Origin: Ignavibacterium sp.
GTDB taxonomy: Bacteria > Bacteroidota > Ignavibacteria > Ignavibacteriales > Ignavibacteriaceae
Assembly (NCBI GenBank): GCA_032027145.1
Contig: JAVSMP010000001.1
Span: forward strand, 648,903 to 712,902
Direction of reading: 5' to 3'
DNA: 64,000 nucleotides
This document shows positions 1-64,000 of this stretch, piece by piece. Positions within the stretch are counted from its first letter, which is position 1; each line of letters starts with the position of its first letter. The translations under genes and the position numbers were made by a program. The notes beneath the pieces are model-generated. The model did not search any database and was not told the origin of the DNA. It worked only from the letters and a program-made list of their open reading frames with translations.

Positions 1-33
1 AACTGAGATTGAAAGGGAAAAAGGGAAACTACA

Positions 34-732
34 ATGAGCGCAAAAATATTATTGGTTGAAGACGAAGAAAACCTCGCAATGGGACTTGAATATAACCTTA
101 AGGAAGAAGGATATAAAGTAGATTGGGCAAAGGATGGTAAAGAGGCAATAAATTTTTTTGCTGAAAATAATTATGATCTCATACTTCTTGATATAATGCT
201 TCCATACTTAAATGGTTTTGAAGTTGCCGGATTCATTAGAAAGGAAAATCCGCAAATGCCGATTTTAATGCTTACTGCACGTACCGGTGTTGATGATAAA
301 GTAAAGGGATTAGAAATTGGAGCTGATGATTATATTACAAAACCTTTTCATCTTAAGGAATTGCTGCTTCGCATAAAGGGGATGCTAAAACGAAAAAGCT
401 GGTATAGCTCTGTTGTAAAACACGAGCCGATTTATAAGTTTGGCGGTAACGAAATAAATTTTGAAAATTTTAAATGCAGAAAAGGCAAAACAGAATTCCA
501 GCTTACCTCGTATGAAGCAATGATAATGAAATATCTTATATTAAATAAAAATAAGATCGTTACCCGGAAAGAGCTTTTGGAAAATGTCTGGAACACCGCA
601 CCCGATGTTGAAACAAGAACTATTGATAATTTTATGGTACGTTTAAGAAAATATTTTGAGAACGATCCGGCTGATCCGAAATTTATTTTAAGTGTAAGAA
701 GCGCCGGATATATGTTTCAGGATCAAATTTAA
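34..732 (+). CDS. OmpR/PhoB-family response regulator
   Basis: A 232-residue two-domain response regulator. The N-terminal receiver (about residues 4-115) has the acidic pair E9/D10, the phospho-acceptor Asp53 in LILLDIMLP, Thr81 and Lys103 in ITKPF. The C-terminal half (about 130-230) is an OmpR-type winged helix ending in RTIDNFMVRLRKYF and VRSAGYMF. It would be phosphorylated by a histidine kinase and bind promoter DNA. The purine-rich AAAGGGAAA stretch ahead of the ATG supports this start. A cognate kinase is not visible and may lie just upstream of the window. The next gene starts 18 bases downstream on the same strand, so the two could be co-transcribed. The targets cannot be read from the sequence. 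Confidence 0.95.
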   Translation: MSAKILLVEDEENLAMGLEYNLKEEGYKVDWAKDGKEAINFFAENNYDLILLDIMLPYLNGFEVAGFIRKENPQMPILMLTARTGVDDKVKGLEIGADDYITKPFHLKELLLRIKGMLKRKSWYSSVVKHEPIYKFGGNEINFENFKCRKGKTEFQLTSYEAMIMKYLILNKNKIVTRKELLENVWNTAPDVETRTIDNFMVRLRKYFENDPADPKFILSVRSAGYMFQDQI

Positions 733-750
733 TTTAAATTAGAGAAAAGT

Positions 751-1290
751 ATGGATAGATTAATTCAAATAAATAAAGTCTCTGATATTCCTGCTGTTTA
801 TCAAAACACTCCTATTGGATTACTTTTAGAATATCATAATTTAAACCGCGGGTTTGAAAATTACACAGATGCACAACTACTTATTGGTATGTGTATGGAT
901 CATAGAAATAATCTCAACCTACCGGAAAAATTTACGTACAGAATCCGCACAGGAGGCGCTAATTTAAGATATAGTGAATTTAAAGTTTCATTTGCTATTT
1001 CTGTCGGTGGAGTTAAGCACATCGCACTTATTGGTCATAGCAATTGCAGTATGGTAAATCTTGTTTCTAAAAAGGATCAATTTGTAAAAAAACTTGCTGA
1101 AAATGGCGGCTGGAGTATTGAACAAGCTGAAGAACATTTTAACAACTATGCGCCAATGTTTGAGATCAACAATGAAATTGATTTTATACTTAGTGAAACT
1201 GCCAGATTGAGAAAACGATATCCCAAAATTCAGATTGCACCAATGTATTATAGGGTTGAAGACGATCTTCTTTATTTTATAAAGGAATAA
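751..1290 (+). CDS. beta-carbonic-anhydrase-like protein
   Basis: A 179-residue protein with the zinc-site layout of beta-carbonic anhydrases: CMDHR (the CxDxR motif, Cys ligand plus Asp-Arg dyad) near residue 48 and HSNC (HxxC, His and Cys ligands) near residue 97. It would interconvert CO2 and bicarbonate in the cytoplasm. It is somewhat short, and the sequence around the motifs (a Met before the first Cys, a Met after the second) is atypical. A diverged or specialised member is therefore possible. It follows the response regulator by 18 bases and its stop lies 4 bases from the convergent secreted-protein gene, with no room for a classical terminator. Confidence 0.7.
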   Translation: MDRLIQINKVSDIPAVYQNTPIGLLLEYHNLNRGFENYTDAQLLIGMCMDHRNNLNLPEKFTYRIRTGGANLRYSEFKVSFAISVGGVKHIALIGHSNCSMVNLVSKKDQFVKKLAENGGWSIEQAEEHFNNYAPMFEINNEIDFILSETARLRKRYPKIQIAPMYYRVEDDLLYFIKE

Positions 1291-1294
1291 TAGC

Positions 1295-2677
1295 TTACTT
1301 TAAATAAATCATTTTCTTTGTTTGAAAATAATCTCCGGCTTTTAATTTGTAAAAATAAACTCCACTTGAGAGTTTACTCGCATCAAATTCAAGTTCGTAA
1401 AATCCAGCCGATTTGTATTCATCAAGCAGAGTTGCAACTTCTCTACCCAACAAATCATACACTTTTAGTGAAACATGCTGCATACTGCTTGTTGAATATT
1501 GTATCCTGGTTGATGGATTAAACGGATTGGGATAGTTCTGTGCTAATGAATAATTAAATTCATTACCTAAGTTTTCTTCAATATCACTAACTACAGTGTA
1601 GTTATACAATATCTGTATATGATTCTGCCAGGCAGAGTTTTCCCACATTTCCCATGCAAAGACAGTTTCATTGCCATTAGCATCATAAGTGGATATTAAC
1701 CTGCTGGAGTTTTCCCAATTATTATTCTGCCAGAATTGAGTTACCCATTCTAAAAATTTGTTATCAGGAGTATAAGTTCTTACCCATCTTTGTTGGTTTA
1801 TCCAGCCGTTTATGCTATGCCAGTATTGAGCGACATATTCTATTAACAAATGATTACTGTTGTAGTTTATCGTTTGCAAAACAATGTTTGTCCATATAGT
1901 GTCAATCCATCCTTCCTGGAGTATTACTACTGTAAGATTTCCATTACTGTATTGATTTGTAAATTTCGATTCAAGAAACCAGTTATCATTTTCCCATCTG
2001 TTATAAAGTGTTTCGATTATGTTGTTCTGGCTGTCGTAGGAATTTTGAATTAATTCAACATTATTCCAGCCAGATATATATTGCTGAAAAAGTTCTTCGG
2101 TTAGATTGTTATTAACAAAAGTGTATTGATATCTATCTACATTAAGCCAATTGGTATTGTCCCATTGCTGGTAAAGTTTCTCTGTAAGATGGTCGTTTAT
2201 ATGTGTATAGACGGTTCTGTTTGAATTGACCCAATTAGAAGAATTCCAGCTTTGGCTTAACTCAGTAATTGTATTTCCATTCCCATCATATTCATATAAG
2301 AATCTCTCGGAATTAACCCAGTCATTATCTACCCAGGCTTTATAAATTTCTTCAATAATATTTCCATTTTCATCAACAACCGTCCAGTACTGAGTTTCGT
2401 TTACCCATTGATTATTATCCCAGGCTTCAATTGTTGTTAGATAATTGAAGTTAACTGAATCATAGTAATATGTATATCTGCTGGTATTCAGCCATGCAGA
2501 GTTGATCCATTTTTGCTCGATGCTTTCTTTAATAAGATACACATCCTCAGTTGTTTTTTCTGAAATGATTGTTCTTGTATTAAGTTTCTTATTAAAAAAT
2601 TTTTCAAAATCATCTTGTTGCGGAAAGGTCTGAATAAAACCAAGCAATATTACTAATACTGTAATTCTGAATTCCAT
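1295..2677 (-). CDS. Trp-rich repeat secreted protein with type IX sorting domain
   Basis: A 460-residue exported protein. A signal peptide (about residues 1-20) leads into roughly ten tandem repeats of about 30 residues. Each is built around W-(N/D/E)-x-x-x-W-x-N followed by an aromatic-rich R-x-x-Y-x-Y strand and a D-x-x-G-N turn. The last 85 residues form a type A sorting domain: NYPNPFNPST, then VYDLLGREVATL, SGVYFYKL and KKMIYLK. Such domains send proteins through the type IX secretion system to the cell surface. The repeats look like a beta-rich adhesive or structural scaffold; no catalytic motif was seen. The gene lies downstream of several tiny ORFs on the same strand and converges on the carbonic-anhydrase-like gene. 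Confidence 0.85.
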   Translation of the reverse strand: MEFRITVLVILLGFIQTFPQQDDFEKFFNKKLNTRTIISEKTTEDVYLIKESIEQKWINSAWLNTSRYTYYYDSVNFNYLTTIEAWDNNQWVNETQYWTVVDENGNIIEEIYKAWVDNDWVNSERFLYEYDGNGNTITELSQSWNSSNWVNSNRTVYTHINDHLTEKLYQQWDNTNWLNVDRYQYTFVNNNLTEELFQQYISGWNNVELIQNSYDSQNNIIETLYNRWENDNWFLESKFTNQYSNGNLTVVILQEGWIDTIWTNIVLQTINYNSNHLLIEYVAQYWHSINGWINQQRWVRTYTPDNKFLEWVTQFWQNNNWENSSRLISTYDANGNETVFAWEMWENSAWQNHIQILYNYTVVSDIEENLGNEFNYSLAQNYPNPFNPSTRIQYSTSSMQHVSLKVYDLLGREVATLLDEYKSAGFYELEFDASKLSSGVYFYKLKAGDYFQTKKMIYLK

Positions 2678-2804
2678 ATTAAGCTCCGTAAAATTTTAAT
2701 AGTGTTTATTTCTTAACAGCGTTTTAATTATGTCACTTCTCTGCTGATAACTCTTCCGGATATGCAGCAGCAATTAAGAGCTTAATCACTGCTGCAATGT
2801 TATT

Positions 2805-2891
2805 TTATCCCTCCAGCCAACAACTGTCTCTAGTTAATTTCTTTAATACATCTTGCATAAAAATATCTGACTTCAAAAGGATTTTTTTCAT
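2805..2891 (-). CDS. possible 28-residue peptide gene
   Basis: A short ATG ORF (MKKILLKSDIFMQDV start) downstream of the two small membrane-peptide genes on the same strand. Its 3' end reads CTGGAGGGATAA, almost the same Shine-Dalgarno-plus-stop arrangement as the end of the 53-residue ORF at 3033. Here, however, the motif is followed by AATAACATT rather than an ATG. Coding status is uncertain. It may be a leader or a decayed member of the same series. Confidence 0.3.
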   Translation of the reverse strand: MKKILLKSDIFMQDVLKKLTRDSCWLEG

Positions 2892-2923
2892 TTTATTTGT
2901 CTAATAGCTAAAGCTTTGATAAT

Positions 2924-3031
2924 CTAGCTACTCTCTGAAAATAACAGCCAAGCCAGCAGAAGAAGAGTATATAAGATTTTAAAAAAATCGCGCCTGATAA
3001 TGTTTATGTTTTGTTCTAACTGACTTCTCAT
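2924..3031 (-). CDS. small single-pass membrane peptide, 35 residues
   Basis: A short ORF with a strong Shine-Dalgarno (GGAGGG) 5 bases before its ATG. The product begins MRSQLEQNINIIRRDFFKI, a polar, basic N-terminus. One hydrophobic segment follows (about residues 17-31, YTLLLLAWLLF) and a short acidic tail. The GGAGGGATAATATG junction contains the stop codon of the preceding 53-residue ORF, so the start is one base past that stop and translation is probably coupled. Function is unknown; it could be a small partner of a membrane complex. The gene lies downstream of the hybrid sensor kinase on the same strand. Confidence 0.6.
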   Translation of the reverse strand: MRSQLEQNINIIRRDFFKILYTLLLLAWLLFSESS

Positions 3032-3032
3032 A

Positions 3033-3194
3033 TTATCCCTCCATTAACAAAAGATTAAATATCAGCAGCATTAGAGCTACAGTAACAATAATTAATAAAG
3101 CATAAACACTCATTTCAAATTTCCTTGCTCTTTTCCTCATCTGAGTCTTGGTTTTATCATTTCCAGAAAAATGTTGTGTGGATAAATGCTTCAT
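3033..3194 (-). CDS. small single-pass membrane protein, 53 residues
   Basis: A short ORF starting MKHLSTQHFSG. It has a lysine/arginine-rich cytoplasmic-type stretch (about residues 14-26), one clear transmembrane helix (about 30-50, VYALLIIVTVALMLLIF) and the C-terminus LLLMEG. The last codons, ATG GAG GGA TAA, double as the ribosome binding site of the next tiny gene, a typical translational-coupling layout. Upstream is a weak AAGAGA site. No family is recognised. Its position 166 bases downstream of the hybrid two-component gene, in the same direction, suggests but does not prove shared regulation. Confidence 0.55.
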   Translation of the reverse strand: MKHLSTQHFSGNDKTKTQMRKRARKFEMSVYALLIIVTVALMLLIFNLLLMEG

Positions 3195-3360
3195 TTTATT
3201 GTCTCTTTTTTAATTACTAAATTAATTTTTTAAGGAGGGGGTAAATTGCTTTTTCGCTTCAATCTTTTGCTGTTTTGATGCAAAACGAATAAAAATAATT
3301 TGCTTTCTGTAAAGTGTTAAGACTAGTTAAGCAACAGTGTAATACAGGCTTGAGTCTGTT

Positions 3361-6300
3361 CTACGGTTTCATTTGGTTAAACTCTGAAGGCAGACAGTTA
3401 AAGTGTTTCTGGAATGCTCTTGTAAACTGAGCCGGACTTCCGAAGCCTACTTCAAAAGCGATTTGTGTGATGCTTAATTTTTTTTCAAGTATCAGCCTGG
3501 CAGATCGGTTAAGTTTGTAATTGCGGATAAACTCGCCGGGTCCTTGTCCTGCCGCAGACTGCATTTTTCTGGTAAGCCGGCTTCTGCTCATAAACATTTC
3601 TTTTGCAAGTATCTCGCTGTTAAAGTTTTCATCATTAAGATATTTTTCAACAATAGATGATGCTTTTTCGATGAGTTCTTTTTCTTCCTTATTGTAAGGA
3701 ACGGTTTCAGTGGGCAGGGTTATATCTCTACTGAATTTTTCTTTAAGCAATCTTCTTTGCTCAATAAGATTTTTTATGCGGACTAATAATTCATTTTGTT
3801 CAAATGGTTTTGTGATGTAATCATCAGCTCCAAGCTCTAATCCATCCAATTTACTTTGATGATCTACTTTTGCTGTAAGAAGAATTACTGGTATGTGGCT
3901 TGTCTTCCAATCAGATTTTATTCTTCTACAGAATTCAAACCCATCCATTCCGGGCATCATAACATCACTCAAGATTAAGTCTGGCAAATTGTTTTTTGTT
4001 ATTTCAATTCCGCTTTCACCGCAGTCAGCAAGCAGAAGATCATAATCAGATTTTAAAAGATCATTAACATAAACTCTTACATCTTCATTGTCTTCAACAA
4101 AAAGTATTAAAGATTTTTCATTTATGTTTCCGGAAGCTGTGCTAAAATGTTCGGGGGATAAGGGATCAATATGTTCAGTGGCTTGTGTTTCGATATTCGC
4201 TTTTAATTTCTCTGATACTGCTGAATGATTGCTCTTTATTGGAATTGTCAAAACAAATTCAGTCCCTTCGCCTTCAACACTGTTTAAATTAATTTCCCAA
4301 TTATGAAGAGTAGCTAATTCCTTAACTAATGCTAATCCTATTCCTGAACCGCCAAAATTTCTTTTGGATGAATTATCAATCTGGTAAAATCTATCAAATA
4401 TTTTGTTTTGGAATTCATTGGGAATACCAATTCCCGTATCCTTAACCGAAACTGTAATCTGATCAGCATTGTTATCTGGACAATTAATATTTACATAAAT
4501 ACTTCCACCTGAGGGTGTAAACTTAAAAGCATTGCTAAGCAGATTATTAATAATTTTTTCCAGCTTGTCTTTATCTATCATTGCATAAACTGAATCTTTT
4601 TCAGCCGAAAAAACAAAGTTAATACTTCTTTCTTCGGCAAGTGGTTGTAAATTATTAAAACACGCTTTAATTACATCAACAATATTATACGAATCAACCT
4701 TTAATGGAATTGTCTCTGCTTCCAATTGTGAAAGCTCAAGTAATTGATCTATTAACTGTTGAAGTTTTTCTGTGTTACGCAGAAGCATTTTATAATAAAC
4801 AGGAATATTGTCTCTTATCTTTCCGTTCAGTAATGATTCCAATGGTCCTTTTATAAGCAGCAATGGTGTTCTGAACTCGTGAGACAGATTTGCAAAAAAT
4901 CTTGATTTCATCTGTTCAACTTCGCGCAAGTGATATGATTCAAATTCACGCGTTTTTAATTCCTGCTGAATACTTGCCCTGTATGCCTGGAATTTTATAA
5001 TTCCCCACACGCCGGTAATAAAAACAATAAAGTACAAAAGGATTGCCCATCCGGTTTGCCACCACGGCGGTGTAATTGTAATTGCAATTGATTTTACATT
5101 ATCACACCATACACCATCACTGTTTGTTGACCTGACTTTAAAAGTATATTTGCCGGGATTGAGATTTGTATATGTAACATATCTTCTGCTGCCGCTTTCA
5201 ACCCAATCTTTATCAAAGCCTTCCATTCTGTAAGCATATTTTATTGAATGTGGACTATTATAATCGAAAGCAGAAAATTCAAATGAAAAAACATTTTGCT
5301 TGTGCGACAAGGTAATATCATCTGTAAAAAAAATGTTTTTTGTCAGAACAGAATTTGCACTTGGAGAGATTGAGCTGTTAAATATTTGAAAATCGCTTAT
5401 GACAAGCTTTGGCTTGTATGATGACTGGATTATTTCTGAGGGGTTAAATGTATTTAATCCTGAAGTACTGCCAATCAAAATAAAATTTCCATCAACCCTT
5501 AACACAGATTCGCTGTTAATATCAACTCCATCAATGCCGTCTTCTTTTGAAAAGTTTATAACCGAATTATTTTTAGTGTTAAAAAATGTAATGCCTGAGC
5601 TGGTGCCAAGCCAAAGATTTCCACTGTCATCTTCCACAATACTTTTAATTGAGTTATCAGCCAAACCATTCTGAATAGTATAAACATTAATGCTTCTGAT
5701 GATAAATGATGACGAGTGCTCGTCTGTTGGATAGTCGAGGATAAGCTTGTTTAATCCGCTGTTGGTTCCAATCCAAAGAATTACAGACTTGCTTTCATCA
5801 GAATTATAAGTTGATTCTGTAATTGAATAAACACTATTGCTGCTAAGTTTAAATTTTGAGGCATTGCTTAAATTAATCCGGAAAAATTTGTTTGTCGTTT
5901 CATTAAAACAATTTAATCCCCCGCCGTTTGTTCCGATCCATATTCTTCCTTTGCTGTCTTCAAAGATGTCCCAAACATCATCATAACTTAACGAATATTC
6001 ATCGTTAGAATCATTCAGCCAGTTTTTCACTTTGCCGGAAACCAAATCCAGACTTGCAAGACCAATACCCCAATATCCAATCCATAATCTGTTTTTGCGG
6101 TCTTTGTAGAGTGACTTAACGAAGTTTTTTGACGGAGATTTGATTACATTATCAACGATTGCTTTCTTAATAATCTTATTTGTCTTATAGTTTAACAAGT
6201 ACAAACCCGATCCATAGGTTCCAATCCATAATTCGTTTTCACGTCCCGGTGTTAAGCACCATATATTATCGGATGCCAGCGATGGATGTTTTTTAATCGT

Positions 6301-7530
6301 TTTCTTCCCAACTGTTCCCGAAGTAAAATAAAATCCGTTTTCTGTTCCGAACCAAATTGTTCCATCTTGTGTTTTGGCTATTGCTTTAACATCACATTTA
6401 GATATTGGAGCAGTATTAAATCTTTCTTTAGAATACTTAAGTTTGTTATTAAACTTGATGTTCTTTTGAGAAAAAAAATTAATTCCGTTGTTAGTTCCTA
6501 TCCACAAGACACCAGAATTATCTTTATAAATACTATATATCTGATTACTTAATAGTCCGCTTTGACTTTCTTTATTTGCCGTAAATCTATCTAAAGTATT
6601 TCTGCTAAGATTATACCGTAATAATCCTGCATAAGAGTAAATCCAGAGTATTCTCTCTCCGTTAACAATTTCTTCAATTACCGAACCTGTGCCGGTGCCA
6701 AACATAAGATTATCGGGATTTGAAATTGCAATTGAGTTTAATTGTTCAGTTTCCGTGTTAAGAATAGTAAGCCCATTTATGGTTCCGATGTACAATATTT
6801 TATTTTCTAAACAGGAGCTGGTTATTGCCCATATAGTATTTGCACTTAGTGAAGAAGTATTATCCGGTGAATTGAAAAATCTGGTAAAGTGTTTCTCGGA
6901 TTCTTCGGGATTAAACTTATTAAGACCATAAAAGGTGCCTATCCATAAATTGTTTTTTTCATCTTCAACAATTGCAGAGATGTAGTTGTTGCTAAGAGAG
7001 TTATTATCGTTTGGATCATTATGCCAGTTTTTTATTTCTCCGGTTTCAGGATTTAGTCGATATAAGCCGCTTCTATAGGTTCCAACCCATACATATTTGT
7101 TGTCATCTATATGGATTACGTTTATGGGATTATCTTTTTCATCAGTTGATTTTATATCCCATTTTTTAAACCTGTTAAATACCGGATCATAACAGTTGAT
7201 AATTCCGTTCTTTGTTCCAATCCAGATATTACCCTCATAATCTTCTGTAATTGCCATTGTGGTATTATCTGAAATAGAGTTCTGATCCTTCTGATCATTT
7301 CTAAAAACTTTGAATTGATAACCGTCAAAACGATTTAATCCATCATCAGTTGTAAACCAAAGAAATCCTGATTTATCCTGAATTATGTTGTACACAGTAT
7401 TATTTGATAATCCATCGCTTGTTGTTAATTGGTTAAATGGAAGTGATTGTGAAAAATGCTGTAATGAACAAAAAATGAATAATAGGATAGAATAAACTGT
7501 TGTCCCTTTATTTAAAAATAGTTCTGCCAT
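3361..7530 (-). CDS. hybrid two-component system sensor/regulator
   Basis: A 1389-residue one-protein signalling system. A signal or anchor segment (about 1-30) leads to a long periplasmic beta-propeller of Reg_prop repeats (LWIGT/IWIGT motifs up to about residue 690). A Y_Y_Y domain follows (about 765-810), then one transmembrane helix (about 824-843). The HisKA domain has the phospho-accepting His near 883 in LSHEFRTP. The HATPase has LLSNAFKFTPSGG near 1000 and GGSGIGLAL near 1062. The receiver has its Asp near 1187 in LILSDVMMPG, and the C-terminus is an AraC-type HTH (about 1285-1389). In Bacteroidota such proteins sense periplasmic glycans and activate neighbouring genes. No SusC/SusD pair is nearby, so the ligand is unknown. 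Confidence 0.95.
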   Translation of the reverse strand: MAELFLNKGTTVYSILLFIFCSLQHFSQSLPFNQLTTSDGLSNNTVYNIIQDKSGFLWFTTDDGLNRFDGYQFKVFRNDQKDQNSISDNTTMAITEDYEGNIWIGTKNGIINCYDPVFNRFKKWDIKSTDEKDNPINVIHIDDNKYVWVGTYRSGLYRLNPETGEIKNWHNDPNDNNSLSNNYISAIVEDEKNNLWIGTFYGLNKFNPEESEKHFTRFFNSPDNTSSLSANTIWAITSSCLENKILYIGTINGLTILNTETEQLNSIAISNPDNLMFGTGTGSVIEEIVNGERILWIYSYAGLLRYNLSRNTLDRFTANKESQSGLLSNQIYSIYKDNSGVLWIGTNNGINFFSQKNIKFNNKLKYSKERFNTAPISKCDVKAIAKTQDGTIWFGTENGFYFTSGTVGKKTIKKHPSLASDNIWCLTPGRENELWIGTYGSGLYLLNYKTNKIIKKAIVDNVIKSPSKNFVKSLYKDRKNRLWIGYWGIGLASLDLVSGKVKNWLNDSNDEYSLSYDDVWDIFEDSKGRIWIGTNGGGLNCFNETTNKFFRINLSNASKFKLSSNSVYSITESTYNSDESKSVILWIGTNSGLNKLILDYPTDEHSSSFIIRSINVYTIQNGLADNSIKSIVEDDSGNLWLGTSSGITFFNTKNNSVINFSKEDGIDGVDINSESVLRVDGNFILIGSTSGLNTFNPSEIIQSSYKPKLVISDFQIFNSSISPSANSVLTKNIFFTDDITLSHKQNVFSFEFSAFDYNSPHSIKYAYRMEGFDKDWVESGSRRYVTYTNLNPGKYTFKVRSTNSDGVWCDNVKSIAITITPPWWQTGWAILLYFIVFITGVWGIIKFQAYRASIQQELKTREFESYHLREVEQMKSRFFANLSHEFRTPLLLIKGPLESLLNGKIRDNIPVYYKMLLRNTEKLQQLIDQLLELSQLEAETIPLKVDSYNIVDVIKACFNNLQPLAEERSINFVFSAEKDSVYAMIDKDKLEKIINNLLSNAFKFTPSGGSIYVNINCPDNNADQITVSVKDTGIGIPNEFQNKIFDRFYQIDNSSKRNFGGSGIGLALVKELATLHNWEINLNSVEGEGTEFVLTIPIKSNHSAVSEKLKANIETQATEHIDPLSPEHFSTASGNINEKSLILFVEDNEDVRVYVNDLLKSDYDLLLADCGESGIEITKNNLPDLILSDVMMPGMDGFEFCRRIKSDWKTSHIPVILLTAKVDHQSKLDGLELGADDYITKPFEQNELLVRIKNLIEQRRLLKEKFSRDITLPTETVPYNKEEKELIEKASSIVEKYLNDENFNSEILAKEMFMSRSRLTRKMQSAAGQGPGEFIRNYKLNRSARLILEKKLSITQIAFEVGFGSPAQFTRAFQKHFNCLPSEFNQMKP

Positions 7531-7666
7531 AATCTGATAATGTTATACTTCATCTGCTCATTGAACAACAAAAAAAAGATGTCTGTATTAAGAAAATATT
7601 TTTTCAGGTAAGTTGCAAATAAGCTTGATGTGCGCTTATAATTGGTGATTGTTAACTTTTGATCAC

Positions 7667-8815
7667 TCAGAAAGAATAAGTAAACCTAACACTTACATGA
7701 TCGGCAGAATTACGATAAGATTTAAAATTAATACCCGCATAAAAACTATTCCAGATATTATAAACTAATCCCCACCTCTGATAAAAATCATCCTTTTCTT
7801 TAAATGGTCTGTGGACGTATCCTCCAATCTGAATGCTGAATATTGTTCTGCCCATTAAAAACTCTACCCCTGTCAAAACTGAAGCTCTGAACGGATCAAC
7901 ATTGGTTCCTGGATTTTTGCGTCTGTTTATTTCAACAGCTCTTCCGTTTCTTTCAAGTTCTCCTGCAAGTGTAAATGCAGCAACTCTTCCAAACTGCCAG
8001 CTTCTTAAAACTGTAATTCCATACATTGGTACTTGCCCAGGCATCGGATATGGCATTGAAGATATTCCCCAGGAAAAAGATAAATCCCAGCGTGTTTTTT
8101 TCTCATGTGTTAAATAAGGATCGGGAATGTTTCGTTCATAAAAATCCGGTTTATCTAAAAAGTAATTTGTAGATAAAGAGATTGCCCAATAGTTTATACC
8201 TCCGTTTGGTTCAAGTATAGCTGCATTTGATTGATGATTCATACTTCCATCGAACTGTATTTCCAGATTGTCTAAAGGTCTTAACGAAATTCCTGCCCCA
8301 ACAGATATTAAAAAATTTAAATGAGTAGCATAAGCCATATTATCCGGATGAGTTTCTTTGTTAAAAGGTTTTGTTAAATAAGACAACCCTGCTTTTCCTT
8401 TTAAATGCGGATTAAAAAAATCAGGTATTCCAAAGAAATATGTAAAAGACAAACCACCTGAATAGCCTTCGCCAAGAACTTCTTTGTTGATTAAATTATG
8501 ATAAGCAAGAAATACACCTATCCGCGGATAACAATGACAATCATTCCACACTTCATCATTATTTAAATGCCAGCTATAATCAAGCTCATACACCTGCGGA
8601 TGCAAACCTCGTAAATTAACGACCTCTTTTGCATGCGAAATCATATAGCCAGTCAAAAAACCTGCACCAATAACCCTGACTGAAGTTCTTTCTGTCTGCT
8701 CTGTTTTATCATCTGCAGTATTTTGAAAATCACTGTTTTGTGAAAACAGTTGTGCAGCGCTAAAGATTGAAAACAGGACAAACATAATAATTATGTTCTT
8801 AACATTGATATTCAT
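7667..8815 (-). CDS. PagL-like acyloxyacyl hydrolase (outer membrane)
   Basis: A 382-residue protein with a signal peptide (about 1-25) and alternating beta-strand sequence ending in VSVRFTYSF, a C-terminal Phe typical of outer membrane barrels. The segment NHQSNAAILEPNGGIN matches the lipid A 3-O-deacylase (PagL) catalytic pattern H-x-S-N...PN-x-G, with the His-Ser pair. It would trim acyl chains from lipid A. It is longer than PagL itself (about 170-190 residues), as many environmental homologues are, and the N-terminal half holds extra strands of unknown role. It is transcribed in the same direction as the hybrid regulator downstream, 136 bases away. Confidence 0.75.
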   Translation of the reverse strand: MNINVKNIIIMFVLFSIFSAAQLFSQNSDFQNTADDKTEQTERTSVRVIGAGFLTGYMISHAKEVVNLRGLHPQVYELDYSWHLNNDEVWNDCHCYPRIGVFLAYHNLINKEVLGEGYSGGLSFTYFFGIPDFFNPHLKGKAGLSYLTKPFNKETHPDNMAYATHLNFLISVGAGISLRPLDNLEIQFDGSMNHQSNAAILEPNGGINYWAISLSTNYFLDKPDFYERNIPDPYLTHEKKTRWDLSFSWGISSMPYPMPGQVPMYGITVLRSWQFGRVAAFTLAGELERNGRAVEINRRKNPGTNVDPFRASVLTGVEFLMGRTIFSIQIGGYVHRPFKEKDDFYQRWGLVYNIWNSFYAGINFKSYRNSADHVSVRFTYSF

Positions 8816-9016
8816 ATTTCTATGCAGATAAAATAAACCATTGACTTTTCAAAAAAACAAATCTATTTGACCAAACAACTGTTTATATTATAAAACAGTA
8901 TTTTAAAAAAGAATCAATGTAAATATAAAATTTTAATTGTAACTGAAATCAGAATTTTCTAAGTTAATAAAAACAGTTATCCCATCTATTTATTTTTTAA
9001 AAGGAGTGTGTATGCC

Positions 9017-11011
9017 ATGAAAACCATACAAAGTTTTCTTTTAATTTTTATCTTTTTAACCGTTGGTATAACAGCTCAATGGTCATCAAATCCAGCTCTT
9101 AATCTTACTGTTTGTGATACTACCGGCGAACAAGCACTCGCAAAAATAGTTTCTACCTCTGATGGCGGATGCTATATTTCCTGGTTCGATACGAGAAGCG
9201 GGAGTTACAATGTTTATCTGCAAAGATTAGATCCTTTGGGTAATAAGCTATGGGTACCAAATGGATTACTCGTAAGTAATAATCCGCAGGATACCTGGAT
9301 TACAGATTATGATTTACTTGCTGATGATAATGATAATGCAATTATTGCTTTTAGTGATATCAGAAACGGCGGTAATCTTAATCCTGTTGTTTACGCAATT
9401 TCTCCGACTGGTGATTTTCTTTGGGGAAATAATGGAATTGTTCTTAATCCAACTTCAGACTTTCAGCCAAATCCTAAGCTTGCTAAAACCAATGATGGAA
9501 ATATTGTTGTTGCATGGATAATCAGCACAGCAAGATCACAGGTCGGACTTCAAAAAATTTCTCCGGCTGGAACAAAACTTTGGGGATCAAATCCGATTAT
9601 ACTTCAATCTGCTACCGAGGGTCTTAATTATCCTGATATAGTTACATCCGACAGCGGCGGGGTAATTTTATTTCATACAGCAACTACCGGTAATTTTCCT
9701 GCACAAACAGTTAAACTGCGTGCAAAAAAACTAAACTCAAACGGTATAGTAAGCTGGGATGTTAGCATTCAGAACATCGGGGCAATTGCCGCATTTTCAG
9801 TTCCAGAAGTTTACTCAGATAATAGTTACGGCGGTTTGATTGCCTGGCATGATGATCGTGACAATAATAATCTTCAAAGCGCTTTTGTTCAAAGAGTTTC
9901 ATCAACCGGGACGCTTTACTTTCCTGTAAATGGTGCCGAAGCTTCATTGCTTGCAAACAGACATAAGTTTAATCCTGTAGTAACTTTTGATAATTCAACA
10001 AACTCAACTTATGTATTCTGGATGGAAACAGAACCAAATCAAAACCAAAATGGAATAACCGGTCAAAAATTTTCTTCAAACGGAACAAGACAGTGGACAG
10101 ATAACGGAAAAATATTTAAAGACTTAAGCTCTACAGCTTCAATAAGCTATCTTACCTCTGAAATGGGCAGTGGTAAAGCATATCTTTTTTATCTGGAGGG
10201 TAATTCTTCAGGATTGAATGATAAAGTTGAAGGATTTGCCTGTGATGACAACGGTAATTTTTTGTGGACAGGTAACTTCACAGTTCTTTCCAATCCAACA
10301 AGTGATAAACTTCAGTTAGTATCTACTGTGGATGTATATAAAAACTGTAAACTCGCCTGGGGTGATAATCGTTTTGATGCCGGCGGAATTTATGCTCAGG
10401 ATATAAATCCTGATGGACAGCTCGGAAATTCAGTTGTGCCTGTTGAACTTGTTTCTTTTTCAGCAAATGTTATTGATAACTCAGTTACATTAAACTGGAT
10501 AACTGCAACAGAACTTAACAACCACGGATTTGAAATTGAGTATAGTATAAATAACCAAGACTTCAGCAAAATTGGATTCGTACCAGGATCCGGAACAACT
10601 TCTGAAATGAAATCTTATTCCTTCGTGGTTCAGAATATATCAGCAGGTGTACAGTATTACCGATTGAAGCAAGTTGATTTTAACGGATCGTCAACAATTT
10701 ATAATTCCATTGAAGTTACAGGACCAATGCCGGATAACTTTATCCTTTATCAGAATCATCCGAATCCATTTAATCCCAGTACTACTATTTCTTTTTACTT
10801 ATCGGTTGAAGCTGATGTTACAATAAAATTATTTAACATGCTTGGACAGGAAATTACAAAGATTTCAGAAGGGAGTTTTCAGGCAGGGGTTCACAATATT
10901 GATTTCGATGCTCAAAATTTATCAAGCGGGGCTTATATCTATTCACTTGAAACATCAGCAGCAAATGGTGTGAGCTTTAAATCAACAAAAAAAATGCTGT
11001 TATTGCGCTAA
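9017..11011 (+). CDS. secreted protein with type IX sorting domain
   Basis: A 664-residue secreted protein. The start is taken as the ATG at 9017 (MKTIQSFLLIF) because AAGGAG lies 10 bases upstream; an in-frame GTG at 9008 is too close to that site. A signal peptide (about 1-20, ending TAQWSS) precedes a long region of propeller-like repeats with ISWFDTRSG, IAFSDIRNG, IAWHDDRDN and LAWGDNRFD. These spaced W-x-D-x-R motifs suggest a beta-propeller of about 6 blades. A fibronectin-like stretch follows (LVSFSANVIDNSVTLNW, about 480-560) and then the sorting domain (NHPNPFNPST, LFNMLGQEI, KKMLLLR). Surface location is likely; the substrate is unknown. Confidence 0.85.
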   Translation: MKTIQSFLLIFIFLTVGITAQWSSNPALNLTVCDTTGEQALAKIVSTSDGGCYISWFDTRSGSYNVYLQRLDPLGNKLWVPNGLLVSNNPQDTWITDYDLLADDNDNAIIAFSDIRNGGNLNPVVYAISPTGDFLWGNNGIVLNPTSDFQPNPKLAKTNDGNIVVAWIISTARSQVGLQKISPAGTKLWGSNPIILQSATEGLNYPDIVTSDSGGVILFHTATTGNFPAQTVKLRAKKLNSNGIVSWDVSIQNIGAIAAFSVPEVYSDNSYGGLIAWHDDRDNNNLQSAFVQRVSSTGTLYFPVNGAEASLLANRHKFNPVVTFDNSTNSTYVFWMETEPNQNQNGITGQKFSSNGTRQWTDNGKIFKDLSSTASISYLTSEMGSGKAYLFYLEGNSSGLNDKVEGFACDDNGNFLWTGNFTVLSNPTSDKLQLVSTVDVYKNCKLAWGDNRFDAGGIYAQDINPDGQLGNSVVPVELVSFSANVIDNSVTLNWITATELNNHGFEIEYSINNQDFSKIGFVPGSGTTSEMKSYSFVVQNISAGVQYYRLKQVDFNGSSTIYNSIEVTGPMPDNFILYQNHPNPFNPSTTISFYLSVEADVTIKLFNMLGQEITKISEGSFQAGVHNIDFDAQNLSSGAYIYSLETSAANGVSFKSTKKMLLLR

Positions 11012-11051
11012 TGTACCAGAGATTATATTATATATTTTTTCACAATTATTA

Positions 11052-11080
11052 AGTCCCGATTTTTTTCGGGACTATATTTT
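11052..11080 (+). terminator. rho-independent terminator
   Basis: The hairpin AGTCCCGA...TCGGGACT (11052-11059 with 11066-11073) has a T-rich loop and is followed by ATATTTTT. It lies between the two secreted-protein genes and probably ends the transcript of the 9017 gene. Confidence 0.7.
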
Positions 11081-11094
11081 TAAGAAAGTTAACA

Positions 11095-11904
11095 ATGAAA
11101 GCTAACATACTACTTGTACTAATTTTTTTATCTTTTATAATTTATGCAAACAGCAGCTATTTTCATGGTATAGCCGGAATGACAATGAGAGATGGCGGAA
11201 TCGGATGTATTTGTCATAATTTTTCACCAAATGATTCTGTAAATGTTTGGATTGAAGGACCAGATACATTACAAAAAAATATTACAGCACAATTCAAACT
11301 GTTTATGACTGGCGGTCCTGCTGTAGAGGGAGGATTTAATATTGCCAGTTACACCGGTCAATTAAGTCCGCTTGATACACTTGCAAAACTTATCTCAGGA
11401 GAATTAACTCACTCATTACCAAATCCTTTTGAGAATGATACTGTATCGTGGAATTTCAATTATGCTGCTCCTGATTCAATTCTGACAGATACTTTATACT
11501 CTGTTGGCAATAGTGTAAACGGAGATGGAAATCCTAATGATCTGGATAAGTGGAACTTTGGTAAAAACTTTATCATTCATGTTGTTGATTCACCTGTTAA
11601 TGTTGAAGAACATAATATACATCCTGAACAATTTGCTCTTTTCCAGAATTACCCCAACCCTTTTAATCCGATAACAAACATCAAATATTCAATTAAGGAA
11701 TCGGGGTTAGTTCAGATAAAGATTTACGACATACTTGGAAACCAAATTGCAGTATTGGTTAATGAGTATAAACCAGCAGGTACGTATGAAGTTATGTTTA
11801 ATAGTCATCTTAATGGAAGTCAGAATCTCTCAAGCGGTGTTTATTTATATTCGATTAAAGCCGGCGACTTTGCAGAAACAAAAAAAATGACATTCCTGAA
11901 ATAG
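11095..11904 (+). CDS. choice-of-anchor V-like secreted protein, type IX sorting domain
   Basis: A 269-residue secreted protein with a signal peptide (MKANILLVLIFLSFIIYANS). The early GCICHN motif with the paired-Cys/His pattern is typical of choice-of-anchor V (reelin-like) domains found in type IX substrates. The central region (about 40-165) is beta-rich. The C-terminal 85 residues are a sorting domain: NYPNPFNPIT, IYDILGNQIAVLV, SGVYLYSIKAGDF and KKMTFLK. A cell-surface or matrix role is inferred. The C-I-C-H motif is not a cytochrome c CxxCH site. A hairpin terminator separates it from the upstream gene. Confidence 0.8.
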   Translation: MKANILLVLIFLSFIIYANSSYFHGIAGMTMRDGGIGCICHNFSPNDSVNVWIEGPDTLQKNITAQFKLFMTGGPAVEGGFNIASYTGQLSPLDTLAKLISGELTHSLPNPFENDTVSWNFNYAAPDSILTDTLYSVGNSVNGDGNPNDLDKWNFGKNFIIHVVDSPVNVEEHNIHPEQFALFQNYPNPFNPITNIKYSIKESGLVQIKIYDILGNQIAVLVNEYKPAGTYEVMFNSHLNGSQNLSSGVYLYSIKAGDFAETKKMTFLK

Positions 11905-11922
11905 TTATAGCTCCTGTTTATT

Positions 11923-11961
11923 AAAAGGATTTAAATCATAAGTTGGTTTAAATCCTTTTTT
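11923..11961 (+). terminator. rho-independent terminator
   Basis: AAAAGGATTTAAA pairs with TTTAAATCCTTTT over 13 bases, with a short loop and a run of T, 19 bases after the stop of the secreted-protein gene. Because both flanks are A/T-rich it could act in both directions. Confidence 0.85.
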
Positions 11962-11973
11962 TATATAAAAAAA

Positions 11974-12075
11974 TTATTCTGTAATCGGAACAATTAGCTT
12001 GGTAAAAAATCTTTTTACATTATCTTCGGCTGAATGTACAGAAACTATCAGCAGATTTTTACCACAAAATTCCAT
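11974..12075 (-). pseudogene. possible gene remnant, 33 codons
   Basis: A short open stretch reading MEFCGKNLLIVSVHSAEDNV and ending in KLIVPITE. The composition is protein-like and resembles the last strands of a secreted beta-rich domain, but there is no ribosome binding site and an in-frame stop precedes the ATG. It is most likely the 3' remnant of a lost gene. The rest of the 11962-12232 gap shows nothing recognisable. Confidence 0.3.
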
Positions 12076-12232
12076 CTAATATTTTTGGAAAAGAATAAAG
12101 CTTTTGCTTATCACAGAAAAACTGAATCTTAATCAACATATACTTTTGCTGCTGTTTAATTTAAGTCTGGAAATATTATATTATTAATAAACTCATTCTA
12201 ATTATTTTAAACAATATAAAACCGGTTTAATA

Positions 12233-12646
12233 ATGGGCAGGTTAGTACAAATAAAAACAAAAGAAACCAGCGCAAGCGTTGAAGACTTTATCAACTCAGT
12301 TAAAGATGAAGTGAAACGAAAAGACAGCTTTACACTACTTAAGATGATGGAAAAAGCTTCAAATGAAAAACCTAAAATGTGGGGAAGCTCGATGATTGGG
12401 TTTGGAAATAAGATCTATAAAAGCCCTGCAACTGGAAGAGAAGTAGAATGGTTTAAGATTGGTTTCTCCCCAAGAAAGGCAAACATATCTTTACATCTTG
12501 TGCTTGATATCAAAAAGCACTCCGCTGAGTTGAAAAAGCTTGGCAAACATAAAACCGGCGTCGGCTGTCTTTACATTAATAAACTGGAAGATGTTGATCT
12601 GAAGGTTCTGGAAAAATTAATTAACACCGCTGCGATGATAAAGTGA
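12233..12646 (+). CDS. DUF1801 domain protein
   Basis: A 137-residue cytoplasmic protein of the DUF1801 (YdhG-like) type. It has a helical N-terminus (SVEDFINSVKDEVKRKDSFTLL), the central MWGSSMIGFGNKIYKS segment and the WFKIGFSPRKANISLHLV strand pair that mark this family. The C-terminal part has the GVGCLYINKLEDVDLKVLEKLI motif. Structures of the family show a small ligand-binding fold, but no reaction is established. The gene is monocistronic between AT-rich gaps. The family call is firm and the function is unknown. Confidence 0.85.
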   Translation: MGRLVQIKTKETSASVEDFINSVKDEVKRKDSFTLLKMMEKASNEKPKMWGSSMIGFGNKIYKSPATGREVEWFKIGFSPRKANISLHLVLDIKKHSAELKKLGKHKTGVGCLYINKLEDVDLKVLEKLINTAAMIK

Positions 12647-12689
12647 ATGACACTGTAGGGAGTCTGTCCGAGAACCAGTATTTTGTCAA

Positions 12690-12850
12690 CCCAAACTTGT
12701 TTCGGGATCTGTATTTGTTTCAGGATCACAAGAAGTGATATAGAAAGATGTCATCTTTGTGCTGTTGAAAAAAGCCGTCATTGACGAGCCTCGAAATAGG
12801 CGAGCGGAAACAATCCGCAAGTGGAAGAACCTTCAAAACTTTTTGCTTTG
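12690..12850. repeat. decayed interspersed repeats
   Basis: This gap holds no gene. It contains a short CCAAACTTGTTTCGGGATCTG unit followed by TTTGTTTCAGGATC, the same unit type as at 14193. A degenerate CGTCATTGACGAG...CGGAAACAATCC element follows, typical of dispersed palindromic repeats in environmental genomes. It lies upstream of the orphan AAA ATPase. Confidence 0.5.
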
Positions 12851-12941
12851 ATAAGAGAGTTTTGGGGGAAATAGTATTTCCAACCAACTAAGAAAAGTTA
12901 TCATGAACAGCTTGGATAGTTGAAAGATAATACGTAAGTTT

Positions 12942-12962
12942 CGTTACGAAAAGTTCGTAACG
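12942..12962. promoter_or_regulatory. palindrome directly upstream of the AAA ATPase
   Basis: CGTTACG-N7-CGTAACG is a perfect 7+7 inverted repeat ending 6 bases before the ATPase ATG. It could be an operator or an mRNA hairpin that limits translation. No conventional Shine-Dalgarno is visible in the same stretch. Confidence 0.4.
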
Positions 12963-12968
12963 TAAAAT

Positions 12969-14096
12969 ATGAAACCAGATAATCCGTTTTTAGTTTCAGG
13001 ATATTATTCCCCGGAGTACTTCTGCAACAGGGAAAAAGAAACTGACAAAGTAATCAGTGCATTAGCCAACGGACGGAACATAACGATTTTTTCCATCCGT
13101 CGTCTTGGCAAAACTGGGCTTATTGAACATGTATTCAATAAATTAAAGCCGGAAAAAATGAAACATCTCTTCTATTTAGATATTCTACCAACTACAAATC
13201 TCAGCAGCCTTATTAATTTATTCGCTTCGTCTCTACTTGGTAAGCTGGAATCAAAGCAGGAAATGTTCATTAAGAAAATTGGAGAAATTTTCAGCGGGAT
13301 AAGACCGGTAATCTCTTTTGATCCTCAAACCGGAACTCCAACTTTGCAAATTAATATCCAGTCTGTTGACGATGCTGACAGGTCATTGCAAAAAATATTC
13401 AAATATCTGAAAGAAAGTGGAAAGAAAATAATTATTGCATTAGATGAATTTCAGCAGATTACAAATTATCCCGAAAAAAATGTTGAAGCAGTACTTAGAA
13501 CAAACATACAGCGTGCTGTTAATGTCAATTTTATTTTTTCGGGAAGTCAGAAGCATATTTTACTTTCTATTTTCAGCAAGTATGGAAACCCGTTTTACCA
13601 GAGCACAGAGATGATGCAGCTTGAACGTATTCCCGAGAAAGAGTACGTTGATTTTATTATATCAAAATTTGAAAAGGGGAAGAAGAAAATCTCCGTCAGC
13701 ACAGCAGTAGAAATATTGGAGATCTGTCGTTTACATACTTACTACGTTCAATTCCTGTGCAACCGACTCTATGCTTTAAAAGACAACACCATTACCGGAT
13801 CACTTGTAAGAAATACTCTAGAAAGTATACTCAAAGAAAACGAACCCGTTTATATTAATTACAGGAACCTACTTACGGGTTATCAGTGGAAAGTTTTAAC
13901 TGCCGTTGCTCTTGAGGGGAATGCTCAGCTTATCACCTCAAAAGATTTTATCTCCAAACATAATCTTGGTACACCGAGTTCAGTGCACTCAGCCGTAAAA
14001 TCTTTGCTGAGCAAAGAAATGATTTATAAAGAAGGGAACGATTATTTTATTTATGATGTTTTCCTGGAGAGATGGCTCGAAAGAATATCCGTGTAG
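12969..14096 (+). CDS. orphan AAA ATPase (ATPase_2/archaeal-type)
   Basis: A 375-residue P-loop ATPase with an N-terminal MKPDNPFLVSGYYSPEYFCNR lead, the Walker A IRRLGKTGL (about residues 42-50), the Walker B IIIALDEFQQI (about 155-165) and a sensor-type FIFSGSQKH. A winged-helix C-terminus follows (about 290-375, LTAVALEGNAQLITSKDF...SVHSAVKSLLSKEMI). These belong to the ATPase_2 group common in archaea and environmental bacteria, often as solitary, mobile-looking genes. Role and partner are unknown. It stands alone, with repeat debris on both sides and a palindrome just before the start. The next ORF overlapping its 3' end does not look real. Confidence 0.8.
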   Translation: MKPDNPFLVSGYYSPEYFCNREKETDKVISALANGRNITIFSIRRLGKTGLIEHVFNKLKPEKMKHLFYLDILPTTNLSSLINLFASSLLGKLESKQEMFIKKIGEIFSGIRPVISFDPQTGTPTLQINIQSVDDADRSLQKIFKYLKESGKKIIIALDEFQQITNYPEKNVEAVLRTNIQRAVNVNFIFSGSQKHILLSIFSKYGNPFYQSTEMMQLERIPEKEYVDFIISKFEKGKKKISVSTAVEILEICRLHTYYVQFLCNRLYALKDNTITGSLVRNTLESILKENEPVYINYRNLLTGYQWKVLTAVALEGNAQLITSKDFISKHNLGTPSSVHSAVKSLLSKEMIYKEGNDYFIYDVFLERWLERISV

Positions 14097-14192
14097 CCTT
14101 TCCGAAACAAAGCAAGCAATTTCGCTGGATGTATTATCCACGGGCAGAGTTTGTCAAGTTTGAAAAGGGAGTTTTTGAGGAAGTGAAGCACA

Positions 14193-14230
14193 GTCATCCT
14201 GAATACTGTCCCGAACTTGTTTCAGGATCT
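14193..14230. repeat. GTCATCCTGAA...TTTCAGGATCT interspersed repeat
   Basis: An imperfect palindromic unit (CATCCTGAA ... TTCAGGATC) with an inner CCCGAACTTGTTTCAGGATC. It lies in the short gap between the AAA ATPase and the broken Dam gene. A related unit is at 12690. Confidence 0.5.
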
Positions 14231-14282
14231 TTCGTGCGTTTACTTTTTTATTGACCAGGCAATTCGAGAGAGGTTTTCTCAC

Positions 14283-14878
14283 TTAATATTGGAGCAGGTT
14301 ATCATTCTCTAGATTTGAACCCGAAAGAAATTTCATTTTTTGTTTTGATTTATCAAAAGAAACTGACCTGATTACAGGAACAGAAAGTTTATGGGGATTA
14401 TCAAGCTCGGGAAAGTAAATAACAATACATGAAGGAAAAGGTGCCGAGTTTTTTGAATTACCAAAACTTATTCTTCCACTAACAAAGCGAACTTCTGAGG
14501 ATTTCATTACCCAATCATGCCACACTTAGTATCTGTTCTACTTGGGATTAAACAAACTACCAAAGCACCACGCTGACTTTCATCAAACGCTTTCTTCATC
14601 CATTTACCAATATCACGACCATACGGTGGATTCATCCAGCATCGGAATGGGCTCCATTCCCTTTTTAAACCATCAACTGACTTATCAAAATAAATTTTAC
14701 ACTTTGCATTTTCAGATGTCGCACAAACATCAACTTGAAAATTAAATTCCTTTTTCAAAGCAAAAAAAACGTAATCCGGAGTTTCCCATTCCTCAGTGCG
14801 GCTGGTGAAAAGTCCGCTTGTTAATCTCGGTTTACTGCTTTCTTCTTTCAGAGCTTGTAGTGAAATTTTCTTCTTCAT
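14283..14878 (-). pseudogene. phage-type Dam N6-adenine methyltransferase, frameshifted
   Basis: Two overlapping frames together encode one about 198-residue DNA N6-adenine methyltransferase of the phage Dam family. Frame 1 (14878 to 14507) holds EEWETPDYVFFALKKEF, DVCATSENAKC and the catalytic NPPYG, then LIPSRTDTK before running out. Frame 2 (14525 to 14283) resumes with WHDWVMKSSEVRFVSGR and NSAPFPS. The family sequence is expected to read DTKWWHD. The DNA reads AAGTGTGG where AAGTGGTGG would restore the frame, so one G appears missing at about 14522-14525. It starts 5 bases after the stop of the nuclease-like gene, as in an operon. A sequencing error is the alternative to a true inactivation. 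Confidence 0.8.
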
Positions 14879-14883
14879 TCAGA

Positions 14884-15609
14884 TTAAAAATCTTTTTCTA
14901 TAAGACTTAGTTCAAATGTCTTTGTATGAAGTTCTGCAATAATATCATAAGGTAAAAATTTTACACGATGTTCGATGGATTTAAACGCAGTGTAATTTAT
15001 TACATTTTTAAATTGTCTTTGATTCTTTTTATCTGATACAATTCGAAAATCAACATTGAAATCTTGTAACTCGAGAAATTTTAAGAGAGAATTTTTAAAA
15101 TCTGTCGAATACTCTACCTCAAACAGTGCTTGCGGAAAATTTCTCTCGTTGAACCATGATACATCTATTCTGGAAGCTCTATCGATGATAAAATCGTAAG
15201 TGAAGTTGAAATACTTTTCTATCGTAGCAAAATCTTTCAGAGGTCTTTCAAGATACTTTTTATTCTTATCCTGATTGGGGATGAAGGTTTGAAATTTTTT
15301 AAGCTTTCCAATTTCAAGTAACAATCCCTGATAATATGAGTGGTTGAACTCAACTTCTCTTTCAGGTTTCTTTTTTTGAATATCAAAGAGTTTCAATACT
15401 TTGTCTCTTTCCTCTTTTAATGCCCACAATCCAGGTTTGATTTTGAAAAAGTATCGATCATCCTGAACTATGCGTCTGATTGATGCAAAAGGTGTTTTTG
15501 TGCCCCATTTGACTTTCTCGATTTTAAAAACTTCCTGATATAAATTTCCTAATGTGGAATAACCACTATTGGATTTCATAACCTCTATAACTGCTTCATA
15601 TTGCTTCAT
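14884..15609 (-). CDS. putative restriction-endonuclease-like protein
   Basis: A 241-residue protein from the ATG at 15609, which has GGAG 9 bases upstream; a longer TTG-started form (15654) lacks such a site. The N-terminal 75 residues resemble a HARE/winged-helix DNA-binding domain (KQYEAVIEVMKSNSGYSTLGNLYQEVF...FKIKPGLWALKE). The C-terminal half has a PD-(D/E)xK-like core: IDVSWF (Asp about 148), then PQALFEVEYSTDF (E-V-E about 163-165), seen in several restriction-type nucleases. It is immediately followed by a Dam-type methyltransferase. That supports a two-gene restriction-modification pair, but the methyltransferase is frameshifted here. The nuclease call is inferred from motif layout only. 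Confidence 0.6.
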   Translation of the reverse strand: MKQYEAVIEVMKSNSGYSTLGNLYQEVFKIEKVKWGTKTPFASIRRIVQDDRYFFKIKPGLWALKEERDKVLKLFDIQKKKPEREVEFNHSYYQGLLLEIGKLKKFQTFIPNQDKNKKYLERPLKDFATIEKYFNFTYDFIIDRASRIDVSWFNERNFPQALFEVEYSTDFKNSLLKFLELQDFNVDFRIVSDKKNQRQFKNVINYTAFKSIEHRVKFLPYDIIAELHTKTFELSLIEKDF

Positions 15610-15843
15610 AAGATTGTCTCCAGCAATGAATTTGTTGAGTGTAAATATTTTCAACTTGATTATAGAATAGAAAAAAAACTTTTAATGATCTAATATATGT
15701 TAGATAATCAATAGATCGAAAGTGAAGTGAATATAATTACCATCATTTTTCGTATATACTTCTCATCTTTGCAACTAATCTTTTATATTCAAATCTTTCT
15801 TGAGAATAAAATAATTTTAAATCTTAACATTTGGAGTAACTAT

Positions 15844-16236
15844 ATGCTCAAAAACCTTTTATTAACACTTTTCCTTCTAACCTCTGTCAGTTCATTCTCA
15901 CAGCAGGAAGAAAATAAAACAGAAGCACCGAAACTAAAGCAATACTATTTTGTAATGCTGGTACGGGGACCAAACGCAAATGCGATTGATTCGCTCAGTC
16001 TTGTGAAAATTCAGGAGGGACATATGGCAAATATCAACAAGATGAGTGAGTCGGGAAAACTTCAGATAGCCGGTCCTTTTGGTGATGACGGCAGCTGGAG
16101 AGGAATTTTTATTTTCGACGTTGCAACAGAAGAAGAAGTAAAAGAACTTCTGAAAGATGATCCTGCAATTCAGGCTGGTCGTCTTGCGTACGAAATACAT
16201 CCGTGGTGGACATTGCCCGGCGGATGTTTGGAGTGA
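15844..16236 (+). CDS. exported YciI-like (YCII-related) protein
   Basis: A 130-residue protein. The ATG at 15844 has GGAG 9 bases upstream and begins a good signal peptide (MLKNLLLTLFLLTSVSSFSQ); the longer reading from 15727 is unlikely. The mature part is a YCII-related ferredoxin-like fold: YYFVMLVRGPNA, KIQEGHMANINKMSESGKLQIAGPF (the conserved His and GP-F element) and DPAIQAGRLAYEIHPWW. The family is structurally known but its reaction is not. An exported form suggests a periplasmic role. It has no operon partner. Confidence 0.8.
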   Translation: MLKNLLLTLFLLTSVSSFSQQEENKTEAPKLKQYYFVMLVRGPNANAIDSLSLVKIQEGHMANINKMSESGKLQIAGPFGDDGSWRGIFIFDVATEEEVKELLKDDPAIQAGRLAYEIHPWWTLPGGCLE

Positions 16237-16257
16237 ATCTTTTCCGTCTCTGTTATT

Positions 16258-16305
16258 TCAGGAAGTCCGTCAGTCTGAGCGGAGTCGAAGACAAGGACGA
16301 CGAAG
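16258..16305. repeat. GTCAGTCTGAGCGGAGTCGAAGA-type repeat
   Basis: Contains GTCCGTCAGTCTGAGC, GGAGTCGAAGAC and AGGACGACG, so the outer ends are complementary. The same family occurs between clpB and htpG at 57332. It is non-coding. Confidence 0.5.
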
Positions 16306-16468
16306 CAATCTTAATAAATGTGATTCCGTGCTTGAAACTGAATCCATTTTTTAAGCTGCTTAATAGATTTCGGTTCTTATCCCGATAAATTGGAATCGAT
16401 CAGGTAAGAGCAATAAAAAGTGAGTGACTTTCATTTGACCCTCACTGTCATCTGTTTGTCCGAAAACT

Positions 16469-16532
16469 GGTAGCCGCAGACTTTATGTCTACGAAAATAA
16501 ACTGTAAACTCAAGCTTAAGCTTACGACTACC
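16469..16532. repeat. GGTAGCCGCAGACTTTATGTC-type repeat
   Basis: Begins GGTAGCCGCAGAC and ends ACGACTACC, so its ends are inverted. Related units are at 51086-51182 and 53289-53313. The whole 16237-16700 stretch contains only such repeat debris. Confidence 0.55.
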
Positions 16533-16705
16533 ATCAATTATTTGTTATTCCGACACACTCACTGCAGTGACAGCCTGGCAATCGTAGATTTATAACTTCA
16601 ATTATTTATTTTTGAATGCAACAACGAAATGAATTATCAACAATGAGGCCGAATTCTTGTGATTATTTTTTTAGTGATGTCTAGACCGATACAATTCAAT
16701 ATTGA

Positions 16706-16900
16706 GTTTTAACAAAAGAAGAAGTCAGAAAGAATACATATATTTCACATCAGCATCGTGGTAGTATAGAATATCAAATTGGAACTATAAATAAAAACAT
16801 CACGGAATTTAATGAGTATTTAATGAACCAAAACGAAATTGCTGATTATATTTTGAATCAAACCAAAAATGAAGTCTGGGAAAAAATATTTAACCATTAG
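16706..16900 (+). other. open stretch overlapping the methylase start
   Basis: A 64-codon open stretch with no clear start. It reads VLTKEEVRKNTYISHQHRGS and continues with good protein-like composition to EVWEKIFNH. Its last 32 bases overlap, in another frame, the start of the DNA methylase at 16869. It may be a gene remnant or a small protein starting at an internal ATG (16823, MNQNEIADYILNQ). Confidence 0.3.
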
Positions 16901-18806
16901 TAACGCTGCTTCGCAAATCGGAGTATCAAATGCCACCATAAAAAACTGGATACGTCATAATTATTTAAAACCCTTTTATGAAGAAGGCTCAGCTTTATTT
17001 GCAGAGGAGGATGTTCTAAATTTACAAGAGAAAATAAAATCAGGCGAGATATACAGACTAAATACTCGTGCAAACAAGAGAAGCTCTGCTAAAAAATTTA
17101 TTCCAAAAGAATACAGTGAAATTGATAAATCAAATGAGTGGCTAACAACAATCACCAACTATGTTTCAGTTCATTCTTTAGAATTAGAGCCTGCTGTTTT
17201 TTATTTAGCTCTAAATGTATTGATTTCTGAAAAATTCATCCTCACAAATAATTTTTCGGAAATTTTGAGTTTTAACAAAGAGTATTTTAAGAATTCATAT
17301 CTGAAAAAAATTTTAAGAAGCTATTATTCAACTCTCCCTAATGTTTCAAAGAGTGAATTTTATACAAAACTTTTAGAATTCTATATCCCAACACAATCAG
17401 ATGTGTTGGGTCTTCTTTATCAATCAATTAAAAGCGAGGGCGATAAGGCAAAGCAAGGTTCCTATTATACACCCAAAAACATTGTTGATGATATTGTTAA
17501 AGAATATATTAAAAATGAATCAACAATTTTAGATCCGTGTTGTGGGACTGGTCAATTTTTATTGAATTTAAATGGTCTTATAAAAAATCCAGTACAGATT
17601 TACGGACTCGATATAGATAGAGTGGCTGTATTTATTTGTAAATTAAATTTAATTATGGCATACCCAGCACAAGAATTTGAACCTAACGTTTTTCACTTGG
17701 ATACTCTTTTAGAATTAAAAACCAATTCTCTTTTTAGTCAAAGTGATCTTCCGGATGGATTTGATTTAATAATAACAAATCCGCCTTGGGGTTTACATTT
17801 TCCGAGCGACAGCTTAAGCATGTTAAAATCTCTTTATCCTAAAATTATTTCATTAGAATCATTTTCATATTTTTTATTTAAAAGCATTGGATTGCTAAAA
17901 CCGAATGGGATTTTATCTTTTATTCTTCCCGAAGCTGTACTGAATATTAAAGTTCATAATGATATCCGTAAAGAAATTTTAAATAGCACAACTGTTTTGA
18001 AAATTGTAAAGTTGGGGCGTGTGTTCACAAATGTTTTTACCAATGTAATCAGACTTGATTTAAAAAAACAAAGCACAACAAATCATCCTGTTCAAATTAT
18101 TAATAAGATATCATTTACCATAGATCAGCAGCGCTTTCGAACAAATCCCGATTATATTTTTGATATTGAAACAAATAATGAGGATAGTCAAATAATCGAA
18201 AAGGTTTATAGGAAGCCTCATCATACATTAAAGAATAATGCTGAATGGGCTCTTGGGATTGTTACCGGAGATAACAAAAAATTTCTTAAAGATTCCATAA
18301 ATAATGGTTATGAAGAAATATATAGGGGTAAAGAAGTAAACAAATACATTCTTTCCAAGGCTTCTGATTTTATTTTATTTGAGCCGGGAAAATTTCAGCA
18401 AACTGCCCCGATTGAAAAATATCGGGCAAAAGAAAAATTGATTTACAGATTTATATCTGACAAACTTGTATTTGCCTATGACGATAAGCAAAAGCTTACT
18501 CTTAATAGCGCAAATATTCTTATTCCCACAATTACTAACTATCCGGTTAAAGTTGTTTTGGCGCTTTTTAATTCTTCTTTATATCAGTTTATTTATTCTA
18601 AAAAATTCAACACAATAAAAGTTTTGAGAGGAAATCTTGAAGAGCTGCCTTTGCCCATATTCAGTGAAAAGATTTACAACAAAATTGTTAAGCTTGTTGA
18701 TGAAATAATTTTGTCGGGAAAAACTAACGCTGAACTTGATTTACTAATATTTAAGTTATTAGATATTTCTGAATCTGAACAAAAATATATTTTAGCTTCC
18801 AAATAA
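16869..18806 (+). CDS. N6-adenine DNA methylase with N-terminal HTH
   Basis: A 645-residue protein. The N-terminus (about 5-60) is a MerR-like helix-turn-helix (TISNAASQIGVSNATIKNWI). The middle is a gamma-type amino methyltransferase with motif X-like GSYYTPKNIVDDIV, motif I DPCCGTGQFLL (about 220-230) and catalytic NPPWG (about 304). The C-terminal third (about 420-640) looks like a TaqI/type I-type target recognition region (LALFNSSLYQFIYSKKF, LRGNLEELPLP). It would methylate adenine in a specific site. No nuclease domain is seen in it, and no hsdR/hsdS lies beside it. It may be solitary or the remaining part of a restriction system. The G-poor, very AT-rich codon use suggests transfer. 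Confidence 0.85.
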   Translation: MKSGKKYLTISNAASQIGVSNATIKNWIRHNYLKPFYEEGSALFAEEDVLNLQEKIKSGEIYRLNTRANKRSSAKKFIPKEYSEIDKSNEWLTTITNYVSVHSLELEPAVFYLALNVLISEKFILTNNFSEILSFNKEYFKNSYLKKILRSYYSTLPNVSKSEFYTKLLEFYIPTQSDVLGLLYQSIKSEGDKAKQGSYYTPKNIVDDIVKEYIKNESTILDPCCGTGQFLLNLNGLIKNPVQIYGLDIDRVAVFICKLNLIMAYPAQEFEPNVFHLDTLLELKTNSLFSQSDLPDGFDLIITNPPWGLHFPSDSLSMLKSLYPKIISLESFSYFLFKSIGLLKPNGILSFILPEAVLNIKVHNDIRKEILNSTTVLKIVKLGRVFTNVFTNVIRLDLKKQSTTNHPVQIINKISFTIDQQRFRTNPDYIFDIETNNEDSQIIEKVYRKPHHTLKNNAEWALGIVTGDNKKFLKDSINNGYEEIYRGKEVNKYILSKASDFILFEPGKFQQTAPIEKYRAKEKLIYRFISDKLVFAYDDKQKLTLNSANILIPTITNYPVKVVLALFNSSLYQFIYSKKFNTIKVLRGNLEELPLPIFSEKIYNKIVKLVDEIILSGKTNAELDLLIFKLLDISESEQKYILASK

Positions 18807-18985
18807 TCTTTTAACTGGAGTTAAAATATCCAGCCGCTTTAACAACAAAATAATTAAACTATAAAAAATATTAGCTTGAGCGGGAATGACATTAGAGACA
18901 CTTTACCTATTTTTACATGTTACAAAATCAAAAAAAAGCAAAAGTGTAGTTTGCCTTAAAGGTTAACTACTCACTAAGGAGCAAA

Positions 18986-20671
18986 ATGAGCAGCGAACCT
19001 AATAAAATTATTTACTCAATGGTGGGAGTAAGTAAATTTTATAACAACAAACCTGTATTAAAAGATATTTACCTTTCATACTTCTACGGTGCAAAGATTG
19101 GAGTAATCGGCTTAAATGGATCGGGTAAATCATCACTGTTAAAAATTCTTGCCGGTGTTGACAAAAATTTTAATGGCGAAACTGTAGTATCTCTCGGATT
19201 TACTATCGGATATCTTGAACAGGAGCCTCAGCTTGATGATAATAAAACTGTCAAGGAAATTGTGCAGGAAGGTGTTCAGCTAGTAGTTGATTTGCTAAAA
19301 GAATATGATGAAATAAATGCAAAATTTGCTGAACCGATGGATGATAACGAAATGACAGCGCTGCTTGAAAAACAGGGCACCGTGCAGGAGAAACTTGAAG
19401 CAATGGGAGGATGGGACCTTGACGCAAGGCTTGAGATGGCAATGGATGCTTTACGCTGCCCTCCTTCTGAAACTTTATGTAAAGTTCTTTCCGGCGGCGA
19501 ACGAAGACGAGTTGCACTTTGCAGATTGCTTCTTCAAAAACCTGATATACTTTTACTTGATGAACCGACAAATCATCTCGACGCTGAAACAGTTGCCTGG
19601 CTTGAACAGCATTTACAAAAGTATGAAGGAACTGTAATTGCAGTAACTCACGATCGATATTTTCTTGATAATGTTGCCGGATGGATTCTTGAGCTTGACC
19701 GCGGCGAAGGAATTCCATGGAAGGGAAATTATTCATCCTGGCTAGAACAGAAACAAGAACGGCTGCGTGTTGAAGAAAAACAGGAAAGCCAGAGACAAAA
19801 AACTTTACAACGCGAACTTGATTGGATAAGAATGAGTCCAAAAGCACGTCACGCTAAATCAAAATCAAGAATTACAGCTTACGATAATCTTCTTAAAGAA
19901 GAAAAAGAGAAAGGACAAAAAGAGCTTGAGCTTTACATTCCGGTTGCAGAACGTTTAGGCGATATTGTAATCGAAATTGAAAATCTGAAAAAATCTTATG
20001 GAAATAATATTTTAATCGAAGACCTTACCTTTTCAATTCCGCCGGGTGCAGTTGTAGGAATTATCGGACCAAATGGTGCCGGTAAAACTACTTTGTTTAA
20101 AATGATAACCGGATCAGAAAAGCCGGACAGTGGAAATATTAAGATCGGCTCAACTGTAAAGATGTCTTATGTTGATCAATCAAGAGATGCACTTGATCCA
20201 GGAAAAAGTATCTGGCAATTAATCTCTAACGAAGAAGATACAATTATGCTCGGCAGCAGACAGGTTAATTCGCGCGCTTATGTTGCTCAGTTTAATTTTT
20301 CAGGTGCTGATCAGCAAAAAAAAGTTAGTATGCTCTCGGGTGGAGAAAGAAACCGCGTGCATCTCGCAATGATGTTAAAACAAGGGGCAAATGTTCTTCT
20401 GCTTGATGAACCAACAAACGATCTTGATGTAAATACTTTGCGTGCACTTGAAGAAGGAATTGAAAAGTTTGCAGGATGCGTTTTGGTGATAAGTCACGAC
20501 AGATGGTTTTTAGATAGAATAGCAACTCACATTTTGGCTTTCGAAAGTGAAAGCAAAGTGGTTTGGTTTGATGGCAACTACACCGAGTATGAAGAGAAAC
20601 GTAAAGAGCGTTTAGGCGTAGAAGCTGACCAGCCGCACAGAATTAAGTACCGGCATTTAACGAGGAGTTAA
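18986..20671 (+). CDS. ettA: energy-dependent translational throttle protein EttA
   Basis: A 561-residue ABC-F protein with two ATPase domains and no membrane segments. Domain 1 has Walker A GLNGSGKS (about 42-49), signature LSGGERRRVAL and LLLLDEPTNHLD. Domain 2 has GPNGAGKTTLF, LSGGERNRVHLA and LLLDEPTNDLD. The linker includes the WLEQKQERLRVEEKQESQRQKTLQRELDWIRMSPKARH-type helices, broken here at their start and end. EttA binds the ribosomal E site and couples translation initiation to ATP level. The match in length and motifs to EttA is close. AAGGAG lies before the ATG. The gene is monocistronic and followed by a palindromic repeat. Confidence 0.93.
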   Translation: MSSEPNKIIYSMVGVSKFYNNKPVLKDIYLSYFYGAKIGVIGLNGSGKSSLLKILAGVDKNFNGETVVSLGFTIGYLEQEPQLDDNKTVKEIVQEGVQLVVDLLKEYDEINAKFAEPMDDNEMTALLEKQGTVQEKLEAMGGWDLDARLEMAMDALRCPPSETLCKVLSGGERRRVALCRLLLQKPDILLLDEPTNHLDAETVAWLEQHLQKYEGTVIAVTHDRYFLDNVAGWILELDRGEGIPWKGNYSSWLEQKQERLRVEEKQESQRQKTLQRELDWIRMSPKARHAKSKSRITAYDNLLKEEKEKGQKELELYIPVAERLGDIVIEIENLKKSYGNNILIEDLTFSIPPGAVVGIIGPNGAGKTTLFKMITGSEKPDSGNIKIGSTVKMSYVDQSRDALDPGKSIWQLISNEEDTIMLGSRQVNSRAYVAQFNFSGADQQKKVSMLSGGERNRVHLAMMLKQGANVLLLDEPTNDLDVNTLRALEEGIEKFAGCVLVISHDRWFLDRIATHILAFESESKVVWFDGNYTEYEEKRKERLGVEADQPHRIKYRHLTRS

Positions 20672-20698
20672 GAGCACATAGACAATAGAACGCTGATG

Positions 20699-20764
20699 AC
20701 ACGGATAGCGCGGATTAATACAGATTAAATCCGCGAAGACCCGCGAAACCTGCGTTATCCGTGT
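20699..20764. repeat. ACACGGATA...TATCCGTGT palindromic repeat
   Basis: A 66-base unit with matching outer arms ACACGGATA/TATCCGTGT and inner CGCGGATT/AATCCGCG. It sits just after ettA and may act as its terminator stem. It belongs to the dispersed repeat class also seen at 28543. Confidence 0.6.
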
Positions 20765-20831
20765 TCTATAGGGATTAAAACTGATATATAATTAACAATT
20801 TACAAACAAACAGGAGAGGCTCAGGTACATC

Positions 20832-21458
20832 ATGAAAAAACTATTTTTTACATTACTCGCATTTGCTTTTATAATTGCTTGTTCTAAAACGGAAGAATCT
20901 AAACCAGAAGACGGTAATCAGCAAACAAGCATAAATCAAGAAGCTCCAAAACCCGTTGTTAAACAAAGATATGAGATTAAATCAGGTATAATTCTTTACA
21001 ATGCACCAATGGGTGCAAAGCAGGAATTGTATTTTGATGACTACGGCGCAAAGGAAGTTTTTATAACTTCTATCGATCTTGGTATCGCTAAATCAAAAAC
21101 TACTGAGATAAGAATTGATGGCTTCAATTATAAGTTTGAGGATGACAAAACCGAAGGTATAAAAACAAAATGGTTCACAAATGATTTTGATTATTCCAAG
21201 GCAGACAAAAGTTTGATGGAAGAATATAAAGTAAAAGAACTAGGTTCTGAAACCATTGACGGAAAGGAGTGTAAAAAGTACAGTGCTGAGTTTGGCAGCA
21301 CACCAATTACAACCTGGATTTGGAAAAATATTATGGTAAAATCAATTACTAATTTTAGCGGTAAGGATATGATTATCGAAGCAACCAAAATAGAGGAAAC
21401 ATCTGTTGATCCTAAAATGTTTGAATTACCATCAGGAGTAACTTTTAAGGAAATGTAA
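20832..21458 (+). CDS. lipoprotein of unknown function
   Basis: A 208-residue lipoprotein. MKKLFFTLLAFAFIIACSK is a lipoprotein signal with the lipobox IIAC, so Cys17 would be lipidated. A linker rich in Glu, Lys, Gln and Pro follows (about 18-45). The rest is beta-rich: KQRYEIKSGIILYNAPMGAKQELYFDDYG, then GKECKKYSAEFGSTPITTWIWKNI and FELPSGVTFKEM. The layout resembles periplasmic lipid- or ligand-binding beta proteins of the LolA-like/DUF4412 kind. That comparison is by pattern only. It has no operon partner. Confidence 0.75.
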   Translation: MKKLFFTLLAFAFIIACSKTEESKPEDGNQQTSINQEAPKPVVKQRYEIKSGIILYNAPMGAKQELYFDDYGAKEVFITSIDLGIAKSKTTEIRIDGFNYKFEDDKTEGIKTKWFTNDFDYSKADKSLMEEYKVKELGSETIDGKECKKYSAEFGSTPITTWIWKNIMVKSITNFSGKDMIIEATKIEETSVDPKMFELPSGVTFKEM

Positions 21459-21462
21459 TTCT

Positions 21463-21526
21463 GGCTTCGCGTCTTAGCGTCTTTGCGAGAAAAAATTCTT
21501 TCACGCAGAGACGCAAAGCCGCAGAG
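21463..21526. repeat. GCGTCTTTGCG...CGCAGAGACGC palindromic repeat
   Basis: A 64-base unit with inverted arms GCGTCTTTGCG and CGCAGAGACGC. It lies between the convergent lipoprotein gene and gatD, and could serve as a bidirectional terminator. This unit type is common in environmental Bacteroidota-group genomes. Confidence 0.6.
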
Positions 21527-21533
21527 ATAATTT

Positions 21534-22931
21534 TTATTTTCTATACTGCTTAATAAAATCTTCAACTTCAGGCAATCCACCCTGATATATTAAATAACCA
21601 TTGCTCGGTTCACGTTCGGTTATTTCTCCGGCAATAGGTGTTAACATTATTTCTTTTACTTTTTGCAGATCGTCTGTTTGCCCTAATGCCCAGCCGAGTT
21701 TTACAAATGCAACCTCGGGCAGCATATTTGCTGCAGGAATAACACCCAGTTCCATCATATCCCTTCCGGTATCATAAACATACATCTGCACGTAACCCCA
21801 AAGTGTTTGCACAGTCATATAAACAGCAACACCATTTTCTTTAGCTCGTTTCAATGCCGGATAAAGCGGCTTGTTAACATGTCCAAGTCCTGTGCCTGCT
21901 ATTACAATCCCCTTATAACCATTATCAATAAGTGAATCGATCATATCGGGTTTCATATTCGGATAATAGTAAACTATTGCAACCCTGTCATCAAACACTG
22001 CATTTACTTTAACACTGTTATCGTTTCTTCTCCTTTTATAATCCTCCCTTAGAGGTGTTATCTTTTCACGGCTAACAGTTGCAATCGGAATATCACCAAT
22101 CGTTCTAAAAGTTGAGCGATAACTTGAATGCATTTTTCTTACCCTTGTTCCGCGGTGAAGCAATCCATAAAGATCACTTGTGGGACCAAACATACAAACC
22201 ATAACTTCTGCAATATCACTTTTTGCAGCTGTTGTTACAGAATGAATCAGATTCAACGCTGCATCAGATGACGGGCGGTCGCTGGATCTTTGCGAACCGA
22301 CCATAACAATTGGAATCGGAGAATCCTGCACCATAAAAGATAAAACCGCAGCAGTATGATGCATTGTGTCAGTTCCGTGCCCGATCACAATTCCCTGAAC
22401 ACCTTTTTCAATTTCTCTTCCGATTGCTTCTGCCAGACCAATCCATTGCTCGGGTCCCATATTTTCACTAAAAACACCATAAAGTTTTTCTGTATCCAGA
22501 TTACATATATCTGCAAGTTCAGGAACTGAACCGTAAAGTTCGCCAGGAGAAAACGCAGGAATAACTGCACCGGTTCTGTAATCCAATCGTGATGCTATTG
22601 TTCCGCCTGTGCCAAGCAGTTTTACATTTGGTTTTTTAGGATCAAAAGGAAAATCCTTTTCAGGAATTTTATACTTAGCTTCTCTTCTTCCGAATATATT
22701 TATCTCTTTAATTTTTTCTGCTGCAATACCGATGTTATAACCAATCGGCATTTTTAAAACGATATGAAATTCATCAGCAGTTTCAGAGCGTGGCAGAACA
22801 AGTCCTTTATAATTTCCATCCTCAGTTATTATTTCGACATCACTCCAAACAGGAGAATTAAATTTATGCAAAGTGTTAAGTGCAGCTCCGCGGTATCCTT
22901 TAAAATCCTCTAAGTTTATTTCATCCATCAT
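21534..22931 (-). CDS. gatD: glutamyl-tRNA(Gln) amidotransferase subunit D
   Basis: A 465-residue GatD. A short N-terminal SH3-like part (about 1-80) precedes an L-asparaginase-type domain. The catalytic Thr is in LGTGGTIASRLDY (about 104-116), the second Thr-Asp in HGTDTMHHTA (about 186-195), and the QRSSDRPSSDAALNL segment follows. GatD frees ammonia from glutamine or asparagine and passes it to GatE to amidate Glu-tRNA(Gln). Plain bacterial asparaginases are about 330 residues and lack the N-terminal extension. The 4-base overlap with gatE upstream confirms the pair. GatDE is regarded as archaeal, so its presence in a bacterial chromosome is unusual. Confidence 0.9.
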   Translation of the reverse strand: MMDEINLEDFKGYRGAALNTLHKFNSPVWSDVEIITEDGNYKGLVLPRSETADEFHIVLKMPIGYNIGIAAEKIKEINIFGRREAKYKIPEKDFPFDPKKPNVKLLGTGGTIASRLDYRTGAVIPAFSPGELYGSVPELADICNLDTEKLYGVFSENMGPEQWIGLAEAIGREIEKGVQGIVIGHGTDTMHHTAAVLSFMVQDSPIPIVMVGSQRSSDRPSSDAALNLIHSVTTAAKSDIAEVMVCMFGPTSDLYGLLHRGTRVRKMHSSYRSTFRTIGDIPIATVSREKITPLREDYKRRRNDNSVKVNAVFDDRVAIVYYYPNMKPDMIDSLIDNGYKGIVIAGTGLGHVNKPLYPALKRAKENGVAVYMTVQTLWGYVQMYVYDTGRDMMELGVIPAANMLPEVAFVKLGWALGQTDDLQKVKEIMLTPIAGEITEREPSNGYLIYQGGLPEVEDFIKQYRK

Positions 22932-24847
22932 TTAACTCCTTTCGCAAAACCGATTCGCTGAGCAATATCTTTTGCAGAAACTTTACCTCGAAGTTTTTTC
23001 ATTATCATTCCCATCAATAATTTATTTTTCTTTTCCGGATTGATAATTTTCATTTTACTATAATCAGCTTGCGCTTTAACAATTGCATCATCAATCTCTT
23101 TGTCGCTAGCAGGATTAAGAACCACCTCAGCGGTAAATGTTCCAAGCTCGGCTACAGTTTTAAATGTTGTAAATAAACTATCTTCAGGAATTTTATTATC
23201 AGCCAGATTTTTGAGAACACTCTCAAACATATCTTCGTTAAGCCATTCAATTAAATATTCTGTCTTTTTTAATCTTTTAGGATATTGAATAAGAAGTACT
23301 GCTGCGGTTGTTGGATTCACCTTCCATTCATTTACTGCTTTTTTAAAAAGCTCTGCATACCGGGAAATTGATAGTTCTTCAATTGTCTCCTTTGGGATTC
23401 CGAGTTTATTATACCATTCAATTCTTTTCCAGAACTGTTCAGGTAACCATGCTTTAATTCTTTCCAGTCTTTCCTTAGTAATTTTCTTTGGGGGAAGATC
23501 TGTATCGGGATACATTCTATCGGCACCCGGAAGAATTCTCTCAAAGCCGTTTGTTCCATCACTTAAAGCCTGTCTTGTTTCAGATGGAATTCCGATTGTG
23601 GCTTCTTTAGCACGAATGATAATCTCATTAACTGCTGTTTTTGCATCTTCGTTACTGCCCCATACTATTACCATTGTATCATCATCATTAGCATTTGCAA
23701 ACTTTTTTATCTTCTGCCAATCTGAAGAAGTGATTGTATCGCTTTTGCTATCGGAGTGAATTATATTAGGAATATTTGTTAAGCAAGCAATAACCCTGAC
23801 ACGATCAGAAATTTCCTTAGAGAAATAAGTATCAGTTTGTGTCTGCCAATGCAGAAGATCCTTAAATCCCTTTAACACAACTGCACAAATTTTCATTCCA
23901 GTATCAACTGCATTTTTAAGTGGAGCGTAATTGACTTTTTTTAAGAGATTAGTAACATCAAAATCTTCAGCTTTAAATGTTTCATCAGTGATTCCTCTTT
24001 TTTTCAATTCCTCTCTTAACCTTAAAAGATTCCACTGTCTCATTGCTTCGTTGTATGTAAGAATTGGAATCATACTTATCTGCGAAACTCCTTTAATCTC
24101 AACACGAGTTCCACCCTCAACACTAACATTAACATCTTCACGTGCAGCACCCATTCCTCTGCGTACTTTGTGAGTGCTTCTTACCAGCTTACTGCATTGC
24201 CAGGCAACCTCAGCAGCTTCCTGCGGTGTTTTCATTGCTGGCTCTGTAACAGTTTCAATCAAAGGCATTCCCAATCTGTCAGTCAGGTAAACTCTTTCGT
24301 GTCCAATATCAGAAACTTCTCTGCAGGAATCTTCTTCTATCGACATCTGAACAATTCTGATTTTTCTATCTTTATACGGAATCCATCCGTCAAGTGCATA
24401 AATTGCTGTCCGCTGAAATCCTGTTGGTATGCTTCCATCCAGGTATTGTTTTCTTGCAATGTGAAGTTCATCTACAGTGTTACAGTTATAAAGAAGCCCA
24501 ATACCGATCGCAATATCCAATGCTTCTTCATTTATTAAGAATGGCGGAGTATCATCCATCTCGTAGGTACAAACTGTTTCCCGTTTAATATGATAGATAA
24601 TGTTTTTTTTTGTTTTAAATTCCATCAGTGCTGTGCCGTCATAAACTCCCATTTCAGAAAGCGTCGGACGCATGTGTCTTAATATTTCGGCATCATACTC
24701 TTTGCTGTACTTGCCAGCCGGGCAGCGGCAGAAAAGTTTTTTTTCCGTAAGAAGCTGCTGATGTATTTCAAGTCCGGATTTAAAGCCTATTGTTTTATAA
24801 TCGGCTTCGGTCATTTCATTGAAAGGTTTGAAAATATAATCATACAT
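22928..24847 (-). CDS. gatE: glutamyl-tRNA(Gln) amidotransferase subunit E
   Basis: A 639-residue GatE, the tRNA-binding and kinase subunit of the GatDE complex. The N-terminal half is GatB-like: GLEIHQQLLTEKKLFCRCP, PPFLINEEALDIAIGIGLLYNCN, RTAIYALDGWIPY, VEIKGVSQISMIP. An AspRS-like GAD insertion follows (about 290-420, including PGADRMYPDTDLPP further on). The tail is the YqeY-like helical domain (NPEKKNKLLMGMIMKKLRGKVSAKDIAQRI). Bacterial GatB is about 480 residues and has no GAD insertion, so length and architecture both point to GatE. Its stop overlaps the gatD start by 4 bases, giving a two-gene operon. Upstream is an IS element. Confidence 0.9.
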   Translation of the reverse strand: MYDYIFKPFNEMTEADYKTIGFKSGLEIHQQLLTEKKLFCRCPAGKYSKEYDAEILRHMRPTLSEMGVYDGTALMEFKTKKNIIYHIKRETVCTYEMDDTPPFLINEEALDIAIGIGLLYNCNTVDELHIARKQYLDGSIPTGFQRTAIYALDGWIPYKDRKIRIVQMSIEEDSCREVSDIGHERVYLTDRLGMPLIETVTEPAMKTPQEAAEVAWQCSKLVRSTHKVRRGMGAAREDVNVSVEGGTRVEIKGVSQISMIPILTYNEAMRQWNLLRLREELKKRGITDETFKAEDFDVTNLLKKVNYAPLKNAVDTGMKICAVVLKGFKDLLHWQTQTDTYFSKEISDRVRVIACLTNIPNIIHSDSKSDTITSSDWQKIKKFANANDDDTMVIVWGSNEDAKTAVNEIIIRAKEATIGIPSETRQALSDGTNGFERILPGADRMYPDTDLPPKKITKERLERIKAWLPEQFWKRIEWYNKLGIPKETIEELSISRYAELFKKAVNEWKVNPTTAAVLLIQYPKRLKKTEYLIEWLNEDMFESVLKNLADNKIPEDSLFTTFKTVAELGTFTAEVVLNPASDKEIDDAIVKAQADYSKMKIINPEKKNKLLMGMIMKKLRGKVSAKDIAQRIGFAKGVK

Positions 24848-25050
24848 AAGTAGGCTACAAAAATTTATAGTTGTTAATATGAAAAATAAGAAAAGTTTAT
24901 AGAAGTGAGAAAGTGACTTTTAAGGTTTAAATACAATTTAAATTTCTCTATATGTTCAACAATTTAACATTGATAATCCTATTAAAAGAAAGAATCGCAA
25001 CTAATTATAGAAATAAAATGAGTGGGTTGTTTTATGAAAGAAAAGCATAT

Positions 25051-26406
25051 CTGTCCAAAACGACAAAAAAGAAATCCCTCAAATAAAGGTGGTAAATTTG
25101 TTTTGACAATAAAAAACACCAAACTTTATCGAGGGATTGTAATGGTAAATGTAACACTTTTTAGTCAGATTTTACAAAAAATAAACAGAAACATTTTTGC
25201 AAGGGTAATAAAAGAATACTCAACAGATAAACATAATAAGGGAATAAATAGCTGGACGCATTTAGTAACGATGTTATTCGGTCAGTTTGCAAAATGTCAG
25301 TCAATAAGAGAAATAACAAATGGATTATTATCAATATCAGGTAATCTGAATCATTTGGGAATTCAAAGGAAATCACCTTCTAAATCATCTTTATCTTACA
25401 TAAATGCTACAAGAGACTGGCAGATGTTCAGGGAGTTATTCTTTTCACTGTATGAAGATTTTCAGAAGAGAGGTTATTTCCAAAGGAAAAAATTTAAGGG
25501 AATTAAGAAAAAAATATTTATGCTGGATAGTACAATAATCAGCGTATGTATAAAAGTATTCGATTGGGCAAAATATAAAAAAGAAAAAGGAGCCATAAAG
25601 CTTCATACGCTTCTAGATTATGATGGCTGTATGCCCAAATATGTGTATATGACCGATGGAAAGAAAGCAGATGTGAAACACGCAAATTATATGCTTTTAC
25701 CAGAGAGCTCAGTAATAGTTGCTGACAGAGCATACATAGACTTTAAGATGCTCTATCGGTGGATGAAAGAGAAAATAATATTTGTAATAAAACTAAAAGA
25801 TGCAATCAAATATGAACAAGTAAAAGAATTTCCTTTGCCGGAAGGAAAAGATGAGCATATACTTAAGGATGAAAAAATCAGGTTAACCGGTGTGGATACC
25901 AAAGACCATTATCCTGAGTGCTTAAGACGAGTGGTAGTATATTCCGAAACAGAAAAAGCAGATGTGGAGATAATAACAAACAATTTTTCTTGGACAGCAC
26001 AAACAATATCAGAGCTATATAAACAGCGATGGTCGATAGAAACATTCTTCAAAGAGCTTAAACAACACTTAAAAATCAAATCTTTTTTAGGAACAACTGA
26101 GAATGCGATGTGGATACAGATTTGGACAGCATTGATAACTTTGCTGCTGTTGAAATATCTAAAAGAGATATCCAAATATGGATGGAGTTTATCAAATTTA
26201 ATTGCTTTTCTAAGAATGAATTTGTTTGTAAAGATTTTATTAACTGAATGGCTTGATAATCCTTTTAAGCCGCCAGAGGATCTTTCTATGAAACTAAGAC
26301 AAGAAAATTTATTCTAAGAGGGGGATATTTGGGAAGTTATTTTATAATCTGTCCAAAAAAACTTATTAAGAAACCTTTTTCTCTTTTTCTAATTTATTTT
26401 GGACAG
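25051..26406 (+). mobile_element. IS4-family insertion sequence
   Basis: The element spans from CTGTCCAAAA at 25051 to the inverted TTTTGGACAG ending at 26406, giving 10-base terminal repeats. It encloses one transposase gene. A third CTGTCCAAAA copy, in the left orientation, lies at 26349 and makes the right end a hairpin. Flanks show no clear target duplication (ATAT on the left, CACTG on the right), so the exact ends, or a past rearrangement, are uncertain. Confidence 0.75.
25142..26317 (+). CDS. IS4-family transposase (DUF4372 type)
   Basis: A 391-residue transposase from the ATG at 25142, preceded by GAGGGA; the longer reading from 25022 runs through the IS left end and is rejected. An N-terminal DUF4372-type domain (about 1-75) is followed by the DDE core: first Asp in MLDSTIIS (about 128), second in VADRAYID (about 198) and Glu in YKQRWSIETFFKELKQHLK, which has the Y-x2-R-x3-E-x6-K signature of IS4. 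It cuts and pastes the element. The ORF is full length, so the copy could be active. Confidence 0.9.
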   Translation: MVNVTLFSQILQKINRNIFARVIKEYSTDKHNKGINSWTHLVTMLFGQFAKCQSIREITNGLLSISGNLNHLGIQRKSPSKSSLSYINATRDWQMFRELFFSLYEDFQKRGYFQRKKFKGIKKKIFMLDSTIISVCIKVFDWAKYKKEKGAIKLHTLLDYDGCMPKYVYMTDGKKADVKHANYMLLPESSVIVADRAYIDFKMLYRWMKEKIIFVIKLKDAIKYEQVKEFPLPEGKDEHILKDEKIRLTGVDTKDHYPECLRRVVVYSETEKADVEIITNNFSWTAQTISELYKQRWSIETFFKELKQHLKIKSFLGTTENAMWIQIWTALITLLLLKYLKEISKYGWSLSNLIAFLRMNLFVKILLTEWLDNPFKPPEDLSMKLRQENLF

Positions 26407-26495
26407 CACTGAAGAAAAGAGAGATTTTTATTGTTGAAATTGACTTACCGAATTCGATTCAATAACTTTACTAAATAAGTTAAAATGGAAGATAG

Positions 26496-28097
26496 ATGAC
26501 ATTATTTTCGATAAAGAAGTTCTCTTATAAAGAAAAAAGATGGGGGTTCTTATTTTTACTCACCATATTGAGCATCTTTGGTTTTATTAATATACTAAAC
26601 TCAACAAAATCTTCTCAGATAGGGATAACACCAGATTCTGTTAATTATATAGCTGCTGCTCGAAGCATAGTATCTGGCAGTGGTATAACAATTTTCAATA
26701 ATAACCCGTTAGTTTTGTATCCCCCACTTTATCCAATATGTTTAGCCTCAATTGATTTGAGTATAGGAATAGACCCCATTAACTCAGTCGGTATTTTTAA
26801 TGCTATTCTATTTGGGATAATTATATACCTAACAGGTTTGCTAATATTTAAACATATGAATTCATCAGTAATACTTTCGTTGCTAGGAACATCAACAATT
26901 TTGTTTGGAGTCCCATTGATAGTTGTTACCCTACTAGCCATGAGCGAACCTCTTTTTATTCTTTTAGTATTAGTTTATTTAATTATTATAGAGTTATATA
27001 TAGAAAGACAAAATTTAATCACACTCTTAATTCTTTCATTCACAGTAGCCCTTGCATGTCTCACCCGATATATTGGGGTGTTTTTAATTATCACTGGGGC
27101 TTCCACTATTATATTACTGAACAAAAATAAAATCTCTTTGAGATTAAAAGATTTAACAGTTTTTGTTTTAATTTCCATAATTCCAATTACGGTATATTTA
27201 ATTAGAAATTATTTTTTATCGGGTACTTTTGCAGGAAGCAGACCAACCTCGAAATTTTCTTTATGGCAAAATATAAGTTTTACTTATAATACTATTTTAT
27301 CATGGTACAGCCCGAAGAGAGTTTTTTTTGATTCATCCATTTTTGCTCTTCTCTTAATTATAGCTGGACTACTAGTTGTTTGGATAATATTGTTAAATCG
27401 AAAGAAAATATTGAGGATATTAGTAAAATACTTCAATTTAATTTTTGTCATAATCATTTATTTACTTTTTCTAATATTTTCTTCAACTACTGTTGCATAC
27501 AATACAATAGGTAATAGGCTACTTTCACCTGTATTTATTCCAATAACTGTTTTTCTTCTCATTTTAGGGTTGAAAGCATTTAGCTTTCTAATAAAAACTT
27601 ATTCACATAAGACCTATAGGATTATTGTACTATCAGCCATAATATTTCTTTGGGTGCTTTTATTGTTTCCCAATTATGCTCAGATTTCAACGCCACTCTG
27701 GGGAAATGAAGTGATACGAGAGTTGGGATATAATGAATATTACTGGAAGGAGAATCAAACTGCTAAATATTTTCAGAAAGATATTCAACCAACAAATGGA
27801 ACTTTAATATATTCAAATGAGCCATATGCTCTTTATATTTTAACGAATATTATATCTGAAATAAGTCCTTATAATTCTGAATTATTAAATGGACTATCCT
27901 CTTATAAAGAGACAAAAAATATCTTACATTTAAAAGGATTATGGCCAAAGGAAAATAATTCTTATCTGGTTTGGTTTAATAGATATAGTTATCTCAAACC
28001 CAGCCTATTTAAAATTGAAGATTTAATGATGATTGCTGACTTTCAATTAGTTAGGCGTCTAGATGATGGGGCAGTCTATTTAATACGAAGAAAATAA
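26496..28097 (+). CDS. polytopic GT-C (GT39/ArnT-like) membrane protein
   Basis: A 533-residue membrane protein with about ten hydrophobic helices in the first 400 residues and a soluble C-terminal part (about 405-533). The first loop after helix 1 has ITPDSVNYIAAARSI, with the Asp that GT-C glycosyltransferases use near the periplasmic face, and LYPPLYP follows. This pattern suits lipid-linked sugar transfer to a surface glycan or lipid A. Donor and acceptor are unknown. Base composition is lower in G and C than the neighbours, and it lies between the IS element and a gatE remnant, so it was probably imported. The distant family call is by pattern only. Confidence 0.65.
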   Translation: MTLFSIKKFSYKEKRWGFLFLLTILSIFGFINILNSTKSSQIGITPDSVNYIAAARSIVSGSGITIFNNNPLVLYPPLYPICLASIDLSIGIDPINSVGIFNAILFGIIIYLTGLLIFKHMNSSVILSLLGTSTILFGVPLIVVTLLAMSEPLFILLVLVYLIIIELYIERQNLITLLILSFTVALACLTRYIGVFLIITGASTIILLNKNKISLRLKDLTVFVLISIIPITVYLIRNYFLSGTFAGSRPTSKFSLWQNISFTYNTILSWYSPKRVFFDSSIFALLLIIAGLLVVWIILLNRKKILRILVKYFNLIFVIIIYLLFLIFSSTTVAYNTIGNRLLSPVFIPITVFLLILGLKAFSFLIKTYSHKTYRIIVLSAIIFLWVLLLFPNYAQISTPLWGNEVIRELGYNEYYWKENQTAKYFQKDIQPTNGTLIYSNEPYALYILTNIISEISPYNSELLNGLSSYKETKNILHLKGLWPKENNSYLVWFNRYSYLKPSLFKIEDLMMIADFQLVRRLDDGAVYLIRRK

Positions 28098-28235
28098 CTT
28101 ATAATACTTTAGACTACTTTAATTGATTTTAAATAAATGTTTATAATAAAATTGCCGAATAAATTTAGTTGTGTTTCAAAAGATTGATTCTCATCCAATC
28201 AAGATTTTGGTTTAGGTTTTTTTAATTTTCATTTT

Positions 28236-28309
28236 GAGACTCCATTTAATTGTTTTTGTTTTTTTTGTTATTACAAAATTATTGATTATTTGGAGTCTCT
28301 TTTAATTAA
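28236..28309. repeat. inverted repeat GAGACTCCA...TGGAGTCTC
   Basis: A perfect 9-base inverted repeat with a 56-base AT-rich loop, followed by TTTTAATT. It lies downstream of the GT-C gene. It may be a long terminator or the edge of an inserted segment. Confidence 0.45.
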
Positions 28310-28412
28310 ACTTTTTCAACAAAGAAGTAATTTATACCGAAACTTTTAGTATGAATTATTTTTTAATCAATTATTATAATATAAAGTGGTTTATCTCATT
28401 CTGATTTCTTCT

Positions 28413-28514
28413 AGTCAACAATTGTTGATGAATTTCTAATTTAGATTTGAATCCGACTTGATTGTAATCTTCCTCGGTCATTTCATTGAAAGGTTTGAAA
28501 ATAAAATCATACAT
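28413..28514 (-). pseudogene. 5' remnant of a second, diverged gatE
   Basis: Thirty-four codons beginning MYDFIFKPFNEMTEEDYNQV and ending EIHQQLLT, matching the gatE start at 24847 with changes at 7 of 34 residues, then unrelated sequence and a stop at 28374. The upstream bases (CATACATAAGT) are shared too. The divergence is too high for a fresh duplication. It is the truncated start of a paralogue or xenologue of gatE, in the same orientation, on the far side of the IS/GT-C insert. Confidence 0.75.
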
Positions 28515-28542
28515 AAGTGTGCCGAAGTTGTTGTAAAAATAA

Positions 28543-28611
28543 TGGCACGCAGATGACACAGATATAACTGATCAGCGCAGATCAGAACAATCTGCGTCCT
28601 CAGCGTGCTAT
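28543..28611. repeat. GGCACGCAGATGACACAGAT...GCGTGCTA repeat
   Basis: A palindromic unit with outer arms GCACGC/GCGTGC and inner CAGAT/ATCTG. It lies between the gatE remnant and the peptidase gene. It is the same style of dispersed repeat as at 20699. Confidence 0.55.
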
Positions 28612-28618
28612 TTGTTTT

Positions 28619-29842
28619 CTAGTTATTGAACCTTGAGAAATAATCTTTAAACGCATCTTTATGAACCATAAAATCCATTATCTTCAGCTTAACATAATCT
28701 TCGTGATAGAAATAATATCCTTTGTCACCAGTATTAAAAGCTCCTGAGCCGGAATCTTTTATTAAAAACCATGTGTTTCCGTTTTTTTCCTGATAGCCAA
28801 CTAAATGAATTCCGTGATCATCGGTTGTTGTTTCATTACTGAAACGGAATTGTCTTGAATTCTCATCAATATACTCTGAAGGTATATCAAATGTGGGAAC
28901 AACAGCAGATTTTGTCCAGCTATCGTATCCTGCTTCGCTTACATCCCCGCCAATTGACATTGTGTAACCATTCTTAATTGCGTTTTTAATTATTTTCATA
29001 AAGTCATCGAGTGGAACATTGTAGTAATCTTTACTGTGCCACCAGTTGTCAGGAACCTGATACTCACCTTGCTGCCAGTATGGTTTCTGCATATACGACA
29101 GAACATCAACATAGTCATCCGGATTTAATTTTAGATAATTTGAAAGATATTCTTTCGGTGAATATTTTTTCCCTTCAACAACAACTTCTGTTGGAGGTAC
29201 TGTCATATAATAATTAAGAATTGATTTAACTACACTAATAACTTCATTCTCATCCCATGCATTTGATTCTTTAACACTGTTTAAATATCCATTAATCTCT
29301 TTAATAAGTTTACTATGATCATAGGCTTTTTGTTCTGGCAGCAAACCGGTATATGATTCCCGTGGTACCGTACCATATTTTTTATATATTCTTGTAACAG
29401 CATTTGCTTCAGAACCTTCGCCGACAAGAGATTTACCGCGGGTGCGAACAAATTCAGTTACTTTTTCAACATACTCCCAATAAGCAGTAAACATTTGGGA
29501 AAGTGTAACTTTTTTTCCGGTTAAACGATAGACCTCTGATTCAAAAAATGATGTTGTAGAAAAAGACCAGCAGGTACCAGTCTGACCTTGATTAACAGGA
29601 TCAGAATGCCAGTAATACTTAAACTCCTCTTTAGATTTGGGTAAATCAATACCAGAAAAATCAAGTCTAAACATTTCCCTTTTTTCTTTGGGCGGATTGT
29701 TAAACTCGTCGATCATTTTTCTAACTTCAAAATAATATCCGGGCTTTGGCTCGGTAAATACTCCCTTGTTTTTTTCCTGTGCAGTGACAAATGAAGTTGA
29801 AATTAGAATTGATACGGTAAGTATATATAAGTAGGATTTCAT
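28619..29842 (-). CDS. exported C1-family (bleomycin-hydrolase-like) cysteine peptidase
   Basis: A 407-residue papain-superfamily protein with a signal peptide (MKSYLYILTVSILISTSFVTA). The catalytic Cys91 is in NQGQTGTCWSFST with the oxyanion Gln, and the His (about 343) is in TDDHGIHLVGY. The third catalytic residue, normally Asn in NSWG, is here Asp (about 363) in FLIKDSGSG, and the Trp is lost. Length and the inserted region between Cys and His fit the C1B bleomycin hydrolase/PepC group, which trims amino acids from peptides. An exported copy suggests periplasmic peptide use. The altered Asn may lower activity. Confidence 0.8.
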   Translation of the reverse strand: MKSYLYILTVSILISTSFVTAQEKNKGVFTEPKPGYYFEVRKMIDEFNNPPKEKREMFRLDFSGIDLPKSKEEFKYYWHSDPVNQGQTGTCWSFSTTSFFESEVYRLTGKKVTLSQMFTAYWEYVEKVTEFVRTRGKSLVGEGSEANAVTRIYKKYGTVPRESYTGLLPEQKAYDHSKLIKEINGYLNSVKESNAWDENEVISVVKSILNYYMTVPPTEVVVEGKKYSPKEYLSNYLKLNPDDYVDVLSYMQKPYWQQGEYQVPDNWWHSKDYYNVPLDDFMKIIKNAIKNGYTMSIGGDVSEAGYDSWTKSAVVPTFDIPSEYIDENSRQFRFSNETTTDDHGIHLVGYQEKNGNTWFLIKDSGSGAFNTGDKGYYFYHEDYVKLKIMDFMVHKDAFKDYFSRFNN

Positions 29843-29924
29843 ACTTTTAACCTTTATAAAGATTGATGAAAAGTAAATTATTTTTTGCTGAACAAATTTA
29901 GATATATTAAGAACGAGTGAAAAT

Positions 29925-29981
29925 TAAAAACAAAAAAAATTCCCTGGCAGATTGAAGGAGGCACAAACAATCTGCCGGGAA
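29925..29981 (-). terminator. rho-independent terminator
   Basis: A 14-15 base hairpin (TTCCCGGCAGATTG pairing with CAATCTGCCAGGGAA, one mismatch) is followed on the minus strand by a run of eight T. It lies 23 bases downstream of the 87-residue gene's stop. Confidence 0.9.
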
Positions 29982-30004
29982 TGTAAAGCGAGAATACGGT
30001 AACT

Positions 30005-30268
30005 TTAGTACGATATATCGCTTATTTCAATCATCTCGGTTTTTTTATCATATTTTTTCAGGTATTCAACAAACTCTGAGTTGAGGAACTTCTGATGAGT
30101 TTTCTTATAAGCATTAAGGTATCTTTCCACCTGCTTATGAGTCAACACGCTTTTCATATAATTTTTCTTTTCATTATCATCAAAAAAGATCCGATAATAA
30201 TAAAGCTTAGCAGGCTTAGATTTTGCTTTAACTGCAGCAGTCTTTTTTGTTATTTTTTTTACTGGCAT
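30005..30268 (-). CDS. small Lys-rich protein of unknown function
   Basis: An 87-residue protein. The first 20 residues (MPVKKITKKTAAVKAKSKPA) form a very basic, disordered Ala/Lys tail like those of nucleic-acid-binding proteins. A compact part follows (LYYYRIFFDDNEKKNYMKSV...VERYLNAYKKTHQKF...FVEYLKKYD). A strong hairpin terminator follows the gene. It starts 28 bases after the end of the acyl-CoA dehydrogenase gene, in the same direction. The family is not recognised. A role in binding DNA or RNA is a guess from charge only. Confidence 0.65.
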   Translation of the reverse strand: MPVKKITKKTAAVKAKSKPAKLYYYRIFFDDNEKKNYMKSVLTHKQVERYLNAYKKTHQKFLNSEFVEYLKKYDKKTEMIEISDISY

Positions 30269-30296
30269 TTCTTCTCTCCAGGTATTACTAAATCAA

Positions 30297-31439
30297 TTAA
30301 ACTTTTCCGTTTTTCTTAATTAATTCTCTTGCAATAATTCCTTTTTGTATCTCATTCGTTCCCTCAAAAATCCTGTTAATACGGCTATCACGATAAGTTC
30401 TTTCAATAGAAAGCTCTTGTGAATAACCCATACCACCATGAATCTGAACTGCAAAATCTACTATCTTATCCAGCGATTCCGAACAATAATATTTAACGAT
30501 TGCTGATTGTCTTGAAATATCTTTCTTCAAATCATAATCAACAGCAGTTCTATAAACGATAGATTCCATATTGTAAATCATAACCGCCATTTCAGCAAGC
30601 ATAAATTGTATCGCCTGAAACTGTGCAATTGGCTGATCAAACTGAATTCTCTCTTTTGCATACTTTGTAGATAATTCAAGCAGCTCTTTTGAAACTCCAA
30701 GACAGGCGGCGCCCAATCCTAATCTTCCGGCATCAAGAGTTTTCATTGCATATATAAAACCACGACCATCTTTCCCGATTAAATTTTCTTTTGGTATATG
30801 CATATCTTCAAAACTTAAAGCATTTGTTACACTGCCCCTTATTCCCATTTTCTTTTCCGGTGGTCCTGCTTTAAAACCCGGAGTGTTTGTTTCCACATAA
30901 AACAAAGAAATTCCTTTTTCAGTTCTTGCAAACAGAGAAATAACATCGGCGATACCCCCGTTAGTTATCCATAATTTTTCGCCATTAATTATCCATTCAT
31001 CTCCCTTCATTTCAGCTTTTGTCTTCAGATGAAACGAATCAGAACCAGCTTGTGCTTCGGTTAAACCGAATGCTGCAATTTTTTCTCCGGATGCCAAAGG
31101 AGGAATATATTTTTTTCTCTGTTCTTCATCTGCTCCATTAAAAATAGCATTTGTTCCTATTGACTGATGTGCCCCAATAAAAGTTGCAGTACTCATACAA
31201 CCGCGGGCAATTTCTTCCTGCATCAAACAATAACCAACTTCTCCAAAACCGCCGCCGCCATATTCTTCAGGAAAGGATACTCCTAAGAATCCAAGCTCAG
31301 CCATTTTTTGAATTAACTCTTTAGGGATATATCCTTCTTCATCAATTTTGGCTGCTATTGGTTTAATCTCGTTAATGGTAAATTCCCGAACCATTTCTCG
31401 GAGCATATTCTGCTCATCGGTAAACTTAAATTCAAACAT
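30297..31439 (-). CDS. acyl-CoA dehydrogenase
   Basis: A 380-residue FAD enzyme of normal length. Features include the N-terminal helical domain (DEQNMLREMVREFTINEIKPIAAKIDEEG), FGLTEAQAGSD and WITNGGIADV in the flavin-binding beta domain, and the C-terminal QIHGGMGYSQE and RIFEGTNEIQ. The Glu of the last motif is the catalytic base of short-chain enzymes. It removes two hydrogens from an acyl-CoA at C2-C3 in beta-oxidation or branched amino acid breakdown. Chain-length preference cannot be read. No etfAB or other pathway gene is adjacent. Confidence 0.93.
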   Translation of the reverse strand: MFEFKFTDEQNMLREMVREFTINEIKPIAAKIDEEGYIPKELIQKMAELGFLGVSFPEEYGGGGFGEVGYCLMQEEIARGCMSTATFIGAHQSIGTNAIFNGADEEQRKKYIPPLASGEKIAAFGLTEAQAGSDSFHLKTKAEMKGDEWIINGEKLWITNGGIADVISLFARTEKGISLFYVETNTPGFKAGPPEKKMGIRGSVTNALSFEDMHIPKENLIGKDGRGFIYAMKTLDAGRLGLGAACLGVSKELLELSTKYAKERIQFDQPIAQFQAIQFMLAEMAVMIYNMESIVYRTAVDYDLKKDISRQSAIVKYYCSESLDKIVDFAVQIHGGMGYSQELSIERTYRDSRINRIFEGTNEIQKGIIARELIKKNGKV

Positions 31440-32051
31440 AGAAAAGATGCCTGCTTTTTTTGTCGATTGTTATTGTCAAATAATATTCCATTTAGAATGG
31501 CTCGATATTGCTTAAAATATCAACGAAAACAAACCGCAAAATCCATCTGCTTTTCATATCAAAGAAGCTGTATAAATGATGTTCTTAATTGTGAGAAGTA
31601 AACAAGTAATCTGTTGTGAACTTATTTTGCATTCAGACACTTTATGCAACTCCGGAGAACCACCAAACTTCTCTTAAAATCCAATTCGCTATAACTTTAA
31701 TGTTTAACATTATATCCTAAACAAACGTAAATCTGTTCTGAGCTGAGTTTTCTTGATTAAAGTAATTTATTTCCTTTCATAATCAATGGTTAAATATACT
31801 TCAAAACTGTTTGGCTAATCATTCATTTTTGCTGTGAGTTGATAAAGATGCTTTCCATTAAATATTAGTAAATGCATACCTGAAAATTTGTAGCTGAAGG
31901 ATAAGGCTTAATTATTTACCCGGATTGGATATTGTATATAAGATGGTTGCTAAACCTATAACAATTTATTCTACAGTCTGTCTATAAGTTGTATTATTAA
32001 TAGTTTATCGATTAATAACAATATATTTATTTAAGCAGGTGTGATTCTGAT
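31440..32051. other. 612-base AT-rich gap
   Basis: No ORF of protein-like composition, repeat, tRNA or hairpin terminator was recognised on either strand. Promoters for the divergent acyl-CoA dehydrogenase side may lie near 31450-31550, but no motif stands out. Confidence 0.4.
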
Positions 32052-32804
32052 TTATTTTTTTGCACTAACGATATAAAAGTTAATTAATGTTTTAAAAATT
32101 GTGTTTGGGGTGCTTTTTATCTGTGCTTTTATTTTTTTAATTCCCCTCTCATATTCCTGTTCCGAAAGATTTGCAAGCTGGGAACTGTGAAGCTTCTGCA
32201 GAAATGGATCATTGAATACTTCGCTGCCAATTCGTTCGTTAAAAACTTTTTCTGCTATACTTATATCCGTTTCATAAAAACCTTCTTTATTCAAAAGTTT
32301 CTTGATTGAATCCACAGAAATAAATCTCATTAAATCGTTCTGATACACATTTTCAAAATAATCATAAACATACCATTCCTTATCTATCTGTGGATCAACT
32401 CCGATTACAGCAATCATTCCATTTTGTTTTAAAACTCTTTTACATTCAACAATAAACTTGTGTTTATCCGGAAAATGATGAATTGCATTTACACAAAAAA
32501 TCAAATCCACAGAATTACATTCAATCGGAATACTGCAGGCATCAGCATTAATTATTTTAGCATTTGAGTTTTCTTTATCAAAACTTTTTAACATCTCTAA
32601 AGAATAATCCAGACCAATAACCTTAAGATTTAAGTCTTCTAAAGATTTTATCCACTTCCCTGTTCCGCATCCGGCTTCTAAAATAATCTTATATTTATTT
32701 TTACGGATTAACTGTTTTAATAAATCCTCAATGTTAGACAAATAATTTTCTTTATATCGATTGTTGTATGTTTGAGCAATTTTAGAGTAATCAGTTTTTT
32801 GCAT
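32052..32804 (-). CDS. class I SAM-dependent methyltransferase
   Basis: A 250-residue Methyltransf_11-type enzyme: IILEAGCGTGKWIKSL (motif I), VIGLDYSLEMLKSF (acidic ribose-binding loop), NAKIINADACSIPIECNSVDLIFCVNAIHHFPD (motifs II/III) and LKQNGMIAVIGVDP. The C-terminal 80 residues are helical and would shape the acceptor site. The acceptor is unknown; a small molecule or ubiquinone-like substrate is possible. It is monocistronic, with a 364-base gap before the divergent PfkB gene. Confidence 0.85.
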   Translation of the reverse strand: MQKTDYSKIAQTYNNRYKENYLSNIEDLLKQLIRKNKYKIILEAGCGTGKWIKSLEDLNLKVIGLDYSLEMLKSFDKENSNAKIINADACSIPIECNSVDLIFCVNAIHHFPDKHKFIVECKRVLKQNGMIAVIGVDPQIDKEWYVYDYFENVYQNDLMRFISVDSIKKLLNKEGFYETDISIAEKVFNERIGSEVFNDPFLQKLHSSQLANLSEQEYERGIKKIKAQIKSTPNTIFKTLINFYIVSAKK

Positions 32805-33168
32805 TTGGTACTTTTATTAGAATTATTTCCTTATAAACAATTGTTAAAAATATAATATTAGCATCGCTTAGCATTTTCAGCAGTGAAATATTTTTTGTTC
32901 GTCCAATATACATCTATTAAATCTTCAGCTTTATTTACAAGCTGCCATCCGGTTTGTATAAACTATTAAAGAACGGAAGAAGTTACCTGAGAAATTACTC
33001 AAAATTGCCTGTTTTAGAAAATATTTTTAATATTGGAGAAAAAAATCTCAGGCATTATTCTTGGGAATATTAAATTTGTGAAGAGTTTTGTGTTGATAAA
33101 TATTCATTTAGTTATCATATTAATTAGTAGTTATTTAACAAATTATAGGAAGTAATAGTCCCCGTTTT

Positions 33169-34059
33169 ATGAATATAACTTCGATAGGAGAGATACTGTT
33201 TGATATCTATCCCAGCCACAAGAAGCTTGGCGGCGCCCCGCTTAATTTTATTTACCATATAAAAAAACTAACTGATAACGGAAATATTATCAGTCGGGTT
33301 GGTAAGGATGTTTTGGGTAATAAAGCAGCCAATGAGTTAAAGCTCGCAGATATTTCTTTAGATTACATTCAGCAGGATAATCTTCGTTCTACCGGCAAAG
33401 CAAATGTTACACTCAATGAAGATGGTGAGCCAAAGTTTAATATAGATTCGGATTCAGCTTTTGATTATATAGAACTTAATGCTGAAAATGAGAATCTGAT
33501 AAGTTCAGAAACTGATTGTCTTTATTTTGGAACACTTGCACAGCGATCAGAAGTTTCCAGAAATACTATACAATCTCTATTCAACCGGGGGGTAAAGTAT
33601 TTTGCTGATCTTAATCTACGAGAAAAATTTTTTGATGAAGATATTTTAACCTCTACTTTAAAAGCAGCAGATTTTATAAAAGTTAATTATCAGGAAATGC
33701 ACACACTTAACGATTTATTTTTACAATCTGATTATAACACAGAGAAGGTTGCGTATGAATTGATGGAAAGGTTTGGAATCAATATGATTGCTGTAACCAG
33801 AGGAAAAGACGGTTCTTCAATTTTTGAAAATGGTAAAAGATTCGATTACTCAAGTGTTGATGTAAAAGTTTTAGATACAACCGGTGCCGGTGATGCTTTT
33901 TCTGCAATACTGTGTATTGGATATCTTCAAGGGCAGGAGAACACATTTATTAATAAACTTGCAAACGAATTTGCAAATGAGATTTGTAAACTTGAAGGTG
34001 CTCTTCCTAAAAACGACCGGATTTACGAAGAGTTTAGAGAACAGTTGGGTTTTTTTTAG
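33169..34059 (+). CDS. PfkB-family carbohydrate kinase
   Basis: A 296-residue ribokinase-fold kinase: MNITSIGEILFDIYPSHKKLGGAPLNFIYHI at the N-terminus (split here by the GAP-N motif), VSRVGKD-type start of the lid, and the anion-hole DTTGAGDAFSAILC near residue 240 with the catalytic Asp. Fructokinases of this length and with GGAPLN are common, so phosphorylation of fructose at O6 is the best guess. The start ATG has a weak GGAAG 15 bases upstream. The following metallopeptidase-like gene begins 56 bases later on the same strand. Confidence 0.85.
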   Translation: MNITSIGEILFDIYPSHKKLGGAPLNFIYHIKKLTDNGNIISRVGKDVLGNKAANELKLADISLDYIQQDNLRSTGKANVTLNEDGEPKFNIDSDSAFDYIELNAENENLISSETDCLYFGTLAQRSEVSRNTIQSLFNRGVKYFADLNLREKFFDEDILTSTLKAADFIKVNYQEMHTLNDLFLQSDYNTEKVAYELMERFGINMIAVTRGKDGSSIFENGKRFDYSSVDVKVLDTTGAGDAFSAILCIGYLQGQENTFINKLANEFANEICKLEGALPKNDRIYEEFREQLGFF

Positions 34060-34115
34060 GATATTTTTCAATTACAAATTAATTTTTAGTTTTCATTATC
34101 AATTATTGGTTGATT

Positions 34116-35549
34116 ATGAAAACTATCTTTCTTTGTTTTATTCTTACTGCAATTGTTTCAGCTCAAAATATTTCTGATACAAGGCTAAGAACAATTACTA
34201 ATTTACTTGTCTTTAATTCACCTGAGATTTCTAAATTTGTTTTGCCTGAAGAATTTGAAACAGCAAATAGATTCGGGATTACATATAAAGGAGTAGAGAA
34301 TAAATTTTTTATAGCAAACGAATTTCCAAAGATTGATACCGGCTTAAAGGTTGAATATAAAACAGAATTAATCGAAGATGATTATAGTTTGTTAACAATT
34401 TCCATCCCTTCTAAAAAAATTTTAAAAGAATACTATTTGAAAGACTCGTCCATCGTTTCAAAATCTTATTTTTATTCACGGAATTGGCAAACAAAGGAAT
34501 CTGATCATTTTAAGTTTTACATCAGCGATAAAACTTTATTTAATGATTACTCGATTAATCAGCTTGAATTATTTATCAGCAGAATGATTAAAGTTCTGAA
34601 ATTTTCAGAAGAGCAGATCAACAAAATCAAGCAAAAGAAGATTTATTATTTTTTATGCAAGGATGAAACCGAAATTCAGAGAGTAACCGGGTTTATTACG
34701 CGCGGCATGTATATTCTTGCACAAGATTATATTGTAACCACCTATAACACGCATTATCATGAACTTGAACATTTTCTTATCAACTTTAAGCTAAAAGAAT
34801 TGCCGCTTTATACCAATCCTTTTCTTCAGGAAGGTTTAGCGGTTGCGCTTGGCGGACGCGGCGGATTAAATGCTAACACAATTTTGGAAACTGGTGTTTT
34901 TATCGTTAAGTCGGGTTTTGCAGATTATACGAGGTTATTAAACAGAAGAGAATTTCTAAATACGGACGCATCAATTTCATATCCTGTTTCAGGGCTTTAT
35001 ACAGATTTTTTGATTAAAGAAATCGGAACAGAAAGGTTTGTTGAACTTTACAAAAAATATTCAGCAAGCAGTGATTTAATTAAGATTGAAACAATAGACG
35101 AAAAGGATTTACCAACACAGGATAGGTGGAATTTATTTATTGATTCTTTACTGAATAAGAATCCAATTCAGAATGCTGGGAATTTTTATGAGAATAATTT
35201 TTATCCCATAATAGTTAAAGAGAACTTTGAGATTTATAAGAACGATGAGGAATATTTATTCAAAATAAAAGATACTCTGTTAATCAAATCATCTAAAAAT
35301 ATTTCCGAATATAAAAGCAAATTATTGGCAGAGCATTTTCCGGATAAATTATATCTATCTGAAAAATACTTAATCACAGCAAATCTAAATGAAATATCTG
35401 TTTATAATCTTTACTCGAATAATCTTATTGGAAAATATATTGCTTCGTTTTCTATTCCGCCAAAACTTGTAACCATACAAAATAATTTTTATGTGTTCTC
35501 TGTTAGAAAAGATTTATTTGATGAGGAGCTCAGAGCGATTGATTTTTAG
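34116..35549 (+). CDS. exported gluzincin-like metalloprotein
   Basis: A 477-residue protein starting at the ATG at 34116 (a TTG at 34110 is less likely), with a signal peptide (MKTIFLCFILTAIVSAQ). The middle holds HELEH (HExxH zinc motif) in THYHELEHFLINFKL, then FLQEGLAVALGG, where the Glu of EGLA is the third zinc ligand of peptidase-MA/gluzincin families. The C-terminal 130 residues look like beta repeats (EIYKNDEEYLFKIKD...LITANLNEISVYNLYSNNLIG). It is probably a periplasmic metallopeptidase; the substrate is unknown. The arrangement fits M1-like enzymes but is not close enough to name. Confidence 0.7.
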   Translation: MKTIFLCFILTAIVSAQNISDTRLRTITNLLVFNSPEISKFVLPEEFETANRFGITYKGVENKFFIANEFPKIDTGLKVEYKTELIEDDYSLLTISIPSKKILKEYYLKDSSIVSKSYFYSRNWQTKESDHFKFYISDKTLFNDYSINQLELFISRMIKVLKFSEEQINKIKQKKIYYFLCKDETEIQRVTGFITRGMYILAQDYIVTTYNTHYHELEHFLINFKLKELPLYTNPFLQEGLAVALGGRGGLNANTILETGVFIVKSGFADYTRLLNRREFLNTDASISYPVSGLYTDFLIKEIGTERFVELYKKYSASSDLIKIETIDEKDLPTQDRWNLFIDSLLNKNPIQNAGNFYENNFYPIIVKENFEIYKNDEEYLFKIKDTLLIKSSKNISEYKSKLLAEHFPDKLYLSEKYLITANLNEISVYNLYSNNLIGKYIASFSIPPKLVTIQNNFYVFSVRKDLFDEELRAIDF

Positions 35550-35567
35550 ATTTGATAACCCTGGAGA

Positions 35568-35996
35568 TCAAATATTGTGTCTTTCTATAATATCTTCCGG
35601 AATCCTTGATGGTCTGCCGGATGATATTGAAACGAGAGTGTAAAGTATTTTACCCTCAACACAGACTTTATTTGTAGATTTATTGAAAACCCATACATTT
35701 ATTGTAACCTGTGCCCCGCTCCAATGACCAACCTGAGTTTTAACGACTGCAATATCACCAAACTTCATTTCTCTTTTATATTTTAATTGAACTTCACTTG
35801 CAAACCAGGTAAATCCTCTTTCAAAATATTCCTCCATCGGAACCTTATAACAATCACGCATCTGAATAAATCTTGCAGTCTGAATGTAATCAAGATATTT
35901 AGAGTTGTGAACATGATTGTTCATATCAATATCATCGGGACGAACAATGATCTCTGTTTCAAAAACTGAGTTTGTGTTATTATCCGGATTAGTCAT
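35568..35996 (-). CDS. hotdog-fold acyl-CoA thioesterase
   Basis: A 142-residue hotdog thioesterase of the 4HBT/FadM type. Its active-site stretch is RPDDIDMNNHVHNSKYLDYIQTARF (given here in two parts: RPDDIDMNNHVHN and SKYLDYIQTARF), with the Asp of the family. TWFASEVQLKYKREMKFGDIAVVKTQV follows as the long strand. It hydrolyses acyl-CoA to acid and CoA. Its ATG abuts the stop of the HisH-like gene, so the two are co-transcribed. Confidence 0.88.
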   Translation of the reverse strand: MTNPDNNTNSVFETEIIVRPDDIDMNNHVHNSKYLDYIQTARFIQMRDCYKVPMEEYFERGFTWFASEVQLKYKREMKFGDIAVVKTQVGHWSGAQVTINVWVFNKSTNKVCVEGKILYTLVSISSGRPSRIPEDIIERHNI

Positions 35997-36581
35997 TTAC
36001 ATTTCTATAAAATTTTGTAAAACTTTTAACCCTGCATCACCCGACATTTCGGGATGAAACTGAACTGCATAAGCATGATCTTTTTCAATCGAAGCGCAGC
36101 ATTTATTTTTTTCAAAATAAGTTGAGGTTGATAAATCACTTTTGATCAGATAAAATGAATTATTAAAATAAAACTCTGACTGATCGTTTATACCATTAAA
36201 CAAAACACTTGGTTTGCAAATACTAACTCTCTGCATTCCTTTATAAGAATTCTCATCTATTGACTGGTCAAACCTGGCTGCTGTTCCGGGAAAGAAACCG
36301 AGGCACGGAAAATTTCCTTCGTTCGAGTAATCTGACATTAACTGCATTCCAAGCCCGATTCCGAGAATGGGTTTTTTAACAACCCGAAGCACAGAATAAA
36401 GATTAAGCAATTGGATTTTCCGCATAACAGTTATTGCGCTTCCGCATCCTGCTAAAATAATTTTATCAGAATTACAGATATCAGATTCTTTTTTAGATAC
36501 ACTGAAATCATCTGTTATTTGTTTTAAAGATGCTGCAACCCTATCAATGCAAACATCACCGTAATCTACTAAGGTTATCAT
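35997..36581 (-). CDS. HisH-like class I amidotransferase without catalytic Cys
   Basis: A 194-residue protein with the class I glutamine amidotransferase fold of HisH (subunit of imidazole glycerol phosphate synthase). The nucleophile elbow, normally GICLGMQ, reads GIGLGMQLM: codon 76 is GGG, so the catalytic Cys is missing. His and Glu of the triad are present in AVQFHPEMSG. The oxyanion region reads LAGCGSA instead of LPGVGAF, and the first strand VDYGDVCIDRV lacks the usual GN. It should not hydrolyse glutamine. No hisF is adjacent. It forms a two-gene unit with the downstream thioesterase, which suggests a recruited, non-histidine role. Confidence 0.8.
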   Translation of the reverse strand: MITLVDYGDVCIDRVAASLKQITDDFSVSKKESDICNSDKIILAGCGSAITVMRKIQLLNLYSVLRVVKKPILGIGLGMQLMSDYSNEGNFPCLGFFPGTAARFDQSIDENSYKGMQRVSICKPSVLFNGINDQSEFYFNNSFYLIKSDLSTSTYFEKNKCCASIEKDHAYAVQFHPEMSGDAGLKVLQNFIEM

Positions 36582-36895
36582 TTATTATTCTAAAAATTCA
36601 CGCACCAAAAATCAACAAAACTTATGGAGTATTCAATAGTCGTAAAATTCTTTATTAATTGATTTGCATTAAATGATAAAAACAATTAAAGAATAATTCC
36701 GGGCTGGCAGCTGAACCTTTGTTTTTCAGCAATTATTTAATGTTGAGATAAATTGCGTAGAAATTAATTCAGAATTGCTGCTGAATTCTCGGCATAATAA
36801 TGAGATTATTCTCACAATGTATTGTTTTTGTGATATGAATTAAAACCAGATACATTTTTAAAACAAATATTTGCGCAAAAGAAAATTAAATTATT
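36582..36895. other. 314-base intergenic gap
   Basis: An AT-rich gap between divergent genes that must hold both promoters. No clear boxes, repeats or small ORFs stand out. Confidence 0.35.
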
Positions 36896-37819
36896 ATGCA
36901 AACAATTTTAGGCTCAACTGGTGTAATCGGTACCGGGCTTGCAAAATCCCTGACACAATACACAGACAAAATCAGATTAGTTAGCAGAAATCCAAAACAA
37001 GTAAATTCAACAGACCAGCTTGTAACTGCGGATCTTACAGATGCTCATCAGACTTTAACTGCTGTTGAAGGTTCTGATGTTGTTTATCTTACTATAGGAC
37101 TGCAGTACAAAACAAGTGTCTGGATAGAAAAGTGGCCTTTAATAATGAACAATGTTATCAATGCCTGCAAAGAGCACAAAGCAAAGCTGGTTTATTTTGA
37201 TAATGTTTATTGTTATGGTTTGGTCAAGGGCTGGATGAAAGAAGATACACGCATTAATCCAATAAGTAAAAAGGGGGAAGTACGCGCACAAATTGCACAG
37301 ATGCTTATGAGTGAGGTAGATAAAGGAGGCTTTGATGCTATAATTGCCCGGTCTGCTGATTTCTATGGACCAAATACTCCGCTAAGTTTTGTTACAGTAA
37401 CTGTGTTTAATAATTTGATAAAAGGGAAAAAAGCTCAATGGTTTATTGATGCAGATAAAAAGCACTCTATGACCTATACACCCGATGCTGTAAAAGCAAC
37501 TGCTATTTTGGGAAATACAAGCTCTGCTTATAATCAAATCTGGCATCTTCCTACAAGCAAAAATGTATTAACAGGTAAGGAATTTATCGAACAGGCTGCT
37601 AAAGAGTTTGGAGTAAAACAAGATTATATGGTGCTAAAAAAATGGATGCTGCAAATGATCGGATATTTTATACCCGTCATAAGAGAAAGCTTAGAAATGT
37701 TATATCAGAACGAGTACGACTATTTGTTTGATAGTACAAAGTTTGAAAAGGCATTTAATTTTATTCCAACCGATTATAAAGATGGTATTGCTGCAACAGT
37801 AAAATCGATGAATGTTTAA
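36896..37819 (+). CDS. NAD(P)-dependent epimerase/dehydratase-like protein
   Basis: A 307-residue extended SDR-like protein. The dinucleotide site is at the very N-terminus (ILGSTGVIGTGLAKSL, a G-x-x-G-x-x-G variant), followed by VTADLTD and DVVYLTIGLQY. The catalytic YxxxK is not obvious; the fold is the atypical SDR type. The C-terminal segment (TYTPDAVKATAILGNTSSAYNQIWHLPTSK, broken here) resembles atypical SDR oxidoreductases. The substrate is unknown. Its 3' end overlaps the convergent gene's stop by 4 bases. Confidence 0.75.
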   Translation: MQTILGSTGVIGTGLAKSLTQYTDKIRLVSRNPKQVNSTDQLVTADLTDAHQTLTAVEGSDVVYLTIGLQYKTSVWIEKWPLIMNNVINACKEHKAKLVYFDNVYCYGLVKGWMKEDTRINPISKKGEVRAQIAQMLMSEVDKGGFDAIIARSADFYGPNTPLSFVTVTVFNNLIKGKKAQWFIDADKKHSMTYTPDAVKATAILGNTSSAYNQIWHLPTSKNVLTGKEFIEQAAKEFGVKQDYMVLKKWMLQMIGYFIPVIRESLEMLYQNEYDYLFDSTKFEKAFNFIPTDYKDGIAATVKSMNV

Positions 37820-38778
37820 TATCTGCTCTTTATTAGTTCATAAACTTTTTGTGATAAGATTTTGAATTTGGGTAATGCCAAATCTTCCTCAAGCGGAATG
37901 AAGCAAGCAACTATATATTTAACTTTTCCATCAACAACAATTCCAACATCATTTGTCCAGTATGAAAACCACCCCGTTTTATGATAGAACATAGCATTGT
38001 GTGGTAACCCTTGAGCAAGCTTTGATTTATCAAGCTGTCTTCCCAATAAAGTTTTCAATTGCAGACTAACCCATTCGTTAACAAGAGAGTTTGTATAAAT
38101 TTTATACATAAAATCTGCAGCGTGTAAAGCACAGGTTTCTGTTCCTCTTATATTTTCATAACCAGGATCTTCAAATTTTCTTTTTAAAAACTTTCTTGTT
38201 ACTTCGCTTCCATACCATCCGTATAAATGTAAAAGGCTGTCAATGTTTCTTCTCTGTGCAATATCAATCAAACAATTTGATGCAGAGTTATCGCTGCGTG
38301 TAATCATTAAATCCAGAAGATAGTTCACATTAACTGTATCACCCTCTTTCAGCAATGATCTCGGATCTGTACTGATCTCACTTTTCCTGTCAACTATATT
38401 CGGTTCATTGGCTACATAGGATTGGTATAAAGAATATTTCCCTTCTGATACCTGATGTAATATTTCTGCGGCAACATACATTTTATAAACAGAAGCCGGA
38501 TAAATAAAATTTTTATAATTAACTCCGCCAAGTTTCGGTTCATCAGAAGTTAAATCAATAACTGCAAATGAGATTTGTTCTATTCCATCTTCACCCACAT
38601 CGAAATCACGTGCAAGATCAAGCTCTGAAACAATACTGTAAAGTTCTTTAGAAAATTCCTCATCAACTTTGTAATAATCAGGAACTTGAACCTGCTGAGA
38701 GCAGAGATTTCCGGCTAAAAGTAAAAATGAAATGCTTAATTGCAATATGAAAATTTTCATCTTAAAATATCTCCCCAA
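37816..38778 (-). CDS. class A beta-lactamase-like serine hydrolase
   Basis: A 320-residue exported protein with a signal peptide (about residues 6-28). It carries the three penicillin-recognising motifs: SVYK (SxxK, in YPASVYKMYVAAEIL), SDN in ITRSDNSASNCLI and KTG in YHKTGWFSYW. Class A enzymes also need a Glu166 region (PExxLN), which is not evident. It may be a housekeeping class A-like hydrolase or DD-peptidase-type enzyme rather than a resistance determinant. Its start overlaps the end of the upstream DinB gene by 22 bases, so they are co-transcribed. Confidence 0.85.
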   Translation of the reverse strand: MGRYFKMKIFILQLSISFLLLAGNLCSQQVQVPDYYKVDEEFSKELYSIVSELDLARDFDVGEDGIEQISFAVIDLTSDEPKLGGVNYKNFIYPASVYKMYVAAEILHQVSEGKYSLYQSYVANEPNIVDRKSEISTDPRSLLKEGDTVNVNYLLDLMITRSDNSASNCLIDIAQRRNIDSLLHLYGWYGSEVTRKFLKRKFEDPGYENIRGTETCALHAADFMYKIYTNSLVNEWVSLQLKTLLGRQLDKSKLAQGLPHNAMFYHKTGWFSYWTNDVGIVVDGKVKYIVACFIPLEEDLALPKFKILSQKVYELIKSRY

Positions 38779-39275
38779 TCTGATGTTGGTTTGCCGAGCC
38801 AGATCCAGAATATTAAATCTACCATTGCTGGTTCACCGCCAAGCTCTCTGAATCTTAAATTTATCTGTCCCCGATGATATGAGCTGTGAGAAACTATCTG
38901 CAGCATAGTTTCATGCATTGTAGCTGGAACAGCCTTTTTGCCTGTTTTTCTTTCCATAAAAATTGACCAGGGAATTTTTATTTCTTTCTCTATAATATTC
39001 ATTTTTTTAGATTTGATAAACTCAATAAGTTTCTGCTGATATTCAAATCCCCATTTTGCAATTGATTTGAGATCATTAAACTCCTCTGGTTTGGCAATCT
39101 CGATTGGTATATCATTCCATAAAAAATAAAACGCATATTGTACTTGATGAAGATGATAAATGAGTTTTTTAATTTTATCATCATCTTGCGCCGCATTAAG
39201 AGATAAAACCTTTTTCCAAATCTCAGCATCAGCCCACAACATATGATAAAAAAGTATGCTTAAATCAGAGTTCAT
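38757..39275 (-). CDS. DinB-family protein
   Basis: A 172-residue four-helix-bundle protein of the DinB/YfiT type. His residues placed to bind a metal are in ILFYHMLWADAEIWK, YHLHQVQYAFYFLW and LQIVSHSSYHRGQI. Family members include metal-dependent thiol transferases; the reaction here is not known. The gene overlaps the beta-lactamase-like gene and starts 9 bases after the stop of the Rof-like gene, so the three form an operon. Confidence 0.88.
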   Translation of the reverse strand: MNSDLSILFYHMLWADAEIWKKVLSLNAAQDDDKIKKLIYHLHQVQYAFYFLWNDIPIEIAKPEEFNDLKSIAKWGFEYQQKLIEFIKSKKMNIIEKEIKIPWSIFMERKTGKKAVPATMHETMLQIVSHSSYHRGQINLRFRELGGEPAMVDLIFWIWLGKPTSDWGDILR

Positions 39276-39284
39276 TAATATTCC

Positions 39285-39542
39285 TTAACAGTTTTTATTA
39301 AAAATTATATTATCAATTTCAATGATGTTATCCAGTCTGATTGTTATTTCCTTATCAGTTTTAAGATATTCGGTTTTGTCTTTTGAAAACAGATCAGTAA
39401 TAACACACTCAATCAATTCATTTTCATTTTTATCGTTGAGAAAAAGAATGTTAACTTTTTGTTTTCTAAGTGCCCGAAGCTCAAGCTCATCATAAAGTCC
39501 GCAGGCTATCGGCTTATATTTTTTATCCATAGAAAAATCCAT
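39285..39542 (-). CDS. Rof/YaeO-like Rho-binding antiterminator
   Basis: An 85-residue protein. The family pattern is clear: YKPIACGLYDELELRAL at the N-terminus, ECVITDLFSKDKTEYL in the middle and EITIRLDNIIEID at the end, matching the small Sm-like Rof fold that binds the Rho RNA site and blocks termination. The ATG at 39542 has AGGGA upstream, better placed than the internal Met. It leads an operon with DinB and the beta-lactamase-like gene. That it acts on Rho in this organism is inferred. Confidence 0.8.
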   Translation of the reverse strand: MDFSMDKKYKPIACGLYDELELRALRKQKVNILFLNDKNENELIECVITDLFSKDKTEYLKTDKEITIRLDNIIEIDNIIFNKNC

Positions 39543-39793
39543 TATTTATTTTCCCTATCTGGAGTTCTGTTTTTCATTTGGTTCAGCTTCTTGATTTTAA
39601 TTGTTTTTCCAAACTTAAGCAAAGATATTTTTATATCTTTTAGGAAATATTCCTCTCTTATTTTTATTACGAGCTGAATCATTAATTACAAATATTAAAC
39701 CTCAGATTCATTAGAATACCCGAAAAATTTTTACTTTTTAGTACAATAAATCTTATTTAATGCAATCAAGTTATTCAAATTTATGTAATCACA

Positions 39794-39893
39794 ATGAGTA
39801 ATGTTCTTGAAGTAAAAAACTTAACAAAAGTATTTAAGGATTTTACTGCGGTTAATTCAATTTCCTTTTCAGTTGAGAAAGGAGAAATATTCC
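39794..39893 (+). pseudogene. 5' fragment of an ABC-transporter ATPase
   Basis: Thirty-three codons reading MSNVLEVKNLTKVFKDF and continuing to SISFSVEKGEIF, the standard N-terminus of an ABC ATPase. The reading is cut exactly where the Walker A GPNGAGKT should follow. The next bases belong to an MFS gene fragment in the opposite direction. Confidence 0.85.
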
Positions 39894-40068
39894 AGAGAAA
39901 AGCACTGCTTAATGCTGCAATTGAAACAACAACATCACGAAATAAATAATATGTTCCGAAAGTTTCAGCTTTTGCATCTTCCGGCGCTAAATCCATAATT
40001 AAAACTTTTCTTGCAGGTTCACCAAATTCTTTTAATCCTCTGATAATAAATGTAACTATCAGCATTAA
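39894..40068 (-). pseudogene. internal fragment of an MFS transporter
   Basis: Reads MLIVTFIIRGLKEFGEP, ARKVLIMDLAPEDAKAET and YYLFRDVVVSIAALSSAFLW. This is typical of the central loop and helices 5-6 of a drug-type MFS permease. Both ends are lost: downstream it runs into the reversed ABC fragment, upstream into a truncated small membrane gene. It is not functional. Confidence 0.8.
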
Positions 40069-40106
40069 GTATGACCGGGAGAAATAAACGATGACAAACT
40101 TAACAA

Positions 40107-40244
40107 TCAAAAAAGTATTGTTCCTAGTTGATGTGCAGTTTGCTCACCGAATGCTGGAAGAAGAACACCAACCCGAAATGTTGCAACAACGATTGCACTG
40201 ATTGTAAGTATGAACCAGATAGCGAGAGATTTTAAATAAAGCAT
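40107..40244 (-). pseudogene. truncated small membrane protein
   Basis: A 45-codon ORF (MLYLKSLAIWFILTISAIVV...FRVGVLLPAFGEQTAHQLGT) that starts 3 bases after the SulP stop and reads into a stop next to the MFS scrap. One and a half hydrophobic segments remain. The sharp end next to other fragments shows a deletion. It was probably once the second gene of a SulP operon. Confidence 0.65.
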
Positions 40245-40247
40245 TTA

Positions 40248-41954
40248 CTAATTTTTTTCTCTTGTAACTACAGGGACAAAGTCTGCTGGTCGTCCAAGTT
40301 TGGGTAACTCGAGAATTTCTCTTGCGCGGTCAAGTGCATCATCGATATTACCATGCACATTATCTTCACCGATCTTATTGATAAATTCTGCCTGAGCTAA
40401 AGCCATTAATGGCTGTGTATGAACTCCGGAAAGCACAAGATGAGTTCCATGCTTTTTTGTTTCTTTCAAAAGTTGTTCAAGTGCATGAATTCCGGTTGAA
40501 TCAATCGCCGGGACATCGCGCATCCTGATAATAATTACTTTAGACGGATTTTCAACTATTCTGACAGTATCTCTGAACTTCGAAACAGCACCAAAGAAGA
40601 AAGGACCGTTGATTTCAAAAACTTCTACACCATCAGGAACTTTTTTATTTTGAATTGAATTCGAGTCAACAACTTCCTCTTCATCTTTCAGTTCTCTGGT
40701 GATAATTCCGACGTTTGTAACCATTGCCATCCGCCGCATGAATAAAAGCACAGCGAGTATCATACCTATTTGAATAGCAATTGTAAGATCAAAAATTATT
40801 GTCAGTAAAAATGTTGTGAGCAATACAGCAATATCACTTTTGGGATATTTAAATACTTCAACAAAAGATCTCCATTCGCTCATATTATAAGCGACAACTA
40901 TCAAAATAGCAGCAAGAGCAGCCATTGGAATTAATTTTGCCCATTGTCCGAAAAAAAGCATTATTAATAAAAGTACAAATGCATGAACTATACCGGCAAC
41001 AGGCGTACGTCCTCCGTTTTTAATATTAGTTGCAGTTCTTGCGATCGCACCGGTTGCAGGAATACCACCGAACAAAGGTGTAATAATATTCGCAGCACCC
41101 TGTGCAACCAGTTCCATATTTGATCGATGTCTTCCACCAATCATACCATCTGCAACCACTGCAGAAAGTAAAGATTCGATTGCAGCAAGCAATGCAATTG
41201 TTGTAGCCGGACTGATTAAATTTCGTATCACTTCAAAATCGAAATGCGGGAGTGCCGGAGAAGGAATTGAAGACGGAATATCTCCAAACCTGCTTCCTAT
41301 AGTTTCAACCGGAAGATGAAATATCTGAACAAGAAGAGTTGAAATTATTATTGCTACAATTGAACCTGGAATTCTGTGAGTAATTCGCGGAAAGAATATG
41401 ATAATTAATAATGAAGCAACACCTATTAATAAAGCCCAGTAGTTTATCGAAAATAAATTCTGAGAGTAAATAATCCACTTTTCAAAAAATTCTGATGGAA
41501 CTGAAACAAGATTCAATCCGAAAAAATCTTTTATCTGTGAAGAAAAAATTATCAGTGCAATTCCACTTGTAAATCCAACAATTACAGGATGAGGAATAAA
41601 TTTTATAATTGATCCGAATTTCGCAAACCCCATTATTACAAGAATAACTCCCGCCATTATCGTTGCGATAATTAATCCATTAGTTCCGTACTGCTGGACT
41701 ATTCCATATACAATAATTATGAACGCACCTGTTGGACCGCCGATCTGAACTCTGCTTCCACCCAAAAAAGAAATTATGAAACCAGCAATAACTGCAGTAA
41801 GTAATCCTTTGTCCGGAGTAACACCGGAAGCAATTCCAAATGCAATTGCAAGGGGTAAAGCTACAATTCCAACAATAACTCCAGCTGTTAAATCAGATGT
41901 AAATTGCTTTTTTGAATAATCTTTGAGAGTGGTAAAAAGTTTTGGATATAACAA
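40248..41954 (-). CDS. SulP-family inorganic anion transporter
   Basis: A 568-residue SLC26/SulP permease. The N-terminal part (about 15-415) has 12-14 membrane segments with the family signature region ([20 protein letters not shown], then [17 protein letters not shown]). The C-terminal STAS domain (about 445-545) has [12 protein letters not shown] and [17 protein letters not shown]. Substrate may be sulfate, bicarbonate or a dicarboxylate; it cannot be told from sequence. It is intact, unlike the three fragments downstream. Confidence 0.92.
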
Positions 41955-42120
41955 TTGTAGTTTAAATAAGTCTATGAATTTTTATAATAAAGTCGAACAA
42001 AGATAATTTGAATATATTTTCTTAACAAGAAGTAAGAAAAATTTTAATCAAAATTATGCCTGTATACATATGGACTTTTTTGTTTATGTTCACTTATCAA
42101 TTTAAAATGGAATTTAACCT

Positions 42121-42423
42121 TTGAAATTAAATATTACTGTTTTAATCACTTTTGTGATTTTAACAGCTTGTTCAGCTTCAAACAAAATTTCAACCAGTTG
42201 GAAAAGTCCTGAAGTAACTGATGAATCGACAAAGTTCCAGACTGTTGCAGTATTTACAATGGTAAAAAATTCTGATATGCGTATGGATGTTGAAGAGGCA
42301 ATTGCCAGCCAGATGCTGAATACTATTGCAGTTCCTTCATATAAGATGATTACAAATGAAGAACTCGCAGTATCTGTAAAGAGTCAATTGATTGAGGATG
42401 GATTGTTAGATCCAACAAAGTGA
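42121..42423 (+). CDS. short lipoprotein, possibly truncated
   Basis: A 100-residue lipoprotein starting with TTG. The signal MKLNITVLITFVILTACSA has lipobox ILTAC (Cys at 17). The rest (STSWKSPEVTDE, VAVFTMVKNSDMRMDVEEAI, SYKMITNEEL) looks like the first half of small DUF4136-like lipoproteins, which usually continue past a DGxxG region. Here it ends at DGLLDPTK. A C-terminal loss is possible. The methyltransferase gene follows by 31 bases on the same strand. Confidence 0.65.
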   Translation: MKLNITVLITFVILTACSASNKISTSWKSPEVTDESTKFQTVAVFTMVKNSDMRMDVEEAIASQMLNTIAVPSYKMITNEELAVSVKSQLIEDGLLDPTK

Positions 42424-42454
42424 TAATTATTTAATTTAAAGAACATAATCCGTA

Positions 42455-43441
42455 ATGAACGAGTTAAAATCCGCTGATGATATCCGTGAATTAGCAAATG
42501 CTTTCCGTGAAAGCCGCATATTACTTTCTGCTATCGAATTAAATATATTTTCGGTGATAGACAAACATTTGATTCCAACTGAAGAAATCTCCAATAAAAT
42601 AAATACAGATCTTAGAGCAACTGACCGATTGCTTAATGCTTTATGCGCGATGGGATTATTAAAAAAAGTCAAAGGAAAGTTTTACAACTCTGATTTGGCT
42701 TCAAAATATCTTGTTAAAGATAAACCTGATTTTATGGGAAATCTTTTTCATACAAATCATCTCTGGAAGTTATGGAGTAATCTAACGGAATCAGTAAAGC
42801 AGGGTACTTCGCAAAAGGGTGAGCAGACTGAAGAAGAAAAACACAATTGGACTGAATCGTTTATCGAAGCAATGCACTACCGCGGAGTTAATCAGGGAAA
42901 GATTCTCGCAATGATGATCGATCTTTCAAATGTAAAAACAATGCTTGATGTAGGCGGCGGGTCTGCAGCATTTTCAATAGAGATTGTGAAAAGTAATCCA
43001 TCAGTAAAAGCAACTGTTCTTGATCTGCCCCAGGTAATCCCATTAACAAAAAAATATGCGGCTGAAGCAGGGCTGTTTAACAATTTCAATTTCATTGAAG
43101 GCAGCTATCATTCTTTAGATTTTGAAGGTGAATATGATTTGATTCTTTTGTCAGCAATTATCCATATAAACAGTTATGAACAAAATAAAATGCTGATAAA
43201 TAAATGTGTAAACGCTTTGAGTAAAAACGGCACTCTGATAATAAATGATTTTATAATGAGCGACGATAGAACAAAACCTTATCACGGCACCTTGTTTTCG
43301 CTTAATATGCTGGTTGGTACTGCTAACGGTGATACTTATACAGAAAAAGAAATCAGAGAATGGTTTGAATCGGCTGGTCTTTCGAAGATTGAAAGAAAGA
43401 ATACTTCCTTCGGTTCAGATCTGATGATCGCTGTGAAATAA
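42455..43441 (+). CDS. O-methyltransferase (dimerisation-domain type)
   Basis: A 328-residue SAM enzyme of the acetylserotonin O-methyltransferase-like group. The N-terminal winged-helix dimerisation domain (about 8-95) has ANAFRESRILLSAIELNIFSVID (given in parts: ANAFRESRILLSAIE, LNIFSVID). The C-terminal domain has TMLDVGGGSAAFSIEI (motif I), ATVLDLPQVIPLTKKYA and GEYDLILLSAIIHI. It methylates a hydroxyl of an unknown small molecule. Similar genes occur in bacteriochlorophyll and natural-product loci, but no such context is visible here. Confidence 0.88.
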   Translation: MNELKSADDIRELANAFRESRILLSAIELNIFSVIDKHLIPTEEISNKINTDLRATDRLLNALCAMGLLKKVKGKFYNSDLASKYLVKDKPDFMGNLFHTNHLWKLWSNLTESVKQGTSQKGEQTEEEKHNWTESFIEAMHYRGVNQGKILAMMIDLSNVKTMLDVGGGSAAFSIEIVKSNPSVKATVLDLPQVIPLTKKYAAEAGLFNNFNFIEGSYHSLDFEGEYDLILLSAIIHINSYEQNKMLINKCVNALSKNGTLIINDFIMSDDRTKPYHGTLFSLNMLVGTANGDTYTEKEIREWFESAGLSKIERKNTSFGSDLMIAVK

Positions 43442-43451
43442 TTTTCTGAAG

Positions 43452-43880
43452 CTATCGAAGCTGTTCTCCTTCAAATCGTCCCCAGTTTATTACACCGCGA
43501 AAACCAATATAACTCCACATTCCATCAATTTTGTATGGAAGTCTCATTGAACAATTAAGTAATACATTATTATCAATCATTCCGGGATTGAGATTTAACG
43601 AAAAATCTCCGAGCATATTTGTTGTTCCTTCGAAACTGCCGTAACCAATTTGAGGTCCGATGTTTTCACAATTGGAAACAAGACGAAAACGCCAACCGCC
43701 CTTTACTTCGATTGAATCAATAGATTCAATCCACAAATATCCTTCAATGATTTTGTTCCAGGAGCTGTCATAGCCAGTGTATTTGTAAGATTTTGGAAAA
43801 GAATTTAGATCGGAATTATCCTCACAGGAATAAAAAATCAATAATGAAAAAACTGATAAACACAGAATTAAAGTTTTCAT
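43452..43880 (-). CDS. lipoprotein of unknown function
   Basis: A 142-residue lipoprotein: signal MKTLILCLSVFSLLIFYSCEDN with lipobox FYSC (Cys about 19). The mature part is beta-rich, with Trp/Tyr strands (GYLWIESIDSIEVKGGWRF, GYGSFEGTTNMLGDFSLN, WSYIGFRGVINWGRFEG). It resembles a small antiparallel barrel as found in lipocalin-like surface proteins. No family was recognised. It is followed by the GIY-YIG gene upstream on the same strand with 7 bases between. Confidence 0.7.
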   Translation of the reverse strand: MKTLILCLSVFSLLIFYSCEDNSDLNSFPKSYKYTGYDSSWNKIIEGYLWIESIDSIEVKGGWRFRLVSNCENIGPQIGYGSFEGTTNMLGDFSLNLNPGMIDNNVLLNCSMRLPYKIDGMWSYIGFRGVINWGRFEGEQLR

Positions 43881-43887
43881 AAAATTC

Positions 43888-44241
43888 TCAATATTCTTTA
43901 TTATAGAAACGGACTCCCTCTTCCTTTAGTTTTTCAATCCATATTTTTTCCAGCATTTTCAGTTCTTTATCTATTTCCTGTTGTGTTTCATCTTTCAGTT
44001 CCAATTCATCCAGAATTTTTATTTCGAATTCTTTTTCTCCGAGTTTTTTGTAATCATCAATTAACTGCTGAAACGGAAAGCTTTCCATCTTTAAAGTAAA
44101 CTGAAATCTTCTTATTACAGACGGCAAATCTTTGCTTATCCCAATGAACATTTTATTGTCATGTAAATTATGTACAGCAAAAATCCCAGCCGGCTGTTTT
44201 TTTAATTTGTAATCTTCTTTTATTTGTTTCTTGTTTATCAT
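43888..44241 (-). CDS. GIY-YIG nuclease-family protein
   Basis: A 117-residue protein with the two GIY-YIG tripeptide strands as GIF and FIG (AGIFAVHNLHDNKMFIGIS), an Arg in SVIRRFQF, and an acidic residue cluster (LDELELKDETQQEIDKELKMLEKIW). The family cleaves DNA with a metal bound by a Glu. The Tyr replacements are conservative (Phe), so activity is uncertain. Homologues in this phylum are small stand-alone proteins of unknown role. It overlaps the upstream membrane gene by 4 bases. Confidence 0.75.
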   Translation of the reverse strand: MINKKQIKEDYKLKKQPAGIFAVHNLHDNKMFIGISKDLPSVIRRFQFTLKMESFPFQQLIDDYKKLGEKEFEIKILDELELKDETQQEIDKELKMLEKIWIEKLKEEGVRFYNKEY

Positions 44242-44888
44242 GCTGTTGTTCTGTTTTTATCAACCCAATAACCCCAGAGAATTATTAACCACTGTGCGTT
44301 TCCAACAATTGCGATTGCTTTTACTGAATCTGGTGGAGGACTAAAAAGATTTGAAACATATATAAGCACCAAGAAAACAATCAGCCCAATTAAAGAATAA
44401 GTACCTGTTTTGTTTTTACTCTTTGTTATCTTGTAATAGAGATAAATTCCTGCGATAAAGATTAATCCTTCAACAAATAACGTAGCAGTAAAACTATTCC
44501 ATAAACCGAATCCGACTTTTATTCCTTCTCCGGGAAAAACAGGAAGGTCAGGAATGTGAACGAGTAAATCTAAAAACCAGTGGCTGATTACAAGCAAGCC
44601 GAGTACAACTGATGTCTTTAAATTCTTTTTGAGGAAGTAATAAACAGCTCCGAATAATATTCCCCAGACAACGGCTGCGAACAGACTATGAGTAAACGGG
44701 TAGTAAGTAAAATCAAGAGGAGTAACTGCAGAAATACCGGGCTTTATTTCTACTTTTTCAATTCCAAGCAAAAGAAAAATTGGCCAGATAAGATCAATCC
44801 ACTGTGCCGCCATAAAATAAGTTCCAAGAGAAGCAGACTTGCTGAATTTTTTTCCAGCAAACCCGACACCAAAATGACCAATAAACAT
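44238..44888 (-). CDS. YdjM-like membrane metal-dependent hydrolase family
   Basis: A 216-residue membrane protein with about six helices. The His/Asp pattern matches the YdjM-like family: MFIGHFGVGFAG, WIDLIWP, PFTHSLFAAVVWG and ISHWFLDLLVHIPD. These residues probably bind metal at the membrane face. The reaction is not known. Overlap (ATGA) with the GIY-YIG gene shows co-translation. Confidence 0.75.
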   Translation of the reverse strand: MFIGHFGVGFAGKKFSKSASLGTYFMAAQWIDLIWPIFLLLGIEKVEIKPGISAVTPLDFTYYPFTHSLFAAVVWGILFGAVYYFLKKNLKTSVVLGLLVISHWFLDLLVHIPDLPVFPGEGIKVGFGLWNSFTATLFVEGLIFIAGIYLYYKITKSKNKTGTYSLIGLIVFLVLIYVSNLFSPPPDSVKAIAIVGNAQWLIILWGYWVDKNRTTA

Positions 44889-44907
44889 TTAATCCTCATT
44901 TTTAAAA

Positions 44908-45366
44908 TTATTTATCAAACAACTTCCTATGGAAGTTAATCTGACCTAAATGGTAATTAAGATAGCATACTGTATTAATAAGCATCTGACAATTTGTGAT
45001 TCTCTGATTATTAAAAAGCAATGGATAATCCTGATTAAGTATCTCGTCAGTAATATTATCTAATGTCTTTTCAACTACAACAACTGTTTCATCAATCTGT
45101 TTGATTAACTCACTTACAGAAATATCATTTTGTGAAAGTTCTAAATCACGATTTCTAATATAACCTGACTTTCCAATTACAGCACCGATAAAGTGATTAA
45201 GATTTCCAAGAAGATGAAGACATAAATTGGCGGCTGAATAAGGAATATCTTCTTTTTTCTTCCAGATGTTTTCAGAATTTTTGTAAGAAGATATCTCCCT
45301 TTTAAGCTTATCCAAATCTCTAACAATTGATGATTTAATTCCATCAATCATATCAATCCTTTTCAC
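44908..45366 (-). CDS. DUF1572/DinB-family protein
   Basis: A 152-residue four-helix-bundle protein. Metal-binding His candidates lie in NLCLHLLGNLNHFIGAVIG and CYLNYHLGQINFHRKLF. It is a diverged DinB member, unlike the copy at 38757 in sequence. The function of the family is mostly unknown. It is followed 19 bases later by the YdjM-like gene. Confidence 0.8.
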   Translation of the reverse strand: MKRIDMIDGIKSSIVRDLDKLKREISSYKNSENIWKKKEDIPYSAANLCLHLLGNLNHFIGAVIGKSGYIRNRDLELSQNDISVSELIKQIDETVVVVEKTLDNITDEILNQDYPLLFNNQRITNCQMLINTVCYLNYHLGQINFHRKLFDK

Positions 45367-45407
45367 AAACTGTTCGATTAGTTCATTCTCAAAAATAGCC
45401 GTTTAAA

Positions 45408-45442
45408 AATAATAAAGCCCCGATAAATATTTCGGGGCTTTA
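45408..45442 (-). terminator. rho-independent terminator
   Basis: AAAGCCCCGA (45414-45423) pairs with TTCGGGGCTTT (45431-45441), with T-rich sequence on the minus-strand exit. It ends the peroxiredoxin transcript 20 bases after its stop. Confidence 0.9.
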
Positions 45443-45460
45443 CAGACTTTTATTAAAAAA

Positions 45461-46180
45461 TTATTTTTTCTTCAATACTTTTTTCAATACTTCTTCTTTT
45501 GTAATCGGCTTTGTGCAGAAGAACCAATCATGGCACTTAACATCTTTTTCTTTTCCATCCATTCTGTCTTTTGCAGTACCGCAAGAGCCGGCAGTAGGGA
45601 TAATCACATCATCACCAGGTCTCCAGTCAGCAGGAGTAGCAATACTAAATTCATCTGCAGTTTGTAATGCAATTAATACTCTATAAAGTTCATCAAAATT
45701 TCTGCCCAGACTTAATGGATAATAAATAATCGTTCTGATAATTCCTTTCGGATCAATAAAGAAAACTGCACGTACAGCTTTTGTATTACTTTCGCCGGGC
45801 TGAAGCATTCCATACTTATTTGCAACTTCCATTGTAATATCTTCAATCAAAGGAAAAGTTACTTCAACATTTTTCATTCCTTTGTATTCAATTTTTTCTT
45901 TTATTGTTCTTAACCATGCAATGTGACTGTAAAGACCATCAACTGAAAGCCCGACAAGCTCGCAGTTAGCTTCATTGAATTGTTTTTCCATTGTTGCAAA
46001 TGTCATAAACTCTGATGTGCAAACAGGAGTAAAGTCGGCAGGATGACTGAATAGTATTACCCATTTGCCGGAATAATCTGCCGGGAAATTAATATCCCCT
46101 TGTGTTGTAACTGCTTTAAATGAAGGAGCTTTATCGCCTATTCTTGGCATTGCGGTGATTGTTTGAGTTGTCTGTTCCAT
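45461..46180 (-). CDS. peroxiredoxin (Prx6/archaeal type)
   Basis: A 239-residue peroxiredoxin. The peroxidatic Cys54 is in SHPADFTPVCTSEF, and the conserved Arg lies later in AVRAVFFIDPKG. The C-terminal segment holds further cysteines (SCGTAKDRMDG and VKCHDWFFCTK). The pair CxxxxxC near the end matches the archaeal-type Prx6 enzymes, which use a C-terminal Cys for resolution. It reduces peroxides with a thiol donor. It has its own terminator and sits alone, with a 490-base gap upstream that likely holds its promoter. Confidence 0.93.
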   Translation of the reverse strand: MEQTTQTITAMPRIGDKAPSFKAVTTQGDINFPADYSGKWVILFSHPADFTPVCTSEFMTFATMEKQFNEANCELVGLSVDGLYSHIAWLRTIKEKIEYKGMKNVEVTFPLIEDITMEVANKYGMLQPGESNTKAVRAVFFIDPKGIIRTIIYYPLSLGRNFDELYRVLIALQTADEFSIATPADWRPGDDVIIPTAGSCGTAKDRMDGKEKDVKCHDWFFCTKPITKEEVLKKVLKKK

Positions 46181-46672
46181 TTTTATCTCTCCTAATTATT
46201 TTTTTTTGAATTGATGACTGTATGATGAAGAATGCTAAGCAAAGATTCTGTGTTTCATATTAACTGCAGCACAATGAAAGAATATTTCCGTTTACTTGCA
46301 AGTCATTGAAGAAATATTTGATTTGCTGGGGAGCAATTATTGATCAGTTTAAACTGTGAAGACGTAATTCAGTTATTCAATTGTTAAATCAGTTAAGAAT
46401 GAACATAGCCCGACAGTTTATAAATTTTTAATCGCTGCCACGAATTCAGGAATGCTCAGCTTTCTTAAAAAGTAAACACTTTTTTCGAGCTATTTCTATT
46501 ACTGCATTGTAATTCTACAAATATTAAAACTATAATAAGTTCCATCCCATTGGTATAAACTACATTTTTATAAAGATATGGTGTTAACCCATTAGCTTAA
46601 GCGAATCCGCCTTTAATTTGCAGCAAATTTGTCCCGTCAATTTTTTTAATTAAAACAAAAAGGAGTAATAAA
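46181..46672. other. 492-base gap upstream of peroxiredoxin
   Basis: The gap between the divergent peroxiredoxin and beta-barrel genes must hold both promoters. No OxyR-like palindrome, repeat or small ORF was noticed; AAGGAG lies just before the 46673 start. Confidence 0.4.
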
Positions 46673-47245
46673 ATGAAAAATTTGATCATCGCAGTTTTTG
46701 TATTCTTATTAACTGCTCAAATATCCGCACAGGATTTATCGCTTTCACAGACAGGAAATATCAATCATAATCAATTTTATGTTGATCTTGTTGGTAAAAC
46801 TGCTGCACTAAACAGCAACTGGGGACTTTTTGGCGGAATGAAAGCCGGGTACAATATCAATCCAAATGTTAGTATTGGATTAGCTGCTTTCGGAATGATT
46901 CCAAATCATTTAGGTGGTTCATATATTAATCAGAAAGGGAGAGATACACTACACTTTGGCTATGGTGGTGTTGATGCTTCTTATAAATTTAATATATCGA
47001 AAAGTTTTTCATTCATAGGAATGATGATGATTGGTGCCGGTCGTGTTGATTATGAAAACTTAGGCGGTAACGATTATTTTTTCATAGTGGAACCCGGAGT
47101 CTCGATCAGCTTTATGATAACTGAGTGGTTTGGTTTAAGTGCTTCGGCAGATTATCGTTTAGCAGCTGGGGTGAAATATGCTGATTTCTCCAACGCAAGT
47201 TTTAGCGGCTGGTCAACAGATTTAAGTTTTAAATTTGGATTTTAA
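46673..47245 (+). CDS. outer membrane beta-barrel protein
   Basis: A 190-residue exported protein: signal MKNLIIAVFVFLLTAQISA, then about eight short amphipathic strands (FYVDLVGKTAALNSNWGLFGGMKAGYNIN-type, shortened here) ending in WSTDLSFKFGF, with C-terminal Phe. It fits an 8-stranded OmpA/OmpW-like barrel used as a small surface protein. The ligand is unknown. AAAAGGAG precedes the ATG. A 10-base hairpin follows. Confidence 0.8.
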   Translation: MKNLIIAVFVFLLTAQISAQDLSLSQTGNINHNQFYVDLVGKTAALNSNWGLFGGMKAGYNINPNVSIGLAAFGMIPNHLGGSYINQKGRDTLHFGYGGVDASYKFNISKSFSFIGMMMIGAGRVDYENLGGNDYFFIVEPGVSISFMITEWFGLSASADYRLAAGVKYADFSNASFSGWSTDLSFKFGF

Positions 47246-47273
47246 TCTTGCTGATAATTCTATTACATACTTT

Positions 47274-47305
47274 AGATTGGCAGTAAATAAAACCTCTGCC
47301 AATCT
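47274..47305 (+). terminator. hairpin after the beta-barrel gene
   Basis: AGATTGGCAG pairs with CTGCCAATCT (10 bases, 12-base loop), 29 bases after the stop. The T-run is weak (CTTGTATAA), so it may rely on the stem alone. Confidence 0.55.
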
Positions 47306-47342
47306 CTTGTATAATCAATAAACAAATATTCGTCAAAGAGCA

Positions 47343-47429
47343 ATGTTAAGAGAAAGAGCATCAATTATTATTAGTGTAATTTCGGTAACGATCGTGCTTT
47401 TGGGTTTATTGTTATTGTTATTAGAATAG
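47343..47429 (+). CDS. 28-residue hydrophobic peptide
   Basis: A short ATG ORF: MLRERASIIISVISVTIVLL then GLLLLLLE. A charged tip of eight residues leads to one helix of about 20. This form is typical of small single-pass peptides (KdpF-like, or phage holin-like). The ribosome binding site (AAGAGC) is weak and no neighbour is a known partner. Confidence 0.4.
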   Translation: MLRERASIIISVISVTIVLLGLLLLLLE

Positions 47430-47456
47430 CATTGTTACCAAACAAATTTCAGGATG

Positions 47457-48560
47457 TCAGGATATCTGCTTCTTGTATTGTGATGGCGTTGTTCCAGTAT
47501 GTTTCTTAAAGATTGTATTAAATGCAGATTTTGAATTAAAGCCGGAATCAAATGCAATTGCAATAAGACTGAAATTATCAGATTCTTTTTCTACCAGCCT
47601 TTGTTTTACTTCTTCTACTCTGTAGTGATTTATAAAATCATAAAAGTTTTTTTTGAGTCTGGTGTTTAAAACTTCTGAAAGATTGTGAGTTGAAATTGAT
47701 AATTTATCAGCTAGCTGCCGTAATGTCAGCTCGCTATTTAAATACGGTTTGTCGGTTTCCATTATTTTGAGCAGCTTATTCAAATAATCAACTGCCTCTT
47801 CGTTTGTAAGACCGGATCTCTGATAACTTGTTCTTTCTGCCGGCTTTATGTTTGATTCAGTTGATTGTTTGTCATCAGGTCTTTGAATCGTACTGTCAAA
47901 TATTTGGGGTTGTCGTAAACTCAGATATCCTATTGAATAAATCAGAATAGTTGCCGCTGTATAAATAAGATAATCCAGCTTTATATTTTTTCCGAAGAAT
48001 ATATTTACTATGTAGCTTATCACTACAACACCCCAAACAAAAATTAATCCCACGGTTAAATGACGGAGCCAGTTTAGATTGATGCGTTCGACGTTTGAAA
48101 ATGAATTTCTGATTTTATTATTATAGACCCTTACAACCTTAATGGTCAGAAAGACGTAGATTATTCCATGAACTGGTTTCAAGTAGCTGATTATTTCAAT
48201 TCCCGGCAACGATTTTACGGCTCCGGCTTTCATTAAAGCTAATTTGAATTCACTGCTTCTTAGATAAACAAACACAATTCCATAAATCACCACAAGAACA
48301 AATGGGATGAAGTGCAGATAATATTTTGGATTAAAATAATTATCGCCCGAACTTATTAATCTTGAATAGATGTAAAAGATGGGTCCGAATAAAAATGGGA
48401 AAGAGTAAGTAATTCCAATAAAATGAGGATACTCCTTGTAATATCCAAACATAATATAAGCTGAATTGAAGACATCAAAAGAAAGCGCAAGCATTGCAAA
48501 TGCAAGAACAACATTGGCAGCACGATTAATTTTTTTAGTAAATAATAGTACTGATAACAA
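47457..48560 (-). CDS. AraC-family regulator with N-terminal membrane domain
   Basis: A 367-residue protein in the annotated frame. Seven hydrophobic segments (about 1-215) are followed by a linker and a C-terminal AraC HTH (about 265-365: LTLRQLADKLSISTHNLSEVLN and FSLIAIAFDSGFNSKSAFNTIFKKHTG shortened). Such 7-TM AraC proteins sense unknown small molecules in the membrane. The N-terminal helix runs upstream of the TTG at 48560 in frame as VEYILILGTIQGLL, and GGAG precedes an ATT codon at 48608. The true start may be there with a non-ATG codon. Confidence 0.8.
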   Translation of the reverse strand: MLSVLLFTKKINRAANVVLAFAMLALSFDVFNSAYIMFGYYKEYPHFIGITYSFPFLFGPIFYIYSRLISSGDNYFNPKYYLHFIPFVLVVIYGIVFVYLRSSEFKLALMKAGAVKSLPGIEIISYLKPVHGIIYVFLTIKVVRVYNNKIRNSFSNVERINLNWLRHLTVGLIFVWGVVVISYIVNIFFGKNIKLDYLIYTAATILIYSIGYLSLRQPQIFDSTIQRPDDKQSTESNIKPAERTSYQRSGLTNEEAVDYLNKLLKIMETDKPYLNSELTLRQLADKLSISTHNLSEVLNTRLKKNFYDFINHYRVEEVKQRLVEKESDNFSLIAIAFDSGFNSKSAFNTIFKKHTGTTPSQYKKQIS

Positions 48561-48794
48561 TAAACCCTGAATCGTACCTAATATTAATATGTATTCAACT
48601 ATCTTAATGCTGATAACTCCATTAAAATAACTTTAAAAAATTAATACTCTTTTTGCTGAAAACAATGAAAGTAAATAAGAATTATAATATTGAGGGATAT
48701 CCGCAACTGGTTATAACAATTATATCCGCCGCATCCAAAATACAAGTCCGGATACCAGCTTGCATATCATCATAGGGAATAAATTAAACTAATT

Positions 48795-50342
48795 TCAATT
48801 ATATACTATATGATTTTGCAAACGAGAGGGTTTGAATCTGTTTACCATATAAGCAGCAATCCGCTCTGCATTTGCAAGTATAGTTAAACTTGAGTTGACA
48901 GCAAGTGAAGTTGGAATTGCGGCTCCATCAGTAACAAATATTCCCGGATAGTCGAAAACTTCGCCATTTGAATTTACCACGCCATTATTTTTACTTTCAG
49001 CCATTCTGCAAGAACCAATCATATGAGAAGTTGTAAAAATAATACCATTTTCAGGAGCACCTTCAGCGTTAACATTTTCAATTTTCAAAACTTCACATCC
49101 GTTTCGCGAAAGTATTGAATTGAGCAAGCTTTTTGTCTGCTTATAATATTTACGTAACTCATCATCAATTGTAAGCTCGGTGGTAAAAGTGCTGCCGTTG
49201 CACTTGATTTCAGCAGAAGGTTTAGTGCATCCGAGTGCATACAAAACAATCATTCTTCTTCTGTAGAGTTTCATAAGATCAACATTATCCTTTCCCCACC
49301 ATGATGAATTTTGTTTGCTGGTAATTCTGATTCTTGCATCGCTTGTAACCACCAGCGGTAAGGGTTTAGCAGAAGAAATAGTAATACCCATCGAATCAAA
49401 AAAATGATAGCTGATCATTCCCGGATGGGACATCCCGCTGAACATATCCCCTTCAATAAATCCTTCGGGTAAAAGACCTGCTGCTTTAACACTACCATTA
49501 AATGCTACATTTTTTCCAACATGAAAACTAAGAAAAGGCAGATATACTTTGGAGGCAAGAAGAAGTTTAGCAGTACCAATAGTTCCTCCTCCGAGTATTA
49601 TAAACTTTGCTTTTATATCAAAATATTCTTTATCCTTTGTATTAAAACATCTTACTTCGTATCTGTTAGGAATTGCATCAGAATAATTTACATTTTTAGA
49701 CTTCTGAACCTGATTTAGTATTGGTCGGATATATTTTGCTTCGATGCTGCATAAAATCTGCATTCCATTCTTTCGTGCTTCTGGTAAATAATTATAATGC
49801 AGAGATTGTTTAGCACCGAATATACAGCCTGATATACAATAACCGCTTCCCATACAATTCTTAACAGCATATCTTGCCCGGTCGCAGCTATAGCCTAAAT
49901 TTTTCATAAGAAGTGAAAATGCCGCACCAGATTTCGGAATCCTGTCATTAGAGATTTGCTCTACATTTAGCATTTTTTCCGCTATGTCATAATAATGATC
50001 CATTTTACTTCTTGTGATATTTTCAGTCCAGTATTTTCTTCCGCTTTGATCTCTGAGATCAAAAATTTTGGACGGTGCTCTGAGCGAAACCATCTCATAA
50101 AATCCTGAGCCGCCTCCAAGAGCTTCAGCATATGTAAATTTTATATTGCCGCCAGATAATCCCTTGAGATATTCAAGAAAATATTTTGGATCCTGAGTTT
50201 GCTTAAAATCATTTTCAGGTTCTATATACTTTCCTTTTTCAATCATCAATACTTTAAAGCCGGCTTCTGATAATCTTAAAGCCGGAGCAGCAGCTCCAAA
50301 GCCGCTTCCAATAACCAGAACTTCTGTTTCTAAAGTTTCCAT
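48795..50342 (-). CDS. GMC-family FAD oxidoreductase
   Basis: A 515-residue flavoprotein: N-terminal FAD site LVIGSGFGAAAPALRLSEAGF with MIEKGKYIEP, a central segment with CMGSGYCISGCIFGAKQSL (Cys cluster), and a C-terminal SSLTILANAERIA. It fits the cholesterol-oxidase/GMC-like proteins that work with a gluconate-2-dehydrogenase-type small subunit. It oxidises an alcohol group of an unknown substrate and passes electrons onward. The start lies 15 bases after the stop of the subunit-3 gene, one operon. Confidence 0.85.
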   Translation of the reverse strand: METLETEVLVIGSGFGAAAPALRLSEAGFKVLMIEKGKYIEPENDFKQTQDPKYFLEYLKGLSGGNIKFTYAEALGGGSGFYEMVSLRAPSKIFDLRDQSGRKYWTENITRSKMDHYYDIAEKMLNVEQISNDRIPKSGAAFSLLMKNLGYSCDRARYAVKNCMGSGYCISGCIFGAKQSLHYNYLPEARKNGMQILCSIEAKYIRPILNQVQKSKNVNYSDAIPNRYEVRCFNTKDKEYFDIKAKFIILGGGTIGTAKLLLASKVYLPFLSFHVGKNVAFNGSVKAAGLLPEGFIEGDMFSGMSHPGMISYHFFDSMGITISSAKPLPLVVTSDARIRITSKQNSSWWGKDNVDLMKLYRRRMIVLYALGCTKPSAEIKCNGSTFTTELTIDDELRKYYKQTKSLLNSILSRNGCEVLKIENVNAEGAPENGIIFTTSHMIGSCRMAESKNNGVVNSNGEVFDYPGIFVTDGAAIPTSLAVNSSLTILANAERIAAYMVNRFKPSRLQNHIVYN

Positions 50343-50357
50343 TTTATTTCCCTATAA

Positions 50358-50957
50358 TTAAACGTAATTACCATTCAAGGTTAATTCATTTGAAAGATAT
50401 ACTGATGTGTTTGGATAAAACAATTCACTCTCTGTAAATCCGGTGTTACTGCCTTCAAAATCAATCAACTTACAGCCAGCACCATCATCATAGATTCCGC
50501 TGTAGTAAGAAACCTGAGTCATAAAGATGGCGGCGGTATATAATCTGTTGATCATTGAATCTCCGTTAAGCCCCTCCTGGATAACAACAGTTCTTTGTTC
50601 TTCGTTTAATAAGTAAAATTCTTCGGCGTCGAATAAATCCTTACTTTTTGTACAAAGATCTGAAATAAAAAATCCACAAAGGGGTTTGAACGAATAATAT
50701 TCATCATAAAATATTTTAATCAGGTTGGGATCTTTTTCATCAGCACCTGGTATTACTGTGGTTACAAATGCGCTTAGGCTCAGCTCGTTGGTTTTGTTTT
50801 CACTTTTATATTTATCTGGATAGCAGCCTGTCAGATATTTGATTTGTGAGCATCCGGTTATTACAGCAGCAGCTGCCAGCGAAAAACTTCTAATAAATTT
50901 TTTACGGGTAATTCTTGTTTTAATTACCATTTCTTCTGATTGTTTAATTGTGCTCAT
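50358..50957 (-). CDS. gluconate 2-dehydrogenase subunit 3-like protein
   Basis: A 199-residue exported protein. The N-terminus RITRKKFIRSFSLAAAAVITGCS combines a Tat-like RKKF motif with a lipobox (TGC), so it is probably folded in the cytosol, exported by Tat and lipidated. The rest matches the small helical subunit of membrane-bound dehydrogenases (FVTTVIPGADEKDPNLIKIF, LLNEEQRTVVIQEGL). It carries the GMC flavoprotein to the periplasm. The RK in place of RR is a tolerated variant. Confidence 0.8.
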   Translation of the reverse strand: MSTIKQSEEMVIKTRITRKKFIRSFSLAAAAVITGCSQIKYLTGCYPDKYKSENKTNELSLSAFVTTVIPGADEKDPNLIKIFYDEYYSFKPLCGFFISDLCTKSKDLFDAEEFYLLNEEQRTVVIQEGLNGDSMINRLYTAAIFMTQVSYYSGIYDDGAGCKLIDFEGSNTGFTESELFYPNTSVYLSNELTLNGNYV

Positions 50958-51426
50958 CGCTTTATTTACTCTTCATTAATTCTTCCTGAGCAATTATCAA
51001 AAAGATAGGAGCGATATTTGTCAAAGAGTTGTAAAATACCGGTAAAAAATACTAAGAGGATTTTATGCAGCACTCTAAAATAACAGGTAGCCGCAACTTT
51101 CAAGTTGCGTTCTTATATCTATTCCTCAAGCTTCAGTCTGCGTTTAAAGTTAATTTCGGCAGACATAAAGTCTGTGGCTAACAATTTTCGGGCAAGCACA
51201 CGATTGTGACGTTCACAAATAAATCGTTTCGGAATCGTAAAATCCTCTTTCAGGAATGCGATTGACTTTTATTTTTTTACCTGGGTTGTGTTTTAAGTGT
51301 TTGAGCTAAAAATAAATTTTAAATCAACTATATCTTAAAACAATTGGTGAAGACGAGGGATTGAGTAATTGTTCAAATATTAAATTGGAATATTATTATG
51401 GTAGTGAATGAGAAGTAATTTTTAAA
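50958..51426. other. 469-base gap with repeat
   Basis: Apart from the repeat at 51086-51182, no gene is seen. A few GTAGCCG- and TTCGGAATCG-like fragments continue to 51260. Confidence 0.4.
51086..51182. repeat. GGTAGCCGCAACTT...AAGTCTGTGGCTAAC repeat
   Basis: A 97-base unit with inverted ends GGTAGCCGCA and TGTGGCTAAC and an inner CAACTTTCAAGTTG palindrome. Relatives are at 16469 and 53289. It borders the PIN/ImmA pair on its 3' side. Confidence 0.6.
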
Positions 51427-51960
51427 TTATGATTTTTTCCAGCCAGTACTAAAATTCAATTCTTTTATCATTTGAAAATTGTTGATGCACCGAATTTTAA
51501 AATCATTACAAACATCGGGGATATGACGATTTGCCCCCTGACTTTTTGGTTTGGAAGACTCTGTGGTCACTATACATCTATTCTCAATATCTCTAAGCGC
51601 ATAAGATATTAAGAACGGATCCCGCCCTATTTTTTTTAACTGATCATCCGTTGGATTGGGAAGATAACCACCATACGTAATCCTGGCAACTAGGTCCTGT
51701 TCTGCTTGTTCTATAAAAAGTAAGGCATCTTTAACTTCTTTACTTGCAGCCCAATCAGCAAGTTCATCCATTTCGCCATCTTTATCCCGAGTATCTGAAA
51801 ATTCTTCATATACCTCAATTGGAATTTTTATTTTCCCTTGCTGACCCTGATAGACAAGCCACTCCCAGAATTCCGGAACTCGTGAGATAGGATAATAATC
51901 TCTCTTTGCATCTATGAGAGTGTTTGCATCGAGCAGATATAGAGAAGAATACTTTTTCAT
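51427..51960 (-). CDS. DUF4411 PIN-like protein (toxin candidate)
   Basis: A 177-residue PIN-domain protein: LYLLDANTLIDAKRDYYP gives the first acidic site, EVYEEFSDTRDKDGEMDE the second, and GRDPFLISYALRDIENRCIVTTES the third with Ser/Thr. DUF4411 members are predicted RNA-cutting toxins. The start overlaps the upstream ImmA-type gene by 4 bases (ATGA), so both are made together. The upstream HTH protein would repress the pair and may restrain the toxin. Confidence 0.85.
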   Translation of the reverse strand: MKKYSSLYLLDANTLIDAKRDYYPISRVPEFWEWLVYQGQQGKIKIPIEVYEEFSDTRDKDGEMDELADWAASKEVKDALLFIEQAEQDLVARITYGGYLPNPTDDQLKKIGRDPFLISYALRDIENRCIVTTESSKPKSQGANRHIPDVCNDFKIRCINNFQMIKELNFSTGWKKS

Positions 51961-53144
51961 AAATATTGTTCAGGTTGAAAAAGTCTATGCACTTTTAGTG
52001 GTTTTATCTCTAATAGCATCCCGGCTTTTGTTGTTGTTAACGCACCGGCATATGTTAATCGTTGAACCAACTCAACAAGTGAACCTAGCTTATAGTTCTT
52101 TATCACATAATAATCGGGTCCACCTTCTTTCAGCTTATTTTTCTCCCGCTCCATTTTTTGTTTTTCCATCCAACTGTTAAGATAAAAATCACGTAATTGC
52201 TGCCATACTGGTTCTTTGATTTTTCCACTCTTGTATAATCGATAGGCTAGGTGGGTACTGCTAAGTTTCTTTAAAGATGCGTATTGGGATATTTCAGATT
52301 TTAAATTATCAAAATTATTCAAAGCCGGATTAAACTTTTCAAATTCAATTTGAGGAAGTAAAAATTCGCTAGCCACGTCATTACAGAATTTTTCAATTCT
52401 CTTTTCAGCATAATATCCACTAATGCCAGTTTTTCCCAAAACTAAATGAACTAGTTCATGAATAAGCGTGAAAGACCAGGCTGATTCAGAATCCTGATCA
52501 TTGATTACTATAAATGGGGCAATGTCATCAGCGAGTGCAAATCCTCTAAAAGCTGTTACTGCAATATTTGTATGATAGGATCCCAGATTACCCTTAAGTA
52601 GAACAAAAACACCAATTCCTTCAATCTTTTGGCGTAAGTATCTAAAAGCTTCTTTGTGGTTAGGTTGATTCCTGAAGTCATCAAGGTCAATATTTATTGT
52701 AGTTCGAATTGTTTGGACAACAGGCTTCACACCATCCGAGATTTTATTTTTTCCAATGAACCGCAGTTTTATTTCCTCATCAGCTTCAATTAATGTTTCG
52801 CGGATTGTACTTTGTCGTGCTTTAATATCTCTTATTAAAATGTCAACATTGATATTTTCGATTTCATCAAATTGATCAGGCAGAGTTCTGAAATCCTCAC
52901 CCCGATCGCCTTTGATTGGTGGCTTATCCAGATAAAAAAACAAAAGTGGCTGGCGATACTGTTGAGACATCCGGAGAAGCAAAGATCTGGATGGTTTTTT
53001 CTCACCGGATTCATAAGCAAGAAGTTTTTCAACTGCGTGCAGTTTTTTGTCGTCTTTAATGTTTAGTTTTTTTGCAGCTTCTCCAACCGATAGAAGAGAA
53101 TTCTTTCTAGCCCACTCGAGAATACTATGTTTTATTTTTGGCAT
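51957..53144 (-). CDS. XRE-HTH plus ImmA/IrrE metallopeptidase (antitoxin candidate)
   Basis: A 395-residue protein. The N-terminus (about 5-65) is an XRE-like helix-turn-helix (LLSVGEAAKKLNIKDDKKLHAVEKLL, given shortened). The middle has FRTLPDQF typical of ImmA-like proteins, and the zinc motif HELVH lies in FTLIHELVHLVLGKTG (about 228-236) with a downstream NDVASEFLLP (Glu ligand). These proteins cleave or bind regulators and pair with toxins. With DUF4411 it forms a known type of toxin-antitoxin-like module. Confidence 0.85.
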   Translation of the reverse strand: MPKIKHSILEWARKNSLLSVGEAAKKLNIKDDKKLHAVEKLLAYESGEKKPSRSLLLRMSQQYRQPLLFFYLDKPPIKGDRGEDFRTLPDQFDEIENINVDILIRDIKARQSTIRETLIEADEEIKLRFIGKNKISDGVKPVVQTIRTTINIDLDDFRNQPNHKEAFRYLRQKIEGIGVFVLLKGNLGSYHTNIAVTAFRGFALADDIAPFIVINDQDSESAWSFTLIHELVHLVLGKTGISGYYAEKRIEKFCNDVASEFLLPQIEFEKFNPALNNFDNLKSEISQYASLKKLSSTHLAYRLYKSGKIKEPVWQQLRDFYLNSWMEKQKMEREKNKLKEGGPDYYVIKNYKLGSLVELVQRLTYAGALTTTKAGMLLEIKPLKVHRLFQPEQYL

Positions 53145-53495
53145 AATGGTGGAAAAATTTTTTACTTAAAATAAAATTCATCAAAGAATCTTGTAACTAA
53201 ATTAATAAAATCTATCCAAATATATCACAATTGATAATTTTCAAAGAGAATTCTTCCCCCAAAAAGCAACTGGAAGAAATAAATTTTAACCCGCGACTTT
53301 AGTCGTGGGTAGCAAACGCAGAACGAATTCCTTTACGAACCGATTCGTCGGTTTTCGAAACTCAGTCCATACTTATCTGCAGACCTTGAAAATAGCGCAG
53401 CCGAAGAATATCAGAAACAAATGCTTATACAAAAGACTGCTATTATAAATAACAAGCTATCAGAAAGTAATAAATCTATGCAATTGCTCAATGGT
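53145..53495. other. 351-base gap with repeat and coding-like scrap
   Basis: It holds a repeat (53289-53353) and, on the plus strand, an open stretch to a stop at 53502-53504 reading LSADLENSAAEEYQKQMLIQ then TAIINNKLSESNKSMQLLNGLF. The scrap has protein-like helical composition but no start, so it is probably the 3' end of a lost gene. Confidence 0.4.
53289..53353. repeat. CCGCGACTTTAGTCGTGGGTAGC repeat and UUCG hairpin
   Basis: The unit CCGCGACTTTAGTCGTGG (palindromic) with GGTAGC, then AACCGA-TTCG-TCGGTT (53338-53353), a perfect 6-base stem with a UUCG tetraloop. It is related to the units at 16469 and 51086 and borders the PIN/ImmA pair on its 5' side. Confidence 0.6.
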
Positions 53496-54317
53496 TTATT
53501 TTAGTTCAGATATCCAAACAGAGGCAAATTTGCGGGCAGCCTCCACCGGCTCTTTACCAGCTCTGAAATAAAGCTTCCATTGTGGGTCTTTTCTTTCATA
53601 CTCCGGATTAACAAAGACCTGCTTGTTCTTTACAGTGTTAAGTTGAGCATTAAAATCAATGTCTTTGCTATTTGAAAGAAACCTATCGAGCCATTTTTTA
53701 ATTAATGGTTTTGGATTATTAACCGGAAAATCCTCATTCCACATTTTTAGATCAACAGCATAATTTTCCAATTGCTGGTCGTAATTTTGTTTGATTATGT
53801 TGTCTGTCTGAGGTGTATAAAAAGACTTCTCCGGATCATCAATATCTTTTAACTGTTGTTTTAGTTGGTTAATTACTTCTTCAAACATCGGCTTCTGATC
53901 GGCTTGAAGATTTTTCATATTGGCTTCCATTTCTTTAATGGAGTTACTAAGACTGGCTTTCTGTTCTTCTTTTAGCTCTTCAGAGTATTTTGGCTTCTCC
54001 GGTTCGTTCGGTTTTCTGGTTTCACGGAATTCATTGTATTTATTAATAAATTCCTGAGTGTTAACATATTCTTTAATTCTAATTCCAATCAACTCAACCA
54101 TTTCAGCTCGGTCGTTAAGTGCAAGGCTTTTTAACACTTTAACATTTGGAATATAATAAGAAAGACCTGTGATATTATAGAGAACAGAGCTTTTGACATC
54201 ATCTTCAGAAACTTTAAACTGTGCCAGAAGTTTCTTTAAATTATCGTCAATATATTTTTGAGTGATAAATCCAGACACAATAATCAAAACCGGCAAAAGA
54301 AAAAACAATTTTTTCAT
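53496..54317 (-). CDS. exported helical protein of unknown function
   Basis: A 273-residue protein from the ATG at 54317 (MKKLFFLLPVLIIVSGFITQ), chosen because GAGGT lies 6-7 bases ahead of it; the earlier ATG at 54329 overlaps that site. After the signal peptide comes a helical region rich in Glu and Lys (about 90-200: EKPKYSEELKEEQKASLSNS, QLKQQLKDIDDPEKSFY). Coiled-coil is likely there. A C-terminal part has VNPEYERKDPQWKLYFRAGKE. No family recognised; the protein is probably periplasmic. Confidence 0.7.
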   Translation of the reverse strand: MKKLFFLLPVLIIVSGFITQKYIDDNLKKLLAQFKVSEDDVKSSVLYNITGLSYYIPNVKVLKSLALNDRAEMVELIGIRIKEYVNTQEFINKYNEFRETRKPNEPEKPKYSEELKEEQKASLSNSIKEMEANMKNLQADQKPMFEEVINQLKQQLKDIDDPEKSFYTPQTDNIIKQNYDQQLENYAVDLKMWNEDFPVNNPKPLIKKWLDRFLSNSKDIDFNAQLNTVKNKQVFVNPEYERKDPQWKLYFRAGKEPVEAARKFASVWISELK

Positions 54318-54329
54318 AGCATACCTCAT

Positions 54330-54695
54330 AGTTTATTAAATAAATCAAAGTATTAAGATAAATGGGAAAAGAGTTTTCTGTTTTTACTTCCAAAACTATT
54401 CAATCATTACCGGGAATCTTTTAAAGTTAAGTTTATCAAAACTCTTATTTTGCTTCTGCCGTAATATTCTTATTTGATTTTTAAGTATCAACAATACGCA
54501 GGTAACTTATTACAAAAATTCTTATCACAACTTCTTTATTCTTCTCAAAAAAAATATTAAGAGAAAATAATGCTCAACCAACGGCTTCTGTCGGAGAAAA
54601 CAAACATAGATTATGCTCCACTTGTTTATTAAACTTAAAGTTATGCTTCAATCCTATACTAAATCCAGGGCGGGCATAATTGGTATTACAAAGCA
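54330..54695. other. 366-base gap upstream of clpB end
   Basis: AT-rich; nothing recognised. A promoter for the 53496 gene should lie close to 54340-54400. Confidence 0.35.
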
Positions 54696-57311
54696 CTATT
54701 TACTAAACGAAAGCCTTGCGTTATTACCGACTGAAATTTTTATTGTATCGCCATCAACAAAGTTACCGGCAAGCAATTCCTGAGAAAGAGGATTAATAAG
54801 ATATTTTTGTATAACTCTCTTTAATGGACGAGCGCCAAATGTAACATCATAGCCAAGCTGAGCCAACCAATCTTTTGCATCATCTGAAACTTCAAGAATC
54901 ATTTCCTTTTCCTTCAACATTTTCTTTACTCGTTCAAGCTGTATATCAACAATTTTTCTTATTTCAGATTTAAGCAGCGGTTTAAAGAGGACTATCTCGT
55001 CAATTCTGTTTAAGAACTCGGGACGAATTGTTCTTCTTAATAAATCATGCATCTGTTCACGCAGCTGTCCTAAAATTTCTTCTGCATTTTGCTCATTATA
55101 TGATTCAAGTTTATCCTGAATAATGTGCGATCCAATATTTGAAGTCATAATAATAATAGTGTTCTTAAAGTTGACAGTTCTTCCCTGGTTATCTGTTAAT
55201 CTTCCGTCATCCAAAACCTGTAACAACACATTAAAGACATCTGAGTGTGCTTTTTCAATCTCATCAAGCAATACAACAGAATAAGGTCTTCTTCTGACAG
55301 CTTCTGTTAATTGTCCGCCTTCTTCATAACCAACATAACCCGGAGGAGCTCCAATCAAACGAGAAACAGAAAACTTTTCCATATACTCACTCATATCAAT
55401 TCGTATCATTGCATGTTCATCATCAAATAATACTTCGGCTAATGCTCGTGCAAGCTCTGTTTTTCCAACACCGGTAGTTCCGAGAAATATAAACGAACCA
55501 ATCGGACGATGTATATCCTGCAATCCTGAGCGCGAACGGCGGATTGCATTTGCAACTGCAGCAACAGCTTCATCTTGTCCAACAACACGATGGTGAAGTT
55601 CATCTTCAAGCCGTAATAATTTGCTTCTCTCACTTTCAAGCATTCTGCTTACAGGAATTCCTGTCCATTTAGCAACAACCTCAGCAATATCCTCAGCGTC
55701 AACTTCTTCCTTTAACATTTTTTTATCTTTTTGGGCATCTGCAAGTTTTTTAGTTTCTTCCTTCAGTTTCTTCTCAAGATCTACAATCTTTCCATAGCGG
55801 ATTTCAGCAACTTTGCCAAGATTACCTTCGCGTTCGAATCGTTCTGCTTCAAGTTTAAGATTTTCAATTTCACTTTTCATTGAACGGATCTTCTGAATGT
55901 TTTCTTTTTCAAGATCCCAGTGTAATCTTAGTTCAGTTCGTTCTTCATTAAGCGCGGTTAATTCTTTTTCAAGCTCGTCCAGCCTTTTTGCCGAGGCATC
56001 ATCTTTTTCTCTCTTTAATGCTTCGCGCTCTATCTCAAGCTGTTTTACTTTTCTTTCAAGAATATCAAGCTCTTCGGGCATAGAATCAATTTCAATTCTT
56101 AATTTTGATGCAGCTTCATCTATCAAATCAATCGCTTTGTCTGGAAGAAACCTGTCTGTTATATATCTTTCTGAAAGCTGAGTTGCTGCTACAATAGCTC
56201 CGTCTGTTATTCGAACACCGTGATGAACTTCGTAACGTTCTTTAAGTCCCCGAAGAATTGATATAGTATCTTCTTCAGATGGTTCTTCGATCAAAACTGG
56301 TTGAAATCTTCTTTCGAGAGCAGCATCTTTTTCGATGTGTTTTTTATATTCATCAAGTGTTGTTGCACCAACTGCGTGCAATTCACCACGAGCCAAAGCA
56401 GGTTTTAAAATATTTGCTGCATCCATTGCTCCTTGTGTTGCACCTGCACCGACAAGCGTATGGAGTTCATCAATAAAGAGAATAATCTCTCCATTAGATT
56501 CCTGCACTTCTTTAATTACTGCTTTTAATCTTTCCTCAAATTGCCCTCGGAATTGTGTGCCTGCAATAAGAGCTCCCATATCGAGTGCTACAATTCTTTT
56601 GCTCTTTAAATTTTCTGGAACATCGCCTGTAATAATTCTATGTGCAATGCCTTCTGCAATTGCAGTCTTCCCTACCCCGGGTTCACCAATTAAAACAGGA
56701 TTGTTTTTCGTTCTTCGCGTAAGCACCTGCAGTACTCTTCTAATCTCATCATCTCTTCCAATAACCGGATCAAGTTTTCCTTGTTTAGCAAGTTCATTCA
56801 AATCTCTTCCATACTTTTCAAGTGATTGATAAGTATCTTCGGGGTTTTGAGATGTAACTCGTTGAGTTCCTCTAACTGTTTTTAGTGCAGAAAGAATATC
56901 TTTATAGGTTATTCCATTATCTCTTAATAACTGTCCGGCTTTTCCCTTATCATTAGATAAAGAAAGCAAAATATGTTCGGTTGATACATATTCATCTTTT
57001 AGATTCTTTGCTTCTTCGGCAGCTTCATCAAAAAGCTTTGCAAGAGTTTGAGACATTTGCTGATTGCCCAAACCGGTTCCGCTTACTTTTGGCAGTGCCT
57101 CGAGAAGTTGAACAACTTTAAGTTTTACTGCATTAAAATTTCCGCCGGTTTTTTTAATAACACTTTCGGCAACATTTCCGCTTTCCTGCACAATTGCGGC
57201 AAGAATATGTTCAGGTTCAACAATTTGATTTGTATAATTTTGCGCTATCTCTATTGCAGTCTGAACAATTTCCTGTGCTTTTACTGTAAGTCTATTAAAA
57301 TTGAATGACAT
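54696..57311 (-). CDS. clpB: ATP-dependent disaggregase ClpB
   Basis: An 871-residue Hsp100 with the full ClpB layout: N domain (about 1-150, two repeat motifs EPEHILAAI and STEHILLSL), AAA-1 with GEPGVGKT and [23 protein letters not shown] (shortened), the middle coiled coil (about 410-530, [18 protein letters not shown]-like), AAA-2 with [16 protein letters not shown], and a C-terminal D2 small domain ([15 protein letters not shown]). It pulls aggregated proteins through its pore, with DnaK. It lies downstream of htpG, with a short repeat between. Confidence 0.97.
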
Positions 57312-57331
57312 AGTTTTTTTCCTTTCTTAAA

Positions 57332-57400
57332 GTCGTCTTTGACAGGCTCAGACTGACAATTTTCTTGTGTCACGCTAAGCGAAGTCGAACTTTGACGACA
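57332..57400. repeat. GTCGTCTTTGACAGG...TTTGACGAC repeat
   Basis: Outer ends GTCGTC/GACGAC are inverted. The inner GGCTCAGACTGAC and AAGCGAAGTCGAA match the 16258 unit. It fills most of the 100-base gap between htpG and clpB and could fold into a hairpin in their mRNA. Confidence 0.55.
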
Positions 57401-57412
57401 ACGACAGTCCAT

Positions 57413-59320
57413 CTAACCCTTGCTTTTATTATACAACTCGCTGGCTTCTGTTAACATCTTAGTTAATCTGTTTACAAGTTTATGCGGATCATCCAGACTA
57501 CCTTCAAGCAATAATGCCGACTCATAAAGCTGTTCTGTTGTATCAACAATAAACTGATCGTTTTCATTTTTCTTAAACACACTTACCAGATTAATTACAA
57601 GCTTATGATCTTTATTTATTTCCATCAATCTTTTTTGAGCCGGCATCGATAATCCCTGATTTGACATCTTCAATATTTTCTGCATAGTTGATGACATTGT
57701 ATCATCCGGATTTATCAAAGTAGCCGGACTCCCCTTCAGCCTTTTTGATTCGTGAACTTCTGTAACTCTATCACCAAGGATTTCTTTCATCTTTAACATC
57801 AATCTGCCGAATGCTTTATCGTCTTCTTTGTTCAATTTTTCTTTTGGCTTTTCATCCTTAATAACATCCTCAAGTTTTTCAATATCTTTTAAGTTTGCAG
57901 CGTCAACAGATTTAAAATCAAAATCTTTATGCTTACGAATAGAAGTCATCACAAATTCATCAACCGGATCGTATAAATAAAGCACTTCCAAACCCTTCGA
58001 TTTAAATATCTCAAGGTGTGGATTCATATCAATTGCTTCTCTGCCGGAACCAAGCGCATAATAAATATCTTTCTGATCCTTTTTCATTCTTCCCACATAT
58101 TCCTGCAGAGAAACAAGTTCTTTTTCATCTTTGCTTTCGGATGAATTAAATCTTAACAAAGCCTGATATTTTTCCATATTTGTAAAATCCATATATCCAA
58201 GCTTAAAAATTCTTCCATGTTCTTTCCAGAACTCTGCATAACGCTCAGGCGAATCCTTTGCAATCTTTGTTAAATGTGAAAGGACATTGTTCGTTACGCT
58301 CTGTGAAATTTTTGTGAAAATTATATTTTCCTGCAAAGTTTCTCTTGAGATGTTTAGCGGCAGATCTTCAGAATCAACCACTCCTTTAACAAAACTCAGA
58401 TATTCGGGGAGCAAATCTTTATTCTGATGTTGAATCAGAACTCTTCTCACATACAAATCCAATCCGTAGTCATCACGATTCCAACGCCAAAATTCATAGC
58501 TTTTCTTCGGAATGAAAAGTAATGTATTGAACTGTATCGGTGCATCAACAGATGTGTGAATAGTTTCAAGAGGCTCTTCGTTATCATAGGTCAGAAACTT
58601 GTAGAACTCATCATACTGTTCTTTTTTAATAGATGATTTCGGTTCACGCCAAAGGGCTGCGATTGTGTTGATCTTCTCATTCTCAAGATAGATCGGGAAT
58701 GAAATAAAGTTTGAATGTTTTTTAATTATGGATTCAAGACGATGTTTTTCAGCAAATTCTTTTGCTTCATCTTTCAAATGGATTTCAATTGTTGTTCCGC
58801 GCTTTGATTCCTCACTTAATTCAGAAATTTCATAATCACCAAGACCATCTGATTTCCATTCAACAGCAGGCTCATCATTTTTATAAGATTTTGTCCTTAA
58901 CACAACCTCTTTGGCTACCATAAAAACAGAATAGAAACCGATTCCAAATCTTCCAATAATATTGTTGACAGCTTCTTTATTTTCAGATAGTTGTTGTAAA
59001 AATTCTTCTGATCCTGATTTTGCAATCGTTCCGATATTCGCAATCAACTCATCACGGGTCATTCCAATTCCAGTGTCTGTAATTGTAACAAGATTTTTCT
59101 TGTCATCAAAAGCTATCTTTATTTCCAATGGAAGATCTTTATCAAAAATATCAGTCCCTTTATTTGATTCAAACCGGATTTTATCCAAAGCATCTGAAGC
59201 ATTTGAAATTAACTCACGTAAAAAAATATCTTTACTTGTATAAAGTGAGTGTACAAGAATATCAAGCAATTTTTTTGTTTCAGCTTTAAATTCAAATTTT
59301 GTTTTAGTTGTCTCTGTCAT
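57413..59320 (-). CDS. htpG: chaperone HtpG (Hsp90)
   Basis: A 635-residue Hsp90. The N-terminal ATP-binding domain has LRELISNASDALDKIR, TDTGIGMTRDEL, NIIGRFGIGFYSVF and RGTTIEIHLKD. The middle domain has KSYEFWRWNRDDYGLDLYVRRV (shortened) and SRETLQEN, where the Arg contacts ATP. The C-terminal dimerisation part follows (about 510-635). It acts on late folding clients. It is 24 bases downstream of the J-protein gene, same direction. Confidence 0.97.
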   Translation of the reverse strand: MTETTKTKFEFKAETKKLLDILVHSLYTSKDIFLRELISNASDALDKIRFESNKGTDIFDKDLPLEIKIAFDDKKNLVTITDTGIGMTRDELIANIGTIAKSGSEEFLQQLSENKEAVNNIIGRFGIGFYSVFMVAKEVVLRTKSYKNDEPAVEWKSDGLGDYEISELSEESKRGTTIEIHLKDEAKEFAEKHRLESIIKKHSNFISFPIYLENEKINTIAALWREPKSSIKKEQYDEFYKFLTYDNEEPLETIHTSVDAPIQFNTLLFIPKKSYEFWRWNRDDYGLDLYVRRVLIQHQNKDLLPEYLSFVKGVVDSEDLPLNISRETLQENIIFTKISQSVTNNVLSHLTKIAKDSPERYAEFWKEHGRIFKLGYMDFTNMEKYQALLRFNSSESKDEKELVSLQEYVGRMKKDQKDIYYALGSGREAIDMNPHLEIFKSKGLEVLYLYDPVDEFVMTSIRKHKDFDFKSVDAANLKDIEKLEDVIKDEKPKEKLNKEDDKAFGRLMLKMKEILGDRVTEVHESKRLKGSPATLINPDDTMSSTMQKILKMSNQGLSMPAQKRLMEINKDHKLVINLVSVFKKNENDQFIVDTTEQLYESALLLEGSLDDPHKLVNRLTKMLTEASELYNKSKG

Positions 59321-59344
59321 TTTATCTCCTTTGCTCGAATGACA

Positions 59345-60280
59345 TTATTCTGGTCTTAATGATTTTAACTTATTAAATAATTCTTTCTCTTCCCTGTTAA
59401 GATTTTTGGGAACTGTAACGTGAATATTTATGAATAAATCTTTCCGCACTCCATTCTCAATCTGTCCCAATCCTTTAAGTCTTAAAACTTTTTCAGATTC
59501 TGTTCCCTCCGGAATACTCACACTTACTGTTTTCCCATCAAGTGTTTCGATACTCTCTTTCCCACCAAGAACAGCAGTATATAAATCAATATCAAGATTG
59601 TAAAAAAGCTGGTTATCTTTTATTTCATAAAAAGGATGTTGAAGAACGTGTATGGTTAAAAACAAATCTCCTTTTATTCCGCCGGCAGTTTTTGATCTAC
59701 CCAAGCCTTTTAATCTAAGTTTTTGTCCATCTTTTGTTCCAGCGTTAATTTTCACCTTTAGCTTTTTCCCATCAACATTTATTGTCTTTTCACTTCCGTT
59801 AAAAACATCCTCAAGCGAAACATTTAAGACAGCTTGAACATCCACTGCTGTTCTTTGCTGACTTGTTCTTCCTCCGCTAAATCCCCTGCCGCCTCCAAAA
59901 AACGATTCAAAGAAATCTGAAAATCCCCCGCCCATACTGCCAAAGATATCACCAATATCACCACTGAATTCATAGGCAGCGCCTGATCCCGAACTTCTTC
60001 CACCGCCAAAGTGAGCAAAGAAATCATCAAACCCCTGCCCGCCAGTGTGTTGGTATTGTTTCCAGTTTGCCCCAAGCGTATCATACTTTTTACGTTTTTC
60101 AGGGTCACTCAAAACTTCATTAGCCTCTGTAATTTCTTTAAACTTTTCTTCAGCAGCTTTATTCCCCTGATTACGATCAGGATGGTATTTCATCGCAAGC
60201 TTACGATATGCTTTTTTGATTTCGCCCTGCGTTGCTGATTTTTCTACACCGAGTATTTTATAATAATCTTTGTATTCCAT
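59345..60280 (-). CDS. J-domain co-chaperone, CbpA-like
   Basis: A 311-residue DnaJ-family protein. The J domain (about 1-70) has [24 protein letters not shown] and the HPD motif in YHPDRNQG, which activates DnaK ATPase. A Gly/Phe-rich linker follows (about 80-145, [26 protein letters not shown]). There is no zinc finger; two C-terminal substrate-binding beta domains follow (about 150-305). This is the CbpA/DnaJ type II layout. No dnaK is in the window. It leads the htpG-clpB unit. Confidence 0.9.
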
Positions 60281-60384
60281 TTTGTAGAAATTAACTTATA
60301 TCACTTTTTAAATTTACTAAAATTGTTTCTTCAACATCATCAGATACTGTATTCTTTTGATTTGCATAACAGTTTTTTCTTTAA

Positions 60385-60418
60385 TAAAAAAAGGGTAACC
60401 GAACAGCTACCCTTTTCA
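60385..60418 (-). terminator. rho-independent terminator after hsp20
   Basis: On the minus strand AAAAGGGTA pairs with TACCCTTTT and is followed by a run of T. It lies 20 bases after the hsp20 stop and separates hsp20 from the J-protein/htpG/clpB unit. Confidence 0.9.
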
Positions 60419-60436
60419 TCATCATCTACTCTTTTC

Positions 60437-60901
60437 TTATTTCACTTTGATTTCTATTTCTTTCGGCTTTGCTTCTTCGGCTTTTGGAATAGTAATAGTT
60501 AACTGTCCATTTGCAAATTCAGCATTTATTTTCTCTTCCTGAATCAATTCAGGCAGATTAAATGATCTGAAATATTTACCATAAGATTTTTCTATTCTAT
60601 GGCTCTTTGCATCCTTAGTTTCTTCCTCCTGAACTCTTTCACCACTGATATTCAATTTACCATTTGAAAAAGAGATTTTAACATCTTCTTTTTTGATTCC
60701 AGGTAAATCAATTTTTAATGTATAATTATCTTTGTTTTCATAGATATCAGTCAATGGCATCCAAACTGCATTTTCATACTCTGTATCTATTTCTTTGCTC
60801 TTTGAAATACCAAAACGGTTCTCAAGCGAACTAAACATTTTGTTAAACTCTCTTTCGAAATCAATAAGATCTCTAACGGGATTAAATCTTACTAGTGTCA
60901 T
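60437..60901 (-). CDS. small heat shock protein Hsp20
   Basis: A 154-residue alpha-crystallin protein. The N-terminal arm has RDLIDFEREFNKMFSSLENRF. The alpha-crystallin domain (about 45-140) has NYTLKIDLPGIKKEDVKIS, GKLNISGERV and the tail AEFANGQLTITIPKAEE, where the usual GVLxxxxPK motif reads GQLTITIPK. It binds unfolding clients as an oligomer. AAGGAG is 6 bases ahead of the ATG. A weak TTGAAA...TATATA pair (60942-60947, 60918-60923, 18 bases apart) may be its promoter. No CIRCE operator is visible. Confidence 0.93.
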   Translation of the reverse strand: MTLVRFNPVRDLIDFEREFNKMFSSLENRFGISKSKEIDTEYENAVWMPLTDIYENKDNYTLKIDLPGIKKEDVKISFSNGKLNISGERVQEEETKDAKSHRIEKSYGKYFRSFNLPELIQEEKINAEFANGQLTITIPKAEEAKPKEIEIKVK

Positions 60902-61213
60902 TTTAAGTCTCCTTATTTATATATTTTAGTTAATTGTTTAATTTCAAATTCGATTCATATTAAGCAAGCAGTGTGCCGGGCTTGTAAAATCACTGTAACT
61001 CATTGTATTATATTGGGTTATGGGATTTTCAGATTTTTATTTGTTTACTGTCATATTGGCTAACAAAATGACAAACATCTCAAATAATGCAAATAATCGT
61101 CATATTTAACTGTCGTAATGTCAATTTACTTGATAGGCCATATTGTTAATTAAATATTGAATTATCTTTTATTATTAACTATTTTTGCAATCTTAAGTTT
61201 GAGCATTATTAAA

Positions 61214-62566
61214 GTGAAAGAAGATACAATTATTGCATTGGCAACCCCAGCTGGAGTTGGTGCCATCTCGGTTATCAGAGCAAGCGGCCCAAAGGCTTTT
61301 ACTGTTGTTGATAAATTCTTTTTCGGAAAAACCAGAATCGAAAATGCAGCAACACACACACTTCATTATGGTAATATTAAAAATCATGATGGGGAACTTG
61401 TTGATGATGTTTTAATATCCGTTTTCAGGGCTCCAAATTCATACACTGGAGAAGATAGCGTTGAAATTAGCACTCACGGAAATCCACTCATTGTTCAAAA
61501 AGTAATCGAGCTTTTAATTGGTGTTGATGATGTTAGAACAGCAGAACCAGGTGAGTTTACAAAGAGAGCATTTTTAAATAATCGTATTGACCTGACAAAA
61601 GCTGAAGCAGTTGCAGATATTATTAATTCGCGTACTGAAGCCTCGTTTCGTGGTGCAAGAAATCAACTAGATGGATTTTTATCAGCAAAAGTTAATGATT
61701 TAAGATCTCAGTTGCTTAATGTATCATCGTTTATAGAATTGGAATTAGACTTTGCTGAGGAAGACATTGAATTTGTTAATATGGATGAGTTGTTAAAAAG
61801 AATAGACTCAATAATCATTGAAATCGATACATTATTAGAAAGTTACGGATTTGGCAGAGTAATTCGTGATGGAGTGAACGTTGCAATAGTTGGTAAACCG
61901 AATGTGGGAAAATCATCATTATTAAACTATATTCTTAAAGAATCTCGTGCTATAGTAAGCGAAATACCGGGGACTACTCGAGATGTAATACGAGAAGAGG
62001 TCTCAATTGATGGAATTCTTTTCAGGCTTTTTGATACGGCAGGAATTCGCATATCTGAAGATACAATTGAGAAGGAGGGTATTTTCAGAAGTCAGGAAAC
62101 TGTAAAGAATTCAGATGTGATTATTTTTCTTGAGGATGTTAAACAAGGGGATTCAAAAGAACTTCATATTGATCTGCTAAAATTAACCAACCCAGATAAA
62201 GTAATTAAAGTATTAAATAAAATTGACTTAGATTCCACCTCTGAAATCAGCGCAGATGTCAAAATCTCAGCTAAGACAGGGGAGGGGATTGGCCAATTAT
62301 TTTTGAAATTGAAAGAAAAAGTAATCGGTTCGGGTAGTTATACTGAAAAAACTGCCATAGTTACAAATCTCAGACACCATAACTGTCTGAAGAAGTCCAG
62401 AGAAAATCTTATGAATGCCAGAGAATCAGTTTTAAAGAAAATGAGCGGTGAGTTTATATCTGTGGATCTAAGAAATGCAGAAATGAACCTTGCTGAGATA
62501 ATCGGTGAAGTTACAACAGAAGATATTTTAAATAACATTTTTATGAAATTTTGTATTGGAAAGTAA
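61214..62566 (+). CDS. mnmE: tRNA modification GTPase MnmE
   Basis: A 450-residue protein taken from a GTG at 61214 (MKEDTIIALATPAGVGAIS), the family's usual N-terminus; the reading from 61157 adds an unusual hydrophobic tail and has no ATG. The N domain binds formyl-folate. The G domain has GKPNVGKSSLLN (about 222-233), TTRDVI, DTAG (DTAGIRISED) and NKIDL. The C-terminus ends FCIGK, the conserved CxGK where the Cys helps catalysis. With MnmG it forms 5-carboxymethylaminomethyl-uridine at tRNA position 34. mnmG follows. Confidence 0.95.
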   Translation: MKEDTIIALATPAGVGAISVIRASGPKAFTVVDKFFFGKTRIENAATHTLHYGNIKNHDGELVDDVLISVFRAPNSYTGEDSVEISTHGNPLIVQKVIELLIGVDDVRTAEPGEFTKRAFLNNRIDLTKAEAVADIINSRTEASFRGARNQLDGFLSAKVNDLRSQLLNVSSFIELELDFAEEDIEFVNMDELLKRIDSIIIEIDTLLESYGFGRVIRDGVNVAIVGKPNVGKSSLLNYILKESRAIVSEIPGTTRDVIREEVSIDGILFRLFDTAGIRISEDTIEKEGIFRSQETVKNSDVIIFLEDVKQGDSKELHIDLLKLTNPDKVIKVLNKIDLDSTSEISADVKISAKTGEGIGQLFLKLKEKVIGSGSYTEKTAIVTNLRHHNCLKKSRENLMNARESVLKKMSGEFISVDLRNAEMNLAEIIGEVTTEDILNNIFMKFCIGK

Positions 62567-62570
62567 ATTT

Positions 62571-62586
62571 AGTTTCACGTGAAACC
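62571..62586. other. parS-like palindrome 1
   Basis: GTTTCACGTGAAAC (62572-62585) is a perfect 14-base palindrome and matches the core of the ParB binding site (TGTTTCACGTGAAACA). Ends differ (A and C). It lies 5 bases after the mnmE stop. Confidence 0.8.
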
Positions 62587-62613
62587 AAAACAATTGCTAT
62601 TCTGCACCTAATT

Positions 62614-62629
62614 TGTTTCACGTGAAAAG
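62614..62629. other. parS-like palindrome 2
   Basis: TGTTTCACGTGAAAAG matches the parS consensus at 14 of 16 positions, in the mnmE-mnmG gap, 43 bases from the first site. Confidence 0.7.
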
Positions 62630-62644
62630 AAAAAATTAAAAGTA

Positions 62645-64000
62645 ATGAAGAAATTTGATATTGTTGTGGTTGGAGGTGGACACGCTGGAATTGAAGCTGC
62701 TTCTGTTGGAGCCAGAATGGGATGTTCAGTGGGTTTAATTACAATGGATAGATTTGCACTTGCCAGACTTTCTTGCAATCCGGCTATTGGTGGAACAGCA
62801 AAGGGACATTTAGTACGTGAAATTGATGCTCTTGGTGGAATTATGGGAAAAATTGCAGATCCCACAGGAATACAATTTAGGATGCTCAATAAATCAAAAG
62901 GTCCTGCGGTTTGGTCTTTAAGATGTCAGTCAGATAGAAAATTGTATTCTGAAGAAGCTTATCAGGTAATTAGTTCCACAGAAAATTTAGAGATCGTTGA
63001 AGATTCCGCAATTGGAGTTATCGCAGAAAATGGAAGAGTAGTTGGTGTAAAAACACAAAGCGGGAGAGATATACTTTGTAAGACTTTGATTCTTTCATCC
63101 GGAACTTTTCTAAATGGATTAATGCATACCGGGTTAAACAAAACAACGGGCGGAAGACATGGAGAACAATCATCAACAGGCATTACAGAATCATTGGTAA
63201 GTTTGGGTTTTGAGTATGGAAGACTCAAAACTGGTACGCCACCAAGATTAAAGAAAGATACAATTAATTGGGCTGTACTCGAAGAACAGCCGGGAGATGA
63301 AAATCCTGAACCTTTTTCATATCAGACTGATATTTCAAAATTCCCTTTTCTTCCACAAGTAAGTTGTCATATCAGTTACACGGATAAAGAAGTCCACAAA
63401 ACTTTGGAAAAGGGATTTGAATTTTCACCAATGTTTACTGGACGAATACAGGGTGTTGGACCACGTTATTGTCCTTCTATAGAAGATAAGATAGTTCGTT
63501 TTTCTGATAAAGAAAAACATCAGCTGTTTTTGGAACCTGAGGGACTTGACAGCGATCTGATTTATCTAAATGGATTTTCTTCATCACTACCAGCAGAAAT
63601 TCAATATGAAGCATTAAAGAAAATTAAAGGCTTAGAAAATGCTGAGATGGTTCGTCCAGGTTATGCTGTTGAATATGATTTTTTTCCACCACATCAAGTT
63701 GATTCAACATTGGAAACCAAAATAATTGAAGGGCTATATTTTGCTGGACAGATTAATGGAACTTCCGGATATGAAGAAGCGGCTGCCCAAGGTTTGATGG
63801 CTGGTATTAATGCCGCGCTTAAAATTCAAGGGAAACCTGAATTTATTCTGAAGAGAAGTCAAGCATATATCGGAGTTTTAATTGATGATCTTGTTACAAA
63901 ATCTACAGACGAGCCTTATAGGATGTTTACTTCAAGAGCAGAACATAGATTATTGCTCAGACAGGATAATGCAGATAGAAGACTTATGAAATATGGATTT
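62645..64000 (+). CDS. mnmG: tRNA modification enzyme MnmG (5' part)
   Basis: The gene runs off the window after 452 codons (a full MnmG is about 620). The start [20 protein letters not shown] carries the FAD GxGxxG site. Further motifs are [23 protein letters not shown] (shortened), TKTGTP-like [30 protein letters not shown] and [13 protein letters not shown] near 375-390. MnmG supplies flavin chemistry for the MnmE-MnmG wobble-uridine modification. Two parS-like sites lie just upstream. The ATG lacks a clear Shine-Dalgarno (AAAAGAAAAAA only). Confidence 0.95.

Follow-up and report, generated by a model that had tools for sequence, protein, structure and literature searches.

A GatDE amidotransferase gene pair beside GlnRS in an Ignavibacterium genome

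The tRNA-dependent amidotransferase GatDE is today confined to archaea according to PMC9499178, and to those archaea that lack AsnRS according to PMC8007984. A first-pass annotation of a 64,000-nucleotide stretch of Ignavibacterium sp. DNA (the window) cited the enzyme as an archaeal signature in this sense, in agreement with the archaea-only statements of both papers, and reported a GatDE of archaeal type in what is otherwise a bacterial chromosome. The locus thereby raises the question of what such a pair is, and what it may do, in a bacterial cell.

The two open reading frames occupy positions 21534-24847 of the minus strand, both frames are intact, and the coordinates, the lengths of 465 and 639 residues and the overlap between the genes are exactly as first noted. 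The 4-base overlap of the gatE stop and the gatD start suggests translational coupling of the two genes. The features of the pair are the following (limits within GatE were set by eye):

22928-24847, minus strand: gatE, 639 residues, upstream partner of gatD
21534-22931, minus strand: gatD, 465 residues, GatD N-terminal domain and asparaginase-type domain
22928-22931, minus strand: overlap of the gatE stop and the gatD start, 4 bases
GatE residues about 15-290 and 411-455: catalytic cradle
GatE residues about 298-410: putative GAD/AspRS-like insertion
GatE residues about 456-635: helical and YqeY-like tail domains

Both subunits exceed the NCBIfam equivalog cut-offs of their families, with scores of 523 bits against a threshold of 310 and 519.5 against 324 for the two GatD models, and of 565.5 against 456 and 497.1 against 319.55 for the two GatE models. 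The best sequence matches in the PDB are, for either subunit, the archaeal GatDE structures 1zq1 (Pyrococcus abyssi; E 4.5e-124 for GatD and 5.3e-103 for GatE) and 2d6f (Methanothermobacter thermautotrophicus, with tRNA(Gln)), confirming the assignment as GatDE. The window pair shares with these archaeal enzymes its subunits, domain order, active residues and equivalog scores. The description of GatD as an asparaginase-type protein with an N-terminal extension also holds, as Pfam GatD_N (49.2 bits, cut-off 25.7), Asparaginase and Asparaginase_C are all over cut-off. GatD retains T111, T187, D188 and K266, which we take to be the asparaginase-type catalytic residues; the two threonines and the aspartate are kept in all 65 bacterial GatDs compared, and the lysine in 62 of them (with gaps in the other three).

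GatE had been described as carrying a GAD insertion and a YqeY-like tail. The tail is supported by Pfam GatB_Yqey at the C-terminus (32.4 bits, cut-off 27), whereas Pfam GAD scores 21.9 bits, below its cut-off of 23.4, and the putative insertion corresponds to a region with 22-26% identity to archaeal GatE, through which the sequence alignment with 1zq1 GatE passes (query residues 15-631). The predicted fold of GatE (mean pLDDT 74.6, falling below 50 at residues 41-102 and in four shorter segments) has 1zq1_C as its top match in a fold search, with an rmsd of 8.6 and a TM-score of 0.61 over the query length, a match from a model of moderate confidence that is silent on whether the GAD insertion itself aligned. 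Bacterial GatCAB performs the same kind of chemistry, and GatE and GatB share GatB_N and YqeY-type domains. In contrast to GatA, however, which is an amidase, GatD is of the asparaginase type, and the window GatE, although it matches six GatB models at 64 to 157 bits, falls below the equivalog cut-off of every one of them (314.8 to 680).

GatE scored over the family cut-off in 29 of 395 genomes of the phylum, all 29 lying among the 98 that belong to the window's class or are nearer to it. The reading frame is open in these 29, with two loci (L012 and L020) flagged for one stop each inside the match, and two class loci (L009 and L020) carry a 288-residue open reading frame between gatE and gatD. 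A scan of a collection of 84,980 species returned at least 552 stretches encoding relatives, which is not a count of genes since one gene can match both search patterns, and we examined the best 80 loci. By record title, bacterial GatE occurs in at least ten phyla among these 80, the titles naming Ignavibacteria, Kapabacteria, Aminicenantes, Acidobacteria, Phycisphaerae and other Planctomycetota, Latescibacterota, Calditrichota/KSB1, Cloacimonetes, Neomarinimicrobiota, Krumholzibacteriota, Gemmatimonadetes, Zixibacteria and Aegiribacteria; as all 80 titles denote metagenome-assembled genomes (MAGs; four are chromosome records), these phylum labels may be loose. Among the best 80 loci, gatE and gatD are adjacent on the same strand in all 61 in which both were called, GatE was called alone in 12 and GatD alone in four, and GatD is 69-88% identical to the window GatD across 64 loci.

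The first-pass annotation had raised the prospect that the pair is common in bacteria and already described. Common it is, but a full-text literature search, covering few subscription papers, found no description of a bacterial GatDE. The term "GatDE" gave no match in PMC3927822, which sorts 366 genomes of bacteria according to their GluRS, GlnRS and gatCAB. Bacterial GatD and GatE are probably visible in databases, since NCBI models label such proteins GatD and GatE.

A genome check for gatCAB and glnS had been suggested, and gatA, gatB and glnS were found outside the window. The genome consists of one contig of 3,665,746 bases and encodes GatB and GatA as separate genes. A GlnRS over cut-off lies at G000:C1:2477307-2478881 and covers model positions 1-524 of 524; besides this single GlnRS there are one GluRS and an AsnRS, and two further class II synthetases are AspRS and LysRS by length. 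Since both GlnRS and AsnRS are encoded, the host is able to make Gln-tRNA and Asn-tRNA directly, and it has two amidotransferases besides these direct routes. Its two tRNA(Gln) genes, with anticodons CUG and UUG, both have U1-A72, and the D arm of tRNA(Gln)(UUG), read by eye, is tRNA(Glu)-like (U11-A24, U13-G22). Archaeal GatDE is reported in PMC9499178 to use tRNA(Gln) with A1-U72; the bacterial host of the window thus departs from the archaeal pathway both in possessing GlnRS and in its U1-A72 tRNA(Gln). Deinococcus, Thermus and Bdellovibrio likewise combine a direct synthetase and an amidotransferase in one cell, in their case for Asn-tRNA(Asn), but their spare route consists of GatCAB and a non-discriminating AspRS, whereas the window host has GatDE beside GlnRS.

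The window pair is an intact GatDE with conserved active residues, and it co-occurs with GlnRS and AsnRS. As to its chemistry, family membership makes it most likely that GatD would free ammonia from glutamine or asparagine and pass it to GatE, which would activate the glutamyl side chain on tRNA(Gln) and amidate it to yield Gln-tRNA(Gln). Because GlnRS in the host and in most of its relatives can make Gln-tRNA(Gln) directly, this activity would most likely add an indirect path to Gln-tRNA(Gln) to the direct one, or clear away Glu-tRNA(Gln) that GluRS has formed in error. On balance, we lean towards this reading, in which the pair is a working GatDE of a bacterial branch acting beside GlnRS. 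Counting for it are the equivalog scores and best structural matches, the kept active residues of GatD, the conservation of GatD and of the GatE cradle, the adjacency of the two genes across loci, and their persistence beside GlnRS and in genomes without GatB; counting against it are the weakly conserved, tRNA-selecting C-terminal half of GatE and a tRNA(Gln) that has U1-A72 rather than A1-U72 and does not track GatDE.

Conservation within GatE is unexpectedly uneven. Across 39 bacterial and two archaeal sequences, 81 positions are identical in all, among them G25-L26-E27, H29, D137-G138-S139 and G143-F144-Q145-R146-T147. A further 57 positions are fixed in at least 95% of the 39 bacteria and are different or gapped in both archaeal sequences, and 32 of these 57 fall between residues 41 and 210. 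The cradle of bacterial GatE is strongly conserved and its C-terminal half is fast-evolving. The window GatE is 43-44% identical to archaeal GatE in the first part of the cradle and 25-26% over the helical and tail regions, and the sole archaeal GatE pair shows 58% identity in the first part of the cradle and 36-43% in the C-terminal domains. As a control for divergence time, we compared GatE and GatB from the same ten genomes (13 were fetched, and three dropped out). Mean identities over the 45 pairs are 72.7% (cradle) and 25.9% (C-terminal half) for GatE, against 59.7% and 37.2% for GatB. GatE has the lower ratio of C-terminal to cradle identity in all 45 pairs (mean 0.35, against 0.62 for GatB), with overlapping ranges (lowest GatB value 0.43, highest GatE value 0.58) and with pairs that are not independent, as they share ten genomes. 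In 40 of the 45 pairs GatE has the better conserved cradle of the two proteins, and in 40 of the 45 it has the less conserved C-terminal half.

According to PMC4810234, the tail domain of archaeal GatDE contributes to distinguishing tRNA(Gln) from tRNA(Glu), and the tRNA is anchored by the helical domain. Taken with the poor conservation of the C-terminal half, this archaeal role suggests that the region selecting the tRNA seems free to diverge among bacteria, which would suit a bacterial GatDE that has changed its job, keeping the amidation chemistry with a relaxed choice of tRNA or with another substrate, be it a different misacylated tRNA or something other than a tRNA. The 45-of-45 ratio, the more conserved cradle, the archaeal tRNA(Gln)-selecting role of the drifting tail (PMC4810234), the 57 bacteria-specific positions and a supply of Gln-tRNA already covered by GlnRS all argue in this direction. 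Against a change of job, the active residues and domain layout are unchanged, the contrast rests on two archaeal sequences and on pairs sharing ten genomes, and the C-terminal half has not been shortened and in most cases carries a net positive charge, as expected of an RNA binder. Its net charge is positive in 31 of the 39 bacteria (median +4, window +8), compared with -4 and -14 in the two archaeal GatEs and -11 to +2 in ten GatBs, and this charge is compatible with RNA binding. These features would fit a looser selection of tRNA, or another mode of binding it, better than lost RNA binding. We regard a change of job as a minority possibility, and we hold just as tentatively its broader form, a repurposed bacterial GatDE subfamily with broad or new substrates (such as a repair enzyme for more than one kind of mischarged tRNA) acting beside GlnRS and AsnRS.

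The distribution of GlnRS, GatB and GatA was analysed in 80 of the 98 class genomes (the 18 left out are all GatE-negative) and in the genomes behind the best 80 loci, hereafter the named genomes. GlnRS is over cut-off in 58 of the 80 class genomes, comprising 26 of the 29 that carry GatE and 32 of the 51 that do not, and in 27 of 36 named genomes with GatE; nearly all of these matches span the full model. GatB is absent from seven of the 29 class genomes with GatE and four of the 51 without, and from 35 of 57 named genomes with GatE. GlnRS is present in each of the 11 class genomes that lack GatB, and GatB in each of the 22 in which GlnRS does not pass its cut-off. Fisher tests on the class genomes, which ignore kinship and are hence weak, give p 0.087 for GatB absence against GatE, p 0.010 for GlnRS against GatE and p 0.030 for GatB absence with and without GlnRS (11 of 58 and 0 of 22). 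GatA follows GatB: it is over cut-off in all 20 GatB-bearing genomes tested, in none of the 11 class genomes without it, and in two (G413 and G450) of the 35 named genomes without it, so that it is below cut-off or absent in all seven class genomes and 33 of the 35 named genomes that bear GatE and lack GatB. AsnRS passes in 67 of 72 genomes. These counts indicate that GatDE is usually found beside a direct Gln route, often without GatCAB, and GatDE is independent of GatCAB in that it persists without GatA and GatB. Genomes of a single record show the same mixture: G290, G395 and G398 have GatE, GlnRS and AsnRS and neither GatA nor GatB over cut-off, G396 has all five, and G397 has GatE, GatA, GatB and AsnRS with only a fragment of GlnRS. 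Many bacteria thus carry GatDE beside a direct Gln route that would be expected to make it unnecessary.

The frequent absence of GatCAB where GatDE is present could also be read as replacement, with GatDE supplying most or all of the Gln-tRNA(Gln) and GlnRS minor or dead. We consider this improbable, as the GlnRS matches nearly all span their model and the 12 GatE genomes without an over-cut-off GlnRS (three class, nine named) offer a single candidate. GatB was found in seven of them (G247, G283, G310, G397 with its GlnRS remnant, G416 in fragments, G422 and G426). Three (G399, G404 and G418) have no GatB, no GlnRS over cut-off and no GluRS-like match and are probably incomplete, and one (G407) has GatE, no GatB and a GlnRS split at contig ends. 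This leaves G411, a Neomarinimicrobiota MAG with GatE, AsnRS and two GluRS-like genes and with no over-cut-off GlnRS, GatA or GatB. It is possibly a case of GatDE alone, in a MAG that may be incomplete, and genes absent from MAGs may be assembly gaps.

For a working GatDE beside GlnRS, we also looked for partners among tRNAs, GluRS and neighbouring genes. The tRNA(Gln)(UUG) of the window's genome, with its tRNA(Glu)-like D arm, was expected to accompany GatE. With its gene as query, a tRNA(Gln) was recovered in 18 of 24 genomes, 17 with anticodon UUG and one (G398) with CUG, and all 18 show the same D arm and U1-A72 by eye. Recovery was equal in genomes with and without GatE (9 of 12 each), and G136 and G009, which have GlnRS and neither GatB nor GatE, yield one too; hence this tRNA does not track GatDE and is ruled out as its dedicated partner. 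The archaeal pathway includes a non-discriminating GluRS as partner. A comparison of 39 GluRS sequences drew on genomes with neither amidotransferase, GatE only, GatB only, both, or no GlnRS. Five columns, all of them variable, share no residue between the groups with neither amidotransferase and with no GlnRS. The arginine aligned with R358 of T. thermophilus GluRS is present in 17 of 18 GluRS from genomes without GlnRS and thus does not separate the two GluRS types here. Clustering of the 671 open reading frames of the best 80 loci revealed no operon partner beyond GatE (73 loci) and GatD (65 loci); the third-largest cluster is present in 10 of the 80 loci, and the rest in six or fewer.

Finally, we inferred a phylogeny of GatE from 39 bacterial and two archaeal sequences, together with two GatBs. 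Rooted on GatB, this tree splits the bacterial from the archaeal GatEs with branch support 97/93, in a setting where the long archaeal and GatB branches meet and where the archaeal side consists of two nearly full GatEs; a third archaeal GatE, on a Natrinema plasmid, is frame-broken. With this archaeal sample, the bacterial group may be ancient or may stem from an unsampled archaeon. Inclusion of the Natrinema fragment leaves the base of the bacterial group without resolution; because this fragment contains letters past its frame break and has a very long branch, the tree without it is preferred. By this tree, the window GatE belongs to a broad bacterial GatE clade, so that any transfer from archaea would have been early or indirect. 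An isolated, recent acquisition from an archaeon, perhaps without lasting use, as an archaeal-type pair in a bacterial chromosome might imply, has only the literature view of GatDE as archaeal in its favour and is most improbable, being already contradicted by the 97/93 split, by open frames in 29 of 98 class genomes and in many phyla, and by the 80% identity of the window GatE to that of an Ignavibacterium MAG and its grouping with Ignavibacteriota. The same grouping would place the host in that phylum.

Taken together, the occurrence of a bacterial GatDE clade in many phyla weakens the archaea-only view of this enzyme and its use in arguments on LUCA, in which PMC9499178 draws on the absence of GatDE from bacteria for the amidotransferases of that ancestor. 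Furthermore, bacteria with both direct and indirect routes to Gln-tRNA(Gln) are not known according to PMC4206432, and the organisms described here are candidates for this combination. With purified proteins, whether the bacterial GatDE serves fidelity or differs in specificity becomes a directly testable question.

The surroundings of the gatE-gatD pair in the window include two genes identified by domain matches:

16869-18806, + strand: N6 DNA methylase with a TaqI-like specificity domain, 645 aa
25022-26317, + strand: transposase gene (DDE_Tnp_1 and DUF4372)

The transposase gene possibly represents an insertion upstream of the gatE-gatD operon. Its reading frame lies on the strand opposite to gatE, with the two starts separated by approximately 175 bases. 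In two class genomes, G172 (locus L009, 3372-4238) and G082 (locus L020, 626-1492), a 288-aa reading frame separates gatE from gatD.

Within the window's own family, genome G152 encodes a divergent GatE (locus L031, 1498-3456) that shares 43% identity with the window GatE and is perhaps a second GatE type. Among the archaeal copies, an unannotated, frame-broken GatE is carried by the Natrinema plasmid CP031304.1, a haloarchaeal megaplasmid (locus L196, 3001-4883). The GatE of an "Acidobacteria" MAG and an Aminicenantes GatE (loci L107 and L104) are near-identical, with end branches of 0.017 and 0.0043 in the tree, and the "Acidobacteria" label in this pair probably reflects loose taxonomy.

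In a Phycisphaerales chromosome record (G397), the GlnRS-like match comprises only a C-terminal fragment, located in a 173-aa frame (locus L194, G397:C1:3598641-3598940), which may be the remnant of a decayed glnS.

The tRNA(Gln)(UUG) gene of the window genome (locus L074, 105-178; C1:3556254-3556327, minus strand) resembles tRNA(Glu) in its D arm, carries G73 and has its CCA encoded, whereas the tRNA(Gln)(CUG) of this genome has A73 and a D arm unlike that of tRNA(Gln)(UUG). Genomes both with and without GatE are among the 18, out of 24, that yielded relatives of the tRNA(Gln)(UUG) gene.
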